A stretch of 64,000 nt of DNA, from assembly GCA_001914405.1 (NCBI GenBank), contig MSDW01000001.1, positions 620,001-684,000 on the forward strand, written 5' to 3'. Both the position numbers and the translations under genes were made by a program. Positions 1 through 64,000 of the stretch are shown in pieces (position 1 is the stretch's first letter; every line of letters starts with the position of its first letter). The notes below the pieces were generated by a model. That model had not been told where the DNA came from. It worked only from the letters and a program-made list of their open reading frames with translations, and ran no database searches. This DNA comes from Candidatus Methanohalarchaeum thermophilum. GTDB lineage: Archaea; Halobacteriota; Methanonatronarchaeia; Methanonatronarchaeales; Methanonatronarchaeaceae.

Positions 1-65
1 AAAGGCCTAATTTTTGAATAGATACATTAATTTTTTGGTTTATAGGATATATGGAGTCTGTATAA

Positions 66-878
66 ATGGAGATAACTTTTTTAGGAACTGGGGGAGGTAG
101 ATTTTCAACAATCTACCAAAGAAGGAAAACTGGTGGAATAAGATTTGTGGATGAAAAAAACAACATCCACATAGATCCAGGTCCAGGCGCTCTTTTGCTG
201 TCTCATAGATTTGATCTTAATCCATTGGATATTAATACAGTAATTTTAACGCACGCACATCCAGATCATTATAATGATATTGAAGTACTTATTGAAGCAA
301 TGACGAGAGGAGGAACGAATAAAAGTGGGAATTTTTTATCCTGTGAGAGTGGATTAAGGAAAGTAGGGAACTTTGGTCCAGTGGTTTCGGAATATCATAG
401 AGATCTCACTTCAAGGAATGTTTTATTGGAGGAGGGAAATGAAATAGCGCTTAAAGGTAACATAGAGGTTTCTCCTAAAAAGGTTAGACACTCGGATCCC
501 TCTACACATGGGTTGGTGATTAAAACGGAAGAAGGTAGAATTGGTTATACGAGTGACACCTCTTTTTTTGAGGGGATGAGAAAGAAATTTGAAGGAAGTA
601 GACTATTGGTTTTGAATGTAACTAGACCTCGGGATTCTTCGATTAAAGGTCATCTTTCAACCGAGGATGCCGTGAAATTGGTAAATGAAATTGAACCTGA
701 AGTTGTTGTTTTGACACATTTTGGGTTTAAGATGTTGGATAAGGGACCAAAAAAGGAAGCAGAATTTATAGAGGAAAAAACAGATATTAAAAGCATTGCG
801 GCTGAAGATGGGATGAAAATTAAGTTTAATGAAGATATAAATCTCCGAGGAATAACAAAACCCATTACAAGATATTAG
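66..878 (+). CDS. MBL-fold metallo-hydrolase (RNase Z / YycJ-like superfamily)
   Basis: The 270-residue product has the metallo-beta-lactamase signature THAHPDHY at residues 62-69 (ligands H63, H65, D67, H68). Further candidate ligands are an RHSDPSTH stretch near 141, an SD near 164 and LTHFG near 218, so the di-metal site looks complete. The start ATG follows a GGAG about nine bases upstream. The gene lies just before valS on the same strand with a short gap, so the two may be co-transcribed. The superfamily covers RNases, hydrolases and phosphodiesterases, and I cannot assign the substrate. No membrane segment or signal peptide is seen. Confidence 0.8.
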   Translation: MEITFLGTGGGRFSTIYQRRKTGGIRFVDEKNNIHIDPGPGALLLSHRFDLNPLDINTVILTHAHPDHYNDIEVLIEAMTRGGTNKSGNFLSCESGLRKVGNFGPVVSEYHRDLTSRNVLLEEGNEIALKGNIEVSPKKVRHSDPSTHGLVIKTEEGRIGYTSDTSFFEGMRKKFEGSRLLVLNVTRPRDSSIKGHLSTEDAVKLVNEIEPEVVVLTHFGFKMLDKGPKKEAEFIEEKTDIKSIAAEDGMKIKFNEDINLRGITKPITRY

Positions 879-890
879 GGGAAACTAAAA

Positions 891-3503
891 ATGATGCCAA
901 AAGAATTCGAATCTGAAAAAGCGGAATCTAAGTGGTATGATGAGTGGAATGAAAATTCTATATATGAGTTTGATCGATCCTCAGATTCAAAGAAGTATGT
1001 GATAGATACTCCGCCACCATATCCAACAGGGGATTTTCATGCTGGTAATGCACTAAATTGGTGTTATATAGATTTTGTTGCAAGATATAAGCGAATGAGA
1101 GGATACGATGTAATGTTTCCCCAAGGATGGGATTGTCATGGCCTACCAACAGAAGTAAAAGTGGAAGAGATAAAAGGTATAACCAAAAACGATGTGGATA
1201 GGTCAAAGTTTCGTGAATACTGCAAGCAATTAACTCACAAGAATATTGGAAAAATGAAAGAAACCATGGGTAACCTTGGTTTCAGCGTGGATTGGTCTCA
1301 AGAGTACATCACTATGGATCCAGATTATTGGTCTAAGACCCAGCTCTCTTTTGTTGAGATGTACAAAAATGATGAAATATACCAGAGGAATCATCCTGTT
1401 AACTGGTGCCCTCGTTGTGAGACTGCCATTGCATATGCCGAGGTCGAACACGAAAAGAGAAAAACTAAACTAAATTACTTAGATTTCTCCTTAGATAATG
1501 GTTCTATAGAAATAGCTACTACTAGGCCAGAGCTATTGCCAGCATGTGGAGCTGTAGCTGTTCATCCGGAAGATGATAGATTTAAAAAATATATTGGTAA
1601 AAAAGCAAAGGTTCCACTCTTTGATCAAGAAGTGGATATAATTTCAGATGAAGATGTCGACCCTGAATTTGGTACTGGAGCTGTAATGGTATGTACATTT
1701 GGAGATAAACAAGATGTTGAATGGTGGAATAAATACGATTTACCTCTTAGACAGGCGATAAGTCCTCAAGGAAAACTAACCGATTTAGCAGATGAATACA
1801 AGGGCTTGAAAACTGATGAAGCCAAAGAACAGATTATCCAGGATCTTGAAGAAAAAGATTATCTAGTTGATCAAGAGGAGATAGAACAGAGTGTGGGAAC
1901 ATGCTGGAGATGTAGCACTCCGATAGAGATCATTTCAGAAAAACAATGGTTTGTAGAAGTAAACAACGATGAAATACTTGAAACGGCTAAAACAGTGAAC
2001 TGGATCCCTGAACATATGTATCTGAGACTAGAAAATTGGGTCAATGAGATGGAATGGGATTGGTGCATATCTAGGCAGCGGATCTTTGGAACCCCTATAC
2101 CAGTATGGTACTGTAAGAACTGTGGGGATGTTATCTTAGCAAAAGAAGAAAATTTACCTATTAATCCAACTGAAGAGGATCCTGAAGATAAATGTAGCTG
2201 TGAAAGCCCTGAAATAATTCCTGAAACGGATGTATTGGATACTTGGATGGATTCTTCGATATCAGCTTTACATGTAGCTGGATGGCCAGAAGAAAAATAT
2301 AAGGAAAACTACCCAGTGCAACTGAGGCCTCAGGGCCACGACATTATACGAACTTGGGCTTTTTACACTATCTTGAGGTCTGCTAAGTTAACAGATGAAA
2401 AACCTTGGGACGATATTTTAATTAATGGGATGGTCTTTGGGGAAGACGGAAACAAAATGTCTAAGAGTTTAGGCAATATAGTTCCACCTGAAGAGGTTAT
2501 AGAAGAGGAAAATGCTGATTCATTTAGGTTATGGGCTGCTTTAGGAGGCTCCCCAGGTAGCGATATACAGTTTAAATGGAAGGATGTCAAAGCGGCTAAT
2601 AAGTTCCTAAGAAAAACTTGGAATGTATTGAGATTTACTCTTATGAATATTGAGCTAGAGAAAATGGGCAATGAACCTGAGGAATATAATTTATCAGATA
2701 AATGGATTTTAGCTAAACTAGATGAAGTTTTAAGCAAATATAAGAAAAATATGGATGAATATAAATTCAAGGAATCAGTTGAATTAGTTAAAAGCTTTCT
2801 ATGGGAGGATCTAGCAGACAACTATGTAGAGATGGTGAAGTGGAGATTGTATGGGGAAAAAGATTATTCGGCTCAATACTCCCTATTTAAGTCGATAGAC
2901 TCAGTACTAAAGATGATTGCTCCGTTTGCACCTTTCTTTGCTGAAGAGGCATTTTCAAATTATTCAGATGGCTTTATCCATAATTCGCTTTTACCAGACC
3001 TAGATATTTATCATGGCGAGGAAGCGATAAATAGGGGTGAGATTTTGAGGGATATAGTAAAGAGAATTCGTAGATACAAATCAAATGAAGGAATACCCCT
3101 TAATGAGGAACTAAAACTCGTTGATCTGTATAATTCACCGAGTTTCTTAAAGGATAATGTCAAGGATATAGCAAACACTATTTGGGCTAAGAATCTTTCT
3201 GTTAACGAGGAACCACCAAATTTAGATGAAAAGGTGGTTGATGTCTCTCCAGATATGTCCTATATAGGGCCTAAATATAAACAGGAGTCCAACGAAATAG
3301 TTGAAAGATTAGAGGAAATGGAATTAGATGAAATTAAAGAGAAAGTTAGATCAGGGGAAATAGATTTAAGCTTGAGTGATAGGGAGATTACTTTGCCAAG
3401 AGACGCTGTTATCATCAAGAAAAAACCATATTACAAGGGTGAAGAAGTAGATATCTTGGAGATAGAGGGAAGAGATATAATAATAACTGTCTCTAAAAAT
3501 TAA
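891..3503 (+). CDS. valS: Valyl-tRNA synthetase
   Basis: Class I aminoacyl-tRNA synthetase charging tRNA-Val in the cytoplasm. The HIGH-equivalent motif is PPYPTGDFHAGN at residues 42-53, and the KMSKS loop is at about 522-526. Between them lies the CP1 editing domain (TTRPELLPACGAVAVHP). Cys-rich motifs CPRC (about 173) and CWRC (about 338) suggest bound zinc. At 870 residues it has the usual archaeal size. Two adjacent ATG codons open the frame (891 and 894), and the choice matters little. The gene ends convergently with tmk, overlapping it by four bases. The many Asp and Glu residues fit a salt-in cytoplasm, which is an inference. Confidence 0.96.
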   Translation: MMPKEFESEKAESKWYDEWNENSIYEFDRSSDSKKYVIDTPPPYPTGDFHAGNALNWCYIDFVARYKRMRGYDVMFPQGWDCHGLPTEVKVEEIKGITKNDVDRSKFREYCKQLTHKNIGKMKETMGNLGFSVDWSQEYITMDPDYWSKTQLSFVEMYKNDEIYQRNHPVNWCPRCETAIAYAEVEHEKRKTKLNYLDFSLDNGSIEIATTRPELLPACGAVAVHPEDDRFKKYIGKKAKVPLFDQEVDIISDEDVDPEFGTGAVMVCTFGDKQDVEWWNKYDLPLRQAISPQGKLTDLADEYKGLKTDEAKEQIIQDLEEKDYLVDQEEIEQSVGTCWRCSTPIEIISEKQWFVEVNNDEILETAKTVNWIPEHMYLRLENWVNEMEWDWCISRQRIFGTPIPVWYCKNCGDVILAKEENLPINPTEEDPEDKCSCESPEIIPETDVLDTWMDSSISALHVAGWPEEKYKENYPVQLRPQGHDIIRTWAFYTILRSAKLTDEKPWDDILINGMVFGEDGNKMSKSLGNIVPPEEVIEEENADSFRLWAALGGSPGSDIQFKWKDVKAANKFLRKTWNVLRFTLMNIELEKMGNEPEEYNLSDKWILAKLDEVLSKYKKNMDEYKFKESVELVKSFLWEDLADNYVEMVKWRLYGEKDYSAQYSLFKSIDSVLKMIAPFAPFFAEEAFSNYSDGFIHNSLLPDLDIYHGEEAINRGEILRDIVKRIRRYKSNEGIPLNEELKLVDLYNSPSFLKDNVKDIANTIWAKNLSVNEEPPNLDEKVVDVSPDMSYIGPKYKQESNEIVERLEEMELDEIKEKVRSGEIDLSLSDREITLPRDAVIIKKKPYYKGEEVDILEIEGRDIIITVSKN

Positions 3504-4108
3504 AAGTTGATTCTTTCTTTTATTTCTTCTAAAACATCTTTTTTTACTTTTTTTATGGATCTAGATGCATCAATGGTTATATAATCTCTCTCTTCTTTCT
3601 TAGATAATTTTTTATAGTTTTTTCTGACTTTTTCTAGGAAATCTATTTTTTCGAATTTTATTTTGTTTTCCCCTAATCTCTCAAATGCTTCTTCGGGTTC
3701 TAGATCTAATAGAAAAACAGTATCTGGTTTTATAGTAAACCTGTCCCTCAATTTTATTAGATATTGGATTGGGTTTTTTACATTATCTTTTATCGTAACG
3801 CCTTGGTAGGCGTAAAAGCTATCACTATACCTATCTGATATAACAACTTTTCCTTCCGCTAAATTAGGTTTAATTTTTTTAGATACATGTTCTATGTGAT
3901 CTGATGTAAATAAAAACGCCTCAGCTATAGGATCTATCTCCCTATTAAGTCCCTTTTTAACAGCCTCTCCTAACCAAGTGGTAGAAGGCTCCGTTGTTTT
4001 GATGATTTCTTTATTTGTTTCTTCTTTTAACTCTTGATATATTTTTTCTGTTACTGTTGTCTTTCCTGAACCGTCTATTCCCTCGATTGTGAAGAGCTTT
4101 CCTTTCAT
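3500..4108 (-). CDS. tmk: Thymidylate kinase (dTMP kinase)
   Basis: Phosphorylates dTMP to dTDP for DNA synthesis. The N-terminus MKGKLFTIEGIDGSGKTT carries the P-loop (GIDGSGKT, residues 10-17). A DRY/DxYxxS motif (ISDRYSDSFYAYQG) follows, then the ligand stretch LLDLEPEEAFERL and a LID-like region. The length of 202 residues is normal for the family. The gene is convergent with valS and shares its last four bases. It is divergent from the NifU-C gene, with about 155 bases between them. Confidence 0.93.
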   Translation of the reverse strand: MKGKLFTIEGIDGSGKTTVTEKIYQELKEETNKEIIKTTEPSTTWLGEAVKKGLNREIDPIAEAFLFTSDHIEHVSKKIKPNLAEGKVVISDRYSDSFYAYQGVTIKDNVKNPIQYLIKLRDRFTIKPDTVFLLDLEPEEAFERLGENKIKFEKIDFLEKVRKNYKKLSKKEERDYITIDASRSIKKVKKDVLEEIKERINF

Positions 4109-4273
4109 GTTGATCAGGCCCTAAATCTCTCGCTCAATAATATTGGATCCATACAATAAAAATGTTTAACTTTGGAGCTGGTAGGATTTTTTCTTGATCT
4201 TTTAACTTGGGTGAGTTGGTTCACGATGGGATAAATATTAAATCTTGGTAAAGAATTACTAAATGTGGTACTT

Positions 4274-4501
4274 ATGGATAGAGAACAAATAAAGGAAATT
4301 ATAGATGAAGAGATTGCCCCGAAATTGAGAGCAGATGGTGGAGATATAGAGTTTGTGGATATAGAGGATAACACTGTTAAAGTAAAGCTAAAGGGCGCCT
4401 GTGCTGGATGCCCGATGTCACAATTAACCTTGTCTAATACAGTAGAAAATTACTTGAAATCAAAGATTCCAGAAGTTGAGGCAGTTAAACCAGTACAATA
4501 A
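4274..4501 (+). CDS. NifU C-terminal-domain (Nfu-type) Fe-S scaffold protein
   Basis: A short (about 75 residue) stand-alone NifU C-terminal domain. The diagnostic motif is CAGCPMS, the CxxC that binds a transient Fe-S cluster for delivery to target proteins, following an AxLRxDGGDIEFV stretch. I prefer the ATG at 4274. A GTG three codons earlier (4265) is also in frame, and neither has a strong Shine-Dalgarno site. A TATA-like AT run (near 4230-4245) precedes it. Stand-alone Nfu proteins are common in methanogens, which have a large demand for Fe-S clusters. Confidence 0.88.
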   Translation: MDREQIKEIIDEEIAPKLRADGGDIEFVDIEDNTVKVKLKGACAGCPMSQLTLSNTVENYLKSKIPEVEAVKPVQ

Positions 4502-4613
4502 ATGTTTTTAATAACAAATAGGTATAAAATAGGGATATCGTCAGTAGGTTAGGGATCCGAAGGTCGATAAATTTTATATTGAATAAGTGTTAAGTGAAGT
4601 AGGAGGACCTTAC

Positions 4614-5027
4614 ATGAATGTGGATTGCTTGGAAGAATATGGGCCTTTTACAAAAAGCGAGTGGAGAATACTAAGAACTCTAAACAAAGATGACGAAACT
4701 TTTACTGGTTTAGTTGAAAAAACGAGTCTTTCTAAGCCTGTGATCTCTAGGGCCTCAAATGACTTAATGGAAAAAGGATTGATAACTAAGGAAAGAAGTG
4801 AAGAGGACAAGAGAGTCAGGATCTATAGAATAACCGAGAAAGGAAACGACAGATATGAAGAAGTTAGAGAAAGAGTAATAGACGATTTAAAAAAAGTAAA
4901 GGAAAGAGTAGAAAGAATACTAGAAGAAACTGAAGGAAATAAAATGGAACAAGCAGCCGAGATAAAAAATTACACACAAAGCCTTTTTTCAGAGAGCCTA
5001 AGAGAAACCGAAGGAGTGAAGAGGTAA
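4614..5027 (+). CDS. MarR-like winged-helix transcriptional regulator
   Basis: The 137-residue protein has a winged helix at its N-terminus: WRILRTLNKDDETFTGLVEK, then a recognition helix SKPVISRASNDLMEKGLITKE, then a wing RVRIYRITEKG. A predicted coiled helix follows (about 75-125). The ATG at 4614 is chosen because a perfect AGGAGG lies seven bases upstream (4601-4606). An in-frame GTG at 4587 would place that site inside the gene. The architecture matches MarR/PadR-type regulators. The ligand and targets cannot be told, and no obvious partner gene lies beside it. Confidence 0.75.
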   Translation: MNVDCLEEYGPFTKSEWRILRTLNKDDETFTGLVEKTSLSKPVISRASNDLMEKGLITKERSEEDKRVRIYRITEKGNDRYEEVRERVIDDLKKVKERVERILEETEGNKMEQAAEIKNYTQSLFSESLRETEGVKR

Positions 5028-5254
5028 AAAAGGGAAAGAACAAAGTAAAAAATAAAAATTTGGCTATTAAAAAAATAAAAAAACAAATCTTTCTAGTTAA
5101 GGAATAAATTATTCCTTTTTAAATTGCGTCACTCGAATTCTGAACCATTAAAATAGAGAAAAAGTTTTATTCAATATAAGACCAGTTTCAGCTATAATAA
5201 ATGGTTTAGAGTTTCATTATCTGATTGCTACATAAAATATACTCGGAGTAAAGC

Positions 5255-5706
5255 AAAATGTGAAGTGACCCCTACCTAAATCAAATGATTTAGGAGGGGG
5301 CTTCCCTGTGACCTTATCCTCGAAGGGAGTTTGTTTTCCACGGTGCCTTGTCTCATATACACCGTCAACAGGGAACTTGCGCTCTGAGTGAAGTCTGGAC
5401 TTAGGGAACAGTTCCCATATATTAGCTACACAATGGCTCCCTTATTCACTCTGGTTGCTCCACACAACCACTACACCCTACTCCCGAAGTTTCGGGCTTA
5501 CCCATCTACCTTACTACTTACCATACACCTCTTAATGTTAGTCCGAGGCTTTAGCCATTACCTCAAGGGCATGGGATTGCTTTTTGGTAAGGCAGACTCC
5601 CAACCAACTGCCAGTTACTCTTAATTAGTCTTAAAAACACTTAAAATATTTGTAGTTGATTCATCACCTACCTAAATCAAAAGATTTAGGAAGGTGTCTT
5701 CTCAAC
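5255..5706 (-). mobile_element. Non-autonomous IS605-type short element (MITE-like), reverse orientation
   Basis: No protein of recognisable family is encoded here. The region is bounded by two imperfect hairpins of the kind that end the tnpB elements in this window: CCTACCTAAATC/GATTTAGG pairs at 5270-5297 and at 5668-5690 (followed by GTGTCTTCTCAAC). Read on the minus strand, the 5690 side is the left end and 5260 the right end. The interior is richer in GC than the flanks. Stretches of it recur on the plus strand at 54590-54760 (for example around GGGTAAGC...GGAGTAG and ACTGGCAGTTGGTTGG). It could be a deletion derivative that keeps only the ends and a structured RNA. The flanking bases 5028-5254 are AT-rich and hold nothing I recognise. 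Confidence 0.6.
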
Positions 5707-5781
5707 TATTTAGATAAAAAAACTTGGTCTTTATCAACTAAACTAATTTAATTAATAAACGGAAAAAAAGTGTGTGATAAC

Positions 5782-6066
5782 ATGGATAGCTCTTCATTTG
5801 ATTTTTCATCCGACTCATGTGCTGGATGTCCAGTTGAAAAATGTGCAAGTTGCATAAAAGAACCATGTACACTTTCTGAAAGAGTTTGCGAATTGTGCAC
5901 CGAGAGTCGGACTGAAGAAGATGAATTTAGATCTCTTCTAGAGGAATTAAAGAAGTGCCAGGAAGAAAAACTAGCAATGGATCAAGGACAACGGGAAGAA
6001 TTTAGTGAACCTGATTTGGATGAGTTAGAAACTGGTAGCGAGGGATATGATATCTTTGGGTATTGA
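5782..6066 (+). CDS. Small cysteine-rich protein of unknown function
   Basis: A roughly 94-residue acidic protein with a Cys-rich N-terminal third: CAGCPVEKCASC, then CTLSERVCELC. The spacings (CxxC, CxxC, CxxC-like) suggest two metal or Fe-S sites. The rest is a helical, Glu-rich region. I prefer the ATG at 5782, but a GTG four codons upstream (5770) is in frame. The stop lies six bases before the likely ATG of the DRG GTPase, so the two are probably one transcription unit. I do not recognise the family. It may be a small Zn-binding partner of the GTPase, by position only. Confidence 0.6.
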   Translation: MDSSSFDFSSDSCAGCPVEKCASCIKEPCTLSERVCELCTESRTEEDEFRSLLEELKKCQEEKLAMDQGQREEFSEPDLDELETGSEGYDIFGY

Positions 6067-6071
6067 TAAAT

Positions 6072-7154
6072 ATGAATAGTTCCCTCAAGCAAAAGATAGA
6101 AGATATAGAAAAAGAGATCAGGGAAACACCTTACAATAAATCTACTTCTAAACACATAGGTAGGTTAAAGGCTAAGTTGTCAAACCTAAAAGAAAAATTA
6201 GAAGAGCAACAATCAAGTGATTCAGGTGGAGAAGGATATGCAGTACCAAAAACGGGTGATAGAACTGTTGCGTTGGTGGGATTTCCATCTGTAGGTAAAT
6301 CGACATTAGTTTCTGCAATTACTGGAGCAGATTCAGAGGTTGCATCATACGATTTTACTACCCTAGAAGTGGTTCCAGGTATGTTAAAATATAAGGGAGC
6401 AGAAATTCAAATACTCGATGTACCAGGATTAATAAGTGGAGCTTCTGCTGGTAAAGGTAGAGGAAAAGAAGTACTCTCTGTTGTTAGAAATGCTGATTTA
6501 GTAGCTTTGGTAACAGAACTAGGGAGAGAGGAAGAACAAATCAAAAAAATTCGAGAAGAACTGTATGAAACAGGTATAAGATTGAATCAGTCTCCTCCTG
6601 AGGTAAGAATAGATGAAAAAGAGAAAGGTGGCTTGTCTATAGTTAGTTCGGTCGATCAAGATGTAAGAGAGGAAACTATAAAGTCAATTCTTAGAGAATA
6701 TAAAATATCCAATGCGAGAGTAATTTTGAGGGAAAAGATTACCGTAGACCGATTGATTGATAAATTATCTGGTAATAGGGTTTACTTGCCTGCAATAACT
6801 GTAATAAATAAAATAGATAAAAGTAATGATAATTTTAACCCGGTTGATAAGGATAAGGTATTTATCTCTGCTAGAGAAGGAGCAAATATAGATAAATTAA
6901 AAGAAAAGATATATGATAAATTAAATATAATGAGAGTTTATTTGAAACCAAGAAATGGCTCTTTTGATAAAGAAGACCCTATGGTGGTAAAGAAGCATGC
7001 TACGGTAGAAGATGTTTGTGAAAAACTACATGACAAATTTTTAGATGATTTTAGGTATGCAAAAATTTGGGGTGAATCAAGTAAGTTTGATGGCCAGCAG
7101 GTAGGCCTAGATCATGAATTAAGAGACGAAGACATTTTAACGATCATTACTTAG
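6072..7154 (+). CDS. DRG-family (OBG-like) GTP-binding protein with TGS domain
   Basis: Translation-associated GTPase of the Drg/Rbg family. After an N-terminal helical hairpin (about 1-45) comes G1 GFPSVGKS (about 70-77), then G2 region YDFTTLE, G3 DVPG (about 116-119) and G4 NKID. A C-terminal TGS domain (from about 285) ends with ADxxL-like AKIWGESSKFDGQQVG and the terminal DEDILTIIT, typical of the family. The family contacts ribosomes or RNA. ATG 6072 is preferred over an upstream TTG (6063), which would overlap the preceding stop. At 360 residues it is the normal size. Confidence 0.93.
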   Translation: MNSSLKQKIEDIEKEIRETPYNKSTSKHIGRLKAKLSNLKEKLEEQQSSDSGGEGYAVPKTGDRTVALVGFPSVGKSTLVSAITGADSEVASYDFTTLEVVPGMLKYKGAEIQILDVPGLISGASAGKGRGKEVLSVVRNADLVALVTELGREEEQIKKIREELYETGIRLNQSPPEVRIDEKEKGGLSIVSSVDQDVREETIKSILREYKISNARVILREKITVDRLIDKLSGNRVYLPAITVINKIDKSNDNFNPVDKDKVFISAREGANIDKLKEKIYDKLNIMRVYLKPRNGSFDKEDPMVVKKHATVEDVCEKLHDKFLDDFRYAKIWGESSKFDGQQVGLDHELRDEDILTIIT

Positions 7155-7274
7155 TTTTTATGAATCTTATTTTTGATTTCATCAACTTTAAATAAAATAA
7201 GAATAGTAATCTGAGGAAATGAATAGACTCTTTATCTATTAGAAAATTAAGGTTTATTAGATAGGGGTTAAAGG

Positions 7275-8180
7275 GTGAATAAAATTAATTTGAATGACTC
7301 GACTTATGGCTTGATAGAGGAACTGTTAGGATGGAGCGATGAATTAGGAGTTAAATTGAAAGAGAGATTAGGGGCAAGTATATTTGATTTCTCGGCTGGA
7401 GGATATGAGGCGGGGTTAATTTTTTCTGAAGTCTGCTTGGGAGGGGTAAGTACAGTTGGTTTAACTGAAATGAATATAAGCCAATTAAGACTTCCTGCTG
7501 TACAGATAAATACTGGTCTCCCGGTTTTGTCTTGTTATAAGTGTCAGAAAGCTGATTGGAAGATTGAAGATAAGATAGCTTCTGGTCCGGCTAAATTGGT
7601 TAGGAGTGAAAAAGAGGATTTTGTTTCTGATATAGGTATATTAGCTTTAGAATCCGCTGAGGAACCAGATAAGGATGATATACGAGAGATCAGTAACCAA
7701 TGTGGGGTAGATCCTAGTGACCTTTTTATTTTGTATGCACCTGTTGATAGCTTGGTTGGTAGTATACAAGTTGCAGCTAGGGTAATAGAAACTTCTTTGT
7801 TTAAATTAGATGCTCTAGGTTATGATATAGATAATGTTGAAAGCGCTTTTGGTACTGCACCTATCCCTCCAGTATCTTCAAGTGAAAAAATTGCTTTAGC
7901 TAAAACAAATGACTCTATTATCTATGGTGGTAGCGTAAATTTAAATGTAAAGGAAGATTTTGATTTTTCAAAGGTCCCTTCAGATCAAAGTTCTTTTTAT
8001 GGCGAAAAAATGGAAGCAGTTTTCAGTAGGTTTGACTATAAGCTTCATGAAGTAGATGAGGATGTATTTGCACCTGCTAAAATAGTTGTAAATAATTTAG
8101 ATAATGGAAAATTTGAGAGCTATGGAAAAATAAATAACGAGGTTCTATTAGACTCATTTGGATTGAAGGAGGAAAGTTAA
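7275..8180 (+). CDS. mch: Methenyltetrahydromethanopterin cyclohydrolase
   Basis: Interconverts N5,N10-methenyl-H4MPT and N5-formyl-H4MPT, a C1-branch step of methanogenesis and of C1 biosynthesis. Family stretches seen: GYEAGLIFSEVCLGG, IASGPAK, the central APVDSLVGSIQVAARVIETSLFKL, SAFGTAPIPP, TNDSIIYGG and FAPAKIVVNNL near the end. The length of 301 is slightly under the usual 315-320. The start is GTG at 7275, and no ATG lies near. The stop TAA shares its last base with the ATG of purM, implying translational coupling. The pairing with a purine gene hints at a biosynthetic role in formyl-group supply; this is inference. Confidence 0.9.
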   Translation: MNKINLNDSTYGLIEELLGWSDELGVKLKERLGASIFDFSAGGYEAGLIFSEVCLGGVSTVGLTEMNISQLRLPAVQINTGLPVLSCYKCQKADWKIEDKIASGPAKLVRSEKEDFVSDIGILALESAEEPDKDDIREISNQCGVDPSDLFILYAPVDSLVGSIQVAARVIETSLFKLDALGYDIDNVESAFGTAPIPPVSSSEKIALAKTNDSIIYGGSVNLNVKEDFDFSKVPSDQSSFYGEKMEAVFSRFDYKLHEVDEDVFAPAKIVVNNLDNGKFESYGKINNEVLLDSFGLKEES

Positions 8181-9181
8181 TGGACTATGAAGATGCTGGA
8201 GTAGATATAAGTCAGGAAGAAAAAGCAATTGCAGCTTTAGTAAAACAAATTGAAGATATTCAGAGAAAGGATGGGTATAACAAAATAAATGTAGAAAACC
8301 ACTTTGCAGGTATTTTAGATGCAGGAGATTTTTATATTGCAATGTCCACGGATGGTGTGGGAACTAAGGTAATCATAGCTAATGAAATGAACTATTACGA
8401 GGGGATAGGAAAGGACCTAATAGCAATGAATGTTAATGACATAATCTCTACGGGAGCTGAACCGATAGCATTTGTGGATTATTTGACATTTGAAGACCCG
8501 GATCCATATGTATCAGAGGGCATAGGCAGAGGATTATCAAAGGCAGCTAAAGAATCAAATATAAATATACTAGGAGGTGAAACTGCAACATTGAGCGAAA
8601 TAGTTAATGGTTTTGATGTTGCGGGAACCTGTATTGGAGTTATTAACTCTGAAGAGAATCTAACTTTAGGTGACAGTATCTCTACTGGAGATAAGATCGT
8701 AGGAATAAAGAGTTCAGGTATCCACTCAAATGGACTTACACTGGCTAGGAAATCTATAAAAAAGGCCGGGTATTCTTATCACGATGAATTTAAGAAAAAT
8801 AAAAAAATTGGAGAAGAGTTACTAGAACCAACTAGGATATATGTTAAACCTGTTTTAGAAGCTTTAAATGACTGTAAAATCAATGGATTAGCTAATATTA
8901 CTGGTGGAGGATTAAATAACCTAAAAAGGCTTGGAGAGTTTGGTTATCATATACAGGAATTGATTGAACCTCCTCAGATATTTGATTTTATCCAGGAGTG
9001 CGGAGATGTTGACAAAAAAGAGATGTACAATGTATTTAACATGGGGATAGGATATGCTGTGATTACACGAGAAACCGAGAAAGTCATTGAAATATGCAAG
9101 AGTTCCGGCTACGAAGCTAAGGTTATTGGAGAGGTTAGGAAAGGCGATTATGTAGAAATAGATACAGTTGGTAAAATTTAA
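8180..9181 (+). CDS. purM: Phosphoribosylformylglycinamidine cyclo-ligase (AIR synthetase)
   Basis: Fifth step of purine synthesis: ATP-dependent closure of FGAM to AIR. The sequence has the AIRS/PurM fold signatures STDGVGTK (about 55), GIGKDLIAMNVNDI, the GAEPIAFVDYL strand, GGETATLSEI, VAGTCIGV, GIKSSGIHSNGLTLAR and ITGGGLNNLKRL near the C-terminus. At 333 residues it is full length. The ATG follows a strong GGAGG (in AAGGAGGAAAG) lying inside the end of mch and overlaps that gene's stop codon. Confidence 0.95.
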   Translation: MDYEDAGVDISQEEKAIAALVKQIEDIQRKDGYNKINVENHFAGILDAGDFYIAMSTDGVGTKVIIANEMNYYEGIGKDLIAMNVNDIISTGAEPIAFVDYLTFEDPDPYVSEGIGRGLSKAAKESNINILGGETATLSEIVNGFDVAGTCIGVINSEENLTLGDSISTGDKIVGIKSSGIHSNGLTLARKSIKKAGYSYHDEFKKNKKIGEELLEPTRIYVKPVLEALNDCKINGLANITGGGLNNLKRLGEFGYHIQELIEPPQIFDFIQECGDVDKKEMYNVFNMGIGYAVITRETEKVIEICKSSGYEAKVIGEVRKGDYVEIDTVGKI

Positions 9182-9185
9182 CTTA

Positions 9186-9240
9186 TTTGTTGAGAATCCT
9201 CCTTCCCTAAATCTTTTATTTATATGAGAGGAGATTATTT
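9186..9240. repeat. Possible decayed IS605-type end hairpin
   Basis: Directly after purM comes TTGAGAATCCTCCTTCCC then TAAATC and a poorly paired partner. This resembles the left ends of the tnpB elements (TTGAGAAGAC.CCT..CTAAATC) but the hairpin is largely lost. It may be a scar of an excised or decayed element, or a chance transcription terminator. The call rests on resemblance to clearer copies at 5.7, 31.8, 37.0 and 59.2 kb. Confidence 0.3.
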
Positions 9241-9322
9241 ACCTAACTTGCTAGGATAAGTATTTATAAAAATTAATAAAAAAATAAATTAAGAATTAAA
9301 GATTTAGTTTTTTAAATTAAAC

Positions 9323-9607
<285 letters not shown>

Positions 9608-9643
9608 ATTGACCTCCAGTTTATTTTATATTACTGTAGATGA

Positions 9644-9682
9644 CTGCGGCCATTTAGAGATCCTTGAATAATATGGCCACAG
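9644..9682. promoter_or_regulatory. Inverted repeat upstream of alba
   Basis: CTGCGGCCAT (9644-9653) pairs with ATGGCCACAG (9673-9682) with one mismatch, around a 19-base AT-rich centre. It lies just upstream of the TATA-like element of alba and between alba and the divergent coiled-coil gene. It could be an operator for one or both genes, or an RNA hairpin. Only the symmetry is seen; the function is inferred. Confidence 0.45.
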
Positions 9683-9812
9683 CTATCTTGGTTTTTTTGC
9701 CCAGTACTTAGAGGGCTGAAGGTATATCTTAATTTCCAACCTTAAAATATTTTCGCCAAAGTGTATTTGTTTTGGAGTTAATAATTACATAAGTAGTGTT
9801 CTTGGTGGTAAT

Positions 9813-11027
9813 TTGTCTTTACTTGATAAGATATTTGGTAGAAAAAATAAGAGTATTAGTCTTTCAGAGGCATTTAAAGATTTTAATGAAAGCATAAAAG
9901 GTTCTAGTGGAGATAGCAAGAAAAAAAATGAACTGAAGTCATATGTTGATGATATAAAAGAGAACATTGAAAGGCTTGAGGAAAGTAGTACTCCCGATGA
10001 GATGGGTAGGAATGCCGAGCAAATTAAAAATGATTACTGTAGAAGAGCTAGGAATATATTAAATAATATAAGCTATAGTGACCTAGAGAAATTCCTTGAG
10101 AGGGTAAGAGATCTATCTCCTTCTCCTAGGGAATCAAAGTATTTGTCCTATTTTTTTGAAGAGGAGGTTAAGGCACTTAAAAATAATATAAGGGCGCTAA
10201 TTGAAAAAGCAAAAGAAATTAAGGAAGAAGTAGGTGCTACAGAGGAAGAAAAAAAGATTTTAGAAGAGTTAAAAGACCTTGATGAAATTGTAAATAGCTT
10301 AAAATCCAAGAGGAATAAATTGAGTAGATTAAAAGAAGAGTTAGATGAAAGAAATAAAGATATTCAAGGTTTAGAGGAGGAAATTTCTGAAATAGATATT
10401 TCTAAAGAAAAAAAGATTAAAAAAACAATTCAAGAGTTAGAAGAAGAAAAAAAGGAAACTAAAAAAGAAATAAGTGCAAAATTAGGTTTCTTATCTAGGA
10501 TACTAAGGAAATACGAATACGAAACTAATAAAGACATTCCTTATGCAGATAATCCACATTTGATCCCAGTTAATAAAGATATTGAGTACTTTGAGGATTT
10601 GATTGATAGAGTTTACAATTTAGTGAGTGACGAGAAAATAGAGTTAGACCAGAAGAAAACAAGGAAACTAAATGAATTGAAAAAAGGAGAGATAGATCTA
10701 AAGAGTGAAATAGAGAAATTAAATTCAGTTGCAGATAAAATAAAAGAAAAGAAAAAAATAATGGAGGCAGAGATCAAGCCGAAGAGACAAAAAATTAGTA
10801 AATTAGAGGGGAAGATCTCTACAATTAAAGAAGAAAAGGAAGAACTCAAACATAAGAAACAAAAAATTGGTGAGAGAAAAGATCAATTAATGGAAAAAAA
10901 GAAAAACAAGATCAGTGAGATTATCGATAGCCTGGAGGAATATACTAACTGCGATATAAAGCTTGATAAAGATGATTTAAATAAAATAGAAATAGATGAT
11001 TATGTTAATTTAAATAAAATACCATGA
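9813..11027 (+). CDS. Long coiled-coil protein of unknown function
   Basis: A 404-residue, highly charged protein. It has a globular-looking N-terminus (1-125), a coiled coil (about 130-225), a short non-coiled insert (about 226-285, KLGFLSRILRKYEYETNKD...) and a second long coiled coil (about 285-370). This looks like an antiparallel SMC-like or Rad50-like arm without ATPase motifs. The start is TTG at 9813 with GGTGG four bases upstream. Its stop overlaps the ATG of the next gene (ATGA), so the two are coupled. I do not recognise the family. A structural partner of the RHH DNA-binding protein is an inference from linkage. Confidence 0.7.
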   Translation: MSLLDKIFGRKNKSISLSEAFKDFNESIKGSSGDSKKKNELKSYVDDIKENIERLEESSTPDEMGRNAEQIKNDYCRRARNILNNISYSDLEKFLERVRDLSPSPRESKYLSYFFEEEVKALKNNIRALIEKAKEIKEEVGATEEEKKILEELKDLDEIVNSLKSKRNKLSRLKEELDERNKDIQGLEEEISEIDISKEKKIKKTIQELEEEKKETKKEISAKLGFLSRILRKYEYETNKDIPYADNPHLIPVNKDIEYFEDLIDRVYNLVSDEKIELDQKKTRKLNELKKGEIDLKSEIEKLNSVADKIKEKKKIMEAEIKPKRQKISKLEGKISTIKEEKEELKHKKQKIGERKDQLMEKKKNKISEIIDSLEEYTNCDIKLDKDDLNKIEIDDYVNLNKIP

Positions 11028-11569
11028 CTAAATCAAACCCGAGAAGAGTTACTATAGTCTTGGATGATGAGACTGAAGATCTTTTGGAGGATTTAAAGGA
11101 GGAATTAGATAGTAATCAGAGTGAAGTCCTTAGAAAATCACTAAACTTTTATGCAAATAATAGAGATCTGATTGAAAAAGAGGGCAAGGAAATAGTGAAG
11201 TTTTATACAGACATGCTATTAAAGGGAGAACATATAATTCTTGATGTTGACCACTGGACGATTTTCTTGGATTATTTAAATGATTTACCTGAGGAAAATG
11301 AATTTTGGAACGATCTATCTAAAGTAGCGAGAAATCACGCAGAACAACTTAAAGAAAAAATAGATTCTCCTAAAGAATATCTGAAAAGGATAGAATCCTG
11401 TAATTTTTACGATCTACAAGAAGAGGGAAATGGGGAGTTTACATTGATTTTAAGATCTAAAGAAACCAGACGCTTTATTAGTCAATTAGTTGGTCAAACA
11501 TTAACAGAAATGGGTTTTGAAATAAAAATAAAGGAAAATATATCTAAAATTAGAGTTAAGGTCAAATGA
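11024..11569 (+). CDS. Ribbon-helix-helix DNA-binding protein with C-terminal domain
   Basis: A 181-residue protein. Residues 6-45 form a ribbon-helix-helix domain: RRVTIVLDDETEDLLEDLKE, then SNQSEVLRKSLNFY. The rest (about 60-181) is an unrecognised alpha/beta domain ending in a basic strand (KIRVKVK). It is translationally coupled to the coiled-coil gene upstream and convergent with pdxT (8-base overlap). The C-terminal domain may sense a signal or bind the coiled-coil partner; that is inference. Confidence 0.7.
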   Translation: MTKSNPRRVTIVLDDETEDLLEDLKEELDSNQSEVLRKSLNFYANNRDLIEKEGKEIVKFYTDMLLKGEHIILDVDHWTIFLDYLNDLPEENEFWNDLSKVARNHAEQLKEKIDSPKEYLKRIESCNFYDLQEEGNGEFTLILRSKETRRFISQLVGQTLTEMGFEIKIKENISKIRVKVK

Positions 11570-12149
11570 ATTCCAAGAAATAGTTGTAGATTCTATTGTC
11601 GTCCACTAATTCTGGATGAAAGGCTGTAACTAATATATTTTTTTGTCTTGCTGCGATAACCTTATCTGAAATTTTTCCTAGTATATCTACTTTTTCTCCT
11701 ACTTCCGTGTAAGCAGGAGCCCTTATAAAAACGGTTTTATATGGTTTATCGAGGAATTTTAGTGGTATATTGATGTGAAAAGAGTTTCTTTGTCTACCGA
11801 ATGCATTTCTATTGACCTTGGCATCGATTAACCCTAGTAAACTTTGATTAGCTTTTTCAACTTCTTCACTGCCTGAACTTGCTAAAAGAACCATGCCAGC
11901 ACATGTACCAAATATTGGGGTTCCTTGCTTTGCTTTCTTTAATATTGGTTCTTTTAATCCTTTTTGAGTTATTAATCTACTGATTGTAGTACTTTCTCCT
12001 CCGGGAATCACGATGTAATTACATCTATGTAATTTTTTCTTGTTATCTACCTTAATGATATCTTTTTCATTGGATATTTTCTTCAGAGAACCATAATGTT
12101 CCCTAACGCTTCCTTGAAGCTTTAATACCCCTATTTTTTTCTTTGAAAT
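11562..12149 (-). CDS. pdxT: Pyridoxal 5'-phosphate synthase glutaminase subunit (probable AUU start)
   Basis: Class I glutaminase that feeds ammonia to PdxS for PLP synthesis. Seen: the N-terminal strand KKIGVLKLQGSVREHY, then VIPGGESTT, the nucleophile elbow FGTCAGMVLL, SFHIN, APAYTEV, and the catalytic TAFHPEL. No ATG, GTG or TTG lies upstream of a GTG inside the PGGES strand, which would give a truncated 149-residue protein. The conserved N-terminus begins at an in-frame ATT (12147-12149) with AGAGG seven bases upstream, giving 195 residues, the family size. An AUU start is the simplest reading. A sequencing error is possible. It follows pdxS by 30 bases. Confidence 0.85.
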   Translation of the reverse strand: MSKKKIGVLKLQGSVREHYGSLKKISNEKDIIKVDNKKKLHRCNYIVIPGGESTTISRLITQKGLKEPILKKAKQGTPIFGTCAGMVLLASSGSEEVEKANQSLLGLIDAKVNRNAFGRQRNSFHINIPLKFLDKPYKTVFIRAPAYTEVGEKVDILGKISDKVIAARQKNILVTAFHPELVDDNRIYNYFLEFI

Positions 12150-12179
12150 TTTATTTCCTCTTTTTTGATTCAGTTAGGT

Positions 12180-13088
12180 TTACCAACCTCTTCCTTGTAT
12201 CTTTTCTTCTTCACTCATATTTTCTACATCTAATCCACTCATCGGTTTTCCTAGGTTTTTGGCTATTTCTTTTAATTTATTAGGGTCATCATAGTTATTT
12301 ACTGCTTTAACAATAGCTTTTCCTCTTTCTTCAGGGTTTTCGGACTTAAAGACTCCACTACCAACAAATACGCCATCTGCTCCCATCTGCATCATCAGAG
12401 CTGCATCTGCTGGCCCAGCAACACCACCAGCTGCGAAGTTAACTACGGGAAGTCTTTGTCTTTCTGCACATTCTTTGACTTGTTCATAAGGAGCTTCGAT
12501 TTCTCTTGCTACCTTCTTTAGTTCTTCATCTTCTTTTCCTTCTAATTCCCGTATTTTTCCTTGAACAGCTCTCATATGTTTAACTGCTTCAACTATATTA
12601 CCTGTTCCAGCTTCTCCCTTTGTTCGAATCATAGCTGCTCCTTCGTCTATTCTTCTTAATGCTTCTCCTAAGTCTCTGGCGCCACATACAAATGGTATCT
12701 CAAATTCTTTTTTCTCAACATGATAACTTTTATCGGCAGGTGTGAGAACTTCTGATTCGTCGACCATGTCGACTCCCGTTGCTTCTAGGATTTGAGCTTC
12801 CACGGTATGGCCTATCCTACACTTTGCCATTACAGGTATAGTAACTGCATCCATTATTTCTTCAACTATTGCGGGATCTGCCATTCTTGCTACTCCGCCT
12901 TTGTCTCTGATATCAGCAGGAACTTTCTCTAAAGCCATAACTGCTACTGCACCTGCTTCTTCTGCTATTTTTGCTTCTTCTGGTGAGGTGACATCAAGTA
13001 TGACTCCACCTTTTTGCATTTGAGCAAAACCTTTTTTGACTAGTTCAGTGCCCTTTTTTAGATCTTCTAGGTTTACCATATTGCTCAC
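12180..13088 (-). CDS. pdxS: Pyridoxal 5'-phosphate synthase lyase subunit
   Basis: Forms PLP from ribose 5-phosphate, glyceraldehyde 3-phosphate and ammonia in a dodecameric complex with PdxT. Family signatures: [37 protein letters not shown] split over residues 18-54 ([12 protein letters not shown] conserved), MAKCRIGH (Schiff-base Lys region), [44 protein letters not shown] and [22 protein letters not shown]. Length 302 is typical. Two ATG codons open the frame, and [10 protein letters not shown] is kept. It is the first gene of the pdxST operon. Confidence 0.97.
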
Positions 13089-13133
13089 TTCAGTTCTAAT
13101 TTTATTTATCTTTAGAATTATAAGTTGTTTTGT

Positions 13134-13727
13134 ATGGTTTTGGATCTATTTAAGAACAGGGTTAGGGAATATTTAAAGCCACTTGTGTTATTGGTCTCGG
13201 GAAAAGGCATTAAGCCCAATTATGTAACCTTTCTTTCTTTGGTTTTGGCATTTTTTTCGGCTTATTTCTTTTATAGGTCTTACTTAGTTGTTGGAGCTTT
13301 TTTTATGTCTATCTCAGGGATCCTGGATGTTTTTGATGGATTATTGGCTAGGTTAAACGATCTGGATACTGATTTTGGAGATTTTTTGGATCACACTATA
13401 GATAGAACTGCAGATTCAGTTATTTTGGTTGGATTAATCTTTTCCCCGGTTACTTCGAGATTATGGGGTTTTTTATCCTTGATTGGTGTTTTGCTCACTG
13501 GATATGTTGGAACTCAAGCTGAAGCAATAGGTTTTAATAGGATCTATGGAGGTCTTTTTTCAAGATCGGATATCTTTTCTATAATTTTTTTAGCAGCCCT
13601 TCTCTCGTCTCTTTTTAATGGAAAAATTTTTGGTATTTTTCTCATGGATTGGGGGCTGATCATATTAGCTTTGGGATCCAATTTCACAGCTGTTCAAAGA
13701 GCTTTTTTGGTTTGGAAAAAGTTTTAG
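13134..13727 (+). CDS. CDP-alcohol phosphatidyltransferase family protein (archaeal phospholipid head group)
   Basis: Integral membrane enzyme that transfers an alcohol phosphate head group from a CDP-activated lipid. The signature [23 protein letters not shown] (about 65-90) has the Asp pairs DG..AR...G...D...D that bind Mg and CDP. About six hydrophobic segments surround it. The family in archaea includes archaetidylinositol phosphate and archaetidylserine or glycerol synthases, and the exact substrate is not readable. I use ATG 13134; a TTG at 13125 is in frame. Little leader sequence is seen. Confidence 0.85.
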
Positions 13728-13756
13728 GTTAGCGGTTGATATAACTTTATGTCTAG

Positions 13757-14146
13757 GTGGTTGATTTGAAAGTTGTTGAAGTGATGGACGAAAATATTAC
13801 TACTATAAGATCTGATGTATCTATAGGAAAGGCTATTGAAAGGATCTTAGAAGAAAACATACATTTTTTCGTTGTAATGGATGGTGAGGAATCTGTTGGA
13901 GTTTTAACAGTTACTGACTGCCTAGACTTTTATCTAAATAATGATCATGGTAAGATAGTTGAAGATTATATGACTCCACATATTCTCTATATTAGTGAAG
14001 ATAAAGAACTAAAGGACGCAGCAAAGTTTTTTAAAAAATCAAAAGTTGATAATTTGCCTGTGGTTGAAGAATTAGAAGGTGAAAGGAATATAATAGGTAT
14101 CTTAAATAGATTTGATGTGTTGCAAGCTTTTAGAGATGTAAATTAA
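13757..14146 (+). CDS. Two-CBS-domain protein
   Basis: A 129-residue stand-alone Bateman module. CBS1 is VVEVMDENITTIRSDVSIGK ... FVVMDGEESVGVLTVTDCL, and CBS2 is VEDYMTPHILYISEDKELKD ... LPVVEELEGERNIIGILNR. Such pairs bind adenosyl compounds and act as energy or ionic sensors. The start is either GTG 13757 or TTG 13766 (giving MKVVEVM). The GGTGG before the TTG favours the latter. No effector domain is present. Confidence 0.85.
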   Translation: MVDLKVVEVMDENITTIRSDVSIGKAIERILEENIHFFVVMDGEESVGVLTVTDCLDFYLNNDHGKIVEDYMTPHILYISEDKELKDAAKFFKKSKVDNLPVVEELEGERNIIGILNRFDVLQAFRDVN

Positions 14147-14311
14147 TCTCACTTTTTCTTGTTAAGAAATAGTTCAACTAAGGTTGTGAACGAACTTTAT
14201 TGAAAGTTTAATTAAAACATATTTTTGATTTGTAATAGTGTGAACTGTTGTTTTCATTATGATTACTGGGTTTGTCAATCCTTAACTTTTATATAGGATG
14301 ATAAACACACT

Positions 14312-14352
14312 ATTCACATGTTCACAAGATAACTATTCACTACTTGTGAATT
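14312..14352 (+). promoter_or_regulatory. Operator-like repeats in promoter of the wHTH gene
   Basis: A TATA-like TTTATATAGG (14288-14297) is followed by three related half-sites: TTCACATGTTCAC, and then the perfect inverted repeat TTCAC-tactt-GTGAA (near 14336-14350). An upstream GTGAAC also occurs near 14187 and 14241. The cluster sits between the core promoter and the ATG at 14389, so a repressor bound here would block transcription. Autoregulation by the downstream winged-helix protein is inferred. Confidence 0.5.
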
Positions 14353-14388
14353 AAAAGAAATGGGGATGGGATACTGCAGGTGAATAGG

Positions 14389-14856
14389 ATGAAGGTGAGT
14401 TTGGAAATAGATGCGGAGGAATATAGAACATCGGTGGAATGGGAGGGAAACCTCGATAAAAAACAAATACTAGAACTTATACAATCCCTCAAGTTTCCAT
14501 CGATGGAAAAGAACTCACCTTCATCCAGCGCACCTTCTACTTCACAATCTATAAACGAATATGAAAAACAAATACATAAAACCACTGCTCACAGTGAACT
14601 AACAAAAAAGGAAAAATTAAAATACTTCATATATATGGAATTCAAAGAAAATTGGTTTAAATCTAAAGAAGTAAAGAGAAGATACGAAGATTACTTTGAA
14701 GAAATTGGCCTTTCCACAGTTTCCACGTATCTTTCAAGGATGGCAAGAGAAGATTTCTTGATTAAAAAAGGTAATAGATCCGAAAGAGAATACAAGCTAA
14801 GCGATGAAGCTAAAGAAAAAGGTGTAAAAGAAATCGAAAAGAAAATTAAAGCATAA
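14389..14856 (+). CDS. Putative winged-helix DNA-binding protein
   Basis: A 155-residue protein of a family I do not recognise. The N-terminal half starts MKVSLEIDAEEYRTSVEWEG and leads into a Ser-rich linker (about 45-60). The C-terminal half (about 75-140) reads like a winged helix: YFIYMEFKENWFKSKEVKRR, then LSTVSTYLSRMAREDFL and a wing KGNRSEREYKL. ATG 14389 follows AGGTGA by five bases; an in-frame GTG at 14380 is less likely. The unusual repeat-rich promoter upstream suggests self-regulation. Confidence 0.65.
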   Translation: MKVSLEIDAEEYRTSVEWEGNLDKKQILELIQSLKFPSMEKNSPSSSAPSTSQSINEYEKQIHKTTAHSELTKKEKLKYFIYMEFKENWFKSKEVKRRYEDYFEEIGLSTVSTYLSRMAREDFLIKKGNRSEREYKLSDEAKEKGVKEIEKKIKA

Positions 14857-15027
14857 AAAAACTTATTTTGAAAACTTAGGAGATATCATAACTTTAAATT
14901 AAGCCAAAAAAGGCCCTTATTTAATTAATAGAAAAAATTATTTAAATAAATCTGTTAAATAGTAGTTAATTAAAAACTAATTTTAATAAATAAATATAAA
15001 GATGGGGTGGTTTTTTGTTTTTTGTTT

Positions 15028-15666
15028 TTAGTTGTTTAGTATTTTGTTTAGGGTTTTTGTGGCTTCTATTGCGTCTTTGGCGTATCCGTCGGCTCCTATT
15101 TCGTCTGCGTAGCTTTGGGTGATTGGTGCTCCGCCGACTATTACTTTTATTTTGTCTTTAAGTCCTTTTTCGCGTAGGGCTTCGACTATTTCTTCTTGTC
15201 TTCCCATGGTTGTGGTTAGCATTGAACTCATTCCTACTGCATCGGGCATCTTTTCCTCTATCTGTTTGAGGAAGTCTTCGTTTGGTACATCTCTACCAAG
15301 GTCTATTACATCATATCCGTTGGATAGCAGCATTGAAGCGACCATGCTCTTACCAATATCATGAATATCTCCCTCTACAGTGGCAATCATAACACTGCCC
15401 TCAGAGTCACGTTCACCACCACTCTCCTCAATAACCGGATTAACAACATCCATCACCGCCTTCACCACATCAGCCGCAGACATAACCGTTGGCAAAAAAA
15501 TCTCACCAGCATCAAACTTCTCACCCAACTTACCAAGCTCCTCACTAACAACATCCAAAATATCTAACGGATCAACACCCTCATCAACAGCTTCCTCAGC
15601 CAACTCACGACCACGATCCTCATCAAAATCACTAATAGCATCCTTAATATCATCCAAATAACTCAT
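15028..15666 (-). CDS. Corrinoid protein (MttC/MtgC type), methyl carrier
   Basis: Cobalamin-binding methyl shuttle. The N-terminal four-helix cap (1-85) includes EKFDAGEIFLPTVMSAADV. The Rossmann domain carries EGDIHDIGK at 98-106, the D-x-H-x-x-G motif with His102 as lower Co ligand, followed by GMSSMLTTTM and VIVGGAPIT. ATG 15666 is chosen because GGAGG lies just upstream; an upstream ATG would add eleven unconserved residues. It follows the MttB-like gene by about 45 bases, so that protein is its likely methyl donor enzyme. Codon choice changes sharply mid-gene (see findings). Confidence 0.92.
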   Translation of the reverse strand: MSYLDDIKDAISDFDEDRGRELAEEAVDEGVDPLDILDVVSEELGKLGEKFDAGEIFLPTVMSAADVVKAVMDVVNPVIEESGGERDSEGSVMIATVEGDIHDIGKSMVASMLLSNGYDVIDLGRDVPNEDFLKQIEEKMPDAVGMSSMLTTTMGRQEEIVEALREKGLKDKIKVIVGGAPITQSYADEIGADGYAKDAIEATKTLNKILNN

Positions 15667-15710
15667 AACACAACAACCTCCAAATCTAAACACAAACACC
15701 TAACAAACAA

Positions 15711-17144
15711 TCAAGCCAAATCACTAGCCTCATCAATTATTTGGCTTAAGTTTTCTTTGATATCTGAGTCTAGGGGCTCTGGTTCGTAGTTGTTTACTAT
15801 GTCGTTGTATTTATTCCTTACTCTGCTTATTGCTTTGTCGCTTTCTTCTCTTTTGTCTTCCATTTTTACTCTTTTTAGGAATTCTGGGAAGTAGAAGTCT
15901 TCCATATGGTCTCTAGTGTGTTTTGTTGCTACAAATTCTCCTTCTGGACCTACATCTTCTATTAATTCAAGTGCGAAGGATTCGTCGTCGATATTTATTC
16001 CTTCTGCTTGTCTTTTTAGTATTCCTATTAGTTCGTCTCCTAGTATTAAGCTCTCTGGGCTTCCTGCATCTCCTGCTCCTTCTACACCTACATCGTGGAT
16101 TAGTGTTTCTCCTCCGAGGAATGATCCCCACATTGTTAGAGCCATCTCTGCTCCCATCTGTACATCTTGGTAATAGGAGTTTGAGCATCCTCCTGTTCCG
16201 TATACTGGTATTTCGTAGAATTCGGCCATTTGTCCTGCTGCTGCTTGTATTAACATTGCTTCTGCTGCGAAATATGGGCTTTCACCTTGTCTTAGGTCCA
16301 TTGGGAATGGCCAGACGCCGCCTATGAATGGATTACCTGGGTTATTAAGCTGGCCTATAACTAACCCTAAGAAGCTTTCTGCAAATCCTTGGGCTATGGA
16401 ACCTGCTAGTGATGCTGGTGATGTTGCTCCTGGGAACTGTATTGGGAAGTTTAGGTAGGGTAAGTCGTGGTCTGTCCATTTTAATATTGCTTCTGCGTGT
16501 TCTTCGGCCATTGATAGTGGTGATGTTGGTTCTACATAAAGTGTTGCGAGTGGCCTATCTCTGAGTTCTTCTTCTCCTCCAGCTACTTCTTTAAGCATCT
16601 CTATCTGTTTTCCGACTAGGTCGCGACCGTACCAGTTCAAAAGACCTATGTGTTTAGTTGTATTATTTAGTGCGGAATCTAGTTCTTTTAAACCGAGTAG
16701 AGGGTCTTCTGATAGAGTGTATAGTACCCAGGTTACGTCTATGTTGTCGAGCGCGTCGGATATCTTTCCTGCTTCTTCTTGGTCTTCCTTAGTTGGTTTT
16801 TTTAAGTCTTCTCCTGGCTGTATTTTGGTTACTGGGCCAGTACATGCACAGAAATACGAACGGCCCTGCTGGAACATTATGTCGTTTTCAGGGTCTCTTG
16901 CCCCCATTCTGAATTGTGATGGTGCCTTGTCTATGCAGTCATTTACTATATAACTAGGTATTCTTACTCTCTGTTCATCGTAATCAACTTCACATCCATT
17001 TCTTTCTAGGAAGTTGAGGACCTCATCGTTCTTTACTTTTAATCCAATGTTCTCCATAATCTGTAAAACATGATTGTGTATTTCTCTTTCGTCATTTTCG
17101 CTTAGCAGCCTTATATTATCCTCTGGCTTAACACCTTTTCTCAT
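15711..17144 (-). CDS. MttB-family methyltransferase without pyrrolysine (glycine-betaine-type candidate)
   Basis: A 477-residue member of the trimethylamine methyltransferase family. It transfers a methyl group from a quaternary or tertiary amine to the corrinoid protein encoded next to it. Family stretches: HNHVLQIMENIGLKVKNDEV, the core VEPTSPLSMAEEHAEAILKW, FPGATSPASLAGSIAQGFAES, VYGTGGCSNSYYQDVQMGAE and GETLIHDVGVEGAG. The frame is uninterrupted and has no in-frame amber codon, so it lacks pyrrolysine. Family members of this type demethylate glycine betaine (MtgB) or other quaternary amines; the substrate here is inferred. It heads a two-gene operon. Confidence 0.85.
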   Translation of the reverse strand: MRKGVKPEDNIRLLSENDEREIHNHVLQIMENIGLKVKNDEVLNFLERNGCEVDYDEQRVRIPSYIVNDCIDKAPSQFRMGARDPENDIMFQQGRSYFCACTGPVTKIQPGEDLKKPTKEDQEEAGKISDALDNIDVTWVLYTLSEDPLLGLKELDSALNNTTKHIGLLNWYGRDLVGKQIEMLKEVAGGEEELRDRPLATLYVEPTSPLSMAEEHAEAILKWTDHDLPYLNFPIQFPGATSPASLAGSIAQGFAESFLGLVIGQLNNPGNPFIGGVWPFPMDLRQGESPYFAAEAMLIQAAAGQMAEFYEIPVYGTGGCSNSYYQDVQMGAEMALTMWGSFLGGETLIHDVGVEGAGDAGSPESLILGDELIGILKRQAEGINIDDESFALELIEDVGPEGEFVATKHTRDHMEDFYFPEFLKRVKMEDKREESDKAISRVRNKYNDIVNNYEPEPLDSDIKENLSQIIDEASDLA

Positions 17145-17168
17145 ACCTAAGCACCTTAAGTAATTTCA

Positions 17169-17212
17169 GTTAGTTAACGTTAACGAAATTTGTGAAATCG
17201 CATATAAAGGTT
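17169..17212 (-). promoter_or_regulatory. Promoter and palindromic operator of the mttB-like operon
   Basis: On the minus strand a TATA-like CCTTTATATGCG (about 17200-17210) is followed about 20 bases later by the perfect palindrome GTTAACGTTAAC (17173-17184), extended by TAAC. The palindrome would overlap the transcription start. The string TTAACTAAC also occurs at the same place in the promoter of the other methyltransferase operon (34495-34503). A shared regulator is inferred. Confidence 0.55.
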
Positions 17213-17284
17213 TTTGATGAATAAGTCCTCTTCATGTATTAAAAATAGGATCTTAAATCCTTGTGATTAAATTAAAATAAACTT

Positions 17285-18662
17285 TATCTTCTGTGGTTGA
17301 GAAGACCTCTCTCCAAAATCTCTGATTTTGGTAGCGGGATGCATCAACCCTATAATACTTTTAAACCATAGATCCATGAATGGGTGTAAGGTGGGCTTAC
17401 AGTCGCTTTCATACAGATACGATGCCAATCCAGCAAAGGAAGATATGGAAGAACTGATGAAGCACTTCAAGATACACAAAGACATTTACAATAAGGCACT
17501 GGAAACATTAAACAAATCAGATGAGTGAATACCAAAAGTATAAGATGTATAATAGGTTACCAGAGTGGAAAAAGACATCAAACCCAGAGTTCCAAAATGT
17601 ATATTCAAAGACTGCTCAGCAAACCGTTGGAAGAATATACAATGCAATTAAAGGCCTAAACACAAAGAAGGGGAAGGGAGAGAAGGTTGGAAAGTTAAGG
17701 TACAAGAACTCGATTAATATCATTGAATATAATCAGTTGGGTTTAAAAGTAGATTAAGAAGAAAGGATACATGTACCTGTCAAAGGTAGGAGAAATACCT
17801 GTAAGCTTTCACAGGCCAATCCCTGAAGGTGCTGAAGTTAAAGGTGTAGTAGTAAAAAGATATAGTTGTGGTGGGTGGAGGATTATTCTCCAGTTGGAGA
17901 TAGAGAAACCTGACAAAAAAACCAATCACGGAGGATATCGACATTATGGGGATAGGCCTAAATGTGTCTAGCTTTCTAACCGATAGCAGGGGTAGAAGAA
18001 TAGAAGACCTGAGGACTATGTTGGCGAAGAAATATGAGAGAGTTAAGAAATAGCAGAAAAATTTATCTAGGAAAGAAAAAGGAAGCAACAACTGGAAGAG
18101 ACAAAAGAGGAGATTAACGAGAGCGTGCAAAAAACTGAGAGATACACGAAGAGATTTTTTGCATAAACTATCAAGAGCATATGTCGATAGATATGATGTA
18201 ATAGCAGTAGAGGATTTGGATAGTAAGAACTTATCGGAAGGGGAGAGTAGTGCCCTAAATAGATATATAGCTAATCATGCTTGGAATGAGTTTGTTTCTA
18301 TGCTTGCTTACAAAGCTTCACAAGCTGGTAAGCAAGTTATAGAGGTAGAAGCAAAAAACACCACAAAAAGTTGCTCAAACCCAAATTGTGATAATAAAGT
18401 AGATAAAGAATTAACAGATAGAACCCACAAATGTAAAGAATGTGGTTTAGAGATAGATCGAGATTTGAATGCAGCCATAAACATCCTAAATAAGGCTATA
18501 AGTTTGGTAGGGCAGGGACTGTCCGAAGTCAAAGCCCTCAGACACAATGACCTCTGCTGGAACCACTTCGATTCCAGTAAGTCATGTGGTTGAACAGGGA
18601 AGCTCCTTACACACCGAAGCGGAAGCGTAGGTATGGTAGGGGGTAGTTCACTTAGCGATTAC
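17285..18662 (+). mobile_element. IS605-type element with dead tnpB
   Basis: The left end (about 17290-17345) has TGTGGTTGAGAAGACCTC followed by an imperfect hairpin CCAAAATCTCTGATTTTGG. The right end (about 18601-18656) reads ACACCGAAGCGGAAGCG, then GTAGGTATGG and GGTAGTTCAC, the same tail as the intact element at 60.6 kb. It encodes only tnpB fragments and no tnpA. It has inserted just upstream of the mttB-like operon, about 75 bases from its promoter. Confidence 0.8.
17391..18593 (+). pseudogene. tnpB: tnpB (RNA-guided nuclease / IS605 OrfB), disrupted
   Basis: Pieces of one TnpB lie in order in different frames: LQSLSYRYDANPAKEDMEEL (17391-17528), EFQNVYSKTAQQTVGRIYNA (17521-17757), LSKVGEIPVSFHRP (17771-17971), the start of RuvC (DIGINMGIGLNVSSFLTD), and a C-terminal part (18159-18593) with VIAVEDLDSKN, the zinc finger CSNPNC...CKEC and DRDLNAAINIL. 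At least three frameshifts or stops separate them, so no active nuclease is made. The 3' end may still encode the guide-RNA scaffold that overlaps tnpB in this family. Confidence 0.85.
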
Positions 18663-18815
18663 TTGGTTTTCCTATGTGAGGTTGGTAGGTGAAGGTAAGA
18701 TACTAGGGTATAGGTTTTTTGTTTTCTTTGTGTTGGAGGAGTTGTCAATTTGTTTATTAGATTGGGCTACTAATATAGTTTTGAATTTATTTTAAGTGAA
18801 TTTTTTTGGGATATT

Positions 18816-20267
18816 ATGAGATTTGAGATAAAGAGAAAGGATTTTGGAGGAAGGATTGGTAGTTTAGAGCTTGGTGATTGGGAGATAGAAACTCCGACCA
18901 TTATGCCAGTGGTTAATCCTAATTTAGAGACTGTTTCGATAGAGGATATACGGGATGTGGGTGCAGATATTCTGATTACTAATTCTTATATAATCTATAA
19001 AAATGAAAAATTAAGGGAAAGGGTTTTGAAAGAGGGTTTACATGATTTTTTGGGTTTTGATGGTCCAATAATGACGGATTCAGGAGCATATCAACTGTCG
19101 GTCTATGGGGATGTAGAGGTAACTTCTCAAGAAATACTTAATTTTCAGGAGGAGATAGGATCGGATATTGGTGTTCCTTTGGATATACCAACTTCACCTG
19201 ATGCGACGAGGGATAAAGCTGAGAAGGATCTGGCTGAAACCATGGATCGACTTAGGTCGATAGGTGAGTTTGATGATCTTAATGTGGCAGGACCGGTTCA
19301 AGGAGCTTCTTATGGTGATCTGAGATCAAAAGCAGCGAATCAGGTTAGTGAAATTGGTTTTGATCTTTACTGCATTGGTGGGGTTGTTCCTATAATGGAG
19401 TCATATGATTTTGAGAAACTTGCTCAGGTTGTGATTCCTACTAAAAAGAATCTACCTGTTAACAAACCGATTCACTTGTTTGGAGCTGGTCATCCAATGA
19501 TTTTTTCTTTTGCTGTTGCACTGGGTTGTGATCTTTTTGATTCAGCTGCATATGCTCTATTTGCTAAGCGAGGTAAATATATAACGGTTAGAGGGACTTG
19601 GGATGTTGGAGAGATGGAGTATCTTCCTTGTTCTTGTCCGGTTTGTTCAAATGCTGGTGCAGAAGATCTGGTAGATGATAAAGAGAAACTAGCGAAACAT
19701 AATCTATATGTGACTTTTAGAGAGATTAATACTGTAAAGGAATCTATAAGAAGAGGAGAATTGTTTGAATTAGTTTCTGAGCGAAGCAGAGCTCATCCTT
19801 CTCTTTTATCTGGTTTAATGAAGGCATTGGATGAGGAAAATTGGTTTGAGAAGTTTGCTCCTGTCTCTAAAAAGAATGCATTTTTTTATTGTGGGGAAGA
19901 ATCTCTCAAGAGACCTGAACTTCTTCGTAATCTCAAAAAGATTGATTCATTTAATTTAACTGGTAAACGGTTGCTTATAGTTCCACACGATTTTAAAATC
20001 AATACAGATAGCAGTACTCAAATAATTAAAATTAAACCACCCTTTGTTTACTCTGAAGAACTATCTAATACCTATCCATTTGGTCAATCCCTAATTGCTA
20101 ACATAAACAAGGAAAAGAGGAAAAAATTTGCTAAAAGATTAATTAAGAAGATTATAGATAAATTTGGCCAAAATTTTGAAGAAATCTATAGTATAGGCAA
20201 CCAAATTGAATTAGGGCAAATTAAGGATCTATCACCTGATGAAGCTAGAAAAAGGTTCTCAATCTGA
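18816..20267 (+). CDS. tgtA: Archaeal tRNA-guanine(15) transglycosylase
   Basis: Replaces G15 of tRNA with preQ0, the first tRNA step of archaeosine formation. Signatures: TPTIMPVVNP, the catalytic region GFDGPIMTDSGAYQ (nucleophile Asp in TDSG), DIPTSPDATRDKAE, GPVQGASYGDLR, and the zinc site CSCPVCS. At 483 residues it lacks a clear full PUA domain at the end, so RNA binding may rest with a shorter C-terminal domain or with ArcS. It lies about 1.4 kb from arcS-raSEA, which complete the pathway, and is convergent with the radical SAM gene (4-base gap). Confidence 0.93.
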   Translation: MRFEIKRKDFGGRIGSLELGDWEIETPTIMPVVNPNLETVSIEDIRDVGADILITNSYIIYKNEKLRERVLKEGLHDFLGFDGPIMTDSGAYQLSVYGDVEVTSQEILNFQEEIGSDIGVPLDIPTSPDATRDKAEKDLAETMDRLRSIGEFDDLNVAGPVQGASYGDLRSKAANQVSEIGFDLYCIGGVVPIMESYDFEKLAQVVIPTKKNLPVNKPIHLFGAGHPMIFSFAVALGCDLFDSAAYALFAKRGKYITVRGTWDVGEMEYLPCSCPVCSNAGAEDLVDDKEKLAKHNLYVTFREINTVKESIRRGELFELVSERSRAHPSLLSGLMKALDEENWFEKFAPVSKKNAFFYCGEESLKRPELLRNLKKIDSFNLTGKRLLIVPHDFKINTDSSTQIIKIKPPFVYSEELSNTYPFGQSLIANINKEKRKKFAKRLIKKIIDKFGQNFEEIYSIGNQIELGQIKDLSPDEARKRFSI

Positions 20268-20271
20268 ATTA

Positions 20272-21303
20272 TCAACCTGAGTTAGGTTGATAAACGCAGT
20301 AGGGTTCTGGGCCAAGGTAATCTCCAGTAGCAGCGTAAGCTCTAGCTCTACATCCTCCGCATAACTTATCATACTCACAGTCTCCACATTTCCCTTTAAG
20401 CTTTGAAGGATCTCTTAGATCATTAAAAACCTTTGAGTTATTCCATATTTCTCTAAAGCTTTCTTTTCTCACATTTCCAGCTTCAACTGGAAGATAACCA
20501 CATGGATAAACTTCTCCTACTTTGGATATGAAACAGAAATATTTTCCGCCTAAACATCCTCCAGTTTTGGCATCTAGTCCTCCCTCGTGAAGTTCTCCTC
20601 CTTTCTGATCTAGAATCCTATAGTAGTGAGGAGCACAGGTCGCTTTGAAATCCATTTCGTATTCATTTCTTTTTTCAAAGAACCAATTTAGTACGTCTTC
20701 GTATTTCTGTGGAGAAAGTTCTTGTTCTTCTAGATCTTTTCCTCTACCTGTTGGAACTAGAAGAAAGATGTGCATTGCCTCTGCACCTAGTTTTTGGGAC
20801 AATTCAATTATATTTTCAACTTCAGAGACATTTTTTTTCGTTATCGTGGAATTAACTTGGAAGGGCATACCTTTTTCTCTCAGGGCATTTATTCCTTCTA
20901 AAGCTCTTTCAAAAGCTCCATCCATTCCTCTAAATTTGTCATGAGTATCAGGATTTGAACCATCCAAGCTTATACTAACTCTCTTAATTCCAGCTTGTTT
21001 TAAATCATCTATTATACCTTTATTTTCACCAAATAATGTTCCATTTGTTGCTAAAACCATTTTCAGTCCTTTTTTGTCTCCATATCTCGTGATTTCCAAC
21101 AAATCATCTCTAAGTAGAGGTTCTCCTCCAGTTAAAATTATAACATTTCCAATCTCTGATATCTCATCTATAACTTCCTTAATTTCTTTCGTAGATAATT
21201 CTTTACTTTCAGGTTCTTGGATAGAAGAACCTCTACAGTGCTTACATGTTAAATTACAGGCCTGAGTCAGTTCCCAAGCAACAAGTCTAGGTTTGAATCT
21301 CAT
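20272..21303 (-). CDS. Radical SAM / SPASM protein, AhbC/AhbD-like (siroheme-dependent heme synthesis)
   Basis: A 343-residue radical SAM enzyme. CNLTCKHC (residues 16-23) gives the CxxxCxxC cluster site. GGEPLLRDD is the SAM-binding stretch. The middle has [20 protein letters not shown] and [12 protein letters not shown]. The C-terminal SPASM domain has [17 protein letters not shown] and [19 protein letters not shown], giving further Fe-S ligands. These features match AhbC/AhbD, which convert didecarboxysiroheme to heme. Which of the two is not certain. It sits alone on the minus strand between tgtA and arcS. Confidence 0.65.
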
Positions 21304-21354
21304 ACATAAAACCTTACTTCTTCACTTTATTCAATTTTTGTTAATTTATTTTAA

Positions 21355-21680
21355 TGGTTGAGAGGACCTCTTTCCAAGATCTTTGATTTTGGTAGGAGGG
21401 ATGAGTCAACTCATAAGGCTTAAATGGCTTCGTGTATTGGGTTTTGGTTCGTGGGCAGGGGTTGTGGCCAAGGCTAAAGCCCGTGGACAGGTTGGGGGGT
21501 TCTGTCTGTCATGGTTGCTGGCTTGGACTAGGGATTTTCCTGAATAAAGGTTCTTGGATAACCTTGGCCCGGGATTGAGATGATTTGGCGGCGGTAAGAA
21601 GTGAAGCTCTCTGGATTCTGGAAGCTTCCTTTCCAAAACCTCTGATTTTGGTAGAGGAGGAAGTCACAGAAGACAGGTGC
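21355..21680 (+). mobile_element. Short non-autonomous IS605-type element (MITE-like)
   Basis: Two end hairpins are seen: TGGTTGAGAGGACCTC with CCAAGATCTTTGATTTTGG at 21357-21402, and CCAAAACCTCTGATTTTGG with GGAGGAAGTCAC at 21631-21668. The roughly 230-base interior is GC-rich and encodes no recognisable protein. It separates the radical SAM gene from arcS. The ends match those of the tnpB element at 17.3 kb, so it is probably a deletion derivative mobilised in trans. Confidence 0.65.
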
Positions 21681-21727
21681 AACACAATTTTTATTGATAT
21701 AGGATAAATCAAAAGTGGATTAATTTA

Positions 21728-23536
21728 ATGTCTTACTTTGAAGTATTAGAAAGAGATGGACCAGGTCGGATTGGAGAATTGAAGTGTGATCAAATAGAGC
21801 TTGAAACTCCCTGTTTAATTGACCAGGAAGCTAAGGTGAGGGATTTAGGTAGTTTATGGGGTTTTGATGAACGGGAGATATCTTCTGATAGTAGAGTAGA
21901 TTTCAATATATTACCAACAAAGAGTACTCCTCCTCATGTTAAAGAAGAAGTGTTTGATATTTTCTTAAAAGAAAGTATAGGGTATATTGATGAATTAAAG
22001 GAGGTTAAGGGCTTTAATATTCCTGCAATTAATGTAAACAAATCAACTTCGGCAAATAAAAGAGAATTAAACAAATTAAGGGATTTTAAAGCAGTTCTAA
22101 TTGAAAATGTGGATAATTTACTTTTGCCTCAGGAGTTAATTGAATCTCTGGTAGGGTTAAAGGAGAAATTATCTGAAGATACAGCTATATATATTCCTGG
22201 AGCGGCCACTCCTACTAATCTAGCTATTTTAGTTTATTTGGGGATAGATTTATTTGATACTTATAAGGCGAAGTATTATGCGACAAACGATAGGTATTTT
22301 ACTGATTCTGGTTCCATAAACTTGGGTGAATTGGATTATTTGCCATGTAATTGTGAAGTTTGTAGAGATAAGGATGTAAATCAGCTTTTATCTTTATCTA
22401 AAAGGAAAAGAATAGATAAGGTCTATAGACATAATTCTAATGCAATTAAGCGTGAAATAAATAGAATAAAAGAGTCTCTAAAAAAGAAAAGACTACGAGA
22501 ACTTGTGGAAGAAAGAATAAGACCTGATCCAGAGATTACATCACTTTTAAAGTATTTAGATTACAATAAACAAAGCTTTCTTGAGGCAAGAACTGCCGTA
22601 ACTAGGAAAAGTAATTTATATGCTAACACTGAGGACTCTTTGAATAGAGTTGAAATAAAAAGGTTCCGTGATAGGATTGTGAATAGATTATCAGGGAGTG
22701 AAAGTGATTACTTGGTCGTAACGCCATGTTCTGCTAGAAAACCATACAGCTTTTCAAAAACACATCAAATTATTGAAAAAGGAAGAAAGGGAAGAGGAGA
22801 TAAATTAATACTTACCTCACCTCTTGGAGTTGTCCCAAGCCAGTTAGACATAGTTTACCCAGCTCAACACTACGATATCCCTGTAATTGGTAAATGGACT
22901 GAAAATGAAAAGAAACTAATAGAAAAGACGCTTAGAAGATATTTGATCCAAAAGGACTATGAAAAGATCTTGATTCATGTAAAAGAACTACTGAGAGAGA
23001 TTACTGAAAGAGTCTCTAAAGAACTTGGATTAGATTATGTTTCTACATCAAAAGGGAGAGATCCCCGAGATCAGGAGTCAATAAAGAAGTTAAGAAGAGA
23101 ACTAAAGGATGTTCAGAAACGAATTAATCGCCCTAAGAAAATTTTTAGATCACTAATGGAATACCAATTAGGTTTAAAGGATCTAAATTATAAGAAAATT
23201 CAGGTAAAAGGAAGATATCCTAAATACCGTTTTTTTGATGATGAAAACCAAATAGCTACATTAACACATAGATATGGTTTTTTGGCATTTACTCTAGAAG
23301 GAGGTCGCAGGTACATACCTAAGATGTATAAAGTTAAAATAGAAAACTTTGTTCCACAAGGATCAGTTTTGGCTCCTGGAGTCATTGAAGCAGGAGATGA
23401 GATCAGGCCAAATGACGAGGTTTTATTTGAGGGAGAATCTGCAATTGGGGTCGGTAGAGCAGAAATGAGTTCCTTGGAAATGGAACGGTCTAACAGGGGA
23501 ATAGCCATTAAAGTTAGACATGTAGAGGAGAAATAA
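21728..23536 (+). CDS. arcS: Archaeosine synthase ArcS
   Basis: A TgtA paralogue that attaches lysine to preQ0 at position 15 of tRNA; RaSEA then completes archaeosine. The N-terminal TGT-like barrel (about 1-290) has degenerate catalytic residues but keeps a zinc site (PCNCEVC). A central domain carries the ArcS motif TPCSARKPYS. The C-terminus (about 525-600) is a PUA RNA-binding domain: MYKVKIENFVPQGSVLAPGV, then AIGVGRAEMSS. At 602 residues it is the usual size. The stop overlaps the ATG region of raSEA by one base, so the partners are translationally coupled. Confidence 0.93.
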   Translation: MSYFEVLERDGPGRIGELKCDQIELETPCLIDQEAKVRDLGSLWGFDEREISSDSRVDFNILPTKSTPPHVKEEVFDIFLKESIGYIDELKEVKGFNIPAINVNKSTSANKRELNKLRDFKAVLIENVDNLLLPQELIESLVGLKEKLSEDTAIYIPGAATPTNLAILVYLGIDLFDTYKAKYYATNDRYFTDSGSINLGELDYLPCNCEVCRDKDVNQLLSLSKRKRIDKVYRHNSNAIKREINRIKESLKKKRLRELVEERIRPDPEITSLLKYLDYNKQSFLEARTAVTRKSNLYANTEDSLNRVEIKRFRDRIVNRLSGSESDYLVVTPCSARKPYSFSKTHQIIEKGRKGRGDKLILTSPLGVVPSQLDIVYPAQHYDIPVIGKWTENEKKLIEKTLRRYLIQKDYEKILIHVKELLREITERVSKELGLDYVSTSKGRDPRDQESIKKLRRELKDVQKRINRPKKIFRSLMEYQLGLKDLNYKKIQVKGRYPKYRFFDDENQIATLTHRYGFLAFTLEGGRRYIPKMYKVKIENFVPQGSVLAPGVIEAGDEIRPNDEVLFEGESAIGVGRAEMSSLEMERSNRGIAIKVRHVEEK

Positions 23537-24594
23537 TGAGCTTAAATCAATGGGCAAAGGAAATAAGAAGAAATCAACTTAAAAAAGAAAAAGATAAACC
23601 AAAGGATAAGCCAGTTTATGTAAATAAATCTAAAATAAGGGAAAAAAACGAATTGATAAACTGTTTAACTGTTATACTTCGTACTAAAGGGTGTTCTTGG
23701 GCTAGGGAAAGCGGGTGCACAATGTGTGGTTACATATATGATTCAGCCAAGGAAGTGGAAGACAGAGACATATTTAACCAATTTAAAGAATCTATAAAAA
23801 AATATGGAACTAAAAAACCTTTTGTTTTAAAGATATTTACTTCAGGTTCTTTTTTAGATAAAAAAGAGATCTCAAAAAACCTAAGAGATAAAATAATAGA
23901 TTATATAAAAAGAGAACCAAAAATAAGAAAACTAATCATCGAAAGCAGGCCCGAATTCATAACTCAAAACAATTTGATGGACCTACTAAGTGAAATCAAT
24001 AAACTAGAGATCGCGATCGGTCTAGAAACTACAAATGATGAAATAAGAAAAGATTGCATAAACAAAAACTTTACTTACAATGATTTCTTGAAAGCTGCAG
24101 AACTAATTAAAGATCATAATATAAATCTAAAAACCTATCTATTGCTTAAACCACCATTTTTAACCGAAAAAACAGCAATTGAAGATATAAAATCTTCAAT
24201 AGATGACCTAAGGAAATTAAATGTTGATAAAATCTCGATTAATCCCTGCAATATACAAAAAGGAACAATCGTTGAATACCTATTTGAAAGAGACGAATAC
24301 AATCCTCCTTGGATATGGTCTCTGACCGACATACTCAAAGAATATGCTAGTTATGACTTTACACTAGTAAGTGAACCAGTAGCCGGTGGAAAAAAAAGAG
24401 GGATCCATAACTGTGGAAAATGCGACAACGAGGTATTGGAAAGAGTCAAGGACTTTTCCTTACATCAAGACCAAACAGTCTTTAATGAAACTGAATGTGA
24501 ATGTAAACTAACATGGAAAAACTATGTGGAAATTGAACGAAAGCTACATAACACCCCAAAAGACTTCAGAAGATCCACCCCGAAAAACAAATAA
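23536..24594 (+). CDS. raSEA: Radical SAM partner of ArcS (RaSEA)
   Basis: Radical SAM lyase that works with ArcS to turn lysine-modified preQ0 into archaeosine in tRNA. The Elp3-like core contains the cluster motif CSWARESGCTMCGY (about 55-68; CxxxxxxxCxxC spacing), a KIFTSGSFLD strand, RPEFI, IAIGLETTND and SEPVAGGKKRGIHNCGKCD near the end. It is 352 residues. Directly linked to arcS (23536 is shared), with tgtA 3 kb upstream, so the full tRNA part of the pathway is clustered. Confidence 0.92.
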   Translation: MSLNQWAKEIRRNQLKKEKDKPKDKPVYVNKSKIREKNELINCLTVILRTKGCSWARESGCTMCGYIYDSAKEVEDRDIFNQFKESIKKYGTKKPFVLKIFTSGSFLDKKEISKNLRDKIIDYIKREPKIRKLIIESRPEFITQNNLMDLLSEINKLEIAIGLETTNDEIRKDCINKNFTYNDFLKAAELIKDHNINLKTYLLLKPPFLTEKTAIEDIKSSIDDLRKLNVDKISINPCNIQKGTIVEYLFERDEYNPPWIWSLTDILKEYASYDFTLVSEPVAGGKKRGIHNCGKCDNEVLERVKDFSLHQDQTVFNETECECKLTWKNYVEIERKLHNTPKDFRRSTPKNK

Positions 24595-24636
24595 AAACTA
24601 ATAGATACCTTTAGACTGCAATTTTAGCGAAGCGAA

Positions 24637-24660
24637 ATCTCACATGTTTATGGGTGAGAT
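24637..24660 (+). terminator. Short perfect hairpin downstream of raSEA
   Basis: ATCTCAC (24637-24643) pairs perfectly with GTGAGAT (24654-24660) around a 10-base loop, about 45 bases after the raSEA stop. It could terminate or stabilise the arcS-raSEA transcript, or be a decayed IS end. The rest of 24595-24770 shows nothing else. Confidence 0.35.
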
Positions 24661-24771
24661 AAAGCTGATAAAAACAAAGAATTCAGTTAAAGAAAATTAA
24701 TCACTCATTAAAATTTAAATAACTTGGCAAAAACCAATAAAGTCCATTAACCTAATACCAACTTATTCATA

Positions 24772-26160
<1,389 letters not shown>

Positions 26161-26566
26161 TAACCTATTATCAACTTTCGTTTGATTACTATTAAGAGTT
26201 TTAATTGGTTCTATTTATGTGTTAAAGAATTAATAAGTACTTTAGAACTAATATAGCTGATATAGTAATATATTTCATAAAAAAATTAATTTAATGAATA
26301 TATTTTTAGTTAATTAGTGATTCAGAGGTTCTCTTCACTTTAGGAGGAGTTTTCACTGGACTGGAGAAAAAACCTAATATTGGTACCTAAATCTTAAGAG
26401 CTATTTGATGGCACTAGAAAAGACAACCTAAAATTAAATTTGAACTAACATGAAGCTTAAGTTGTTTTTAATATCTTTTATATAAAATAGATAAATTTGA
26501 AGGAGATTTATTTTAGATATTGTATCTAAGCCTGGTTTATCTTAAGGACTTTATGATTTTATTGAG
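26161..26566. other. AT-rich intergenic stretch, no gene seen
   Basis: About 400 bases between the GC-rich element and the gene on the minus strand ending at 26567. I see no reading frame with family features, no hairpin of the IS type and no tRNA. Short AT-rich tracts and a possible transcription end of the leftward gene are all that is visible. Confidence 0.5.
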
Positions 26567-27781
26567 TTAGGAGTTTTTTAGGACTTTTTCAGTTAGTTTA
26601 GGTAAGAAGATTCCCACATCTGAAACGATTCCCATTACTTGTTCTGTTCCCCTGTCTGTTAATTTTGTAACGGTGTCCGGGTTTATGTCCACGCAGATTG
26701 TTTTTACATGTGATGGTAGCAGGTTACCTGTTGCGATCGAATGCAGCATTGTGGCCATCATAACAACTAAATCGACATCTTGGATAGCCTCTCTCATTTT
26801 GTCTTGAGCTTTTACAGTGTCCGTTATAACTTCTGGTAATGGCCCATCATCCCTTATTGAACCAGCTAATACGTATTCTATGTCTTTTTTTTCGCATTGG
26901 TACATGATTCCTTTTTCTATTTTTCCCTGCTCTATTGCATTTTCTATTGAACTGGATCTCATTATCTCACTTATTGCGTAAAGGTGGTTTTTGTGTCCTT
27001 CAGCTTGGGGTTCACCGGTTTCTAGATTAACGCCTAGTGATGTTCCATATAAAGCGTTTTCTATATCGTGAACTGCAACTGCATTTCCTGCTAGTAGAAC
27101 ATCTGCAAATCCATTTTTTATTAGTGATGCCATATGTTTTGAGCCACCGGTATGTATTATTGCTGGACCTAGAACGAATGCTATTTTTCCTCCTGATTTC
27201 TTTGTCTTAATTATTTCGTTTGCAACTTGATCTATGATTGAATTTGATGGTTTTTCGGGGGAAACATGGCTGCTCATGAACTCGAAGACTGATTTTTCTC
27301 TTGGCCTCTCTGGAGGTACAACTCTAACTCCTTTTTCTCCAACAACGATCTTTTCTCCTTCTTTGACTTCTGAAATCGGTTTACATATTGCTTTGTTTTC
27401 ATCTATAATTATTGCGCAATCCATTTCGATTCTTTCGACTTCAACCCACTCGTTGTTGTATCTGATATAGGTTTGATGATTGGTTGTTGAATAGAAACCT
27501 CTTGGCAGGCTTTTGTCAGCAGGTGCTCTCTCGTATTCTACTTCTTCTATTTCAGGTAGGTTAGCTCCGTGTCTGTGTAATTCGCTAACAATATCATCGA
27601 CATGGCCTTGGTTTCTTCCTCTTATCTGTATTTTGGCGTAGCTTTCGTCTTCTTTTTCTTTACCTATCTCGAAATCTAGTACTTCGAAATCTCCATCCAT
27701 ATCCATTATTAGGTCGAATACTTTGGGTAAAACCCGGGAATCTATTATATGTCCCTCTAACTCGACTTCTCTTATTGACAT
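26567..27781 (-). CDS. Archaeal ornithine cyclodeaminase (TIGR00300 / LOR-SDH-like family)
   Basis: A 404-residue member of the archaeal family that converts ornithine to proline and ammonia using NAD. The N-terminal domain starts [20 protein letters not shown] and includes [12 protein letters not shown]. The C-terminal NAD-binding part has [67 protein letters not shown] and [17 protein letters not shown]. All are family hallmarks. The gene is the last of a leftward group with the TRAM protein upstream. Confidence 0.88.
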
Positions 27782-27817
27782 TATACCAAAAAAAGAAAAA
27801 CTCGCAGGTCTTTTAAT

Positions 27818-28027
27818 TTAATCTACTATTTCTCCAACTCCAAAAGTATGCTTTACTGTCTTAATCTCTATAGTAACTTCGTCTCCTACATCTGCACCAG
27901 GAACAAAAACTACGAAGTTATCAACACGAGCTATGCCATCTCCTTCTTTACCTATATCTTCAATTTCTACATCATAAGTTTCCCCTGCTTCTATTGGAGT
28001 AGGAGGAGTATTTATATCTTCACTCAT
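27818..28027 (-). CDS. TRAM-domain protein
   Basis: A 69-residue stand-alone TRAM domain. Seen: AGETYDVEIEDIGKEGDGIA, VDNFVVFVPGADVGDEV and IKTVKHTFGVGEIV, the OB-like beta barrel of archaeal TRAM proteins. These act as RNA chaperones resembling bacterial cold-shock proteins. The acidic composition is closest in feel to haloarchaeal members. It lies 36 bases upstream of the ornithine cyclodeaminase gene on the same strand. Confidence 0.9.
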   Translation of the reverse strand: MSEDINTPPTPIEAGETYDVEIEDIGKEGDGIARVDNFVVFVPGADVGDEVTIEIKTVKHTFGVGEIVD

Positions 28028-28257
28028 ATTTAAAACACCTCACTTAAAGTTTCTTAATAGAGCAAAAAATTGCCCTTAATCTAAAAAATTTAATTGTCTG
28101 AGTAACACTTAAATTCTTTGATTTCTTTTGACATTTCGTTGAAATATATCCATTAATATACATTAGGACAAGATTAACAAAAATAGTCTAACTTAATTTA
28201 CTTTATTTTTCAATAAGTTTTATATTATATTATACTAGCTTTTATATTGTTTTTATT

Positions 28258-29148
28258 TCAATTTTTTTTAATCATAGTTCCTATACCTTCGTCTGTAAAG
28301 ATTTCTAGTAATATAGAATGGTTTTTTTCACCATTTATGATGTGAGCCTTCTTAACACCTTTATTAACTGCATTAATACAAGCCTTTACTTTGGGTATCA
28401 TTCCTCCTTCAACAGTTCCATCCCTGATAATGGACTTGCTTTCCTTGATACTTAATTCAGAAATAAGTGTACTCTTATCACTTGGGTCTTTTAAGACCCC
28501 ATCAACATTAGTAGCCATAATCAACTTACGGGCATTAAGTTCATGTGCTAATCGACCTGCAACACTATCTGCATTTACATTTAGAGATATACCTGTTTGA
28601 CCGATAGCTATAGGTGAGATTACTGGTATGTAAGACCTCTCAGTCATAATTTCGATCAATTCAGGATCTACATTTTCAATTTCTCCAACATAACCAAGGT
28701 CGATTTTTTTCTCTTCCCCTTCTATCTCAACCTTCTTTTTTCCCTTTTTCCTAGCTGTAAATAATTTCCCATCTTTACCAGAAAGTCCTATTGATTTAAC
28801 TCCTTCTTTTTCTATTTTTGAAACAATTTTCGTATTTATGTTTCCAATTAGAACCATTCTTGCTATTTCAATAGTTTTTTCATCGGTTATTCGAAGACCG
28901 TCAACGCTTTTTGGCTTAATCCCCATCTCATTCATAACTCTAGTAATCTCTGGGCCTCCTCCATGAACTATAACGGGTTTCATTCCTACATATTTGAGTA
29001 AAATAATATCCTTTATTATGTTCTTAATGGACTCTTCATCGATAACAATATGTCCTCCAAATTTTATAACAATTGTAGACCCATGAAACCTCTTTATATA
29101 AGGTAAAGCCTCAATTAAAATATTTTCTCTGTTCAAACCAGTATCCAT
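28258..29148 (-). CDS. argB: Acetylglutamate kinase
   Basis: Phosphorylates N-acetylglutamate in arginine synthesis. Signatures: VIKFGGHIV, VIVHGGGPEI, DGLRITD, SGKDGKLFTARKK, SPIAIGQTGISLNVNADSVAG, ATNVDGVLKD and the C-terminal GVKKAHIINGEKNHSILLEIFTDEGIGTMI split over about 260-290. I place the start at ATG 29148 because AGGAAGGA precedes it by five bases and MDTGLNRENI aligns with the family start. An ATG 28 codons upstream would add an unconserved tail. At 296 residues it is normal size. Confidence 0.93.
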   Translation of the reverse strand: MDTGLNRENILIEALPYIKRFHGSTIVIKFGGHIVIDEESIKNIIKDIILLKYVGMKPVIVHGGGPEITRVMNEMGIKPKSVDGLRITDEKTIEIARMVLIGNINTKIVSKIEKEGVKSIGLSGKDGKLFTARKKGKKKVEIEGEEKKIDLGYVGEIENVDPELIEIMTERSYIPVISPIAIGQTGISLNVNADSVAGRLAHELNARKLIMATNVDGVLKDPSDKSTLISELSIKESKSIIRDGTVEGGMIPKVKACINAVNKGVKKAHIINGEKNHSILLEIFTDEGIGTMIKKN

Positions 29149-29399
29149 TTTATCCTTCCTCTGAGAGCTAATACTCTTCCTTTCAGGAGCGGAGATAGAG
29201 CTTAATATATTTAAATGATTTGAGTAAAACATTAAAATTAACGGATTTTAAAAAAAGTCTAGGTCGGATTTTATCAATTGGATAAATAGATAATGAATTT
29301 TTTGGGCGTTTTAACCGAAATCAATCTTCTCAAATTGTTTTTATATTTTAAAATCAAAAACCAAAAGATAAATTACATTCTTACTGTTAATTTAACTTA

Positions 29400-30437
29400 A
29401 TGAACGATGCTAAAAAAGAGACGGCATTTTACGAAAAATTAGAAGACAATTATGTGAGATGTAATATCTGTCCTAGGAGATGTGAGATTAAGGAAGGAGG
29501 TAGAGGATTTTGTAAAGTTAGAGAAAATGTAGGAGGTACTCTTTTTTCTTTAGTCTATGGCAGAAGTGTCTCCACATCTGTTGATTCTATAGAAAAGAAA
29601 CCGCTTTTTCATTTTGCACCCGGTTCCAGAGCATATTCTATCTGTACGGTAGGATGTAATCTTAAATGTGATTTTTGCCAAAATTATAGGATTTCTAGAG
29701 GATGGAAAGAGATTAAAGGAAAAAAAGAAAGTCCTAGTGAAGTTATAGAAAATGCAATGAGCAATAAAAGCGATGGAATTGCATATACCTATACCGAGCC
29801 AACAGTTTTCTATGAATATGCTAGAGACATAATGCTCGAATCAAAGGACCTCTATAATGTATTTGTCTCTAATGGCTATATGTCAGATAAAGTAATAAAT
29901 GAACTTTCAAAGAATTTAGATGCAATTAACATAGATATAAAAGGTAACGAGAAATTTTACAGCGAACATTGTGGTATAAATGATATTGAACCTATTTTTA
30001 ATTCAGCAAAAAGATTTAAAGAAAATGGAGTATGGGTAGAGATAACAAACCTAATTATTCCAGGTGAAAACGATACCCCAGAGGATTTTAAAAGAATATC
30101 CCGTTGGATTAGAGATAACTTGGGCCAAGAAACTCCACTACATTTCTCAAGATTCAGTCCTTACTTAGAGCTAAGGGAAAAACCACCAACTGACATAAGT
30201 ACTCTTGAAAAAGCAATGGAAATCTCAAATAAAGTTGGAATGGATTATGTTTACTGTGGTAACGTTCCAGGACACCAAAGCGAGTCAACCTATTGTCCTA
30301 ACTGCGATAAAGAACTAATAACCCGTAGAGGTTTCTCAATAACAAACTTAGATCTTAATAGAGACATGAGCTGCCCCCAATGTGGAAAGAAGATATCAAT
30401 AGCCGGTGAAAAATGGATCCCAGATCGCTTTTTTTAA
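29400..30437 (+). CDS. amrS: AmmeMemoRadiSam-system radical SAM enzyme (AmrS-like)
   Basis: A 345-residue radical SAM protein. The N-terminal zinc-like site is CNICPRRCEIKEGGRGFCKV. The radical SAM motif is CTVGCNLKCDFCQNYRISR (CxxxCxxC). Then come AYTYTEPTVFYEY, VSNGYM, AINIDIKG and NLIIPGENDTPEDF. The C-terminus adds a rubredoxin-like pair CPNC...CPQCGKK. This layout defines the archaeal AmrS/PflA-like family, whose substrate is not settled. The gene stands alone. A TATA-like run occurs upstream in AT-rich DNA. Confidence 0.88.
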   Translation: MNDAKKETAFYEKLEDNYVRCNICPRRCEIKEGGRGFCKVRENVGGTLFSLVYGRSVSTSVDSIEKKPLFHFAPGSRAYSICTVGCNLKCDFCQNYRISRGWKEIKGKKESPSEVIENAMSNKSDGIAYTYTEPTVFYEYARDIMLESKDLYNVFVSNGYMSDKVINELSKNLDAINIDIKGNEKFYSEHCGINDIEPIFNSAKRFKENGVWVEITNLIIPGENDTPEDFKRISRWIRDNLGQETPLHFSRFSPYLELREKPPTDISTLEKAMEISNKVGMDYVYCGNVPGHQSESTYCPNCDKELITRRGFSITNLDLNRDMSCPQCGKKISIAGEKWIPDRFF

Positions 30438-30439
30438 AT

Positions 30440-31798
30440 TAGCTTTTGTGAGAGTTTGGGGGGGCTGTAGGTTTTTGTTCTTTGGGGCGGGGAGTATACA
30501 GGCTCTTTTAACTGAATGGTTTGTAGGGGGGGGTATGTGTGCTATATTTATGATAGGTACAATAAAGGAGAAATCCATAACTATTAGGGGAGGGGGAGTA
30601 AGGAGAGTGGGTTTTAGATAAATACTTTAATTTATTCTGTTTTGTTTAGCATATGTTAGATGGGTTGATGGGGGGATGAGGGCTGAGAAAACTATTGTTT
30701 GTAGGATAACTGAACCGAATAAGGGTGAATTAGAGGTTCTAAAAAGGGGGGTACAAAATAGGGTTCAGCAGTGTATAAGAGGTGAAGAGGTGGGTATATA
30801 TTCGGCTACTGCTTAGGCTATTGGTGGGTATATGGATTGGGGTCATCTAAAAGACAAGGAGTACTCTTGGTACTTGAGGAATGATATATTTTTGGTAGAG
30901 GAGGTAGAATACAGTAGAGAGTTTGATTATTGGGCTAAGGATATCTGTGGAAGATGTCTATGGTGGCGTTTTATTTCTAATAGTACCACACGAAGAAATA
31001 AAAGAAGAATACAATATCTAGGATTTAATTATAGTTAGAAAAGAGTATGGTTTTGAACTCCACTTATCAGTTTCAAAGGAAAGTAGAACCTGTGAAAAAC
31101 TATGATAGTGTCCTAAGTATTGATATGGGTCTGAATAAACTTGCAGTGAGCCGTCTCATTGCTCGGCCGTCAGACCCATTGCTATGGCACTCATATAGGT
31201 AACATATATGGGAAATACTTCTTTCTTCGGAGAAACTGTTTGAACGGCTATGTTAGGAGAAAGTGGGGTAATAAGGACAAGAACAAGATAGAAGACATTT
31301 GCCATAGAATAAGTAGGAGGATGATTGATGCAGCAAAGGAGAACTCCTTTCTAATAGTTCTTGGTGAGCTTCAGAGAGTACAAGAACAAGATAAAGGGAG
31401 AAGATTGAACAGAAGGATACACAACTTCCCATATTGGAAACTGAGAGAATATATCAAGTACAAGGCAAGGTGGGAAAGTATAGAAGTTGTAGAAGTAAGT
31501 GAAGCGTACACTTTTCAAAGGTGTTCAAGGTGTGGAGAGACTGGTGATAGGCATAGGGGGAGATTTGTGTGATAGCTGTGGACTTGAAGTAGACAGCGAT
31601 GAGAATGGGGCACGCAGCATAGCATTTCGAGGTATCGGAAAGTTTGAGAAGTCCTCTTCTGATACTGGGGGTACTGTGGCAGTGCCCGAAGCCACTACTG
31701 ATGAAGGAACCTCTGTATATCAAGTTCCGGAAGTAGGTGGTAGCCTGTAAAAACGGTTGGATGCCCCGCTGTTTACGGCGGGGAGGATGTCATACTGT
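30440..31798 (+). mobile_element. Decayed TnpB element (second end type)
   Basis: The left end begins near 30458 with GGGGGGGCTGTAGG and TTCTTTGGGGCGGGGAGTAT. A similar leading string occurs in remnants at 54500 (plus) and 55870-55895 (minus). The right end is the hairpin CCCCGCTGTTTACGGCGGGG followed by AGGATGTCA (31763-31791). It inserted right after amrS. The interior carries only a heavily broken tnpB. Confidence 0.7.
30677..31750 (+). pseudogene. tnpB: tnpB, heavily decayed
   Basis: Fragments in several frames: MRAEKTIVCRITEPNKGELE (30677 on, a TnpB N-terminus), an RuvC start VLSIDMGLNKLAVS (about 31110-31150), ...GEL(Q)RVQEQDKG near 31360, a zinc-finger half QRCSRCGETGD (31516 on), and CDSCGLEVDSDENGARSIA (31567-31627), the last RuvC Asp region. 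There are stop codons at 30815 and later, and at least four frameshifts. No product is expected. Confidence 0.8.
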
Positions 31799-31829
31799 GG
31801 TTTTTAACCTAATTTATTTTTTATCTTTT

Positions 31830-31882
31830 GTGGTTGAGAAGGCACCTTTCTAATCTCTGATTTTGGTAGGGGTAGTTCACAT
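31830..31882 (+). repeat. Solo IS605-type hairpin
   Basis: TGTGGTTGAGAAGGCACC, then CTAATCTCTGATTTTGG, then GTAGGGGTAGTTCAC. The first part matches left ends and the last part matches right ends of the tnpB elements at 42.8 and 61.0 kb, but only one hairpin is present and nothing lies between. This looks like a fused left/right end left after internal deletion or excision. The remaining bases up to 32149 are AT-rich without features except a TATA-like run before the antiporter gene. Confidence 0.6.
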
Positions 31883-32149
31883 TTTTCTGAGAAAACCAAT
31901 TATTTCTCCTAGTTTGTGAAAAAATGATTCGATTTTAAACTATCAAATTTAAAAAGAATAAATTAGTCTTTGTTAATTAAAATTCTATTATCGAATTAGA
32001 AACAGATTTAAACTGTTTTACATGGGGGATATCAAAGCAAGATTAACTTAAATTGAGTTATACCTAGTGGTAGGTTAATTAAAGTAATTTAAGATAAGGT
32101 AATGGGAAAGATTTTTGTGTATTTAATCTAGTAACCTATAAGATCCAAC

Positions 32150-33802
32150 ATGCCCGGGGCAGAAACATTTGGTTTTTTATCTATTCTTCCTCCCGTTATT
32201 GCGATTGTTTTGGCTATTCTAACAAGACGTGTGTTGATTTCACTTTTTATAGGAATCTGGTTTGGCGGTGCAATTAAAGTACAGGCTTTCGCAGATTCAA
32301 CAAATATCTTATTTGGCTCTATAAAGGCTGGGGCCTTAGGTTTTACGCAGACAGCTGATTGGATAGTGACATCATTGACTAGCACCTGGAATATGAAGAT
32401 ATTACTATTTATAATGCTTTTAGGTCCAGGAACTGCTTTTATATGGAAAACTGGTGGATCTGAGGCTATAAGGAGAGCTGCTTCAGATAAATTTGATACT
32501 CCAAAGGGTGTTAGTGTCCTTACTTGGATTCTTGGCATGCTGATCTTTTTCGATGATTACGCGAATTCAGCTATAGTAGGAAGTGCGATGAAGGATATAT
32601 CAGACAAGATGAGGATTTCTAAGGAAAAGCTTTCTTATATAATTGATTCAACGGCTGCTCCTATTAGCACTTTTCTTTTGTCTACATGGGTTGGATATCA
32701 GTTATCTATGATAAAAAAAGGATATGAGGCAGCAGGTATAACGGAGATAGCGCCTTCAACATTTTCAATGTTCATTAGTAGCATACCTTACAATATATAT
32801 TGCATTTTAGCTGTTATAATGGTAGGTATCATTATAATAACTGGAAGAGATTACGCTGAGATGTTAAATGCAGAACATAGATCTTGGACTACAGGTAAGG
32901 TTATAGCTGATGATGATACCCCTATGCAGACAATAGAAAAAGATATAGGTGATCCTATTTTAAAGAAACCGATGCTTAGATCGATTTTTATTCCTATTTT
33001 TGTTCTTATTTCAACGATATTGCTTGGTATATGGCTTACTGGTTATGCAGAAGGCAGGGGATTAATTGAGATTTTTGCTAATGCTTCGATTGGAAACAAT
33101 CTTCTATGGGGAGGATTTACAATGGTTTTTGCAGAGATGGCTTTAGCAATTAGATATAGAATACTTGATTTCGGTGAAGTGATGGATACTTTTAGAGACG
33201 GATTAAAAGTTATGATAACTGCAGCAGCTATTTTAACACTAGCTTGGTCTATAGGAACTACAACTAGTGAATTAGGTACTGCTAAATATGTTGTGGAACA
33301 GACTAGGCATATAATAACTCCTCAAATACTACCAATAGTGATAATACTGTCATCAGCATTTATTGCCTTCTGTACTGGATCTTCATGGGGTACAATGGCA
33401 ATAGTTACACCAATAGCTGTTCCAATGGCTTATGAAACAGGAAATATAGGGCTTATTCCAGCAGCAGTGGGATCAACGTTCAGTGGAGCAATATTTGGGG
33501 ATCATTGTTCTCCTATAAGTGACACGACCGTACTATCGTCAATTTTTTCTGGAGCAGACCATATAGCACATGTAAGAACACAGATCTATTACGCATCTAC
33601 AGTATTAGTTGTGACATTACTTCTCTATCTAGTTAATGGATATACAGGAATTTCACCTGTTATATTGATTCCGATAGGTATTTTAGCACTTATTGCTCTA
33701 GTTTACATCTTATCGGAATTAGATTCTAATAGGAAAGGAGTACCAGCCAAGACAAATGAATACGATAAAGAAAAGATAATGGGAGAGATTAGGAAGAAAT
33801 AA
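32150..33802 (+). CDS. Na+/H+ antiporter, NhaC family
   Basis: A 550-residue membrane protein with roughly twelve hydrophobic segments. NhaC-family stretches: FGFLSILPPVIAIVLAILTR, the early half GIWFGGAIK, ILGMLIFFDDYANSAIVGSAM (acidic FDDYAN in the membrane), IDSTAAPISTFLLSTWVGYQ, AFCTGSSWGTMAIVTPIAVP and IFGDHCSPISDTTVLSSIFSG. These are the conserved ion-path motifs. It exchanges sodium for protons or related ions in the cytoplasmic membrane, a sensible need in brine. ATG 32150 is preceded by an AT-rich leader. It appears monocistronic. Confidence 0.88.
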   Translation: MPGAETFGFLSILPPVIAIVLAILTRRVLISLFIGIWFGGAIKVQAFADSTNILFGSIKAGALGFTQTADWIVTSLTSTWNMKILLFIMLLGPGTAFIWKTGGSEAIRRAASDKFDTPKGVSVLTWILGMLIFFDDYANSAIVGSAMKDISDKMRISKEKLSYIIDSTAAPISTFLLSTWVGYQLSMIKKGYEAAGITEIAPSTFSMFISSIPYNIYCILAVIMVGIIIITGRDYAEMLNAEHRSWTTGKVIADDDTPMQTIEKDIGDPILKKPMLRSIFIPIFVLISTILLGIWLTGYAEGRGLIEIFANASIGNNLLWGGFTMVFAEMALAIRYRILDFGEVMDTFRDGLKVMITAAAILTLAWSIGTTTSELGTAKYVVEQTRHIITPQILPIVIILSSAFIAFCTGSSWGTMAIVTPIAVPMAYETGNIGLIPAAVGSTFSGAIFGDHCSPISDTTVLSSIFSGADHIAHVRTQIYYASTVLVVTLLLYLVNGYTGISPVILIPIGILALIALVYILSELDSNRKGVPAKTNEYDKEKIMGEIRKK

Positions 33803-33824
33803 CCGTAATTCTAAAATGAACTAT

Positions 33825-34163
33825 CTATTTTTTATTTTTTTCTATTTTTTTTCTTAATTCTTCTGTTACTGTAAAACCACATTTTGGGCATTTATCTTTA
33901 CTTAATTTCTTTCCACAGTTTGGACAGTATAACTTCTCTTTTTTAAAGAATTGAGCCCATCTTAAGGAAAAGTAGAATATTATTATCATTCCTATAAGTC
34001 CGCCCACAAGTAGACCCGATTCGTTGAAAAAAAGGTAACCAGTTAAGGTCAAGGATATTATAAATGTACTGAAAATTAAGCCAAGCAAAGTTCCTCTGTA
34101 GAAAAGTTCCCTAACATCTACCTTTTTATTTGGCCCCAGAAACTTTATTATTTTTTTAATCAT
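33825..34163 (-). CDS. Small membrane protein with C-terminal zinc ribbon
   Basis: A 112-residue protein of unknown family. Two hydrophobic segments lie at about 24-48 and 52-70 (GTLLGLIFSTFIISLTLTGY; LLVGGLIGMIIIFYFSLRW). A zinc ribbon follows: CPNCGKKLSKDKCPKCG (about 79-95), with a basic tail. The ribbon should face the cytoplasm. The gene is convergent with the NhaC antiporter and has no partner on its own strand. Confidence 0.7.
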   Translation of the reverse strand: MIKKIIKFLGPNKKVDVRELFYRGTLLGLIFSTFIISLTLTGYLFFNESGLLVGGLIGMIIIFYFSLRWAQFFKKEKLYCPNCGKKLSKDKCPKCGFTVTEELRKKIEKNKK

Positions 34164-34469
34164 TTCTTCTTTTTTGTCAGATCTTGATAGTTTTTATCAG
34201 ATCTTGATGGATTAATATTCGTTTTATTTTGTTTCATTATAAGTTAATGGCAAACAAAATTATTATGTAAAGGAGGTTAACTTATATTTTGTTTTTTTAT
34301 TGGTAATCGATAAATGTTAGGTCACTTTAAATTAATTAAATTCATTCCTAATAGTTTTTTATTCTTTTAATTCTTTCTTTGAACTAATTCATTAAATTAT
34401 AGTTTGTTAGGTGCATATAGGATTAACTTACCTTTTTTTGGTTGCTTTTTGTGTAATCAGTTATCAAGG

Positions 34470-34512
34470 GCAATATTTATATAAGGTAAGTTGATTAACT
34501 AACACGTGGAGG
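34470..34512 (+). promoter_or_regulatory. Promoter, operator-like motif and RBS of corrinoid/methyltransferase operon
   Basis: A TATA element TATTTATATAAGG (34474-34486) is followed by GTTGATTAACTAAC (34490-34503), then GTGGAGG (34506-34512) as ribosome binding site for ATG 34524. TTAACTAAC also lies at the equivalent place in the mttB-like operon promoter (17169-17177 on the minus strand). The preceding 34164-34470 is AT-rich with no gene. Confidence 0.55.
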
Positions 34513-34523
34513 AATATTACAAA

Positions 34524-35168
34524 ATGGCTGATAAAGAAGATATCTTGAATAGGTTACATGAAGGTGTTGTAGAAAGAGAAAAAGAGAAAGTAGAAGAAGC
34601 TGCAAACGAGGCTCTGGACGAAGGCGTAGCACCAATTGATGCTATAATGGATGGTTTGGTTTCAGGTATGTCTGAGGTAGGGGAGATGTATGATGAGGGT
34701 GATGTATTTGTCCCGGAAATTTTGATTTCATCAGAAGCTTTATACGCAGGATTAGATATATTGAAACCTCACATAAGTGAAGAGGAGCTTGAAATGGAAG
34801 GTAAAATTATTTTAGGTGTTGTAGAGGGAGATATACACGATATAGGCAAGAATCTAGTGAAATTAATGTTGGATGTTCAAGGTTTAAATGTTGTAGATTT
34901 AGGTAAGGATGTAGAAAGAGAAAAATTTGTAAAGAAGTTCAAGGAGGAGGATGCCGACATAATAGGATTGTCAGCGATGATGACCTCTACGATGGGATGC
35001 ATCCAAGATATATCAGAAATGGCTGATGAGGAAGAAGAAGACATTAAGATAATAGCAGGAGGAGCACCAATCACTGCAGAATCAGCAAAGGAGGACTTAA
35101 ACGCAGATGCATACGCACCAAACGCAACACAAGCACCTGAAGTTGTTAAAAAACTGATTAACCAATAA
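34524..35168 (+). CDS. Corrinoid protein (MtbC/MtmC type), methyl carrier
   Basis: A 214-residue cobalamin-binding protein. The helical cap (1-90) contains EMYDEGDVFVPEILISSEAL. The B12 domain has EGDIHDIGKN at 101-110 (D103, His105, G108), then GLSAMMTSTM and IIAGGAPIT. ATG 34524 is chosen over GTG 34506 because that GTG lies inside the GGAGG site. It is the first gene of an operon with a SatP-type transporter and an MtbA-like methyltransferase, but no substrate-specific methyltransferase (MttB, MtmB, MtaB) lies beside it. Its methyl donor must be encoded elsewhere or be shared. Confidence 0.92.
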   Translation: MADKEDILNRLHEGVVEREKEKVEEAANEALDEGVAPIDAIMDGLVSGMSEVGEMYDEGDVFVPEILISSEALYAGLDILKPHISEEELEMEGKIILGVVEGDIHDIGKNLVKLMLDVQGLNVVDLGKDVEREKFVKKFKEEDADIIGLSAMMTSTMGCIQDISEMADEEEEDIKIIAGGAPITAESAKEDLNADAYAPNATQAPEVVKKLINQ

Positions 35169-35233
35169 AATAACTTAATAAGTTTTATAGATTTAATAAA
35201 AATAATATTTGACCAAATGGAGGTTTTAAAAAT

Positions 35234-35809
35234 ATGGCTGAAAATGAATGGGGTAATCCTGCCCCATGGGGTTTAGCAGGAGTAGTAGCAATAGTCCTAC
35301 TATTTGGATTACATAACGATGGAGTTCTCCCAGCCAATGAGATACCACTATTAATGGGAGCAGGAATAGGAATAGGAATAGCACAATTGTCTACAGGATA
35401 TATAGCATTAAAAAGAGGAAATACACCTACTGGAACATTATTTGGAACTTTTGGTGCGCTATTTGTTCTGGCACCACCACTAATGATGTTTATAAACGCA
35501 TTAGGGATTTCAGGAGGACTAGCTACATTAGGCTATTGGGATATAATGCTAGGGCTTTTCCTCTGGGTTTGGAGTATTCCACTTTTAAGAGCACCTTGGT
35601 TCGAATTCCTAATCGGTCCACTCGGAGGTTTAATGTTAATACTATCAGGTATCGGTAGCTTATATGGGAGTGCTATGGCGACTCAATTGGCAGCTTACTT
35701 GTTCTACTTCTTTGTCTTCTGGGGACTATACATGATGGCACATCATCTCGGAAACGCAGCTGGTTTCAACATACCTGCAGGCAGGCCGGTCATCCCAAAG
35801 GAAGATTAG
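35234..35809 (+). CDS. AceTr family (GPR1/FUN34/SatP) membrane transporter
   Basis: A 191-residue protein with six hydrophobic segments. The diagnostic motif near the N-terminus is NPAPWGL (residues 8-14), followed by GLHNDGV. The family moves acetate, succinate or ammonium-like small solutes. Placed between a corrinoid protein and a methylcobamide:CoM methyltransferase gene, it may carry a methylated substrate or product; this is inference from context. A GGAGG precedes the ATG by about 11 bases. Confidence 0.85.
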   Translation: MAENEWGNPAPWGLAGVVAIVLLFGLHNDGVLPANEIPLLMGAGIGIGIAQLSTGYIALKRGNTPTGTLFGTFGALFVLAPPLMMFINALGISGGLATLGYWDIMLGLFLWVWSIPLLRAPWFEFLIGPLGGLMLILSGIGSLYGSAMATQLAAYLFYFFVFWGLYMMAHHLGNAAGFNIPAGRPVIPKED

Positions 35810-35822
35810 AGGTGAATGAATA

Positions 35823-36839
35823 ATGAAAGGAAAAGATAGAATAAAAGCAGCATTTGAAAACGAAGCGGTAGATAGAATCCCAGTCGGCTCGGGCTCAGTA
35901 ATGATTCGAGATTACATAGAGAGGACAGGAGCCAGTTTCCCAGAGTTCCATAAAGACCCTGAGCTGATGGCTAGGATCTCTATGTTAGTATCTCACGATG
36001 CAGGTTTAGATAATGTGGTTATTCCATTCGGTATGGTTAACCAAGCTCACGCTCTAGGAGTGGATGTAGAGTGGGGTAACTGGGAGATAGGTACAAAACC
36101 ATCTCCAAAAAATCATTTAGATGATCCAAAGGAAGCAAAAACAGAAAATATTGCAGACGATGATGTCATACGAACAATAGTTGAAGCCGCAAAAATAACG
36201 GTGGAAGAATCACCTGATAGACTGACCACACCCCTTGTAAGCGGGCCAGTGACAGTTGCAGGACATCTAGTAGGAACTGAAAAACTAATGGCAATGACCA
36301 TAAAGGATCCAGAACAGGCAGAAGAATGGTTTAAAATAGCCGCAGAATCAGCCAAAAAAGAAATCAAGGCCCTATCAGAAGTAGGAGTAGAAGGCATATA
36401 CTACTGTGATCCAACTGCATCAGGTGATCTACTCAGTCCAAAATACTACAACGATATTGTAAAAGATGTTGTAACTGATGTAGTCGATTACGCACATTCC
36501 AGAGGAATATACCTAGAATTACATATTTGTGGTAAATCTGAAGAGATATTAGAATATATGGCTGAAACAGGAGCAGATTCATTACACATTGACCAAAAGG
36601 TAGATCTCGTAGATGCTAGAAAAAGAGCTGGAGATGACGTATGCTTAGCAGGTAATGTTGAACCAGCAAAGATGACTAAAGACTACTCTGAAGTACTAAA
36701 AGAAGCAGGAGAATCAATAGCTAAAGGCGCAGACTACTTAAAACCCGGTTGTGGATCCCCAACTGGAACCAAACCCAAAAACCTAAAGGCACTAGTTAGA
36801 GCAGCAAAAAGATGCTGCTTCCACGGTAAAAGAGTATAA
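35823..36839 (+). CDS. Methylcobamide:CoM methyltransferase (MtbA/MtaA type)
   Basis: A 338-residue member of the uroporphyrinogen decarboxylase fold family that moves the methyl group from a corrinoid protein to coenzyme M, making methyl-CoM for Mcr. N-terminus KGKDRIKAAFENEAVDRIPV is typical. The zinc ligands are His in ELHICGK (about 235, with Cys two residues on) and Cys in PGCGSP (about 309), the HxC...C site that activates CoM. The ATG follows a GAGGTGA. Its partner corrinoid protein is two genes upstream. Confidence 0.92.
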   Translation: MKGKDRIKAAFENEAVDRIPVGSGSVMIRDYIERTGASFPEFHKDPELMARISMLVSHDAGLDNVVIPFGMVNQAHALGVDVEWGNWEIGTKPSPKNHLDDPKEAKTENIADDDVIRTIVEAAKITVEESPDRLTTPLVSGPVTVAGHLVGTEKLMAMTIKDPEQAEEWFKIAAESAKKEIKALSEVGVEGIYYCDPTASGDLLSPKYYNDIVKDVVTDVVDYAHSRGIYLELHICGKSEEILEYMAETGADSLHIDQKVDLVDARKRAGDDVCLAGNVEPAKMTKDYSEVLKEAGESIAKGADYLKPGCGSPTGTKPKNLKALVRAAKRCCFHGKRV

Positions 36840-36928
36840 AAAATAAATACTCCCTTTTTTTATTTTATTTTACCTATTATTCAGTTTTTCTTCTAGTTAT
36901 TATATCTATTCTATTATTATCGAAAATT

Positions 36929-36990
36929 TCATATAAGTGAACTACCCTTACCTAATCAAAGATTTAGGAAGGTGTCTTCTCAGTCAAATA
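36929..36990 (-). repeat. Solo IS605-type hairpin
   Basis: On the minus strand this reads TATTTGACTGAGAAGACACC, then CCTAAATCTTTGATTAGG, then GGGTAGTTCAC. The first part is the left end of the elements at 42.8 and 61.0 kb and the last part their right end, with no body between. It is a fused-end scar like that at 31.8 kb. The rest of the gap 36840-37269 is T/G-rich and holds no gene. Confidence 0.6.
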
Positions 36991-37269
36991 GATAAAATAA
37001 AAAATTGGGTTATTTGTCATTTAAGTTTTGCTCTGAGATTTTTCCTGTTAGTTGGTGAGATGAAGATTTGCTTTTTCTCATTTTGGTTGTGTTAGTGTAT
37101 TAAGTATAGTTTTGCTTCTAAGTATCTCTAAAAAGCTAACTTGAGTTACTGGCAGTTACGGTCTCTAGATCACTCAAATTAAGTTTTTGGGAGATGCTTC
37201 TTAGGGTTATCTTGAGGTGGATGTATTTTTGGATCTGGTGATTCGTTGGTTTAGTTATTTGGTGCCAAT

Positions 37270-38088
37270 TTAGTTTTCCTTGAATAAGTGAATGTCTGTT
37301 TGAGGGTAAGGTAGTTCTATTTCTTCTTTTTCAAATCTTTCTTTAATTTGTTTTAGAAGTTCTCTTTTTACGGGCCAATAATCACTTGTTTTAACCCAAG
37401 GTCGGACTATTAAGTTTACACTGGAGCCTCCCAATTCGTTAGTTGCAATAGTAGGCGAAGGTTCTTTTAAAACTTTTTCATGGTTTTTAACTATATTAGA
37501 AATTACTTCCATTGCTTTTCCGATATTGTCATCATAGCCGATTCCAATTGTTAAGTCTATCCTACGGGTATCCATAGTGGTATAATTTGTTATAGAACTT
37601 CCCCAGACCTCTGAATTAGGGATTATTACCTTTTTATTGTCTCCTGTTAGTAATACAGTATTACTTATGCCAACATTTTTAATGTTACCTGTTTTTCCTG
37701 CAGCTTCAACAAATTCACCAGCCTTAAATGGCTTTGTTAGAGCAATCATAAAACCTGCTGCTAGATTTCCTAGAATATCTTGGAAAGCAAAACCAATAAC
37801 AAAACCAAAAACTACTGCAATGCTTACCAGTCCAGAACCGACATCAAAGCCAAGTGCACCTACTGCAGCTACTAAGACTACAATTAGTAAAAGCAATTTT
37901 GTGATTCTACCAGTAAACTCTATAAGTAATTCTGACATGTCTGCTTTATCCATTGAACGACGAACATAGTGGACAAGAAGAGTTACTGCAAGATATCCAA
38001 AAACTAACACAAAAATTGAAAGGAGTATTTTTCCATAAGTTATATCTATTACAGGGATACTTTGTGACAAAAATTCTTCTAAATTCAT
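37270..38088 (-). CDS. mscS: Small-conductance mechanosensitive channel MscS
   Basis: A 272-residue channel that opens on osmotic downshock. Three hydrophobic segments lie in residues 1-120. The pore-lining helix GFVIGFAFQDILGNLAAGFMIAL is followed by the beta domain: LTKPFKAGEFVEAAGKTGNIKNVGI and VIIPNSEVWGSSITNYT, which match the family. The C-terminal alpha/beta domain ends in YPQTDIHLF. The gene is monocistronic, next to the att-like remnant. It would matter in a hypersaline habitat. Confidence 0.93.
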   Translation of the reverse strand: MNLEEFLSQSIPVIDITYGKILLSIFVLVFGYLAVTLLVHYVRRSMDKADMSELLIEFTGRITKLLLLIVVLVAAVGALGFDVGSGLVSIAVVFGFVIGFAFQDILGNLAAGFMIALTKPFKAGEFVEAAGKTGNIKNVGISNTVLLTGDNKKVIIPNSEVWGSSITNYTTMDTRRIDLTIGIGYDDNIGKAMEVISNIVKNHEKVLKEPSPTIATNELGGSSVNLIVRPWVKTSDYWPVKRELLKQIKERFEKEEIELPYPQTDIHLFKEN

Positions 38089-38325
38089 ATAACCACCTAT
38101 TATGTATTATCTAGTGGATAAAATCCACAGTTATTTAGTAATTTGTTATGACAGTATAAGAAGATTTATTTTTTAATGGTTTCTAAAATTACCTATAATC
38201 TACAGAACAAAAACATATGAAAAAAGACATTTTTCTTTATTTCTTAATTGGCTTAGGTTTATCTGATGATCAAACTGGTTTCAATTATTTTCTTAGAACT
38301 GAAAAATGAATTAGTTCACTAGTAA

Positions 38326-38369
38326 ATTCTAGTTAAGTATTTTAGATATTCTAGTTAAGTATTTTGGAT
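38326..38369 (+). repeat. Two tandem 22-bp repeats beside att remnant
   Basis: The unit ATTCTAGTTAAGTATTTTAGAT occurs twice head to tail (38326-38347 and 38348-38369) with one mismatch, and a fragment TAGTATTTTAGG follows. It lies 50 bases from the tRNA-like remnant. Arm-type binding sites for the integrase, or iteron-like sites of the element, are possible. The rest of 38089-38417 is AT-rich without genes. Confidence 0.5.
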
Positions 38370-38417
38370 ATAGTATTTTAGGTAGCCTATCTACTTAGAA
38401 GAATAGGTTATGGGGTA

Positions 38418-38457
38418 GTGTGGCCTTGGGTGGATTCGAACCGATGTTGCTGGGTCT
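38418..38457 (-). other. Degenerate tRNA-Gln 3' half (att remnant)
   Basis: The plus strand reads GGGTGGATTCGAACCGATG and GCTGGGTCTAAA. This matches the intact tRNA-Gln 3' half (44999-45040; GGGCGGATTCGAACCGCCG and GCCGGGTCCAAA) at about three quarters of positions, and nearly all differences are transitions. The T loop is intact but the acceptor 5' half is missing. It is best read as the second attachment site. A chance T-arm-like string is the alternative. Confidence 0.65.
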
Positions 38458-38572
38458 AAATTTCTCTCTAAACAGAGTAAATTTGTTTTTTACAAAAAAT
38501 ATGTTCGATTCTTCCTTGATAGATTAAGGGAGCGGGAAGAACGGAGAAAAGAGTAAGGGATTAGGTTATCGA

Positions 38573-39292
38573 TTGTTTCGTTTTGCAGAACATGTTGACT
38601 TTGAATGTAGTCTTGAGAGTGTTGTTGATTATCAAGAGAAGAGGCTTCAAGATATTTCTAAGGGAACAGTTTTGAATGATACTCAAGCAATAAAGCAATT
38701 TCTTTTAGATAATGATTGTTTTTGGGCAAACAAAATAAAGAGACCTAGTGTTGACAGGAAAAAGCCCCCTAAATATCAAGAAGATAGACCTCTTTGAAAC
38801 TGTTAAATGTTTGAATGAAGCCCCGAGTGAGGAGAGCTATGTTTTAAGGGCAAAAACTGCTTTGATTTTGAGCTTTGTTTCTGGTTTGAGGCTAATTGAA
38901 CTTAAGAGATTGGTTTAGGAAGATATAGATTTAGATAAGAGGTTAATTGATTTACCTGCTGAGAAAACTAAGAACAGGGTTGGAAGAACGGTTGTTTTTA
39001 ATTATGAAGCGAAACAACTACTATTAGAGCTTAAAAAATCTTTTCCTGAAATACATTTCAAAAGAAGACCCCTTTATCTTGTTACCAAAGAACTTGACCA
39101 AAGACCAGAGATTAAACTCAAACATTGCTGGAAATATTTTCTCAGGGGTGGGACCGACAAGGACTTTCTACCTCAATTAAGGAGATGTTGATGGGTTACT
39201 TTGGAAGCCTTGACCTATTCAACTATAATTCGCAGTCTACAGAAGACCTAAGAGAAAGATATGACAAAGGAAACTTTAAGATAATGAAATAA
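38573..39292 (+). pseudogene. Tyrosine recombinase (integrase), disrupted
   Basis: The N-terminal SAM-like core-binding part (HVDFECSLESVVDYQEKRLQ, 38573-38797) is followed after a frameshift by LRAKTALILSFVSGLRLIEL (catalytic Arg in SGLR), then EDIDLDKRLIDLPAEKTKN. The C-terminus, in a further frame, is STSIKEMLMGYFGSLDLFNY, then SQSTEDLRERYDKGNF, with a candidate nucleophile Tyr in NYNSQS. Two frameshifts (near 38765 and 39150) and an in-frame TAG (near 38918) inactivate it. It lies 115 bases from the att remnant. Confidence 0.8.
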
Positions 39293-39374
39293 AGATGAGA
39301 TGTATATTTAGATACTGGTTATATCGTAAGATCTATTTTTTAACCTTTGATTTAGTTGTCAATCTTTTATGGAA

Positions 39375-41543
39375 TCATTCTTTTGATTCACTGGCTTTTT
39401 TTGTTTCCTCCCATATCTTTGGAGCTCCAGCAAGTTGAAGATATATGGCATGCAATTGAATGAACCAGTTCATTGTAATCCATAAATAAGCATAAGCTAT
39501 CATTTCTAGTATATTGATTATAGTTCTTGGCAGAGGATTTTCAGGATCATTTAGCGAAGCATATCCTATAGATACCGCTTTTGCTGGAAGTATTAAAATG
39601 GCAAGAGACACTGCAAGCCAGAAAGGGAGGCTTGAACCAAATCCAAGGAACCAAACAAGCGTAATCGCTGGAAATACCGTATAAAGCGGTGCGCTCACTG
39701 AGGTAAACAAAACCCACAATAACCCAAAGCTGCGAGACCAGCCCAGTCTTGATCCGGCTTTCAAAATGTTAACTCCATATTTAATCATTGAATCTACCCA
39801 TCCACGAGCCCAACGACGTCTTTGTCGAACAAGGCCCCAAAAATCCTTTGGATTGAGAATTCGAGTAATCATATGGGGAACATATTTTATTCGCCACTTA
39901 GTTTGAAGATATATACGCAGAGTAAAATCTATATCTTCTGTAAGAGCTTCTTTCGACCAACCATCAATTTCTTTTGGTACTTCATAGCGAAGAATAGCTG
40001 CTGACCCAGCAAAGTGGTTTGCGCCAAATTTATCATGCCAATAGGGATGGTCTATCCAAGTGCTGTGACGCCGCTCTGCGCTAATAAAACGTGTTAACCT
40101 CTTTTCGTTTGGATGCTTCTCTACTTTGCGGCCTTGAACAACTCCAACTGATGTTGATTTTTTCAAGATTTCTAATCCTCGTGCAACAAATTCAGCATCT
40201 ATAGTTTCGTCTGCATCTAAGATAATAACAAATGGTGTTTCTATATCATCCCATACTTGGTTCAGGTCTCCAGCTTTTGAACCTGTAGTTCCTTCTATAA
40301 CGCGGACGCGGTCTGGATATTTTTCTTCATACCTGTATGCAAGGTCAATAGTTCCATCTGTTGATTTTGTTGCGGGTAACAGAACAAAAGAGGCTTCATC
40401 TAGGGCTTTGAGGTTATGATCAAGGTTTTTTGGGAAAACATCCCTTTCATTGAACATAGGTACGACCACAGTTGCTGGCACATTCTCTGATAGTTCGGGA
40501 GGTGAAGGAGGTGATTGGTATTTATTTATGTTTTGGTGAGCATGAAATACCATTAAATATTCAAAAACAACTCCAATCAAGAGTAATGCGATATAAAATC
40601 CCAAAACCCATATAAAAGCCTCTGGAACCATTAATAGCAATGCAAGCACTAAGGTATTTAATAAAAGAAATGTAATCAGAGCATGTTGGGTGACTGTTGA
40701 ACCAATTCCAGTTAATCTTTTCAGTTGGCTTGGTGCCCAGTCTGGAGCAGACAATAAGGCGATTCCGATTATTGCTGCACTACCAGCTACAATCGATATC
40801 ACCTGGGTATGAGTAATATTTGAAAATAGTTCAAAAAAGATGTTAGTGTGGAAACTTACGCTAATTACTATCACACTCAAGAGACCTATTATAAGTGTGA
40901 CAATCAGAAGATATTCCCAATTCTTATGAACAGTGTTTGGGCGAGGAGGAGACACAGTATCGGCTCGTTGTCCTAACCAAAAAATATGTAATGTTAGTAA
41001 TGAAAAACCAGTGGCATAAATCAGTAACGCACCGTGTACGAATGTCCATGGAAGGTAGGAAATAACTATTCCAAAAATAATCGATGAACCTGTTAAAAGC
41101 AAGATATGTCCTATAAAAGGAATCAAAAATCTTTCAAGAAAAGGAATTCCAGAAACTCGAATACTCGTGGCTAGAAAAAACGCTTGGACGCCTGTAACAA
41201 GTAAAGCAAGGCGCGCTAGAAGAGAAAAATCACCGAAAAAACTAGTTGTAGCTCCGACTAGAGCAATTAAAAATAGCAATAATTCAATGCCAAAAAAATA
41301 AATTCCACCAATAGGTTTAGCCACTTTTTTGCGAGATGTTTGCCAAGCAGATGATGTTGCAAAGGCAGCTAATATACCTCCACCTACACCAAGAAATCTC
41401 CATCCATAAAAAATAGAACTAGAATCAATTGCTATCACTCCTATCCATTCATTAAAAGTATATCTGAAACCAATCGCTATAATTCCCATAATTGCTAAGA
41501 CAATAGCCATAATCCAAATAATAAAATAAAAGCTCTTTCTCAT
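39375..41543 (-). CDS. Processive family 2 glycosyltransferase (cellulose/hyaluronan synthase-like)
   Basis: A 722-residue membrane glycosyltransferase. About nine hydrophobic segments fill residues 1-340. The GT2 catalytic domain (about 355-600) has VVVPMFNERD, the D-x-D region DADETID (about 443), the catalytic TEDIDF (about 534) and QRRRWARGW (about 571). A further three to four membrane segments end the protein. It probably makes or exports a surface polysaccharide. The frame is intact and slightly richer in GC than its surroundings, while everything else in this element is broken, so it seems to have been kept by selection or arrived later. Confidence 0.85.
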   Translation of the reverse strand: MRKSFYFIIWIMAIVLAIMGIIAIGFRYTFNEWIGVIAIDSSSIFYGWRFLGVGGGILAAFATSSAWQTSRKKVAKPIGGIYFFGIELLLFLIALVGATTSFFGDFSLLARLALLVTGVQAFFLATSIRVSGIPFLERFLIPFIGHILLLTGSSIIFGIVISYLPWTFVHGALLIYATGFSLLTLHIFWLGQRADTVSPPRPNTVHKNWEYLLIVTLIIGLLSVIVISVSFHTNIFFELFSNITHTQVISIVAGSAAIIGIALLSAPDWAPSQLKRLTGIGSTVTQHALITFLLLNTLVLALLLMVPEAFIWVLGFYIALLLIGVVFEYLMVFHAHQNINKYQSPPSPPELSENVPATVVVPMFNERDVFPKNLDHNLKALDEASFVLLPATKSTDGTIDLAYRYEEKYPDRVRVIEGTTGSKAGDLNQVWDDIETPFVIILDADETIDAEFVARGLEILKKSTSVGVVQGRKVEKHPNEKRLTRFISAERRHSTWIDHPYWHDKFGANHFAGSAAILRYEVPKEIDGWSKEALTEDIDFTLRIYLQTKWRIKYVPHMITRILNPKDFWGLVRQRRRWARGWVDSMIKYGVNILKAGSRLGWSRSFGLLWVLFTSVSAPLYTVFPAITLVWFLGFGSSLPFWLAVSLAILILPAKAVSIGYASLNDPENPLPRTIINILEMIAYAYLWITMNWFIQLHAIYLQLAGAPKIWEETKKASESKE

Positions 41544-41654
41544 TGATTTAAATTATTTATAACATTTAAAAAAATTTCCCTTTAAGTATTAATCAATAAG
41601 GTAATCTATTTATTCCAGAACTCATTTCAAAACTCTCCATAGTATCTGGATTTA

Positions 41655-42489
41655 TACTATGTTGATGAATGCTTTGGATGGTTTTGATTAGTCTTTCCGT
41701 GTCTGATTGTGTTTCTTTTGAAGGTTTTTAGCCAGGCGAAGAATCTTTCAACAGACTTTCTATCCTTGTATGAGTCTTTATCGAACCTTGTCGGTCTTTT
41801 CTCTCTTTTTTGTCTTTCTGTTCCTCTTGTTCTTGGGGATATTACTCTTTGATTTTTTTGTTTCTCAGATAGTCTCTTGTCTTTTTTGGTGTTGTAGGGC
41901 TGGGTTGGCTAACATCTCTTTCGGTTTTGTCCTTGGTCCATGCTCTTGTTTTGGCCTCCTTATTTCTTTAACAGTTTTTTTGACTTGAATAGCTTTGAGT
42001 CATGATTGTTGCTCCCTCCATTCCTGGATAGCTTTATTGAGAGAGGTAATCCGATTCTTTGTGGTTACGGGCATGGATTTTAGGGGTCTTTTTTGTGTTT
42101 GTATCTGCTGGTATCCTATTTTATTTTTTGTCTTCCTTTTTTTAGCTTCCACCGCAGGTTGGATCTATATTCTGCTTTATTTGAGTTCCATTTCTCCGTT
42201 TCCTGTATGCTTTTTCTTGAAGCTTTTTGACTATCTGTTTCCAATATGCCCTTTTCTCCTGCCATCTCTTTAATTTGCGCCATTTTATGCTGTGACATAA
42301 GGGATCCAATGCTTTCCAAGGCACATTTGCTCCATTCACTTACAACCAGTTACTAAAACATAAAGCAGTTCCATTAATTGTTTTCCTGTCGTTTGCTCCT
42401 TGGTCTCCCAGTTTTCGAGGTGACTAGAATAGAACAGGGTCCATAAACCTCCAATATTCGTCCGTTAACCCTTCAAACCTCAATCCCAT
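41655..42489 (-). pseudogene. IS5-type DDE transposase, disrupted
   Basis: On the minus strand the order of fragments matches an IS5-family transposase: MGLRFEGLTDEYWRFMDPVL, then SPRKLGDQGANDRKTING, VPWKALDPL and RLKRWQEK-like segments, a degraded first Asp region (IDPTCGG for IDST), LPLSIKLS...NNHDSKL, and KDRKSVERFFAWLKTFKR with the catalytic Glu. Many stops and frameshifts are present. I did not find clear terminal inverted repeats. Confidence 0.75.
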
Positions 42490-42515
42490 CCCCCACAAAC
42501 AACTTAAGAACACAA

Positions 42516-42623
42516 CCTACTTAACACTTTTGAAATGACTTCCCAATCAACTAAATCATCTACTAACGCTTTCTCATAACTAGCATCTTCATATCTAGCC
42601 AATTTTTTCATTATAGAATAAAC
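42516..42623 (-). pseudogene. Short unidentified ORF fragment
   Basis: A 35-residue frame on the minus strand (MKKLARYEDASYEKALVDDL then VDWEVISKVLSRLCS), preceded in the same frame by NSVERDLVYSI. It has protein-like composition but no family that I recognise, and no good ribosome site. It may be the end of a lost gene of the integrative element. The rest of 42624-42810 shows nothing. Confidence 0.3.
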
Positions 42624-42814
42624 CAAGTCTCTTTCTACTGAATTTATGTATCAAGATCGTCCATTTTCTGTTGTTGTTTCCGTAGTTCTTTTATCTATAA
42701 ATCGTTCTTAGGGAGATGATTACTCTAAGAGGAATTATCCTAATTGAAATATTTTTCTCTAAGTTAATAGGTTTATTATTTGTTTTTGGAATTATCTTGG
42801 AGTATATTTATCTA

Positions 42815-44313
42815 TTTGACTGAGAAGGCACCTTTCCTAAGTTTTTTGATTTGGGTGGGTGGTGGTTTAGTCTTCTGGAAAAACTTTTAGATATAGTGGT
42901 AAGCATTAGGTATGGTCGGATATAGTAGGATGAGGGAGTGTTTGAGACAGAATCTATGTGGACTAACTAAACAAGAATATGAGATCCTAAAGTGGATGAG
43001 TCATGAATCCAAGGACTTATACAATGAAGTGCTCTACGAGAAGGAGACAAATACTTCTTTGACAATGGGGAATACCTTTAACTACTACAATGCCTACAAA
43101 AGACTGAAGGATGAAAGCGAGAACTACGAAGTCTTACCCTCTCAGGCCGCTCAGTAAACGATGAAGCATGTAGACAAAGCTTTTAAATCTTTTTTTAAGT
43201 TAATAGAGAAAAAAGAAAGGAGAGGGTAGGTATGATGGTGAAGCTAGTTCACCCCGTTACTTAGATAAGGATGGGTATTTTTTATTGATATTTCCTAAGT
43301 CAGAGTTTCCAGGTTAAAGAAGACCACATAAGGATAGGTGTTCCAAGAGGTTTCAGGGAAAAATATGGGTATGATAAAAGAGAAATCCAAATTGATTTCA
43401 CTTCCGAGAAACTTAAACAGAGCCACATAGACATTAAACAACTGCATATAATTCCTAGGGCAAAGGCACAATATTTTTGAGTATAGGGTTGTTTATGAGG
43501 AGGAGAAGGAACCAGTTGAGGCAAAGGGAGGGTTTTTGGTTAGGTATTGATTTGGGGTTAGGTAATTTGGCTACTTGTGTTGACCACTTTGGACGCTCAT
43601 TTATTTTAGATGGGCGATTACTTATAATCGTACAACAGGTGGTGGGATAAGGAGGTAGTTAAGTTAGGTTGCAGTCTATAAAGGATGGGCAAGGATTTGA
43701 GGGGTGCATAGAGAGAATAAACAAATTATTTTGGAATCGAGATAATTACATCCATGATTACTTGAATAAGGTGATTAGGGCAATTGTTGACTATTATAAA
43801 GAAAATAGGATAGAGAGGGTGTTTTGTGGTGATGGAAAGGGTTGGAAGCAGGAGGTAGATTTAGGTGACGGCAATAATGAAGGATTTGTGGAGGTTCCGT
43901 TTGATTGGTTTAAGCAAAAGCTCAAGCACAAACTAGGGTATTATGGTATTATTTAGGGTATTATGGTATTGATTTCGTGTTAGTGGATGAATCTTACACA
44001 AGTAAATGTAATGCTTTAGCTGACATTGAGGTGGGGGAGAAGCCAAGTTATAGGGGAAGAAGAATTGAGAGAGGTTTGTATAGGACAGCAGACGGTACAC
44101 TAATTAATGCTGATGTGAATGCTGCCTTAAACATAGCTAAAAAGGGTATGTCTGAAATCAATTTGGAGTTGGGAGTAGGAGGTAGTGGTGGTGTGGACAC
44201 GCCAAGGAGAATAAGGAAACCCTTTGGGTTAAGATGCGGCTCAGATAAGAGCCTAATTCAAACTTCTCCTGAAGCCCCTTCCTAATTATTTGATTAGGTA
44301 GGGGTAGTTCACA
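42815..44313 (+). mobile_element. IS605-type element with dead tnpB, copy 1
   Basis: The left end is TTGACTGAGAAGGCACC with an imperfect hairpin CCTAAG...TTGGG (42817-42870). The right end is CCTTCCTAATTATTTGATTAGG and GTAGGGGTAGTTCAC (44275-44313). It is nearly the same as copy 2 at 60995-62476 along the whole length. Both lack tnpA. It lies inside the integrative element. Confidence 0.85.
42912..44285 (+). pseudogene. tnpB: tnpB (IS1341 type, SYTSKC subgroup), disrupted
   Basis: Fragments in order: [20 protein letters not shown] (42912-43157, ended by a private TAA at 43155), [19 protein letters not shown], the RuvC start [53 protein letters not shown] and [15 protein letters not shown]. 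Frameshifts near 43316, 43630 and 43660 are shared with copy 2. Private damage includes the TAA at 43155 and an 18-base duplication carrying a stop (about 43937-43973). The subgroup places the second acidic residue in the DESYTSKC segment. Confidence 0.85.
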
Positions 44314-44825
44314 ATGAGTGATTTTGGTATTAAATAAAGTTAATGAATTAAATTTGAGTGTCTTTGGTTTTAATTGCTTTGGATTTAACTGCTATAATAT
44401 TTTTATACATCAAAAAAGTGATAGCTACTTGAAATAAAAAAATACTTGATTACGTTAATCTTTTTCTATATTAAATCAAAAAAACTCTTAAAATTTTTAA
44501 TTTTTTTCAAAAAAACCTAAAAAATATTTAAATAGAATACATTGAAAAATCTTGCTTTCACACTTCTCACCTTTCTAGATATATCTAATTACTTATTTGA
44601 TTTTTTTGGTACTTAAATACAAAATTTAATAATTAAAAAACCTAATTAAGAACTTAATAATTTAATTTAACACATTTTTATTGTTTCAATTAAAAAATTG
44701 GCACGAATTTGGGCTTATTATATTTATTTAAGGTTTTTAAGTCTAAAAAATTAAAATTTATGCTTATTAAGACTCTTATTTTAAAGATTATTAGTATTAA
44801 TAAAATTAATAATATTATTAGAGAA
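44314..44825. other. Very AT-rich gap inside the integrative element
   Basis: About 500 bases of very AT-rich DNA with poly-A and poly-T runs. No gene, hairpin end or tRNA is seen. It resembles promoter-rich or replication-type AT islands but no repeats support an origin. Confidence 0.4.
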
Positions 44826-44828
44826 ATG

Positions 44829-45047
44829 ATGACTGAAAGAGTTGTTACGTCCATGAATATTAAAGAAACCAAACTTAGTAAAGCAAAGTCATTAGGTTTA
44901 AACATTAGTAAAGTATCAGAAAACGCATTAAGGATTGCTGTTAATAATTTAGGGGATATATACAATACTATGGGAGATAGGGATAGTTTTAAGAATAGTA
45001 GCCCCGGGCGGATTCGAACCGCCGTCGCCGGGTCCAAAACCCGATAG
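44829..45047 (+). CDS. CcdA-like (RHH) antitoxin-type protein reading into tRNA-Gln
   Basis: A 72-residue frame: MTERVVTSMNIKETKLSKAK, then SLGLNISKVSENALRIAVNN, the pattern of CcdA-type ribbon-helix-helix antitoxins found beside archaeal integrases. The last 15 or so residues (SPGRIRTAVAGSKTR) are encoded by the antisense strand of tRNA-Gln, so the C-terminus is a product of integration. No toxin (CcdB) lies beside it. An ATG one codon upstream (44826) is also possible. The ribosome site is weak, so expression is uncertain. Confidence 0.55.
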   Translation: MTERVVTSMNIKETKLSKAKSLGLNISKVSENALRIAVNNLGDIYNTMGDRDSFKNSSPGRIRTAVAGSKTR

Positions 45048-45071
45048 GATTGACCGCTACCCTACGGGGCT
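44999..45071 (-). tRNA. tRNA-Gln (UUG)
   Basis: A 73-base cloverleaf on the minus strand. The acceptor AGCCCCG pairs with CGGGGCU with discriminator A. The anticodon stem is TCGGG/CCCGG with loop TTTTGGA (anticodon TTG). The T arm is GGCGG-TTCGAAT-CCGCC. Its 3' half is copied in degenerate form at 38418-38457, making it the likely integration target. Confidence 0.93.
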
Positions 45072-45122
45072 GTGTTTTATTTATATTATTAAAGTTTTTC
45101 TCAGGTTTATAAAACTTCAGGA

Positions 45123-45209
45123 TGGACCTGCTGGGATTTGAACCCAGAGCCTCCACCTTTTTCTTTGTGGAAATGCGAAGGTGGCGATCTACCATTGATC
45201 TACAGGCCC
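45123..45209 (-). tRNA. tRNA-Ala (CGC) with a 15-base intron
   Basis: Acceptor GGGCCTG/CAGGTCC includes the G3-U70 wobble pair that marks tRNA-Ala, with discriminator A. The D arm is GATC/GATC. The anticodon stem CCACC/GGTGG encloses 22 bases starting TTCGCA. Removing about 15 bases (TTTCCACAAAGAAAA) after position 37 leaves a 7-base loop with anticodon CGC. The T arm is CTGGG-TTCAAAT-CCCAG. An intron at 37/38 is the usual archaeal place. Confidence 0.9.
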
Positions 45210-45214
45210 TTTTT

Positions 45215-46279
45215 TTAGATGAATTCTACTCCTTCGTCTAGTTCGTGGGAGATTATTTCTCCGTTGGATGCGTCTATTTTTTTGGTGCAGTTTTCTCCTT
45301 CTATTTTCCAAATTGGTCTGTAGATTATTCCTTTTTTTTCTATTTTTAGGTCTTTTTCGTTTGGTTTGTATGTTTTTTGGTGGTAGATTATGCTTTCTCC
45401 CTGTGTTTTTTTGGATTGTTTTTTCTCTGTTAATTTTTTTCTAATATTTTTTTTGGTGTTTTCTACTGCTGTTTCTTTTTTTATTTTTGGTTCAATTTTT
45501 TTGGTGGATTTCTCTGGTAATTTGCCATTATGTTTTTCTTCTTTTTTTATTTCTTTTCCCTTGCCGCTTATTGCATCTATTTGATATATGCCTTTTTCGT
45601 TTATTTCTAGTTTGTCATTACCGCAGCTTATTTTTTTACATCTATATTTAAGCCGATAGTAGGGTTTTAAGTTTAATTCAACTGATTTAGTTTCTTTGAC
45701 TCCAGATTTTTCTATTGCCTGATTTTTATTGAGTTTTATATTTAATACTTTTTCTTTTTCATTGATTTGATTATTACATTTTTTTTCTTCTTTAATTCTT
45801 TTTTCTTCTTTTTTTCTGTTTTTTGTGTTATCTTTATTGTTTGTTTTTGGTTCTGTATTTTTTTGTTTTTTATTTTTTTTATTGTCTGGTTTTTTCGTTT
45901 TTTCAATGTCTTTATTGGTTCTAGTTACTTTGATTTCATTTTTGAGCTTTAATTTGTTTTCCAAACCTGCTTCTTTTAGTATAGATTTGCCTAATTCTTT
46001 TTCTAGTTTCTCTCTGTCCCATAAATATATAGGATTATCTTTGGAATATTCTATAACTCCTTCTGAAAAACCTTTGAGGCCTATAAATAAGTAGATTCTG
46101 TCTTTTTTGTTTTTTAGTTCATTTAACAGTTCCTCAAGGTTTATTGGTTTCGTCTTTATGATTGCCTTGGTTTTCTTATTGTTTTTGTAACTAAATTCTA
46201 GTTTGTTCTTATCCCTAGTGTAGCTTATTTCATATATATCTAGTACATCACATAGGATATCAATTAAAACTTTTTTCAT
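45215..46279 (-). CDS. Lysine-rich protein of unknown function, possible nuclease-like N-terminus
   Basis: A 354-residue, very basic protein. Residues 1-105 look like a compact alpha/beta domain: KVLIDILCDVLDIYEISYTR, IYLFIGLKGFSEGVIEYSKD and IYLWDREKLEKELG, which recall restriction-endonuclease-like (Mrr-type) folds with a central strand. No full catalytic triad is clear. A Lys/Asn/Glu-rich linker follows (about 120-190). A second small domain with CKKISCGNDKLEINEKGIYQ and a C-terminal acidic tail ends it. It closes the leftward operon, 11 bases after the RecJ-like gene. Nucleic acid binding is inferred. Confidence 0.6.
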   Translation of the reverse strand: MKKVLIDILCDVLDIYEISYTRDKNKLEFSYKNNKKTKAIIKTKPINLEELLNELKNKKDRIYLFIGLKGFSEGVIEYSKDNPIYLWDREKLEKELGKSILKEAGLENKLKLKNEIKVTRTNKDIEKTKKPDNKKNKKQKNTEPKTNNKDNTKNRKKEEKRIKEEKKCNNQINEKEKVLNIKLNKNQAIEKSGVKETKSVELNLKPYYRLKYRCKKISCGNDKLEINEKGIYQIDAISGKGKEIKKEEKHNGKLPEKSTKKIEPKIKKETAVENTKKNIRKKLTEKKQSKKTQGESIIYHQKTYKPNEKDLKIEKKGIIYRPIWKIEGENCTKKIDASNGEIISHELDEGVEFI

Positions 46280-46290
46280 TTTTTTACCAG

Positions 46291-47703
46291 CTAGAGTTGG
46301 TGGTTAATTATTTTATTTAATTTATTAATAAATTCTTCTTTTTTTCCCTTAGGAATTGTAGCTCCTGCTGCTATATCATGGCCGCCTCCTTCTCCATTTA
46401 CTTCACTAGAGGCTTTTTGTAGAGCTTTTCCAAGATCTAGTCCTTTAAATATTAATTTTTGTGTTGCTCTTGAAGAAACTTTTATGTTATCTTCGTCTTT
46501 TTCGGCAAAGGCTATTACTGGTAAATCTCTATCTATAGAATCAAGATTAACTGACATTCCTGCTATTATACCTACGATAGTGTCTCTTACTTCATTTTTG
46601 AGGTCGAAATACTGTAGATCACTTAATTTGTTTACGCCTTTATTTCTAACTAGGTCTAATCCATTCATTAAGTTTCTTCTATGTTGTTTCAGTAGTTTCT
46701 TTGCTTTCTTGTAGGCCTCGTTTCTGTCTCCTAAGCACAGTTTTAGACCGGTTTGTGAGTGCCCATATCTGGCGGTGGCATTAAGTAATGTTGAAAATTC
46801 ACTAGCATCTCTAAGTTCTGTACCGGGTTCTTCTTTTAGAAGGATGTATACTTCCCCAACAAGTCTTTCTGTTTCCTCATTAGGGACATTATTTGAGAGA
46901 CAGTAATGAATCAATTTAGATATTATTTTCTTCTTTTCTTCTTGGGTTAAATTAATCCATCTTCTCCATCTTTCGCCGTTCTTTAAGGATATATCGAGTT
47001 CATTTAAAAACTTAATTGTTTCTTTTTTGTTTCCTGTTATCCCTGGTATATAGGGGTCGTTTGCGTGTTCTAGTAGTTTGTAAACTGGTCTTGTTTGTTT
47101 TCCAAATAATCTTAGATCTTTTTTACATTCGATTATGTTGTTTTTCTCTCCAATTTTTATTATTTTTCTGTTTATTCCCTCTAGTCTCCCTTTTGAGTCC
47201 TGTAGGTCTCCTATGCTCCCTGTTATAGCTAAGTCTGCGAGATCAGTATTATTTTTGTTTAATGCTTTAGAGAGAAAAAAAGTTGTTCCAGCTCCTGAAA
47301 GTTCATTTGCGCCATTTATTCCGAATAGGTGAGGATTAAGGTGGAGTATATTGTTTTCTTTTTCATTTAAGGGCTCGTGGTGGTCGGATATGATAATTTT
47401 TGAGTTTAATTCTTTTAGTTTATTGGTGAGATTACTACCGAGGTCGGTGAAGATTATAAATTCTGGGTTTTGATCAGCCAGGTCTTCTATTTTTTCTTTA
47501 TCTAGACTTTTTACGAAGTCTACGTCATGGGTGATTCCCTCTCTTTTTAAAGTTTTAGATATTATTCCAGCTGAAGTCAATCCATCTGCATCTATATGTG
47601 ATACGACTTGGACTTTGCCATTAAATCCATTTAAGTTATTTGAACATTTTTTAGCTTGCTCGTAAAATCCATTAAAACCCATTAAACCACTTCCTATTAC
47701 CAT
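46291..47703 (-). CDS. DHH-family phosphoesterase, archaeal RecJ-like nuclease
   Basis: A 470-residue DHH/DHHA1 protein. Motif I SHIDADG (35-41), motif II FTDLGS, motif III ISDHHEP and the C-terminal DHHA1 signature GEGGGHDIAAGATI (about 438) are complete, so the Mn-dependent 5'-3' exonuclease site looks intact. Archaeal homologues include the GINS-associated nuclease and other RecJ-like proteins for DNA repair or RNA 5' decay. The start overlaps the end of the RNA ligase gene by 7 bases; an ATG seven codons in is an alternative. Confidence 0.88.
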   Translation of the reverse strand: MVIGSGLMGFNGFYEQAKKCSNNLNGFNGKVQVVSHIDADGLTSAGIISKTLKREGITHDVDFVKSLDKEKIEDLADQNPEFIIFTDLGSNLTNKLKELNSKIIISDHHEPLNEKENNILHLNPHLFGINGANELSGAGTTFFLSKALNKNNTDLADLAITGSIGDLQDSKGRLEGINRKIIKIGEKNNIIECKKDLRLFGKQTRPVYKLLEHANDPYIPGITGNKKETIKFLNELDISLKNGERWRRWINLTQEEKKKIISKLIHYCLSNNVPNEETERLVGEVYILLKEEPGTELRDASEFSTLLNATARYGHSQTGLKLCLGDRNEAYKKAKKLLKQHRRNLMNGLDLVRNKGVNKLSDLQYFDLKNEVRDTIVGIIAGMSVNLDSIDRDLPVIAFAEKDEDNIKVSSRATQKLIFKGLDLGKALQKASSEVNGEGGGHDIAAGATIPKGKKEEFINKLNKIINHQL

Positions 47704-48830
47704 AAGCCACCGTCTAATAGCGATTTAGTTTTATCATCAGTGGATTTTTGTTTTTTATCAATCCATATCCTGTAGCTATTGTCTTCTAGTTCTTCGTATG
47801 ATTTAAACTCAGCTTCTACTCCCTGTTCTTTGAGATGTTCTTTGAATTCAGCTGCCAGATCGATGTCAGAAACTTTTATACTAACTTCCTCTCCGATTTC
47901 TTGTTTATTCTTCTTCTTCTCTTTTATTGTCTTTAGCATAGGATCTAATATGCTTAGTCCTAGTCTTTTAGCTCTTTTCTCCAGTTCCTCTTGGCCTTCA
48001 TTCCATTCATAAGATTGAAAAGCTTCTCGAACTGTTCTGGAGTGAACAAAATCGCTTCCATAGTCGTTGTAAAATCTGTAGGCATATTTAAGGTCTTCAC
48101 AGTTACTTTGGGAGGATGTATATTTGATTGGTTCTTTGTTATTTTTTGGATCTTTGAAAACTATTCCTTCTCTTTTTTCTTTTCCGAGTGATTTTATTAT
48201 TTTTTTACTTTCTTTTACAGCTTTATCTAAATTATATATCCCAAACAATCTTACATTCCTTAAATCAAATTCTTTAACAATCTTTCTTCTTTTATTTAAT
48301 TCTAAGGGTTCTCCGGTTCCTTTTTTTCTAATATCGAATACGAAAAACTCTAAAGACTCTACATTGTAAATATCCTTTGGGACATATGGATTGTCGGGTC
48401 CGACCATTTCTCCGCAAACTATCAAGTGGGGGTTTTCTTTAAAAAAATCTAGGTTTATTTTTTCCCTTGCTTTAGCAGTCGTGTAAGGACATATTAGTCC
48501 TCCTCTAGTAGCTGCGATGACATTATCTCGTACATTAGCGATCCTCACATTGTATCCATTCATTTTTTCTTCAATGGCCACCCTTTCAATAAAATGATTC
48601 TTTAGGGTAGGATCTAATAATAGGGTTCTTTTTATCTTTGGATAACCTGGGAGAATATCTCCAGATTTAAAAAAGATAGTTCCTCTTTCAACTCCTCCCC
48701 ACTTCTTGTGGAACCTAAAGTAGTTGTTCTTTTCTTCTATTATGTCTTTTTTAATTCCTTCTTTTACTTTTTTATATTCAATATCTAGGGCTTTTCCTAT
48801 TTTATTAGCCCATTTGTCTTGCATTTTCAC
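47697..48830 (-). CDS. ATP-dependent archaeal RNA ligase (Rnl3 type)
   Basis: A 377-residue nucleotidyltransferase-fold ligase. Motif I EEKMNGYNVR has the AMP-accepting Lys89. Later motifs include GEMVGPDNPYV (III), FFVFDIRKK (IIIa), REGIVFKDP (IV) and PIKYTSSQ (V). The C-terminal dimerisation and adaptor region follows. Rnl3 enzymes join or circularise RNA 5'-phosphate and 3'-OH ends. The start overlaps the end of the preceding CBS gene. The genes on either side (CBS, RecJ-like) share the strand with overlaps, so it is part of one long operon. Confidence 0.9.
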   Translation of the reverse strand: MKMQDKWANKIGKALDIEYKKVKEGIKKDIIEEKNNYFRFHKKWGGVERGTIFFKSGDILPGYPKIKRTLLLDPTLKNHFIERVAIEEKMNGYNVRIANVRDNVIAATRGGLICPYTTAKAREKINLDFFKENPHLIVCGEMVGPDNPYVPKDIYNVESLEFFVFDIRKKGTGEPLELNKRRKIVKEFDLRNVRLFGIYNLDKAVKESKKIIKSLGKEKREGIVFKDPKNNKEPIKYTSSQSNCEDLKYAYRFYNDYGSDFVHSRTVREAFQSYEWNEGQEELEKRAKRLGLSILDPMLKTIKEKKKNKQEIGEEVSIKVSDIDLAAEFKEHLKEQGVEAEFKSYEELEDNSYRIWIDKKQKSTDDKTKSLLDGGLW

Positions 48831-49614
48831 ACCAAGACTCTAGAATATCTAGTTGATTGATTGATCCTTTTAGTTCGTTTTCTTCTTCTACAATAATGTC
48901 TCTTATCTTGTTACTGTTAATTTCTTTAATTAAGTCATTTAAGTTTGTTTTTGAGTCTATTATGATAGTGTTATTATTTAATATGTCTTCTACAAGTAGA
49001 TTTCTTATTCTAGAGTCTTGTTTTTTGTCTGGTACTAGTTCTCTAAAGGATGCCATTCCTTTAGCGATTTCTATGTCCGTTACTGAACCTATTATGTCTT
49101 TTCTTTGTTTAACTGCTAAAAGATCAAGGTCTTTGTCTAATAGTTTTCTTCGTGCGTGTACCACTCTTTCATTTGGTGATATAACTTCATAGTTATCTGA
49201 GATGACCTCTTTGATTCTGAGATCCTCATTAAAGTTGATACTCTTTAAAGCCTTTTCGCTTTTAAAAACACCTATAACTGAATTTTCATTTAGGATTGGT
49301 AAAGTATAGTTTCCTCTATCAGCTAGAGAACATACACCCTCTTTAAAGTCGTCTTCTTTTTTTAAGTTTCCTCCATCTTTTTGATAGGCGGTGGAAACAT
49401 GTAGGTTGGAGGGAGGTTTACTCTGTTTACTTATTGAACCTAATTCTCTAGCTAAGTCTCTATATGTTAATGTACCTAAGTAAACATCCTTGTGTGTTAC
49501 AGGAAGTTCAAAATATTCTTCTTTTTTCATTATCTCTAAGGCTTCAGATAATGAAGCATTTTTATCTATTGTCACTGGATCATCCATTAATTCACTCATT
49601 TTAGAGCTTTTCAT
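48805..49614 (-). CDS. Four-CBS-domain protein (operon gene 5)
   Basis: About 269 residues with four CBS motifs: MSELMDDPVTIDKNASLSEA, a degenerate second (VCSLADRGNYTLPILNENSV), IKEVISDNYEVISPNERVVH and VEDILNNNTIIIDSKTNLND. The second and fourth are more diverged than in the sister proteins. ATG 49614 is used because GGAGG lies nine bases upstream; a further ATG at 49632 would overlap that site. It overlaps both neighbours (the upstream CBS gene and the RNA ligase), consistent with coupled translation. Confidence 0.82.
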   Translation of the reverse strand: MKSSKMSELMDDPVTIDKNASLSEALEIMKKEEYFELPVTHKDVYLGTLTYRDLARELGSISKQSKPPSNLHVSTAYQKDGGNLKKEDDFKEGVCSLADRGNYTLPILNENSVIGVFKSEKALKSINFNEDLRIKEVISDNYEVISPNERVVHARRKLLDKDLDLLAVKQRKDIIGSVTDIEIAKGMASFRELVPDKKQDSRIRNLLVEDILNNNTIIIDSKTNLNDLIKEINSNKIRDIIVEEENELKGSINQLDILESWCENARQMG

Positions 49615-50479
49615 TGCATATGTCCTCCACAATATCTGTTTTAGTTATTATTCCATCCAATTCATTATTTTTGGTTATAGGAATGCCGCTAATTTCTTCT
49701 TCTACCATTTTTTTAGCTGCTTCTTTGGTCTTATTTTCTATGTCTATAGTTATTAACGGAGCTGACATGACATCTTCTGCGACAAACATGTTTTTATCAA
49801 CTGATCTATGCTTTTTTTCTCCTGCTTTTTTGGTTTTTCTAGGTAATTCGAGTTCTTTCCCCTTTATTCCTTTTTTTACTTCATTAAAGTTAGCAAAGGT
49901 TAAATCTGAGTTAGTGATAATCCCGACAGGGGAATTTTTTCCATCGATAACTATAATACGGTTTATTTGGTTTTTTTTCATCAATTCAACGGCTTTATTT
50001 AAGGAATGATGTCTATGTACTGAAATTACTTCGTTCGAATAAATTTCTTCAATCCTTTTGTTTAAATTGGTCTTTGAATAAAATTCAGTTAAATCCTGTT
50101 TAGTGACTATGCCTATTATCTTGTTTTTTTCTGTAACATTTGTGTTACCATCTTCCATTACAGGAATTCCGCTAATTGAGTGGTTTATCATTTTACAGGC
50201 CACTTCACTGATATCTGCGGAAGAGTCAATAGTAATTAGATCTTTTGACATCTGTCTCTTAACAGGTATTTTATCTATTGGTCTCCTCTTCCATTTTGGT
50301 TCGTCCTGTTGTAGTCCTCTTGTCATATCAGTTTTTGTTAAAATACCTACAGGTTCTTCGTTTTCAGTAACAACCACTCTGCTTATGTTATTTCTTAACA
50401 TAACGTTTCTAGCGTGGGATAGAGGCTCACTCTTCTCGACTACCTTGACTGGTGCACTAACAATATCCATTAATTCCAT
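49601..50479 (-). CDS. Four-CBS-domain protein (operon gene 4)
   Basis: A 292-residue protein with four CBS motifs: MDIVSAPVKVVEKSEPLSHA, VKRQMSKDLITIDSSADISE, IEEIYSNEVISVHRHHSLNK and AEDVMSAPLITIDIENKTKE. Each is followed by the usual strand pair (GILTKTDM, GIVTKQDL, GIITNSDL, GIITKTDI). A basic linker (about 205-225) separates the third and fourth. Two Bateman modules could bind adenosyl ligands. No effector domain is seen. Confidence 0.88.
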   Translation of the reverse strand: MELMDIVSAPVKVVEKSEPLSHARNVMLRNNISRVVVTENEEPVGILTKTDMTRGLQQDEPKWKRRPIDKIPVKRQMSKDLITIDSSADISEVACKMINHSISGIPVMEDGNTNVTEKNKIIGIVTKQDLTEFYSKTNLNKRIEEIYSNEVISVHRHHSLNKAVELMKKNQINRIIVIDGKNSPVGIITNSDLTFANFNEVKKGIKGKELELPRKTKKAGEKKHRSVDKNMFVAEDVMSAPLITIDIENKTKEAAKKMVEEEISGIPITKNNELDGIITKTDIVEDICNEKL

Positions 50480-50554
50480 AAATTTTCACCCCCAAAATTG
50501 AGGTATTAATTATTTTATTGGCTTAATTTAAATAAAAAAACAAATAGGGTTTGT

Positions 50555-51481
50555 TTATTCTATAATTGACCTTATTAGGTCTCTTTCTGTAATTATGCCT
50601 ATTAGATCTCCGTTTTTGATAACTGGGAGGCATCCTATGTTTTTGGATCCCATTTTCTCTGCTACATCGTGAAGTGTTTCCTCTTCTCTTGTTGTAACGA
50701 CATTTGAGGTCATTACCTCTTTTACCGAAACATTGAGTGCTTCTTCGACTTTTCCAGTTACCAATTTTTGATATATTTTCCCACTACCAACATATCTTAA
50801 TATATCAGTGGAGGTCACTATCCCCGCTAATTTATTATCTCTTTTAACGGGAAGCCTTCTAAATCCGCCTTTAACCATCTTTTTTGAAAGTTCTTTGATA
50901 TTGGCGGATATATCTACAGTAACTAGATCCTTACTCATCCATTCTTCAACCTTTTCAGGAGCCATTATGTCAGAGATAAATCCTACGATGTCTCTTTCTG
51001 TGATTATTCCGATAACCTTGTTGTCCTCTTCAATTATAGGAATCCCTCCGATACCGCTGGATATCATCTTTGAAATTGTGTCCTGAATTGATTCTTTACT
51101 TGTTACTACAATCATTTCGTTGGACATTATTTCTCTGACGCTTTCATTTAGACCGGAATACAGATTACCCGAGTTACTGTTTTTAATTAACTTGTAGCTG
51201 TCTCCTCCGCCCATTAGTCTAACTATATCCATGCTTGTTAGAATTCCCTCTAGTTTTTCTGTTCCCGGATCAGTTACGGGAAGTCTCCTATACCCGTATT
51301 CAGTCATCGTATTTGTTGCGCCTGAAATTGTCATAGAGCGGGGAATAGTTACAACATCTTTTTTTCCTATTTTAACTATTTCACTTTCCTTTTCAGGTAT
51401 TCTTGTTTTAAACTCAACAGGGCCTCTATCTAAGGATCTCTTAACGAACTTCGTATCATTTCTTTTAATATTTCTATTCAT
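50555..51481 (-). CDS. Four-CBS-domain protein (operon gene 3)
   Basis: A 308-residue protein. After a basic 45-residue N-terminus there are four CBS motifs: KKDVVTIPRSMTISGATNTM, VREIMSNEMIVVTSKESIQD, VEEWMSKDLVTVDISANIKE and VKEVMTSNVVTTREEETLHD, each with the GI(L/I)T-D signature strand. It is separated from gene 2 by four bases and from gene 4 by 75 bases. The function is unknown. Tandem Bateman modules suggest nucleotide or SAM sensing. Confidence 0.88.
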   Translation of the reverse strand: MNRNIKRNDTKFVKRSLDRGPVEFKTRIPEKESEIVKIGKKDVVTIPRSMTISGATNTMTEYGYRRLPVTDPGTEKLEGILTSMDIVRLMGGGDSYKLIKNSNSGNLYSGLNESVREIMSNEMIVVTSKESIQDTISKMISSGIGGIPIIEEDNKVIGIITERDIVGFISDIMAPEKVEEWMSKDLVTVDISANIKELSKKMVKGGFRRLPVKRDNKLAGIVTSTDILRYVGSGKIYQKLVTGKVEEALNVSVKEVMTSNVVTTREEETLHDVAEKMGSKNIGCLPVIKNGDLIGIITERDLIRSIIE

Positions 51482-51485
51482 TTTT

Positions 51486-52277
51486 TTAAGCTCCTAAAAG
51501 AGATTCTAGAATGTCATATCTATCTATTATCCCAATTAATCTTTTCTCATCGTCTGAATCGACAACAGGTAACCTGCCTATATCTTTTTCTCTCATTATT
51601 TTAGCTGACTCAGTGACATTAGTACTGGGTTTAACTTTAAATACTGGAGTACTCATAATTTTCTCGACTTTTGGGGAGTCGTTTACCCTGCGGCTTCCAT
51701 CATCTTCTTTTTTAAATCTTGCAAAACCTGACTTAAGTATATCTAGTCTAGTTACTATGCCCACTAGATTATTATCCTTTAATATAGGAAATCCTGAATA
51801 ACCAGTCTTCGTCATTCTCGTCCAAGCTTTTGTTACTCTATCATTTGAGGAAAGAGTTTCGACTTTTTTTGTCATGATGTCTTCAGATTTTTCATTAGTA
51901 CTAATATCAAGTTTTTCAATTGAATTAAATAGATCAACTATGTTTACAATACCTACTACCTTTTCATTACGTGGAGATTCTACTACTGGTAAGGTACCTT
52001 GGTTAGATTGGATCATCTTATGCCCTAGTTCAATTAACTCTGTTTCAGGAGTCACTATAGTGGTTTTTTTTACATAACCTTGAACAGTTACATTAGATTT
52101 ATTTGAAGTTACATTTAGTACTCCTCTTCTTGTTAGCACTCCAACTAACTTTTCGTCTTCATCAAGAACGGGAACCGACCTTAATTTATTGTCCCGGAGA
52201 ACTTGGCGAGCATGAGTAATAAATTCATTTTCCTTTAAGGTGAGGGGATCTTTATCCATTATTTTGCCACATTTCAT
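51486..52277 (-). CDS. Four-CBS-domain protein (operon gene 2)
   Basis: A 263-residue protein with four CBS motifs: KIMDKDPLTLKENEFITHAR, VQGYVKKTTIVTPETELIEL, SEDIMTKKVETLSSNDRVTK and VEKIMSTPVFKVKPSTNVTE. It begins at once with the first CBS. Its ATG overlaps the stop of gene 1 (ATGA type overlap), so the two are coupled. Confidence 0.88.
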   Translation of the reverse strand: MKCGKIMDKDPLTLKENEFITHARQVLRDNKLRSVPVLDEDEKLVGVLTRRGVLNVTSNKSNVTVQGYVKKTTIVTPETELIELGHKMIQSNQGTLPVVESPRNEKVVGIVNIVDLFNSIEKLDISTNEKSEDIMTKKVETLSSNDRVTKAWTRMTKTGYSGFPILKDNNLVGIVTRLDILKSGFARFKKEDDGSRRVNDSPKVEKIMSTPVFKVKPSTNVTESAKIMREKDIGRLPVVDSDDEKRLIGIIDRYDILESLLGA

Positions 52278-52846
52278 TGAGCTTCCGCTCCTTCTACTTC
52301 TGTTTCTTCCCTACACTGTTCACACAATAAAACTCCTCCTTCAACTGATTGGAGGTTTTTCGAGAAGGAACTACAGCTTTCACATATTCCAGTTTCCCAG
52401 TCCTCAGTTCTATTGGGGTTTTGGGTAAATGTTGTGGCTTCACCTAGTATTTCATTCATCTCGGGAGAGATGCTTAGTACATCGGTTTCGGTCATAATAC
52501 CTTCTAGTTTACCGGATTCAATGACCGGTAGCTTTTTGATATTTAGATCTCTCATTTTCCTAATCGCTTCATTTAGCTCTTCATTTTTATTTACACTAAC
52601 TAGCGGCTCCGTCATGACTTTTTTAATTCTTGTTCCGATAGATTTTCCCTTAGAAAGAACTTTTCTAACTAGATCTCTTTCTGTAATTATTCCAATTGGT
52701 TTATTTTCTTTATCTACTACAACAAGACTTCCTACTTCTTTTTCAACCATTTTCATACTAGCGTCTTGAACATCTCTATCTCCCTGGATAGTAATAACAT
52801 CCCTTGTCATTATTTCCTTTACTGGAATTTTTGTCTCCATTTCCAC
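52274..52846 (-). CDS. Two-CBS-domain protein with C-terminal zinc ribbon (operon gene 1)
   Basis: A 190-residue protein. CBS1 VKEIMTRDVITIQGDRDVQD and CBS2 IKKVMTEPLVSVNKNEELNE form one Bateman module. A zinc ribbon follows: CESCSSFSKN...LLCEQC (about 153-178). A CBS pair joined to a zinc ribbon is a recurrent methanogen and haloarchaeal arrangement of unknown role. It is the first gene of the leftward operon; its promoter lies in the 111-base divergent gap to oapA. Confidence 0.88.
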   Translation of the reverse strand: MEMETKIPVKEIMTRDVITIQGDRDVQDASMKMVEKEVGSLVVVDKENKPIGIITERDLVRKVLSKGKSIGTRIKKVMTEPLVSVNKNEELNEAIRKMRDLNIKKLPVIESGKLEGIMTETDVLSISPEMNEILGEATTFTQNPNRTEDWETGICESCSSFSKNLQSVEGGVLLCEQCREETEVEGAEAQ

Positions 52847-52957
52847 TCACCATATCTTGTTAATGATTATAACAAATTAACCTTTTCTGCAAAAAATACT
52901 AGAAAGTTTAAAAAGACCATTTAATTTATTAAGTGGTGGGGAGGTTACTGTTTAAAG

Positions 52958-53599
52958 ATGGGAATATTAGATTGGTTTTATAAGCGGAAACTTTCCAGAT
53001 GGCTGAAGAAATTATTCAACAAAGAAAAAGCTAAAATTGGGCTTTATGGCCCACCAAATGCAGGTAAAACAACATTAGCTAATAAAATAGTCAGAGATTG
53101 GTCTGGAGATGTACTAGGTCCTGTATCGGAGATCCCGCATGAAACCAGAAAGACAAAAATGGAAGAAGGTATTGAAATAAATTCAAATAATGCATCACTA
53201 GAACTTGATATAATAGATACTCCTGGTATAACCACAAAAGTAGATTTTGAAGATTTCGTAAAAAAATACGAATTAGATGAAGAAGAAGCTAAGAGAAGAG
53301 CTAGAGAAGCAACAGAAGGAGTAGTAGATGCTATAAATTGGCTGGATGATGTTGATGCTATTTTATTGATTATGGATTCAACTAAGGATCCTTATAATCA
53401 AGTAAATGTGACAATGATAGGTAACATGGAGGCTAGAAAAATACCATTTATTATAGTTGCTAATAAAGTAGATCTAGAGGATTCATCCCCAGAAAATATA
53501 GATGATGCTTTTCCAGATCATCCTGTTGTTCCAATTTCAGCTCTAGAGGGAGAGAATGTAGAAGAACTATACAATAAAATGATCTCACATTTTGGGTGA
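52958..53599 (+). CDS. Era-like GTPase, OapA-like
   Basis: A 213-residue small GTPase. G1 GPPNAGKTT (about 30-38), G3 IIDTPG (about 87-92), and G4 NKVD (about 167-170) are intact, with an SALEG G5. The N-terminus is amphipathic and basic (WFYKRKLSRWLKKLFNK), possibly membrane-binding. It forms a three-gene set with a DUF2073 protein and a zinc-ribbon protein; in haloarchaea the same trio is named oapABC because it sits by a replication origin. A GGGGAGG precedes the ATG. No orc1/cdc6 is in this window. Confidence 0.85.
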   Translation: MGILDWFYKRKLSRWLKKLFNKEKAKIGLYGPPNAGKTTLANKIVRDWSGDVLGPVSEIPHETRKTKMEEGIEINSNNASLELDIIDTPGITTKVDFEDFVKKYELDEEEAKRRAREATEGVVDAINWLDDVDAILLIMDSTKDPYNQVNVTMIGNMEARKIPFIIVANKVDLEDSSPENIDDAFPDHPVVPISALEGENVEELYNKMISHFG

Positions 53600-53976
53600 T
53601 AGATTTGAGCGGTATTCAGATGTCGCTAGTTTCTCGTGACAAATTATCTTCTTTTACGACAAAAGAGAAGATGCAATACATCTTAGGTAAGGTTAGAGAA
53701 GGAGATATAGTTATCTTGGAAGAAGGATTAGATCCTGAGGAAGAGACAAAACTAATTCAGAGTACAATGACAGAAATTGATAACGAGGAATTTAGCGGAA
53801 TCGAGATCGAGAGCTATCCCTCTGAGGAATCGAGAGATTCTCTTTTCAAAAAAATACTTGGAATAGGCAAAAATAAAAAAAGAAATAGGTTAACCGTAGT
53901 TGGTCCAGCAGACAAACTAAGAACTGTTAAGAAGAAAAAGGATATTATAGAAGCTCTAGTAAGAATAAAAGATTGA
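53596..53976 (+). CDS. DUF2073 protein, OapB-like
   Basis: A 126-residue protein: GIQMSLVSRDKLSSFTTKEK, MQYILGKVREGDIVILEEGL and KNRLTVVGPADKLRTVKKKK are family stretches. It starts at a GTG overlapping the stop of the GTPase (53596-53599). Function is unknown in any organism; the constant linkage to the GTPase implies a shared complex. Confidence 0.82.
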   Translation: MIDLSGIQMSLVSRDKLSSFTTKEKMQYILGKVREGDIVILEEGLDPEEETKLIQSTMTEIDNEEFSGIEIESYPSEESRDSLFKKILGIGKNKKRNRLTVVGPADKLRTVKKKKDIIEALVRIKD

Positions 53977-53980
53977 TATA

Positions 53981-54436
53981 ATGCCTCACAAATGCACAAA
54001 CTGTAAAGAAGTATTTCCAGATGGATCTGAGGAAATACTAAAAGGATGTCCAGAATGCGGTTGGAACAAGTTTAGGTATGTTAAAAACGAAACTGAGGAA
54101 ACTAAAAAAGAACTAGAAGCACAGGGAAAAAAACTAGAGCGAGAAAAGAAAGAGGTAACCGAGAAAAAAAAGAAAATACTCGATAAATATAGTGTTAGTT
54201 GGCAGAGAAAAAGTAATAATGTTTCAATGAAGGATTTAGAAAAAATTGAAGAACTAGGGGAAAAGGTAATCTCAAGGAGCAAAGAACTGGACAAAGATTC
54301 CGTGGAGTCACTGAGAGTTAAAGGAGATGGGTCTTTTGACATAAACCTAGAATCATTACTTAATAAAAATGGAATAATTATCTCTATAGGTGAAGAAGGA
54401 CGTTATTTAATCGACATTGATTCATTTTTGGAATAA
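53981..54436 (+). CDS. Zinc-ribbon protein, OapC-like
   Basis: A 151-residue protein. The N-terminal zinc ribbon is CTNCKEVFPDGS...CPECGWNKF (5-30). A coiled-coil segment (about 40-75) and a small C-terminal domain (INLESLLNKNGIIISIGEEG) follow. It is four bases from the DUF2073 gene and completes the oapABC-like trio. It probably binds nucleic acid through the ribbon; this is inference. Confidence 0.82.
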   Translation: MPHKCTNCKEVFPDGSEEILKGCPECGWNKFRYVKNETEETKKELEAQGKKLEREKKEVTEKKKKILDKYSVSWQRKSNNVSMKDLEKIEELGEKVISRSKELDKDSVESLRVKGDGSFDINLESLLNKNGIIISIGEEGRYLIDIDSFLE

Positions 54437-54479
54437 ATTCTTAATTTTTTCAGTGCTTATTTATCTTTTATGGGTTTTG

Positions 54480-54968
54480 TGAAGGAGCAGTATAGGCCTT
54501 GGTTCTTTGGGGCAGAGAATACATGGACTTCTCTTATATAGAATAATTTAATTCTAGCACTCAAATGGTTTTTAAGAGCAATTTAGGATAACTGGCAGTT
54601 GGTTGGATTTGTCTGCCTTTTTTAAACAAAAATCAATCCCATTGTCTCTCGAGGTATTCTGGCTAAGTTAAAGACCCCCAAAACTCTACATCGAATAAGG
54701 TGTATTGGGTAAGCTTGAAACCTTCTGGAGTAGAGCCCTAATGGTTGGTGTAGGAGCTACCGGGAGGAGGATAAGCGGGCCCATCCTAAGAGTTAAGTTA
54801 ATATATGACACTTTTTTGTGTCCTGATTCAATTCTTCTTCCTGGGCAAAGGGTTCCAGGTGTTGATTTAGGTGCAGTGAAAGAAGCCTGATAGAAAAGCA
54901 AAAACCCCAATCCGGATAAGGCTCACATGGAACCCCCTCCCTAAATCTCTAATTTAGGTAGGGATCAC
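54480..54968 (+). mobile_element. Non-autonomous IS remnant with conserved non-coding interior
   Basis: The start (GTGAAGGAGCAGTATAGG, TTCTTTGGGGCAGAGAATAC) resembles the left ends at 30.46 kb and, reversed, at 55.89 kb. The middle (54590-54760) matches parts of the short element at 5255-5706 read on its minus strand. The right end hairpin is CCTAAATCTCTAATTTAGG with GTAGGGATCAC (54941-54966). No protein family is recognisable. It looks chimeric between two end types. Confidence 0.55.
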
Positions 54969-55020
54969 TTTACTTTTTAGTATTTTCCCTAAGACATATA
55001 GGAATAGATGATAGCTGAAA

Positions 55021-55206
55021 TCAACCTTCTTTTCTTTTTTTGTAGTTTTCTTTTATTTCTTCTACTAGTTCTTTGTTAGCTTCAATTATGAGAGGTCCTT
55101 CGTAGCTACAATCTTTGCATTTATATTTTTGCCCCATTATACTTCCAAATATCTCTTCAATTGAGTTGCTCCCACATCTAGGGCAAACCCTGAATGTCTT
55201 TTCCAT
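55021..55206 (-). CDS. Small zinc-ribbon protein
   Basis: A 61-residue protein: CPRCGSNSIEEIFGSIMGQK, then YKCKDCSYEGP form one zinc ribbon (CxxC...CxxC, residues 8-34). A helical acidic-basic tail ends it. Such short ribbons are common in archaea. It stands alone on the minus strand between IS remnants, and its function is unknown. Confidence 0.7.
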   Translation of the reverse strand: MEKTFRVCPRCGSNSIEEIFGSIMGQKYKCKDCSYEGPLIIEANKELVEEIKENYKKRKEG

Positions 55207-55484
55207 ATGTATAAATTAAATAGGTAACCAATTAAATTCTTAGGAAAGATAAAATCCTGAAGCATTTATCACCTTTTTTATATGAGATTTAAAGAGTTAA
55301 GTAAGTTATTTCTATTTAAATTAAGGTATAGAGGTTTATAGAATAATAAAAAAACTTTAATTTAATTTAGTTTCTTTCTTCTGATAACTGGTAAAGAGAT
55401 TTCTGAAAACTTCATAGATAGTAGGTAGAAAAGAAAGTTTTACCAAGGTGTTTGAGAAAATGCATATCTATCTAGTAGGTGGGA

Positions 55485-55935
55485 GTGACATCCTCCTCTT
55501 CCTGAAGGAAAAGGATTCCATCCATCTACTCATGACATCTGCTTTCGGGGTACTGGTGGAAGTAGCGTGAAGAGAAATACTCTCTTCATAGCCATCCTAA
55601 ACGGTTCCATACATATCTACCTACCTTCGCTAACTTTTTACTGGAGCACCAGAGCAGAGGCTGGGTCAAGTGGTAGTGGCTTCCTGAGCCCTGCTCTGCC
55701 CTGTCACAAGGTCTCCTGTTCATGGTAGAGGCGTAATGCATGAAGGGATTCATTCCCTCATGTCCTAACGCTTCCACATAGCTTGGGAACTTGGAGCTTA
55801 CCGTGAACCTGCCATTAATGCATCAAATAAGTAGCTTTATGAACATTTCGGCTGACAAAGCAGTATAGCCCCCGTCCTAAAGAACTGGAAACTATGCTGC
55901 TCTCGCAAACCCTCATAGAAGTTAATTAATCGCAG
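55485..55935 (-). mobile_element. Non-autonomous IS remnant, reverse orientation
   Basis: On the minus strand the left side has TTCTTTAGGACGGGGGCTAT (about 55868-55890), like the left end of the dead element at 30.46 kb. The right side has the hairpin CCTTTTCCTTCAGGAAGAGG followed by AGGATGTCA (about 55494-55525), like the right end at 31.77 kb. The interior is GC-rich with no intact gene. It is probably a deletion derivative of that element family. The flanks 55207-55484 and 55936-56310 are AT-rich; apart from a repeated AGCTAATAT near 56088-56125 nothing is seen. Confidence 0.5.
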
Positions 55936-56326
55936 CATGCTTTTAGTTTTGTCTCTATGTTTTTTTGTGGTGATTGAACGTTTTGTTTTATTGAGCTAGG
56001 TTGCTTTTTTCTGTTTATTTGGGCAAAAAATCTCTTTTAGGTATGCTTGAGAGATCTGTTGGGGTAGGGTTTAGTTGTTGAGTGAAGCAGCTAATATGGA
56101 ATAAGTAGAACATTTCGTAGCTAATATAGAAACTCTAATCCAGGTTTTTTCAAAGCGCAAGTTCATTTGCTGACTGATTTGATGGGAGATAATTGATTAA
56201 AAAGCTAATTTTCATTTTAAATAAGGTCTATTAAAAATTTCGCTTTTTTAAGGAAGTGAGTCACTTCACATGAGCCTAGTAAAATATTTATGACTAGCAA
56301 AACAAAAGAACCATAAAGTGGTAAAG

Positions 56327-56668
56327 ATGGAATTGACGATATTTGTTGGTGGTTTCCTAGGGATGGGAGGATCTGAATGGATATTTATTCTGTTAGCAGT
56401 AATTCTATTATTCGGGGCATCTAAGATACCTGAGTTAGCTAGATCAATTGGAAAAGCTTCAGGAGAGTTTAAAAAGGCAAAAAATGAAGCTGAAAAGGAA
56501 GCTCAAAAAGCTAAGATAGAGACCCTAGAGGAAACCGAGGAGGAAGAGAGTGAAGAAAATAGAGATCTAATGAAAAAAGCTGAGGAACTGGATATAGAAA
56601 CAAGCGATAAAACTAAAGAAGAGATTAAAAAGGAAATTAAAGAGAAATCAGAAGCTCAGAAACAGTAA
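56327..56668 (+). CDS. tatA: Twin-arginine translocase subunit TatA/E
   Basis: A 113-residue Tat pore protein. The single membrane helix with its preceding Glu is seen in GGSEWIFILLAVILLFGASK, followed by the amphipathic helix KIPELARSIGKASGEFKKAK, the family hallmark. The acidic tail is Glu/Lys-rich. I use ATG 56327; a GTG at 56318 is in frame. The protein exports folded proteins, a pathway favoured by halophiles. A TATA-like AATATTTATG lies at about 56283. Confidence 0.92.
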   Translation: MELTIFVGGFLGMGGSEWIFILLAVILLFGASKIPELARSIGKASGEFKKAKNEAEKEAQKAKIETLEETEEEESEENRDLMKKAEELDIETSDKTKEEIKKEIKEKSEAQKQ

Positions 56669-56725
56669 TAAGTAATAAATGGGTTATAAGGAAGTTTTCG
56701 TTTTTTTTAATTTTTTGACTCAATA

Positions 56726-59185
56726 ATGGAATTCTCTGGCTGGTTACTAGATGCAGATTATATTACAGTAGAAGATAGCCCTGTAATTAGGCTTTGGATT
56801 ACACAAGAAGATAGAACTGTTGTAGGATACTACAAGGGATTTGAACCCTATTTTTATGCTGTTCCAAAATCAGGTGAATTAATTAATGACTTAAGAGCAA
56901 CTCTAACGGATTTAGAGACGGAAAGATATAATAAAACTATTTCATTCAAAGAGGTTAAACAGACCAAGAAATTCGATTTTGGTAGAGAAATAGATGTCAT
57001 AAAATTAACTGCTTATCATCCTCAGCATGTTCCAAGCTTAAGAAAAGCTGTTTCTGAATTATCTACTATTTCTGAAGTAAGAGAAGCCAAAATTCCTTTT
57101 GCAAACAGATTTTTAATTGATGAGGGACTTGTGCCCTTGGCAGGAATTAATGTACATGGCCAAGAAATTGATTTTAATGAAAATATCCAGAACACGGAAA
57201 TTAAAGTAAATAAATTCGAAAAAGTTGAAAAAAAACAGGAACCTCCACTTTCTAAGCTGGCATTTGACTGTGAGATGTACAATGAAGGCGGTAGGCCTAA
57301 TTCTTCGAACCACCCTATTGTGATAATTGGATATATAACAGATAAGGGAAAAGATGTCGAGTGTTTAGTAAGTGAAGATAAATCTGATAAAGAATTAATC
57401 AAAAAATTTGTTAAAAAATTAAAAAAACTAGATCCAGATGTATTATTGACTTTTAACGGTGATGACTTTGATTGGCCCTATCTTAGGGATAGAGCAGAAC
57501 AACATGGAATAAATTTAAAATTATCTAGAGATGGGAGAACTCCTACTTGGCGAGGAGGATCTAGAAAAAAGGTATCTCTAAATGGAAGATTAAATGTAGA
57601 CCTATACAGGATAGCAGAGAGAGATGTCGGTGATGTTAAGATGATGTCGCTTGAAGAAGTATCAGATCATTTAGGTGTATTAGACAAAGCCGATAGAACC
57701 AATGTACCAGGAACAAAGATTGGGAGATATTGGGAAGACAAAAAGAAAAGAGAGGAGTTACTAGAATACGCTAAAGATGATGTTAGAAGTACATTTGGAG
57801 TAGGAAATGAATTATTACCTACTCAGATAGAGTTATCTAAGATGTCACGCCAGTTTCTAGATGAAGTCTCAAAGATGGGTCGTGGAAGACAAGTTGAATG
57901 GTTTTTGATGTCGGAAGCTTACGATAGAGGTGAATTATTTCCAAATAAAGGAAATTACGGTAAAAGATCGGAGAAAAGCTATCTAGGAGGATTTGTATTA
58001 GAACCTAAAAGAGGTTTACATGAAAATGTGGTATCATTAGATTTTAGTTCAATGTATCCCTCTTTGATGGTGTCTTATAATATTTCGCCTGATACATTAA
58101 TAGAGGATGATGAAGCTTCTGAACTAAAGGAAGAAGATTACTACGAAGCACCTGAGGTAGGTCATAAGTTTAGGAAAAGTCCAGATGGATTTTTTAGAGA
58201 AATATTACAAGATCTCATAAAAAGGAGAAATCAAATAAAACAAAAGATCGATGAGAGAGAACTAGAAAAGGATAAGAGGCTTTTAAATATAAGACAAAAA
58301 GCAATTAAGACATTAACTAATAGCTTCTATGGCTACACTGGATGGAATGCAGCTAGATGGTACAAAAAAGAGTGTGCTGAAGCAACAACAGCATGGGGCC
58401 GGAAAATGATCAAAGAAGCAATAAAAAAAGCAGAAAACCAAGGATTCAAAGTTATATACGGTGATACAGATTCTATATTCATTAAAAAAGACGGTATAGG
58501 AGAGAACAAAATCGAAAAACAATCCAAAGACCTTGCTCAATCCCTAAATGATGAATTACCTCTTAATATTGAAATAGAAGATGTCTACAAAACAATTTTT
58601 TTCACAGAAAAGAAGAAACGGTACGCAGGCCTAAACTTGGATAACGAAATCTATATCCGTGGCCTAGAAGTAAGAAGAGGTGATTGGTGTAAATTAGCTA
58701 AGAAAATACAGAAAAAAGTTATCGAGATCATATTAAAAGATAAAAACCCAGATAAAGCAGTAAACGTGATTAAAGATACTATAAACGACTTAAGAAATGG
58801 AGAAATCCCTCTAGAGGATCTAGTTATTAGAAAAACTTTAAAGAAGAAGATATCCAATTATAAATCAAAGCAAGCACATGTTAGAGCAGCAGAAAAAGCA
58901 AAAGAAAAAGGATATAAAATTGATCCAGGAGGAATGGTTAGTTTTATAGTAATTAAAAGAGGCGGAGAAAATGTTGGGGACAGATCCTATCCAATTGAGA
59001 TGATAAAGGATTTTTCAAATAATATAATTGAATTTAAAGATAAAACCGGAAAATATAAAATAGATCAAAAATACTACATAGATAAACAGGTTATACCAGC
59101 AGTTAATCGGATATTAAATTACTTTGGCTATACAGAAAATCAATTGAAGGGCAAACCCGAGCAAAAGACTTTTGAAGACTTTTAA
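56726..59185 (+). CDS. polB: Family B DNA polymerase
   Basis: An 819-residue replicative polymerase. The 3'-5' exonuclease is intact: Exo I FDCEMYNEG (about 179), Exo II LTFNGDDFDWPYL and Exo III YAKDDVRST. Polymerase motif A is LDFSSMYPS (about 436), motif B KALTNSFYG-like (IKTLTNSFYGYTG) and motif C YGDTDSIF (about 577). The N-terminal uracil-sensing type domain is present. No intein interrupts it. It is immediately followed by an IS element. Confidence 0.95.
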   Translation: MEFSGWLLDADYITVEDSPVIRLWITQEDRTVVGYYKGFEPYFYAVPKSGELINDLRATLTDLETERYNKTISFKEVKQTKKFDFGREIDVIKLTAYHPQHVPSLRKAVSELSTISEVREAKIPFANRFLIDEGLVPLAGINVHGQEIDFNENIQNTEIKVNKFEKVEKKQEPPLSKLAFDCEMYNEGGRPNSSNHPIVIIGYITDKGKDVECLVSEDKSDKELIKKFVKKLKKLDPDVLLTFNGDDFDWPYLRDRAEQHGINLKLSRDGRTPTWRGGSRKKVSLNGRLNVDLYRIAERDVGDVKMMSLEEVSDHLGVLDKADRTNVPGTKIGRYWEDKKKREELLEYAKDDVRSTFGVGNELLPTQIELSKMSRQFLDEVSKMGRGRQVEWFLMSEAYDRGELFPNKGNYGKRSEKSYLGGFVLEPKRGLHENVVSLDFSSMYPSLMVSYNISPDTLIEDDEASELKEEDYYEAPEVGHKFRKSPDGFFREILQDLIKRRNQIKQKIDERELEKDKRLLNIRQKAIKTLTNSFYGYTGWNAARWYKKECAEATTAWGRKMIKEAIKKAENQGFKVIYGDTDSIFIKKDGIGENKIEKQSKDLAQSLNDELPLNIEIEDVYKTIFFTEKKKRYAGLNLDNEIYIRGLEVRRGDWCKLAKKIQKKVIEIILKDKNPDKAVNVIKDTINDLRNGEIPLEDLVIRKTLKKKISNYKSKQAHVRAAEKAKEKGYKIDPGGMVSFIVIKRGGENVGDRSYPIEMIKDFSNNIIEFKDKTGKYKIDQKYYIDKQVIPAVNRILNYFGYTENQLKGKPEQKTFEDF

Positions 59186-59290
59186 CTTATTTGGTGAGAA
59201 GTCCCCTTCCTCAATCTTTGATTTAGGTAGGGGATGAATCACCATAACCTTTATATGCTCTGATATGTAATGATTATATAGTGGTTATTT

Positions 59291-59419
59291 ATGGATGGTC
59301 CTACTACTATACAGATCGAAACAGAAACAAGAGAAAAACTAAAAGAACTAAAAATCACAAAACTCGAAACCTATGATGAAATAATAAACCGACTAATAAA
59401 AGAACACGAAAAACAATAA
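59291..59419 (+). CDS. 42-residue ribbon-helix-helix-like protein inside the TnpB element
   Basis: A short frame: MDGPTTIQIETETREKLKEL, then KITKLETYDEIINRLIKEHE. The TTIQI strand, the REKLKEL helix and the TYDEIINRLI helix match small archaeal RHH (VapB/CopG-like) DNA-binding proteins. A TATA-like TTTATATGCTC lies at about 59251-59261, roughly 30 bases upstream. It ends 22 bases before the tnpB ATG, so the two should be one transcript. Control of tnpB is inferred. Confidence 0.75.
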   Translation: MDGPTTIQIETETREKLKELKITKLETYDEIINRLIKEHEKQ

Positions 59420-59441
59420 TTAGTAATTAGGTAGTGGTTGT

Positions 59442-60644
59442 ATGATTACATACAAGTTCAGACTGTATCCATCCAATGAGCAAAAAGAAAAACTTGAAGA
59501 AACACTTGACTTGTGCAGATGGACATACAACCACTTCTTAGAGAAGTTGAATGAGTGTGAAGAAGTACCAAGCCGATACGAACTACAAAAAGAACTACCA
59601 AAACTAAAAGAAGAGAAACCAGGACTCAAACAAGTACACTCAAAAGTCTTACAAATGACTCTAAAAAAACTATACAATAACCTAAAAGCATTGTCAGAGA
59701 GTAAAAAGAATGGATACAAAGTAGGGAAACTAAGATACAAGGGCAAAGGTTGGTACAAAACCTTCACCTACAACCAATCAGGCTACAAAATCAAAGAAAC
59801 AAACACAAGAAAGAACCTACTAAAACTATCCAAAATCGGGGAAATACCGATCAGAATGCATAGAAAAGTAAAAGGTGAAATTAAGAACATTGTTGTAAAA
59901 AGAGAGCAAACAGGTAAATGGTTCGCAAGCATAGTAACGGATTTTCAAAAGGATTTAAGTAGTGGTGAAGGAGTAGTAGCAATAGACCTAAACACTACTA
60001 ATTATCTAACTGATAGCAACGGATTAGTAATAGAGAATCCTAAGTACTTAGAGGAGAAAGAAGAAAGACTTAGAAAAGAAAAACAAAAACTTGACAGAAA
60101 ACAAAAAGGAAGCAATAATTACGAAAAACAGAGAAGAAGAGTTGCTAAGAAGTACGAAGAACTAAGAAATGCAAGAAAAGACTTCCTACACAAGTTATCA
60201 CGAGCATATGTAGAAAATTATGACACTATTATTTTAGAAGATCTAAGTATTAGTGATATGTGTGAGGATAGTTTTTTTGCTAAAAGTAATTTGGATACCT
60301 CTTGGGGTAAATTCAAGGATTATTTGAAGTACAAGGCTGAGAGTGCTGGTACCGAAATAATCCTTGTAAACCCAGAAAACACAACCCAGATCTGTAGTAA
60401 TTGTGGGGAGAAAGTTAGTAAGAATATTTGGGATCGGGAGCATAAATGCCCTAACTGTGGTTTCTCCACAACAAGAGACCATAACTCCTCACTGAACATT
60501 CTTAAGAAGGGTTTAGATAGTTTAGGCATGGGACAGGCCGAAGTCACGCCTGTGGACACTGGAACCTCTACAGACACTAATTTTGTGTCTGCAAGTTCTG
60601 TGGTTGAATCAGGAAGCCCTCTCCACACCGAAGCGGAAGCGTAG
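59442..60644 (+). CDS. tnpB: TnpB RNA-guided nuclease (IS1341 type), intact
   Basis: A 400-residue TnpB with N-terminal ITYKFRLYPSNEQKEKLEE. The RuvC acidic residues are D in VAIDLNTTN (about 180; the usual Gly after DL is Asn), E in IILEDLS (about 266) and D in TRDHNSSLNIL (about 345). The zinc finger is CSNCG...CPNCG (about 317-338). The reading frame is clean. Family members cut DNA guided by an RNA derived from the element's right end. The substitution DLG to DLN is unusual and could lower activity. Confidence 0.93.
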   Translation: MITYKFRLYPSNEQKEKLEETLDLCRWTYNHFLEKLNECEEVPSRYELQKELPKLKEEKPGLKQVHSKVLQMTLKKLYNNLKALSESKKNGYKVGKLRYKGKGWYKTFTYNQSGYKIKETNTRKNLLKLSKIGEIPIRMHRKVKGEIKNIVVKREQTGKWFASIVTDFQKDLSSGEGVVAIDLNTTNYLTDSNGLVIENPKYLEEKEERLRKEKQKLDRKQKGSNNYEKQRRRVAKKYEELRNARKDFLHKLSRAYVENYDTIILEDLSISDMCEDSFFAKSNLDTSWGKFKDYLKYKAESAGTEIILVNPENTTQICSNCGEKVSKNIWDREHKCPNCGFSTTRDHNSSLNILKKGLDSLGMGQAEVTPVDTGTSTDTNFVSASSVVESGSPLHTEAEA

Positions 60645-60754
60645 GTATGGTAGGGGTAGTTCACTAGCACATAACAGTGAAGACATGGGTAAATATTTAA
60701 GATAAATGTAGCAAAATATTTTAGATTAAATAAACGAAATAAGGAAATAAAAAT

Positions 60755-60964
60755 ATGTATGTAGTTTTTAGGTGCCCAAACTGTAAAAGATACCTTTTTG
60801 CAGCGGCCAGCAATAAAACTAGAAAATGTCCATGTAATAAAAAAATTAATCTCGACTCTATTAAAGTTATTAAAAAAACTAAAGATAAAAAAAAGGCAAG
60901 AAAAATAGTTCAAAAGTTACAGGAAAACGAATATGGTGAACCAACCTTTATGAAATTCAATTAA
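60755..60964 (+). CDS. DUF1922 zinc-ribbon protein
   Basis: A 69-residue protein: MYVVFRCPNCKRYLFAAASN, then TRKCPCNKKINLDSIKVIKK and a KARKIVQKLQENEYG tail match the archaeal DUF1922 family, with a CxxC...CxC metal site. The function is unknown. It lies between two IS elements on the same strand. Confidence 0.85.
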   Translation: MYVVFRCPNCKRYLFAAASNKTRKCPCNKKINLDSIKVIKKTKDKKKARKIVQKLQENEYGEPTFMKFN

Positions 60965-60994
60965 TTTAATTTAACATAATAAAAAATATAGTTT

Positions 60995-62476
60995 ATCTAT
61001 TTGACTGAGAAGGCACCTTCCTAAATCTTTTGATTTGGGTGGTGTGGTGGTTCAGTCTTCTGGAAAAACTTTTAAATATACTAGTAAGCATTAGGTATAA
61101 TAGGATATAGTAGGATGAAGAAGTCGGTGAGACAGAATCTACGTGGACTAACCAAACAAGAATACGAGATATTGAAGAAGATGAGTCATAAGTCCAAGGA
61201 TCTCTACAACGAAACACTCTACGAAAAGAGACAATACTTCTTCAACAATGGGGAATACTTAAACTATTACAAAACTTACAAACGCCTAAAAGATGAAAGC
61301 GAGAACTACGAAGTCCTGATCTCACAGGCCGCTCAGCAAACGATGAAGCACGTGGACAAAGCTTTTAAATCTTTCTTTAAATTAATAGAGAAGAATAAAG
61401 AAGGTAAGTACGATGCTGAAGCTAGTCCACCCCGTTACTTAGAAAAGGATGGATACTTTTCATTGATATTTCCTAAGTCAAAGCTTCCAGGTTAAAGAAG
61501 ACCACATAAGAATCGGTGTCCCAAGAAGTTTCAGAGAAAAATATGGGTACACCAAAAGAGAAATCCAAATTGATTTCACTTATGAGAAACTAAAACAAAG
61601 CCATATAGACATCAAACAACTACACATAATTCCAAGAGCAAAAGCACAATACTTCGAATATAGAATAGTTTATGAAGAAGAAAAAAAACCAGTTGAGACA
61701 AAGGGAGGGTGCTTGGTTAGGTATTGATTTGGGGTTAGATAATTTAGCTACTTGTGTTGACCACTTTGGACGCTCATTTATTTTAGATGGGCGATTACTT
61801 ATAATCGTACAACAGGTGGTGGAACAAAGAAGTAGCTAAATTAAGTTACAATCCATAAAGGATAAACAAGGGTTTGATGGGAACACGAAGAGAATAAACA
61901 AATTATTTCAGGACCGAAACAATTACATCCACGATTACCTAAATAAGGCGGCTAAGGCAATTGTTGACTACTGCAAAGAAAATAAAATCGAGAAGGTGTA
62001 TTGTGGTGATGGAAAGGGATGGAAACAAGAAATAAGCTTAGGTGACAGCAACAACGAAAAATTTGTTGAGATACCTTTTGATTGGTTTAAGCAAAAACTC
62101 AAACACAAACTAGAATATTATGGCATTGATTTCATGTTAGTGGATGAATTTTACACAAGCAAATGCAATGCATTAGCTAATACTGAGGTAAGGAAGAAAC
62201 CAAGTTATAGAGGAAAAAGAACAGAAAGAGGCTTATACAAAACAAGTGATGGCACACTAATTAATGCAGATGTGAATGGTGCTTTGAACATAGCTAAAAA
62301 GGGTATGTCCGAAACCAATTTAGAGTTGGGAGTAGGAAGTAGTGGTGGTGTGGACACGCCAAGGAGAATAAGGAAACCCTTCGGGTTAGGATACGGCTCA
62401 AACATAAGTGAGAGCCTAATTCAAACTTCTCCTGAAACCCCTACCTAATCTTCGACCAGGTAGGGGTAGTTCACAA
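60995..62476 (+). mobile_element. IS605-type element with dead tnpB, copy 2
   Basis: Left end TTGACTGAGAAGGCACC with CCTAAATCTTTTGATTTGGG (61001-61045). Right end CCCCTACCTAATCTTCGACC with AGGTAGGGGTAGTTCAC (62437-62475). The sequence tracks copy 1 (42815-44313) over the full length. No tnpA is present. The tnpB frame has fewer stops than copy 1 but the same frameshifts. Confidence 0.87.
61115..62448 (+). pseudogene. tnpB: tnpB (IS1341 type, SYTSKC subgroup), disrupted
   Basis: The N-terminal part (61115-61495; [40 protein letters not shown]) ends at a frameshift where PKSKLPG-stop should read on as [14 protein letters not shown]. The RuvC start [20 protein letters not shown] is broken again after LDGRLL and after WWNKEVAKL. 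The C-terminal frame (to 62448) holds [32 protein letters not shown] and [15 protein letters not shown]. All three breaks occur at the same places in copy 1. Confidence 0.85.
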
Positions 62477-62499
62477 GAAAATAATCGATATAGATATTT

Positions 62500-62676
62500 A
62501 TGTTACAGTCGGAGGATTACCTATTATTGGGCATAGCACTAGTAGCAGCCCCAGTTATCTTATCGCTAGTGAATGGCATAATAAGCCTAAATTTATCTAA
62601 ACATCCTAATGCATTTACAGCGAGTTTAGTTGGTATAGTTGGAGTAATTTTAGTCTTTTATTCTATTTTCAGGTAG
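62500..62676 (+). CDS. Small two-helix membrane protein
   Basis: A 58-residue frame too short for most gene finders: MLQSEDYLLLGIALVAAPVI, then LSLVNGIISLNL and a second hydrophobic stretch TASLVGIVGVILVFYSIF. A TATA-like ATATTTATG is close to the ATG. Its stop overlaps a possible GTG of the next gene (62676), which supports it as a real gene of a small operon. The family is unknown. Confidence 0.5.
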   Translation: MLQSEDYLLLGIALVAAPVILSLVNGIISLNLSKHPNAFTASLVGIVGVILVFYSIFR

Positions 62677-62684
62677 TGTATACT

Positions 62685-63035
62685 ATGTCAACAAGTGACC
62701 TCAAAAAATACGAAAAAAAGAAAAAAGAAATCAAAAACGAAGTTTTCAAGTATCTAAGAAAAAGAAAAGGACAGTGGATATCAGAAGAAAAAATAAAAAA
62801 AGATCTGGACCTAGATTTTGATTTTGTTGATGTAGACGAAGCCTTAAGTGGAGAAGTTTGGTCTATAGGAAGTCGAATAGAATCCAAATCAGCTAAAGTA
62901 CCCAAAGATGGATATTATGAAAGAATAGAATTTTTTAAATTCAAGCCTTTCTGGAAATCGATAAGAATCGTAGCATCTCTACTACTGCTATTTCTGCTGA
63001 TTGGTCTATTAATATTTCACATCTATATCAATTAA
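62685..63035 (+). CDS. Membrane-anchored protein with N-terminal helical (HTH-like) domain
   Basis: About 116 residues. Residues 1-80 are charged and helical (KKKKEIKNEVFKYLRKRKGQ, WISEEKIKKDLDLDFDFVDV), resembling a small winged helix. One C-terminal membrane segment follows (IRIVASLLLLFLLIGLLIFH). ATG 62685 is used; GTG 62676 overlaps the stop of the preceding gene. I do not recognise the family. Confidence 0.6.
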   Translation: MSTSDLKKYEKKKKEIKNEVFKYLRKRKGQWISEEKIKKDLDLDFDFVDVDEALSGEVWSIGSRIESKSAKVPKDGYYERIEFFKFKPFWKSIRIVASLLLLFLLIGLLIFHIYIN

Positions 63036-63118
63036 TACTAAAATAAATTAAATAAAAAGATAATCACTGGAAAAGAGAAAAGCTTAAAATTAACTGAGGG
63101 GGATCAAGAATCCCAAGC

Positions 63119-63442
63119 TTGGATATAGGAGCAGGAAATAATCAATCAGAAGATAATGAAAAAATAAAGGTAATAAATGAAAAAAAATCTTACTTGAAGC
63201 TAAAGATACTTATAATAATATTATTAATTCCTCTATTAGTTTCGATAGCGTATCATCCAGCTAAATTCAAACAAAATCCTATTGAAAGCTATTTAAATTC
63301 AGGTATTGAAGTAACAGATTTTTTAATTCAATTTATTATTAAATTCTTGGGAAATCTTTTAAAACTAATTATAAACCTATTTAATAACTCACAAATAATA
63401 AGTCTTTCAAACACTGGGAATATTAAATACCTTTATCTTTAG
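63119..63442 (+). CDS. Hypothetical membrane protein
   Basis: A 107-residue frame opening at TTG 63119, with no ATG near. A hydrophobic segment (LKILIIILLIPLLVSIAYHP) and a second amphipathic stretch (VTDFLIQFIIKFLGNLLKLI) are seen. The composition is plausible for a small membrane protein, but start signal and family are lacking. It may be a real gene after the two membrane genes upstream. Confidence 0.35.
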   Translation: MDIGAGNNQSEDNEKIKVINEKKSYLKLKILIIILLIPLLVSIAYHPAKFKQNPIESYLNSGIEVTDFLIQFIIKFLGNLLKLIINLFNNSQIISLSNTGNIKYLYL

Positions 63443-63535
63443 CATAAAAAATAATAAAAATTCTTATCCCATAAATATTTAAATCAATTTATTTTTAAAA
63501 CCCTTTTTTATTTAAATAAATTAATTTAATCTAAC

Positions 63536-64000
63536 ATGAGAGATGAATCAACAGATAAATTAGTCGAGCAATTTTTTATGTCGCCTCAAGAAGAAACTGA
63601 AACTTTTGATGCAAAAAGAAAAGGAATCTTGAAAAGCTCAAAATTAGCAAAAACAGCTTCAGCAATGGCTAATAAAAATGGTGGAACAATAGTAATTGGA
63701 ATTGGAGTTGACCATAATGGTTGTGAAATCATTAAAGGTTTTTCTAATAAACCAGAAGAAAAGAATAGAGCTAAAGAGATAATTAAAGATAACACAAGAC
63801 CAAGCATGGTGGATCTATTCAAAGTAAGGTTTTCTGAAGTAAGGGGAGTTCATTTATTAAGAATAGATATTTCTAAATCAGTTGATGAAATGGAAGAACC
63901 AGTGAAATATACAGGGGGTTCAAGCCCAAAAGCGTATATAAGAAATGATGATAGCTCTGATCCAATGACAAAAAGACAGATTAATAAATGGCATAAAAAA
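63536..64000 (+). CDS. AlbA_2/Schlafen-type putative DNA-binding protein, partial
   Basis: An open frame running off the window end (155 codons seen). SPQEETETFDAKRKGILKSS, LAKTASAMANKNGGTIVIGI and GVDHNGCEIIKGFSNKPEEK match the AlbA_2 (Schlafen-type, divergent AAA_4) N-terminal domain: the ETExxDAK and NxxGGTIxIGI motifs. RNDDSSDPMTKRQI near the end corresponds to the typical R.G....A...EI segment. Such proteins bind nucleic acid and are often regulators or defence-linked. The C-terminal domain is outside the window. Confidence 0.75.
   Translation, partial: MRDESTDKLVEQFFMSPQEETETFDAKRKGILKSSKLAKTASAMANKNGGTIVIGIGVDHNGCEIIKGFSNKPEEKNRAKEIIKDNTRPSMVDLFKVRFSEVRGVHLLRIDISKSVDEMEEPVKYTGGSSPKAYIRNDDSSDPMTKRQINKWHKK

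What the first reader, a model, noticed from the sequence alone, without database searches (positions are those of the whole stretch)
59188..60667. TnpB element carrying its own small RHH gene
A 42-residue RHH-like protein sits between a clear TATA element and tnpB. It could repress tnpB and the guide RNA, giving the element copy-number or toxicity control. TnpB with a dedicated small repressor is not a standard arrangement that I know.
Basis: partly seen in the sequence, partly recalled or inferred. Interest (0 to 1): 0.62.

Follow-up and report, generated by a model that had tools for sequence, protein, structure and literature searches.

The report
TnpB transposon with autoregulating RHH repressor
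This archaeal jumping element carries, in front of its RNA-guided DNA-cutting enzyme TnpB, a conserved 42-residue DNA-binding protein that very probably shuts off its own promoter, and so the cutter and its guide RNA; the same small switch is found in several other archaeal groups and in front of two other types of DNA-cutting enzyme.

Summary
ORF 59291-59419 encodes a 42-aa ribbon-helix-helix (RHH) protein (Pfam DUF7557) between the promoter of an IS1341-type element and an intact tnpB (59442-60644). It is not a one-off: the same genome holds eight more copies directly upstream of a second TnpB subfamily, and close relatives precede tnpB in Aenigmatarchaeota, Nanoarchaeota, Micrarchaeota and a Thermoplasmata bin. 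The RHH is under strong purifying selection. Between TATA box and start codon lie tandem hexamers exactly 11 bp apart (three here, 59263-59290); 11 bp is the only enriched period across 20 loci (z 8.3). The hexamer changes with RHH residues 4 and 6, which align with CopG's base-reading residues. Best reading: an autorepressor controlling one transcript holding RHH, tnpB and the presumed guide RNA. RHHs are 68-92% identical where linked TnpBs are 30-55% identical, and the same cassette also precedes an HNH and a DUF559/NUMOD3 nuclease (one case each), so it looks like a portable control module. Nearest precedents: CopG, and the RHH/MerR repressors of type V-K CRISPR transposons. No binding or repression has been measured; copy-number or toxicity control is inferred. 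No report of RHH-controlled TnpB was found in the open-access papers searched.

The parts
59186..59244 (+). Left end of the IS200/IS605-type element: GGTGA...TCACC hairpin, directly after the target TTTTAA (59180-59185)
   Evidence: DNA fold z -3.55; same left end at 40 or more places in the genome, two of them next to tnpA genes
59249..59256 (+). TATA-like box CTTTATAT
   Evidence: Read from sequence; a TATA-like box lies at a comparable place in the related loci
59263..59290 (+). Proposed operator: three hexamers at 11-bp steps, ATATGT (59263), TTATAT (59274), TTATTT (59285), ending at the ATG
   Evidence: Only six such pairs in 64 kb on both strands, two of them here; period 11 the only enriched one over 20 loci, z 8.3; covariation with RHH residues 4 and 6
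59291..59419 (+). 42-aa RHH protein, DUF7557, proposed autorepressor
   Evidence: Pfam E 4e-10; conserved before tnpB; purifying selection
59442..60644 (+). tnpB, 400 aa, intact
   Evidence: NCBIfam guided_TnpB E 5e-85; presumed catalytic motifs and zinc finger present
60500..60664 (+). Presumed guide (omega) RNA region at the tnpB 3' end and right end, TTCAC at 60660-60664
   Evidence: By position and by analogy with known TnpB elements; the 3' part is kept in two internally deleted derivatives; fold alone not significant, z -0.70; no Rfam match

Best explanation
The element is an IS200/IS605-derived, tnpA-less (IS1341-type) transposon whose first gene is a CopG-like autorepressor. The 42-aa RHH protein would dimerise and bind tandem hexamers one helical turn apart between TATA box and start codon, blocking transcription initiation of the single transcript that holds RHH, tnpB and the 3' guide RNA. 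When the element enters a naive cell, repressor is absent and TnpB and guide are made; as repressor builds up, nuclease expression falls. The same protein could act in trans on other copies and on internally deleted derivatives that keep the operator. Shown: the gene, its conservation and selection, its pairing with tnpB, the 11-bp tandem sites and their covariation with RHH residues 4 and 6. Inferred: binding, repression, co-transcription, and control of toxicity or copy number.
For: Pairing: 16 of 24 distinct close RHHs are directly followed by tnpB, against 2 of 84 more distant DUF7557. Operator: period 11, z 8.3 over 20 loci; three sites in the window. Covariation: hexamer position 3 is G in 6 of 6 sites with Asn6 and 0 of 28 others; position 5 is G in 25 of 26 sites with Arg4 against 2 of 8 with Pro4 or Leu4. 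These positions align with CopG Arg4 and Thr6, its base contacts (PMC8251345). Five-base linkers between RHH half-sites are known for Arc and CopG (PMC3325190). Purifying selection. Tight spacing or overlap of RHH and tnpB.
Against: No binding, footprint or expression data. The Asn6 loci may be one clade, so the covariation has few independent events. AlphaFold of the monomer gave low confidence and no strand, which is uninformative for an obligate dimer. L014 keeps tnpB with a broken RHH, so the RHH is not strictly required. A separate internal promoter for the guide RNA cannot be excluded.
Confidence: 0.8

Rival explanations
1. The RHH is an antitoxin-type protein that neutralises TnpB or another toxin by protein contact, as in VapB-like systems.
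For: DUF7557 and VAPB_antitox similarity; another DUF7557 gene in this genome (L010) is followed by an ORF that looks like a RelE-type toxin by eye.
Against: The tnpB-linked proteins (37-49 aa) lack the C-terminal extension of most relatives not linked to tnpB (59-98 aa); partners vary between divergent TnpBs, HNH and DUF559 nucleases, which makes one shared protein contact unlikely.
Confidence: 0.07
2. The RHH is a transposition accessory factor that binds the element end and helps the HUH transposase TnpA, as RHH proteins help conjugative relaxases (own knowledge).
For: RHH sits next to the left end; the element needs TnpA in trans.
Against: The repeated sites are in the promoter, not in the hairpin; the same left end occurs in elements without RHH; the cassette also occurs before HNH and DUF559 nucleases with no recognisable IS605 left end just upstream.
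Confidence: 0.05
3. The RHH mainly activates, or regulates host genes, and its place in the element is incidental or a domestication.
For: Some loci keep an RHH without an evident nuclease (L047, L143); a few RHH proteins activate as well as repress (AmrZ, NikR; PMC3325190).
Against: The sites lie downstream of TATA up to the start codon, a repressing position; pairing with nucleases is the rule; only four comparable site pairs occur elsewhere in the 64-kb window.
Confidence: 0.06

Closest known systems
CopG, plasmid copy-number repressor (PDB 1b01, 1ea4, 2cpg)
   Same: 45-aa RHH autorepressor without extra domain; base-reading residues 4 and 6 at the same positions (PMC8251345); RHH operator with 5-bp linker (PMC3325190)
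   Different: Only 17% identity to the window protein; operator sequence differs; controls a nuclease gene, not plasmid replication
CvkR and RHH Arc_1/Arc_2 regulators of type V-K CRISPR-associated transposons (PMC9938897)
   Same: Small RHH or MerR regulators carried by a transposon next to an RNA-guided, TnpB-derived effector (Cas12k); CvkR is a shown repressor; leaderless transcripts
   Different: 53-72 aa Arc genes, divergent from cas12k rather than in one operon; cyanobacterial; Cas12k does not cut DNA (own knowledge)
IS200/IS605 TnpB elements (IS1341 group) and PATEs of haloarchaea (PMC3119063)
   Same: tnpB without tnpA, near-terminal palindromes, many deleted derivatives
   Different: Carries an RHH gene and operator; no such gene is mentioned in the passages read
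Controller (C) proteins of restriction-modification systems (own knowledge)
   Same: Small autoregulator ahead of a dangerous nuclease gene
   Different: C proteins are helix-turn-helix and activate as well as repress; no methylase here

Membership tests
RHH (MetJ/Arc/CopG) repressors | Sequence similarity to an RHH family | tested here: met
   DUF7557 above cut-off; ungapped MAFFT alignment to CopG with Arg4 and Thr6 in register in the Arg4 members, but 17% identity
RHH (MetJ/Arc/CopG) repressors | Beta-strand dimer fold | tested here: inconclusive
   Monomer AlphaFold pLDDT 72, two helices, no strand; a dimer could not be run
RHH (MetJ/Arc/CopG) repressors | Repeated operator sites read by the strand residues | tested here: met
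   11-bp tandem sites and covariation with residues 4 and 6; binding itself not tested
IS200/IS605 (IS1341-type) TnpB element | TnpB with RuvC residues and zinc finger | tested here: met
IS200/IS605 (IS1341-type) TnpB element | Subterminal hairpins, fixed target motif, no tnpA inside | tested here: met
   left-end hairpin, TTTAA(C) before most copies of this left-end group, no tnpA in the element
IS200/IS605 (IS1341-type) TnpB element | Omega RNA at the 3' end | tested here: inconclusive
   fold not significant; no Rfam match
Nuclease-dead TnpB repressors (TldR) | Loss of RuvC catalytic residues | tested here: not met
   presumed catalytic motifs present
Type II toxin-antitoxin (VapB-like antitoxin) | C-terminal toxin-binding extension and adjacent toxin gene | tested here: not met
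   37-49 aa against 59-98 aa for most relatives not linked to tnpB; the next gene is a nuclease in most loci; VAPB_antitox score below cut-off

The most novel reading that the evidence does not exclude
A portable promoter-operator-RHH cassette is used in archaea and their viruses as a common safety switch by unrelated selfish nucleases (several TnpB subfamilies, HNH, DUF559/NUMOD3), and in trans it represses all copies and guide-RNA-only derivatives in a cell, giving copy-number feedback on RNA-guided cutting.
Probability: 0.4. Interest if true: 0.75.

Novelty: new variant of a known kind. Interest (0 to 1): 0.62.

Why it matters
TnpB is the ancestor of Cas12, and how elements limit TnpB cutting is largely open. 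A dedicated repressor with readable operator sites makes that question directly testable, offers a possible natural off-switch for archaeal TnpB, and suggests parallel recruitment of small RHH repressors by TnpB elements and by the TnpB-derived Cas12k transposons. The matched operator and recognition-residue variants are also a small natural data set for RHH specificity.

Tried and rejected
Operator pattern alone in viral contigs (TTATGTn5TTATGTATGRAA): six hits, none before a relative of this RHH, so the pattern alone is not diagnostic. RHH in the phage and plasmid collections: no match. TnpB P0002 in viral contigs: none. PDB sequence search with the RHH profile: no relative. AlphaFold monomer: not informative. 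Rfam: only a chance-level 23S-methyl hit over the left-end hairpin. RNA fold of the 3' end: not significant. Haloarchaeal-type DUF7557 loci of the same phylum: none of 30 directly upstream of tnpB. Relatives of the L141 and L054 nucleases in IMG/VR do not carry the RHH, so the nuclease swaps rest on one case each. Papers: none found on RHH with TnpB; most subscription journals are not held.

Full report
What is there. The window lies in a 2.14-Mb archaeal genome whose DNA polymerase B is 61% identical over nearly its whole length to that of archaeon SCG-AAA382B04. I think this is an MSBL1-like archaeon, from memory; NCBI lists SCG-AAA382B04 only as unclassified Archaea. Directly after TTTTAA, which contains the polB stop codon (59183-59185), an IS200/IS605-type left end begins (hairpin z -3.55). 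It is followed by a TATA-like box (about 59249-59256), the 42-aa ORF (59291-59419), an intact tnpB (59442-60644) and the right end TTCAC (60660-60664).

The RHH gene is real. It matches Pfam DUF7557 above cut-off. In the same genome eight more copies lie directly upstream of, and overlapping, a second TnpB subfamily about 35% identical to this TnpB; several of those tnpBs are broken by stop codons while all eight RHH frames are open. The TnpB most similar to this one (L014, 80%) has what looks like a frameshifted RHH remnant upstream (read by eye). In genome contigs the closest relatives, 37-49 aa, come from Aenigmatarchaeota, Pacearchaeota/Nanoarchaeota, Woesearchaeota, Micrarchaeota and a Thermoplasmata bin; most are followed at once by tnpB. 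Over all loci, 16 of 24 distinct RHHs scoring at least 66 bits have tnpB directly behind them (nine of the 16 are from the own genome). L046 (truncated tnpB N-terminus) and L051 (assembly gap) add two more. Among 84 lower-scoring DUF7557 proteins only two do, L080 and L119. Synonymous differences are near saturation between diverged pairs while pN is 0.03-0.15.

The operator. Upstream of the start codon in 20 loci the only enriched direct-repeat period between 6 and 21 is 11 bp (best six-base match 5.3 of 6, shuffled 3.55, z 8.3). Typical is TTATGT-n5-TTATGT-ATG. The window has three such sites, ATATGT-n5-TTATAT-n5-TTATTT, ending at the ATG; only six comparable pairs exist in the 64 kb on both strands and two of them are these. 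The TATA-to-ATG distance in the other phyla suggests leaderless transcripts with the sites over the initiation region; this is inference. DUF7557 genes without tnpB also show tandem (C/T)TATA-like sites, with a period nearer 10 (z 4.7), so self-control may be general in the family.

Covariation. All three loci with Asn6 have G at hexamer position 3 in both sites; none of the 14 others does. With Arg4, position 5 is G in both sites in 12 of 13 loci; with Pro4 or Leu4 in none of four. The RHH aligns without gaps to CopG over the strand, Arg4 on position 4 and Thr6 on position 6; these are CopG's base-contacting residues (PMC8251345). The Asn6 proteins are very similar to each other and may be one clade, so the p-values (0.0015 and 0.002) are optimistic. 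L050, L080 and L077 have other site sequences and were left out of this count; L080 and L077 look closer to a period of 9.

A portable cassette. RHH identity is 68-92% between loci (leaving out the distant L119 and the 61% pair window-L055) whose TnpBs are mostly 30-55% identical; for example L045 and L052 share 89% RHH and 36% TnpB identity. In the viral contig L141 the same promoter and RHH precede a 248-aa DUF559/NUMOD3 nuclease, and in L054 an HNH nuclease (L054 promoter), with no recognisable IS605 left end just upstream. Each nuclease swap is a single case. High RHH identity could also reflect stronger constraint rather than exchange.

Mobilisation and derivatives. At least 40 similar left ends occur in the genome, two of them next to tnpA genes, so mobilisation in trans by IS200-type TnpA is likely. 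Two derivatives (C2:207967, C1:914847) keep left end, TATA and operator joined to the 3' end of tnpB and the right end. If transcribed, they would be guide-RNA units under the same operator; this is inference. A neighbouring broken tnpB element at 61008-62448 in the window has no RHH gene.

Mechanism and novelty. I favour negative autoregulation of a single RHH-tnpB-guide transcript. The nearest precedents are CopG and, for RNA-guided elements, CvkR and the RHH-type Arc_1/Arc_2 of type V-K CRISPR transposons, which are divergent to cas12k (PMC9938897). Nothing on RHH with TnpB was found in the open-access papers searched. I therefore rate it a new variant of a known kind.

Noticed in passing
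window 61008-62448: A second IS1341-type element with a tnpB broken into several frames, a different left-end hairpin and no RHH gene.
   Followed up: partly
L021/L156 (C2:207734-208085) and L026/L157 (C1:914847-915100): Internally deleted derivatives that keep left end, TATA, operator, the tnpB 3' end and right end, but lose the RHH and most of tnpB; possible guide-RNA-only units.
   Followed up: partly
own genome, 40 or more places: PATE-like repeats with the same left-end hairpin, including very short ones such as L169 with fused ends.
   Followed up: partly
L141:2501-3378 and L054:3001-3833: Same promoter-RHH cassette before a DUF559/NUMOD3 nuclease in a viral contig and before an HNH nuclease.
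   Followed up: partly
L080 and L119: Two more distant DUF7557 RHH genes also directly precede tnpB, suggesting separate recruitments; L080 has repeats with a period near 9.
   Followed up: no
L057-L131, DUF7557 genes without tnpB: Their promoters also hold tandem (C/T)TATA-like sites about 10 bp apart, which suggests self-control across the DUF7557 family.
   Followed up: partly
L010 (C2:76) and L107: A longer DUF7557 gene followed by an ORF that looks like a RelE-type toxin by eye.
   Followed up: no
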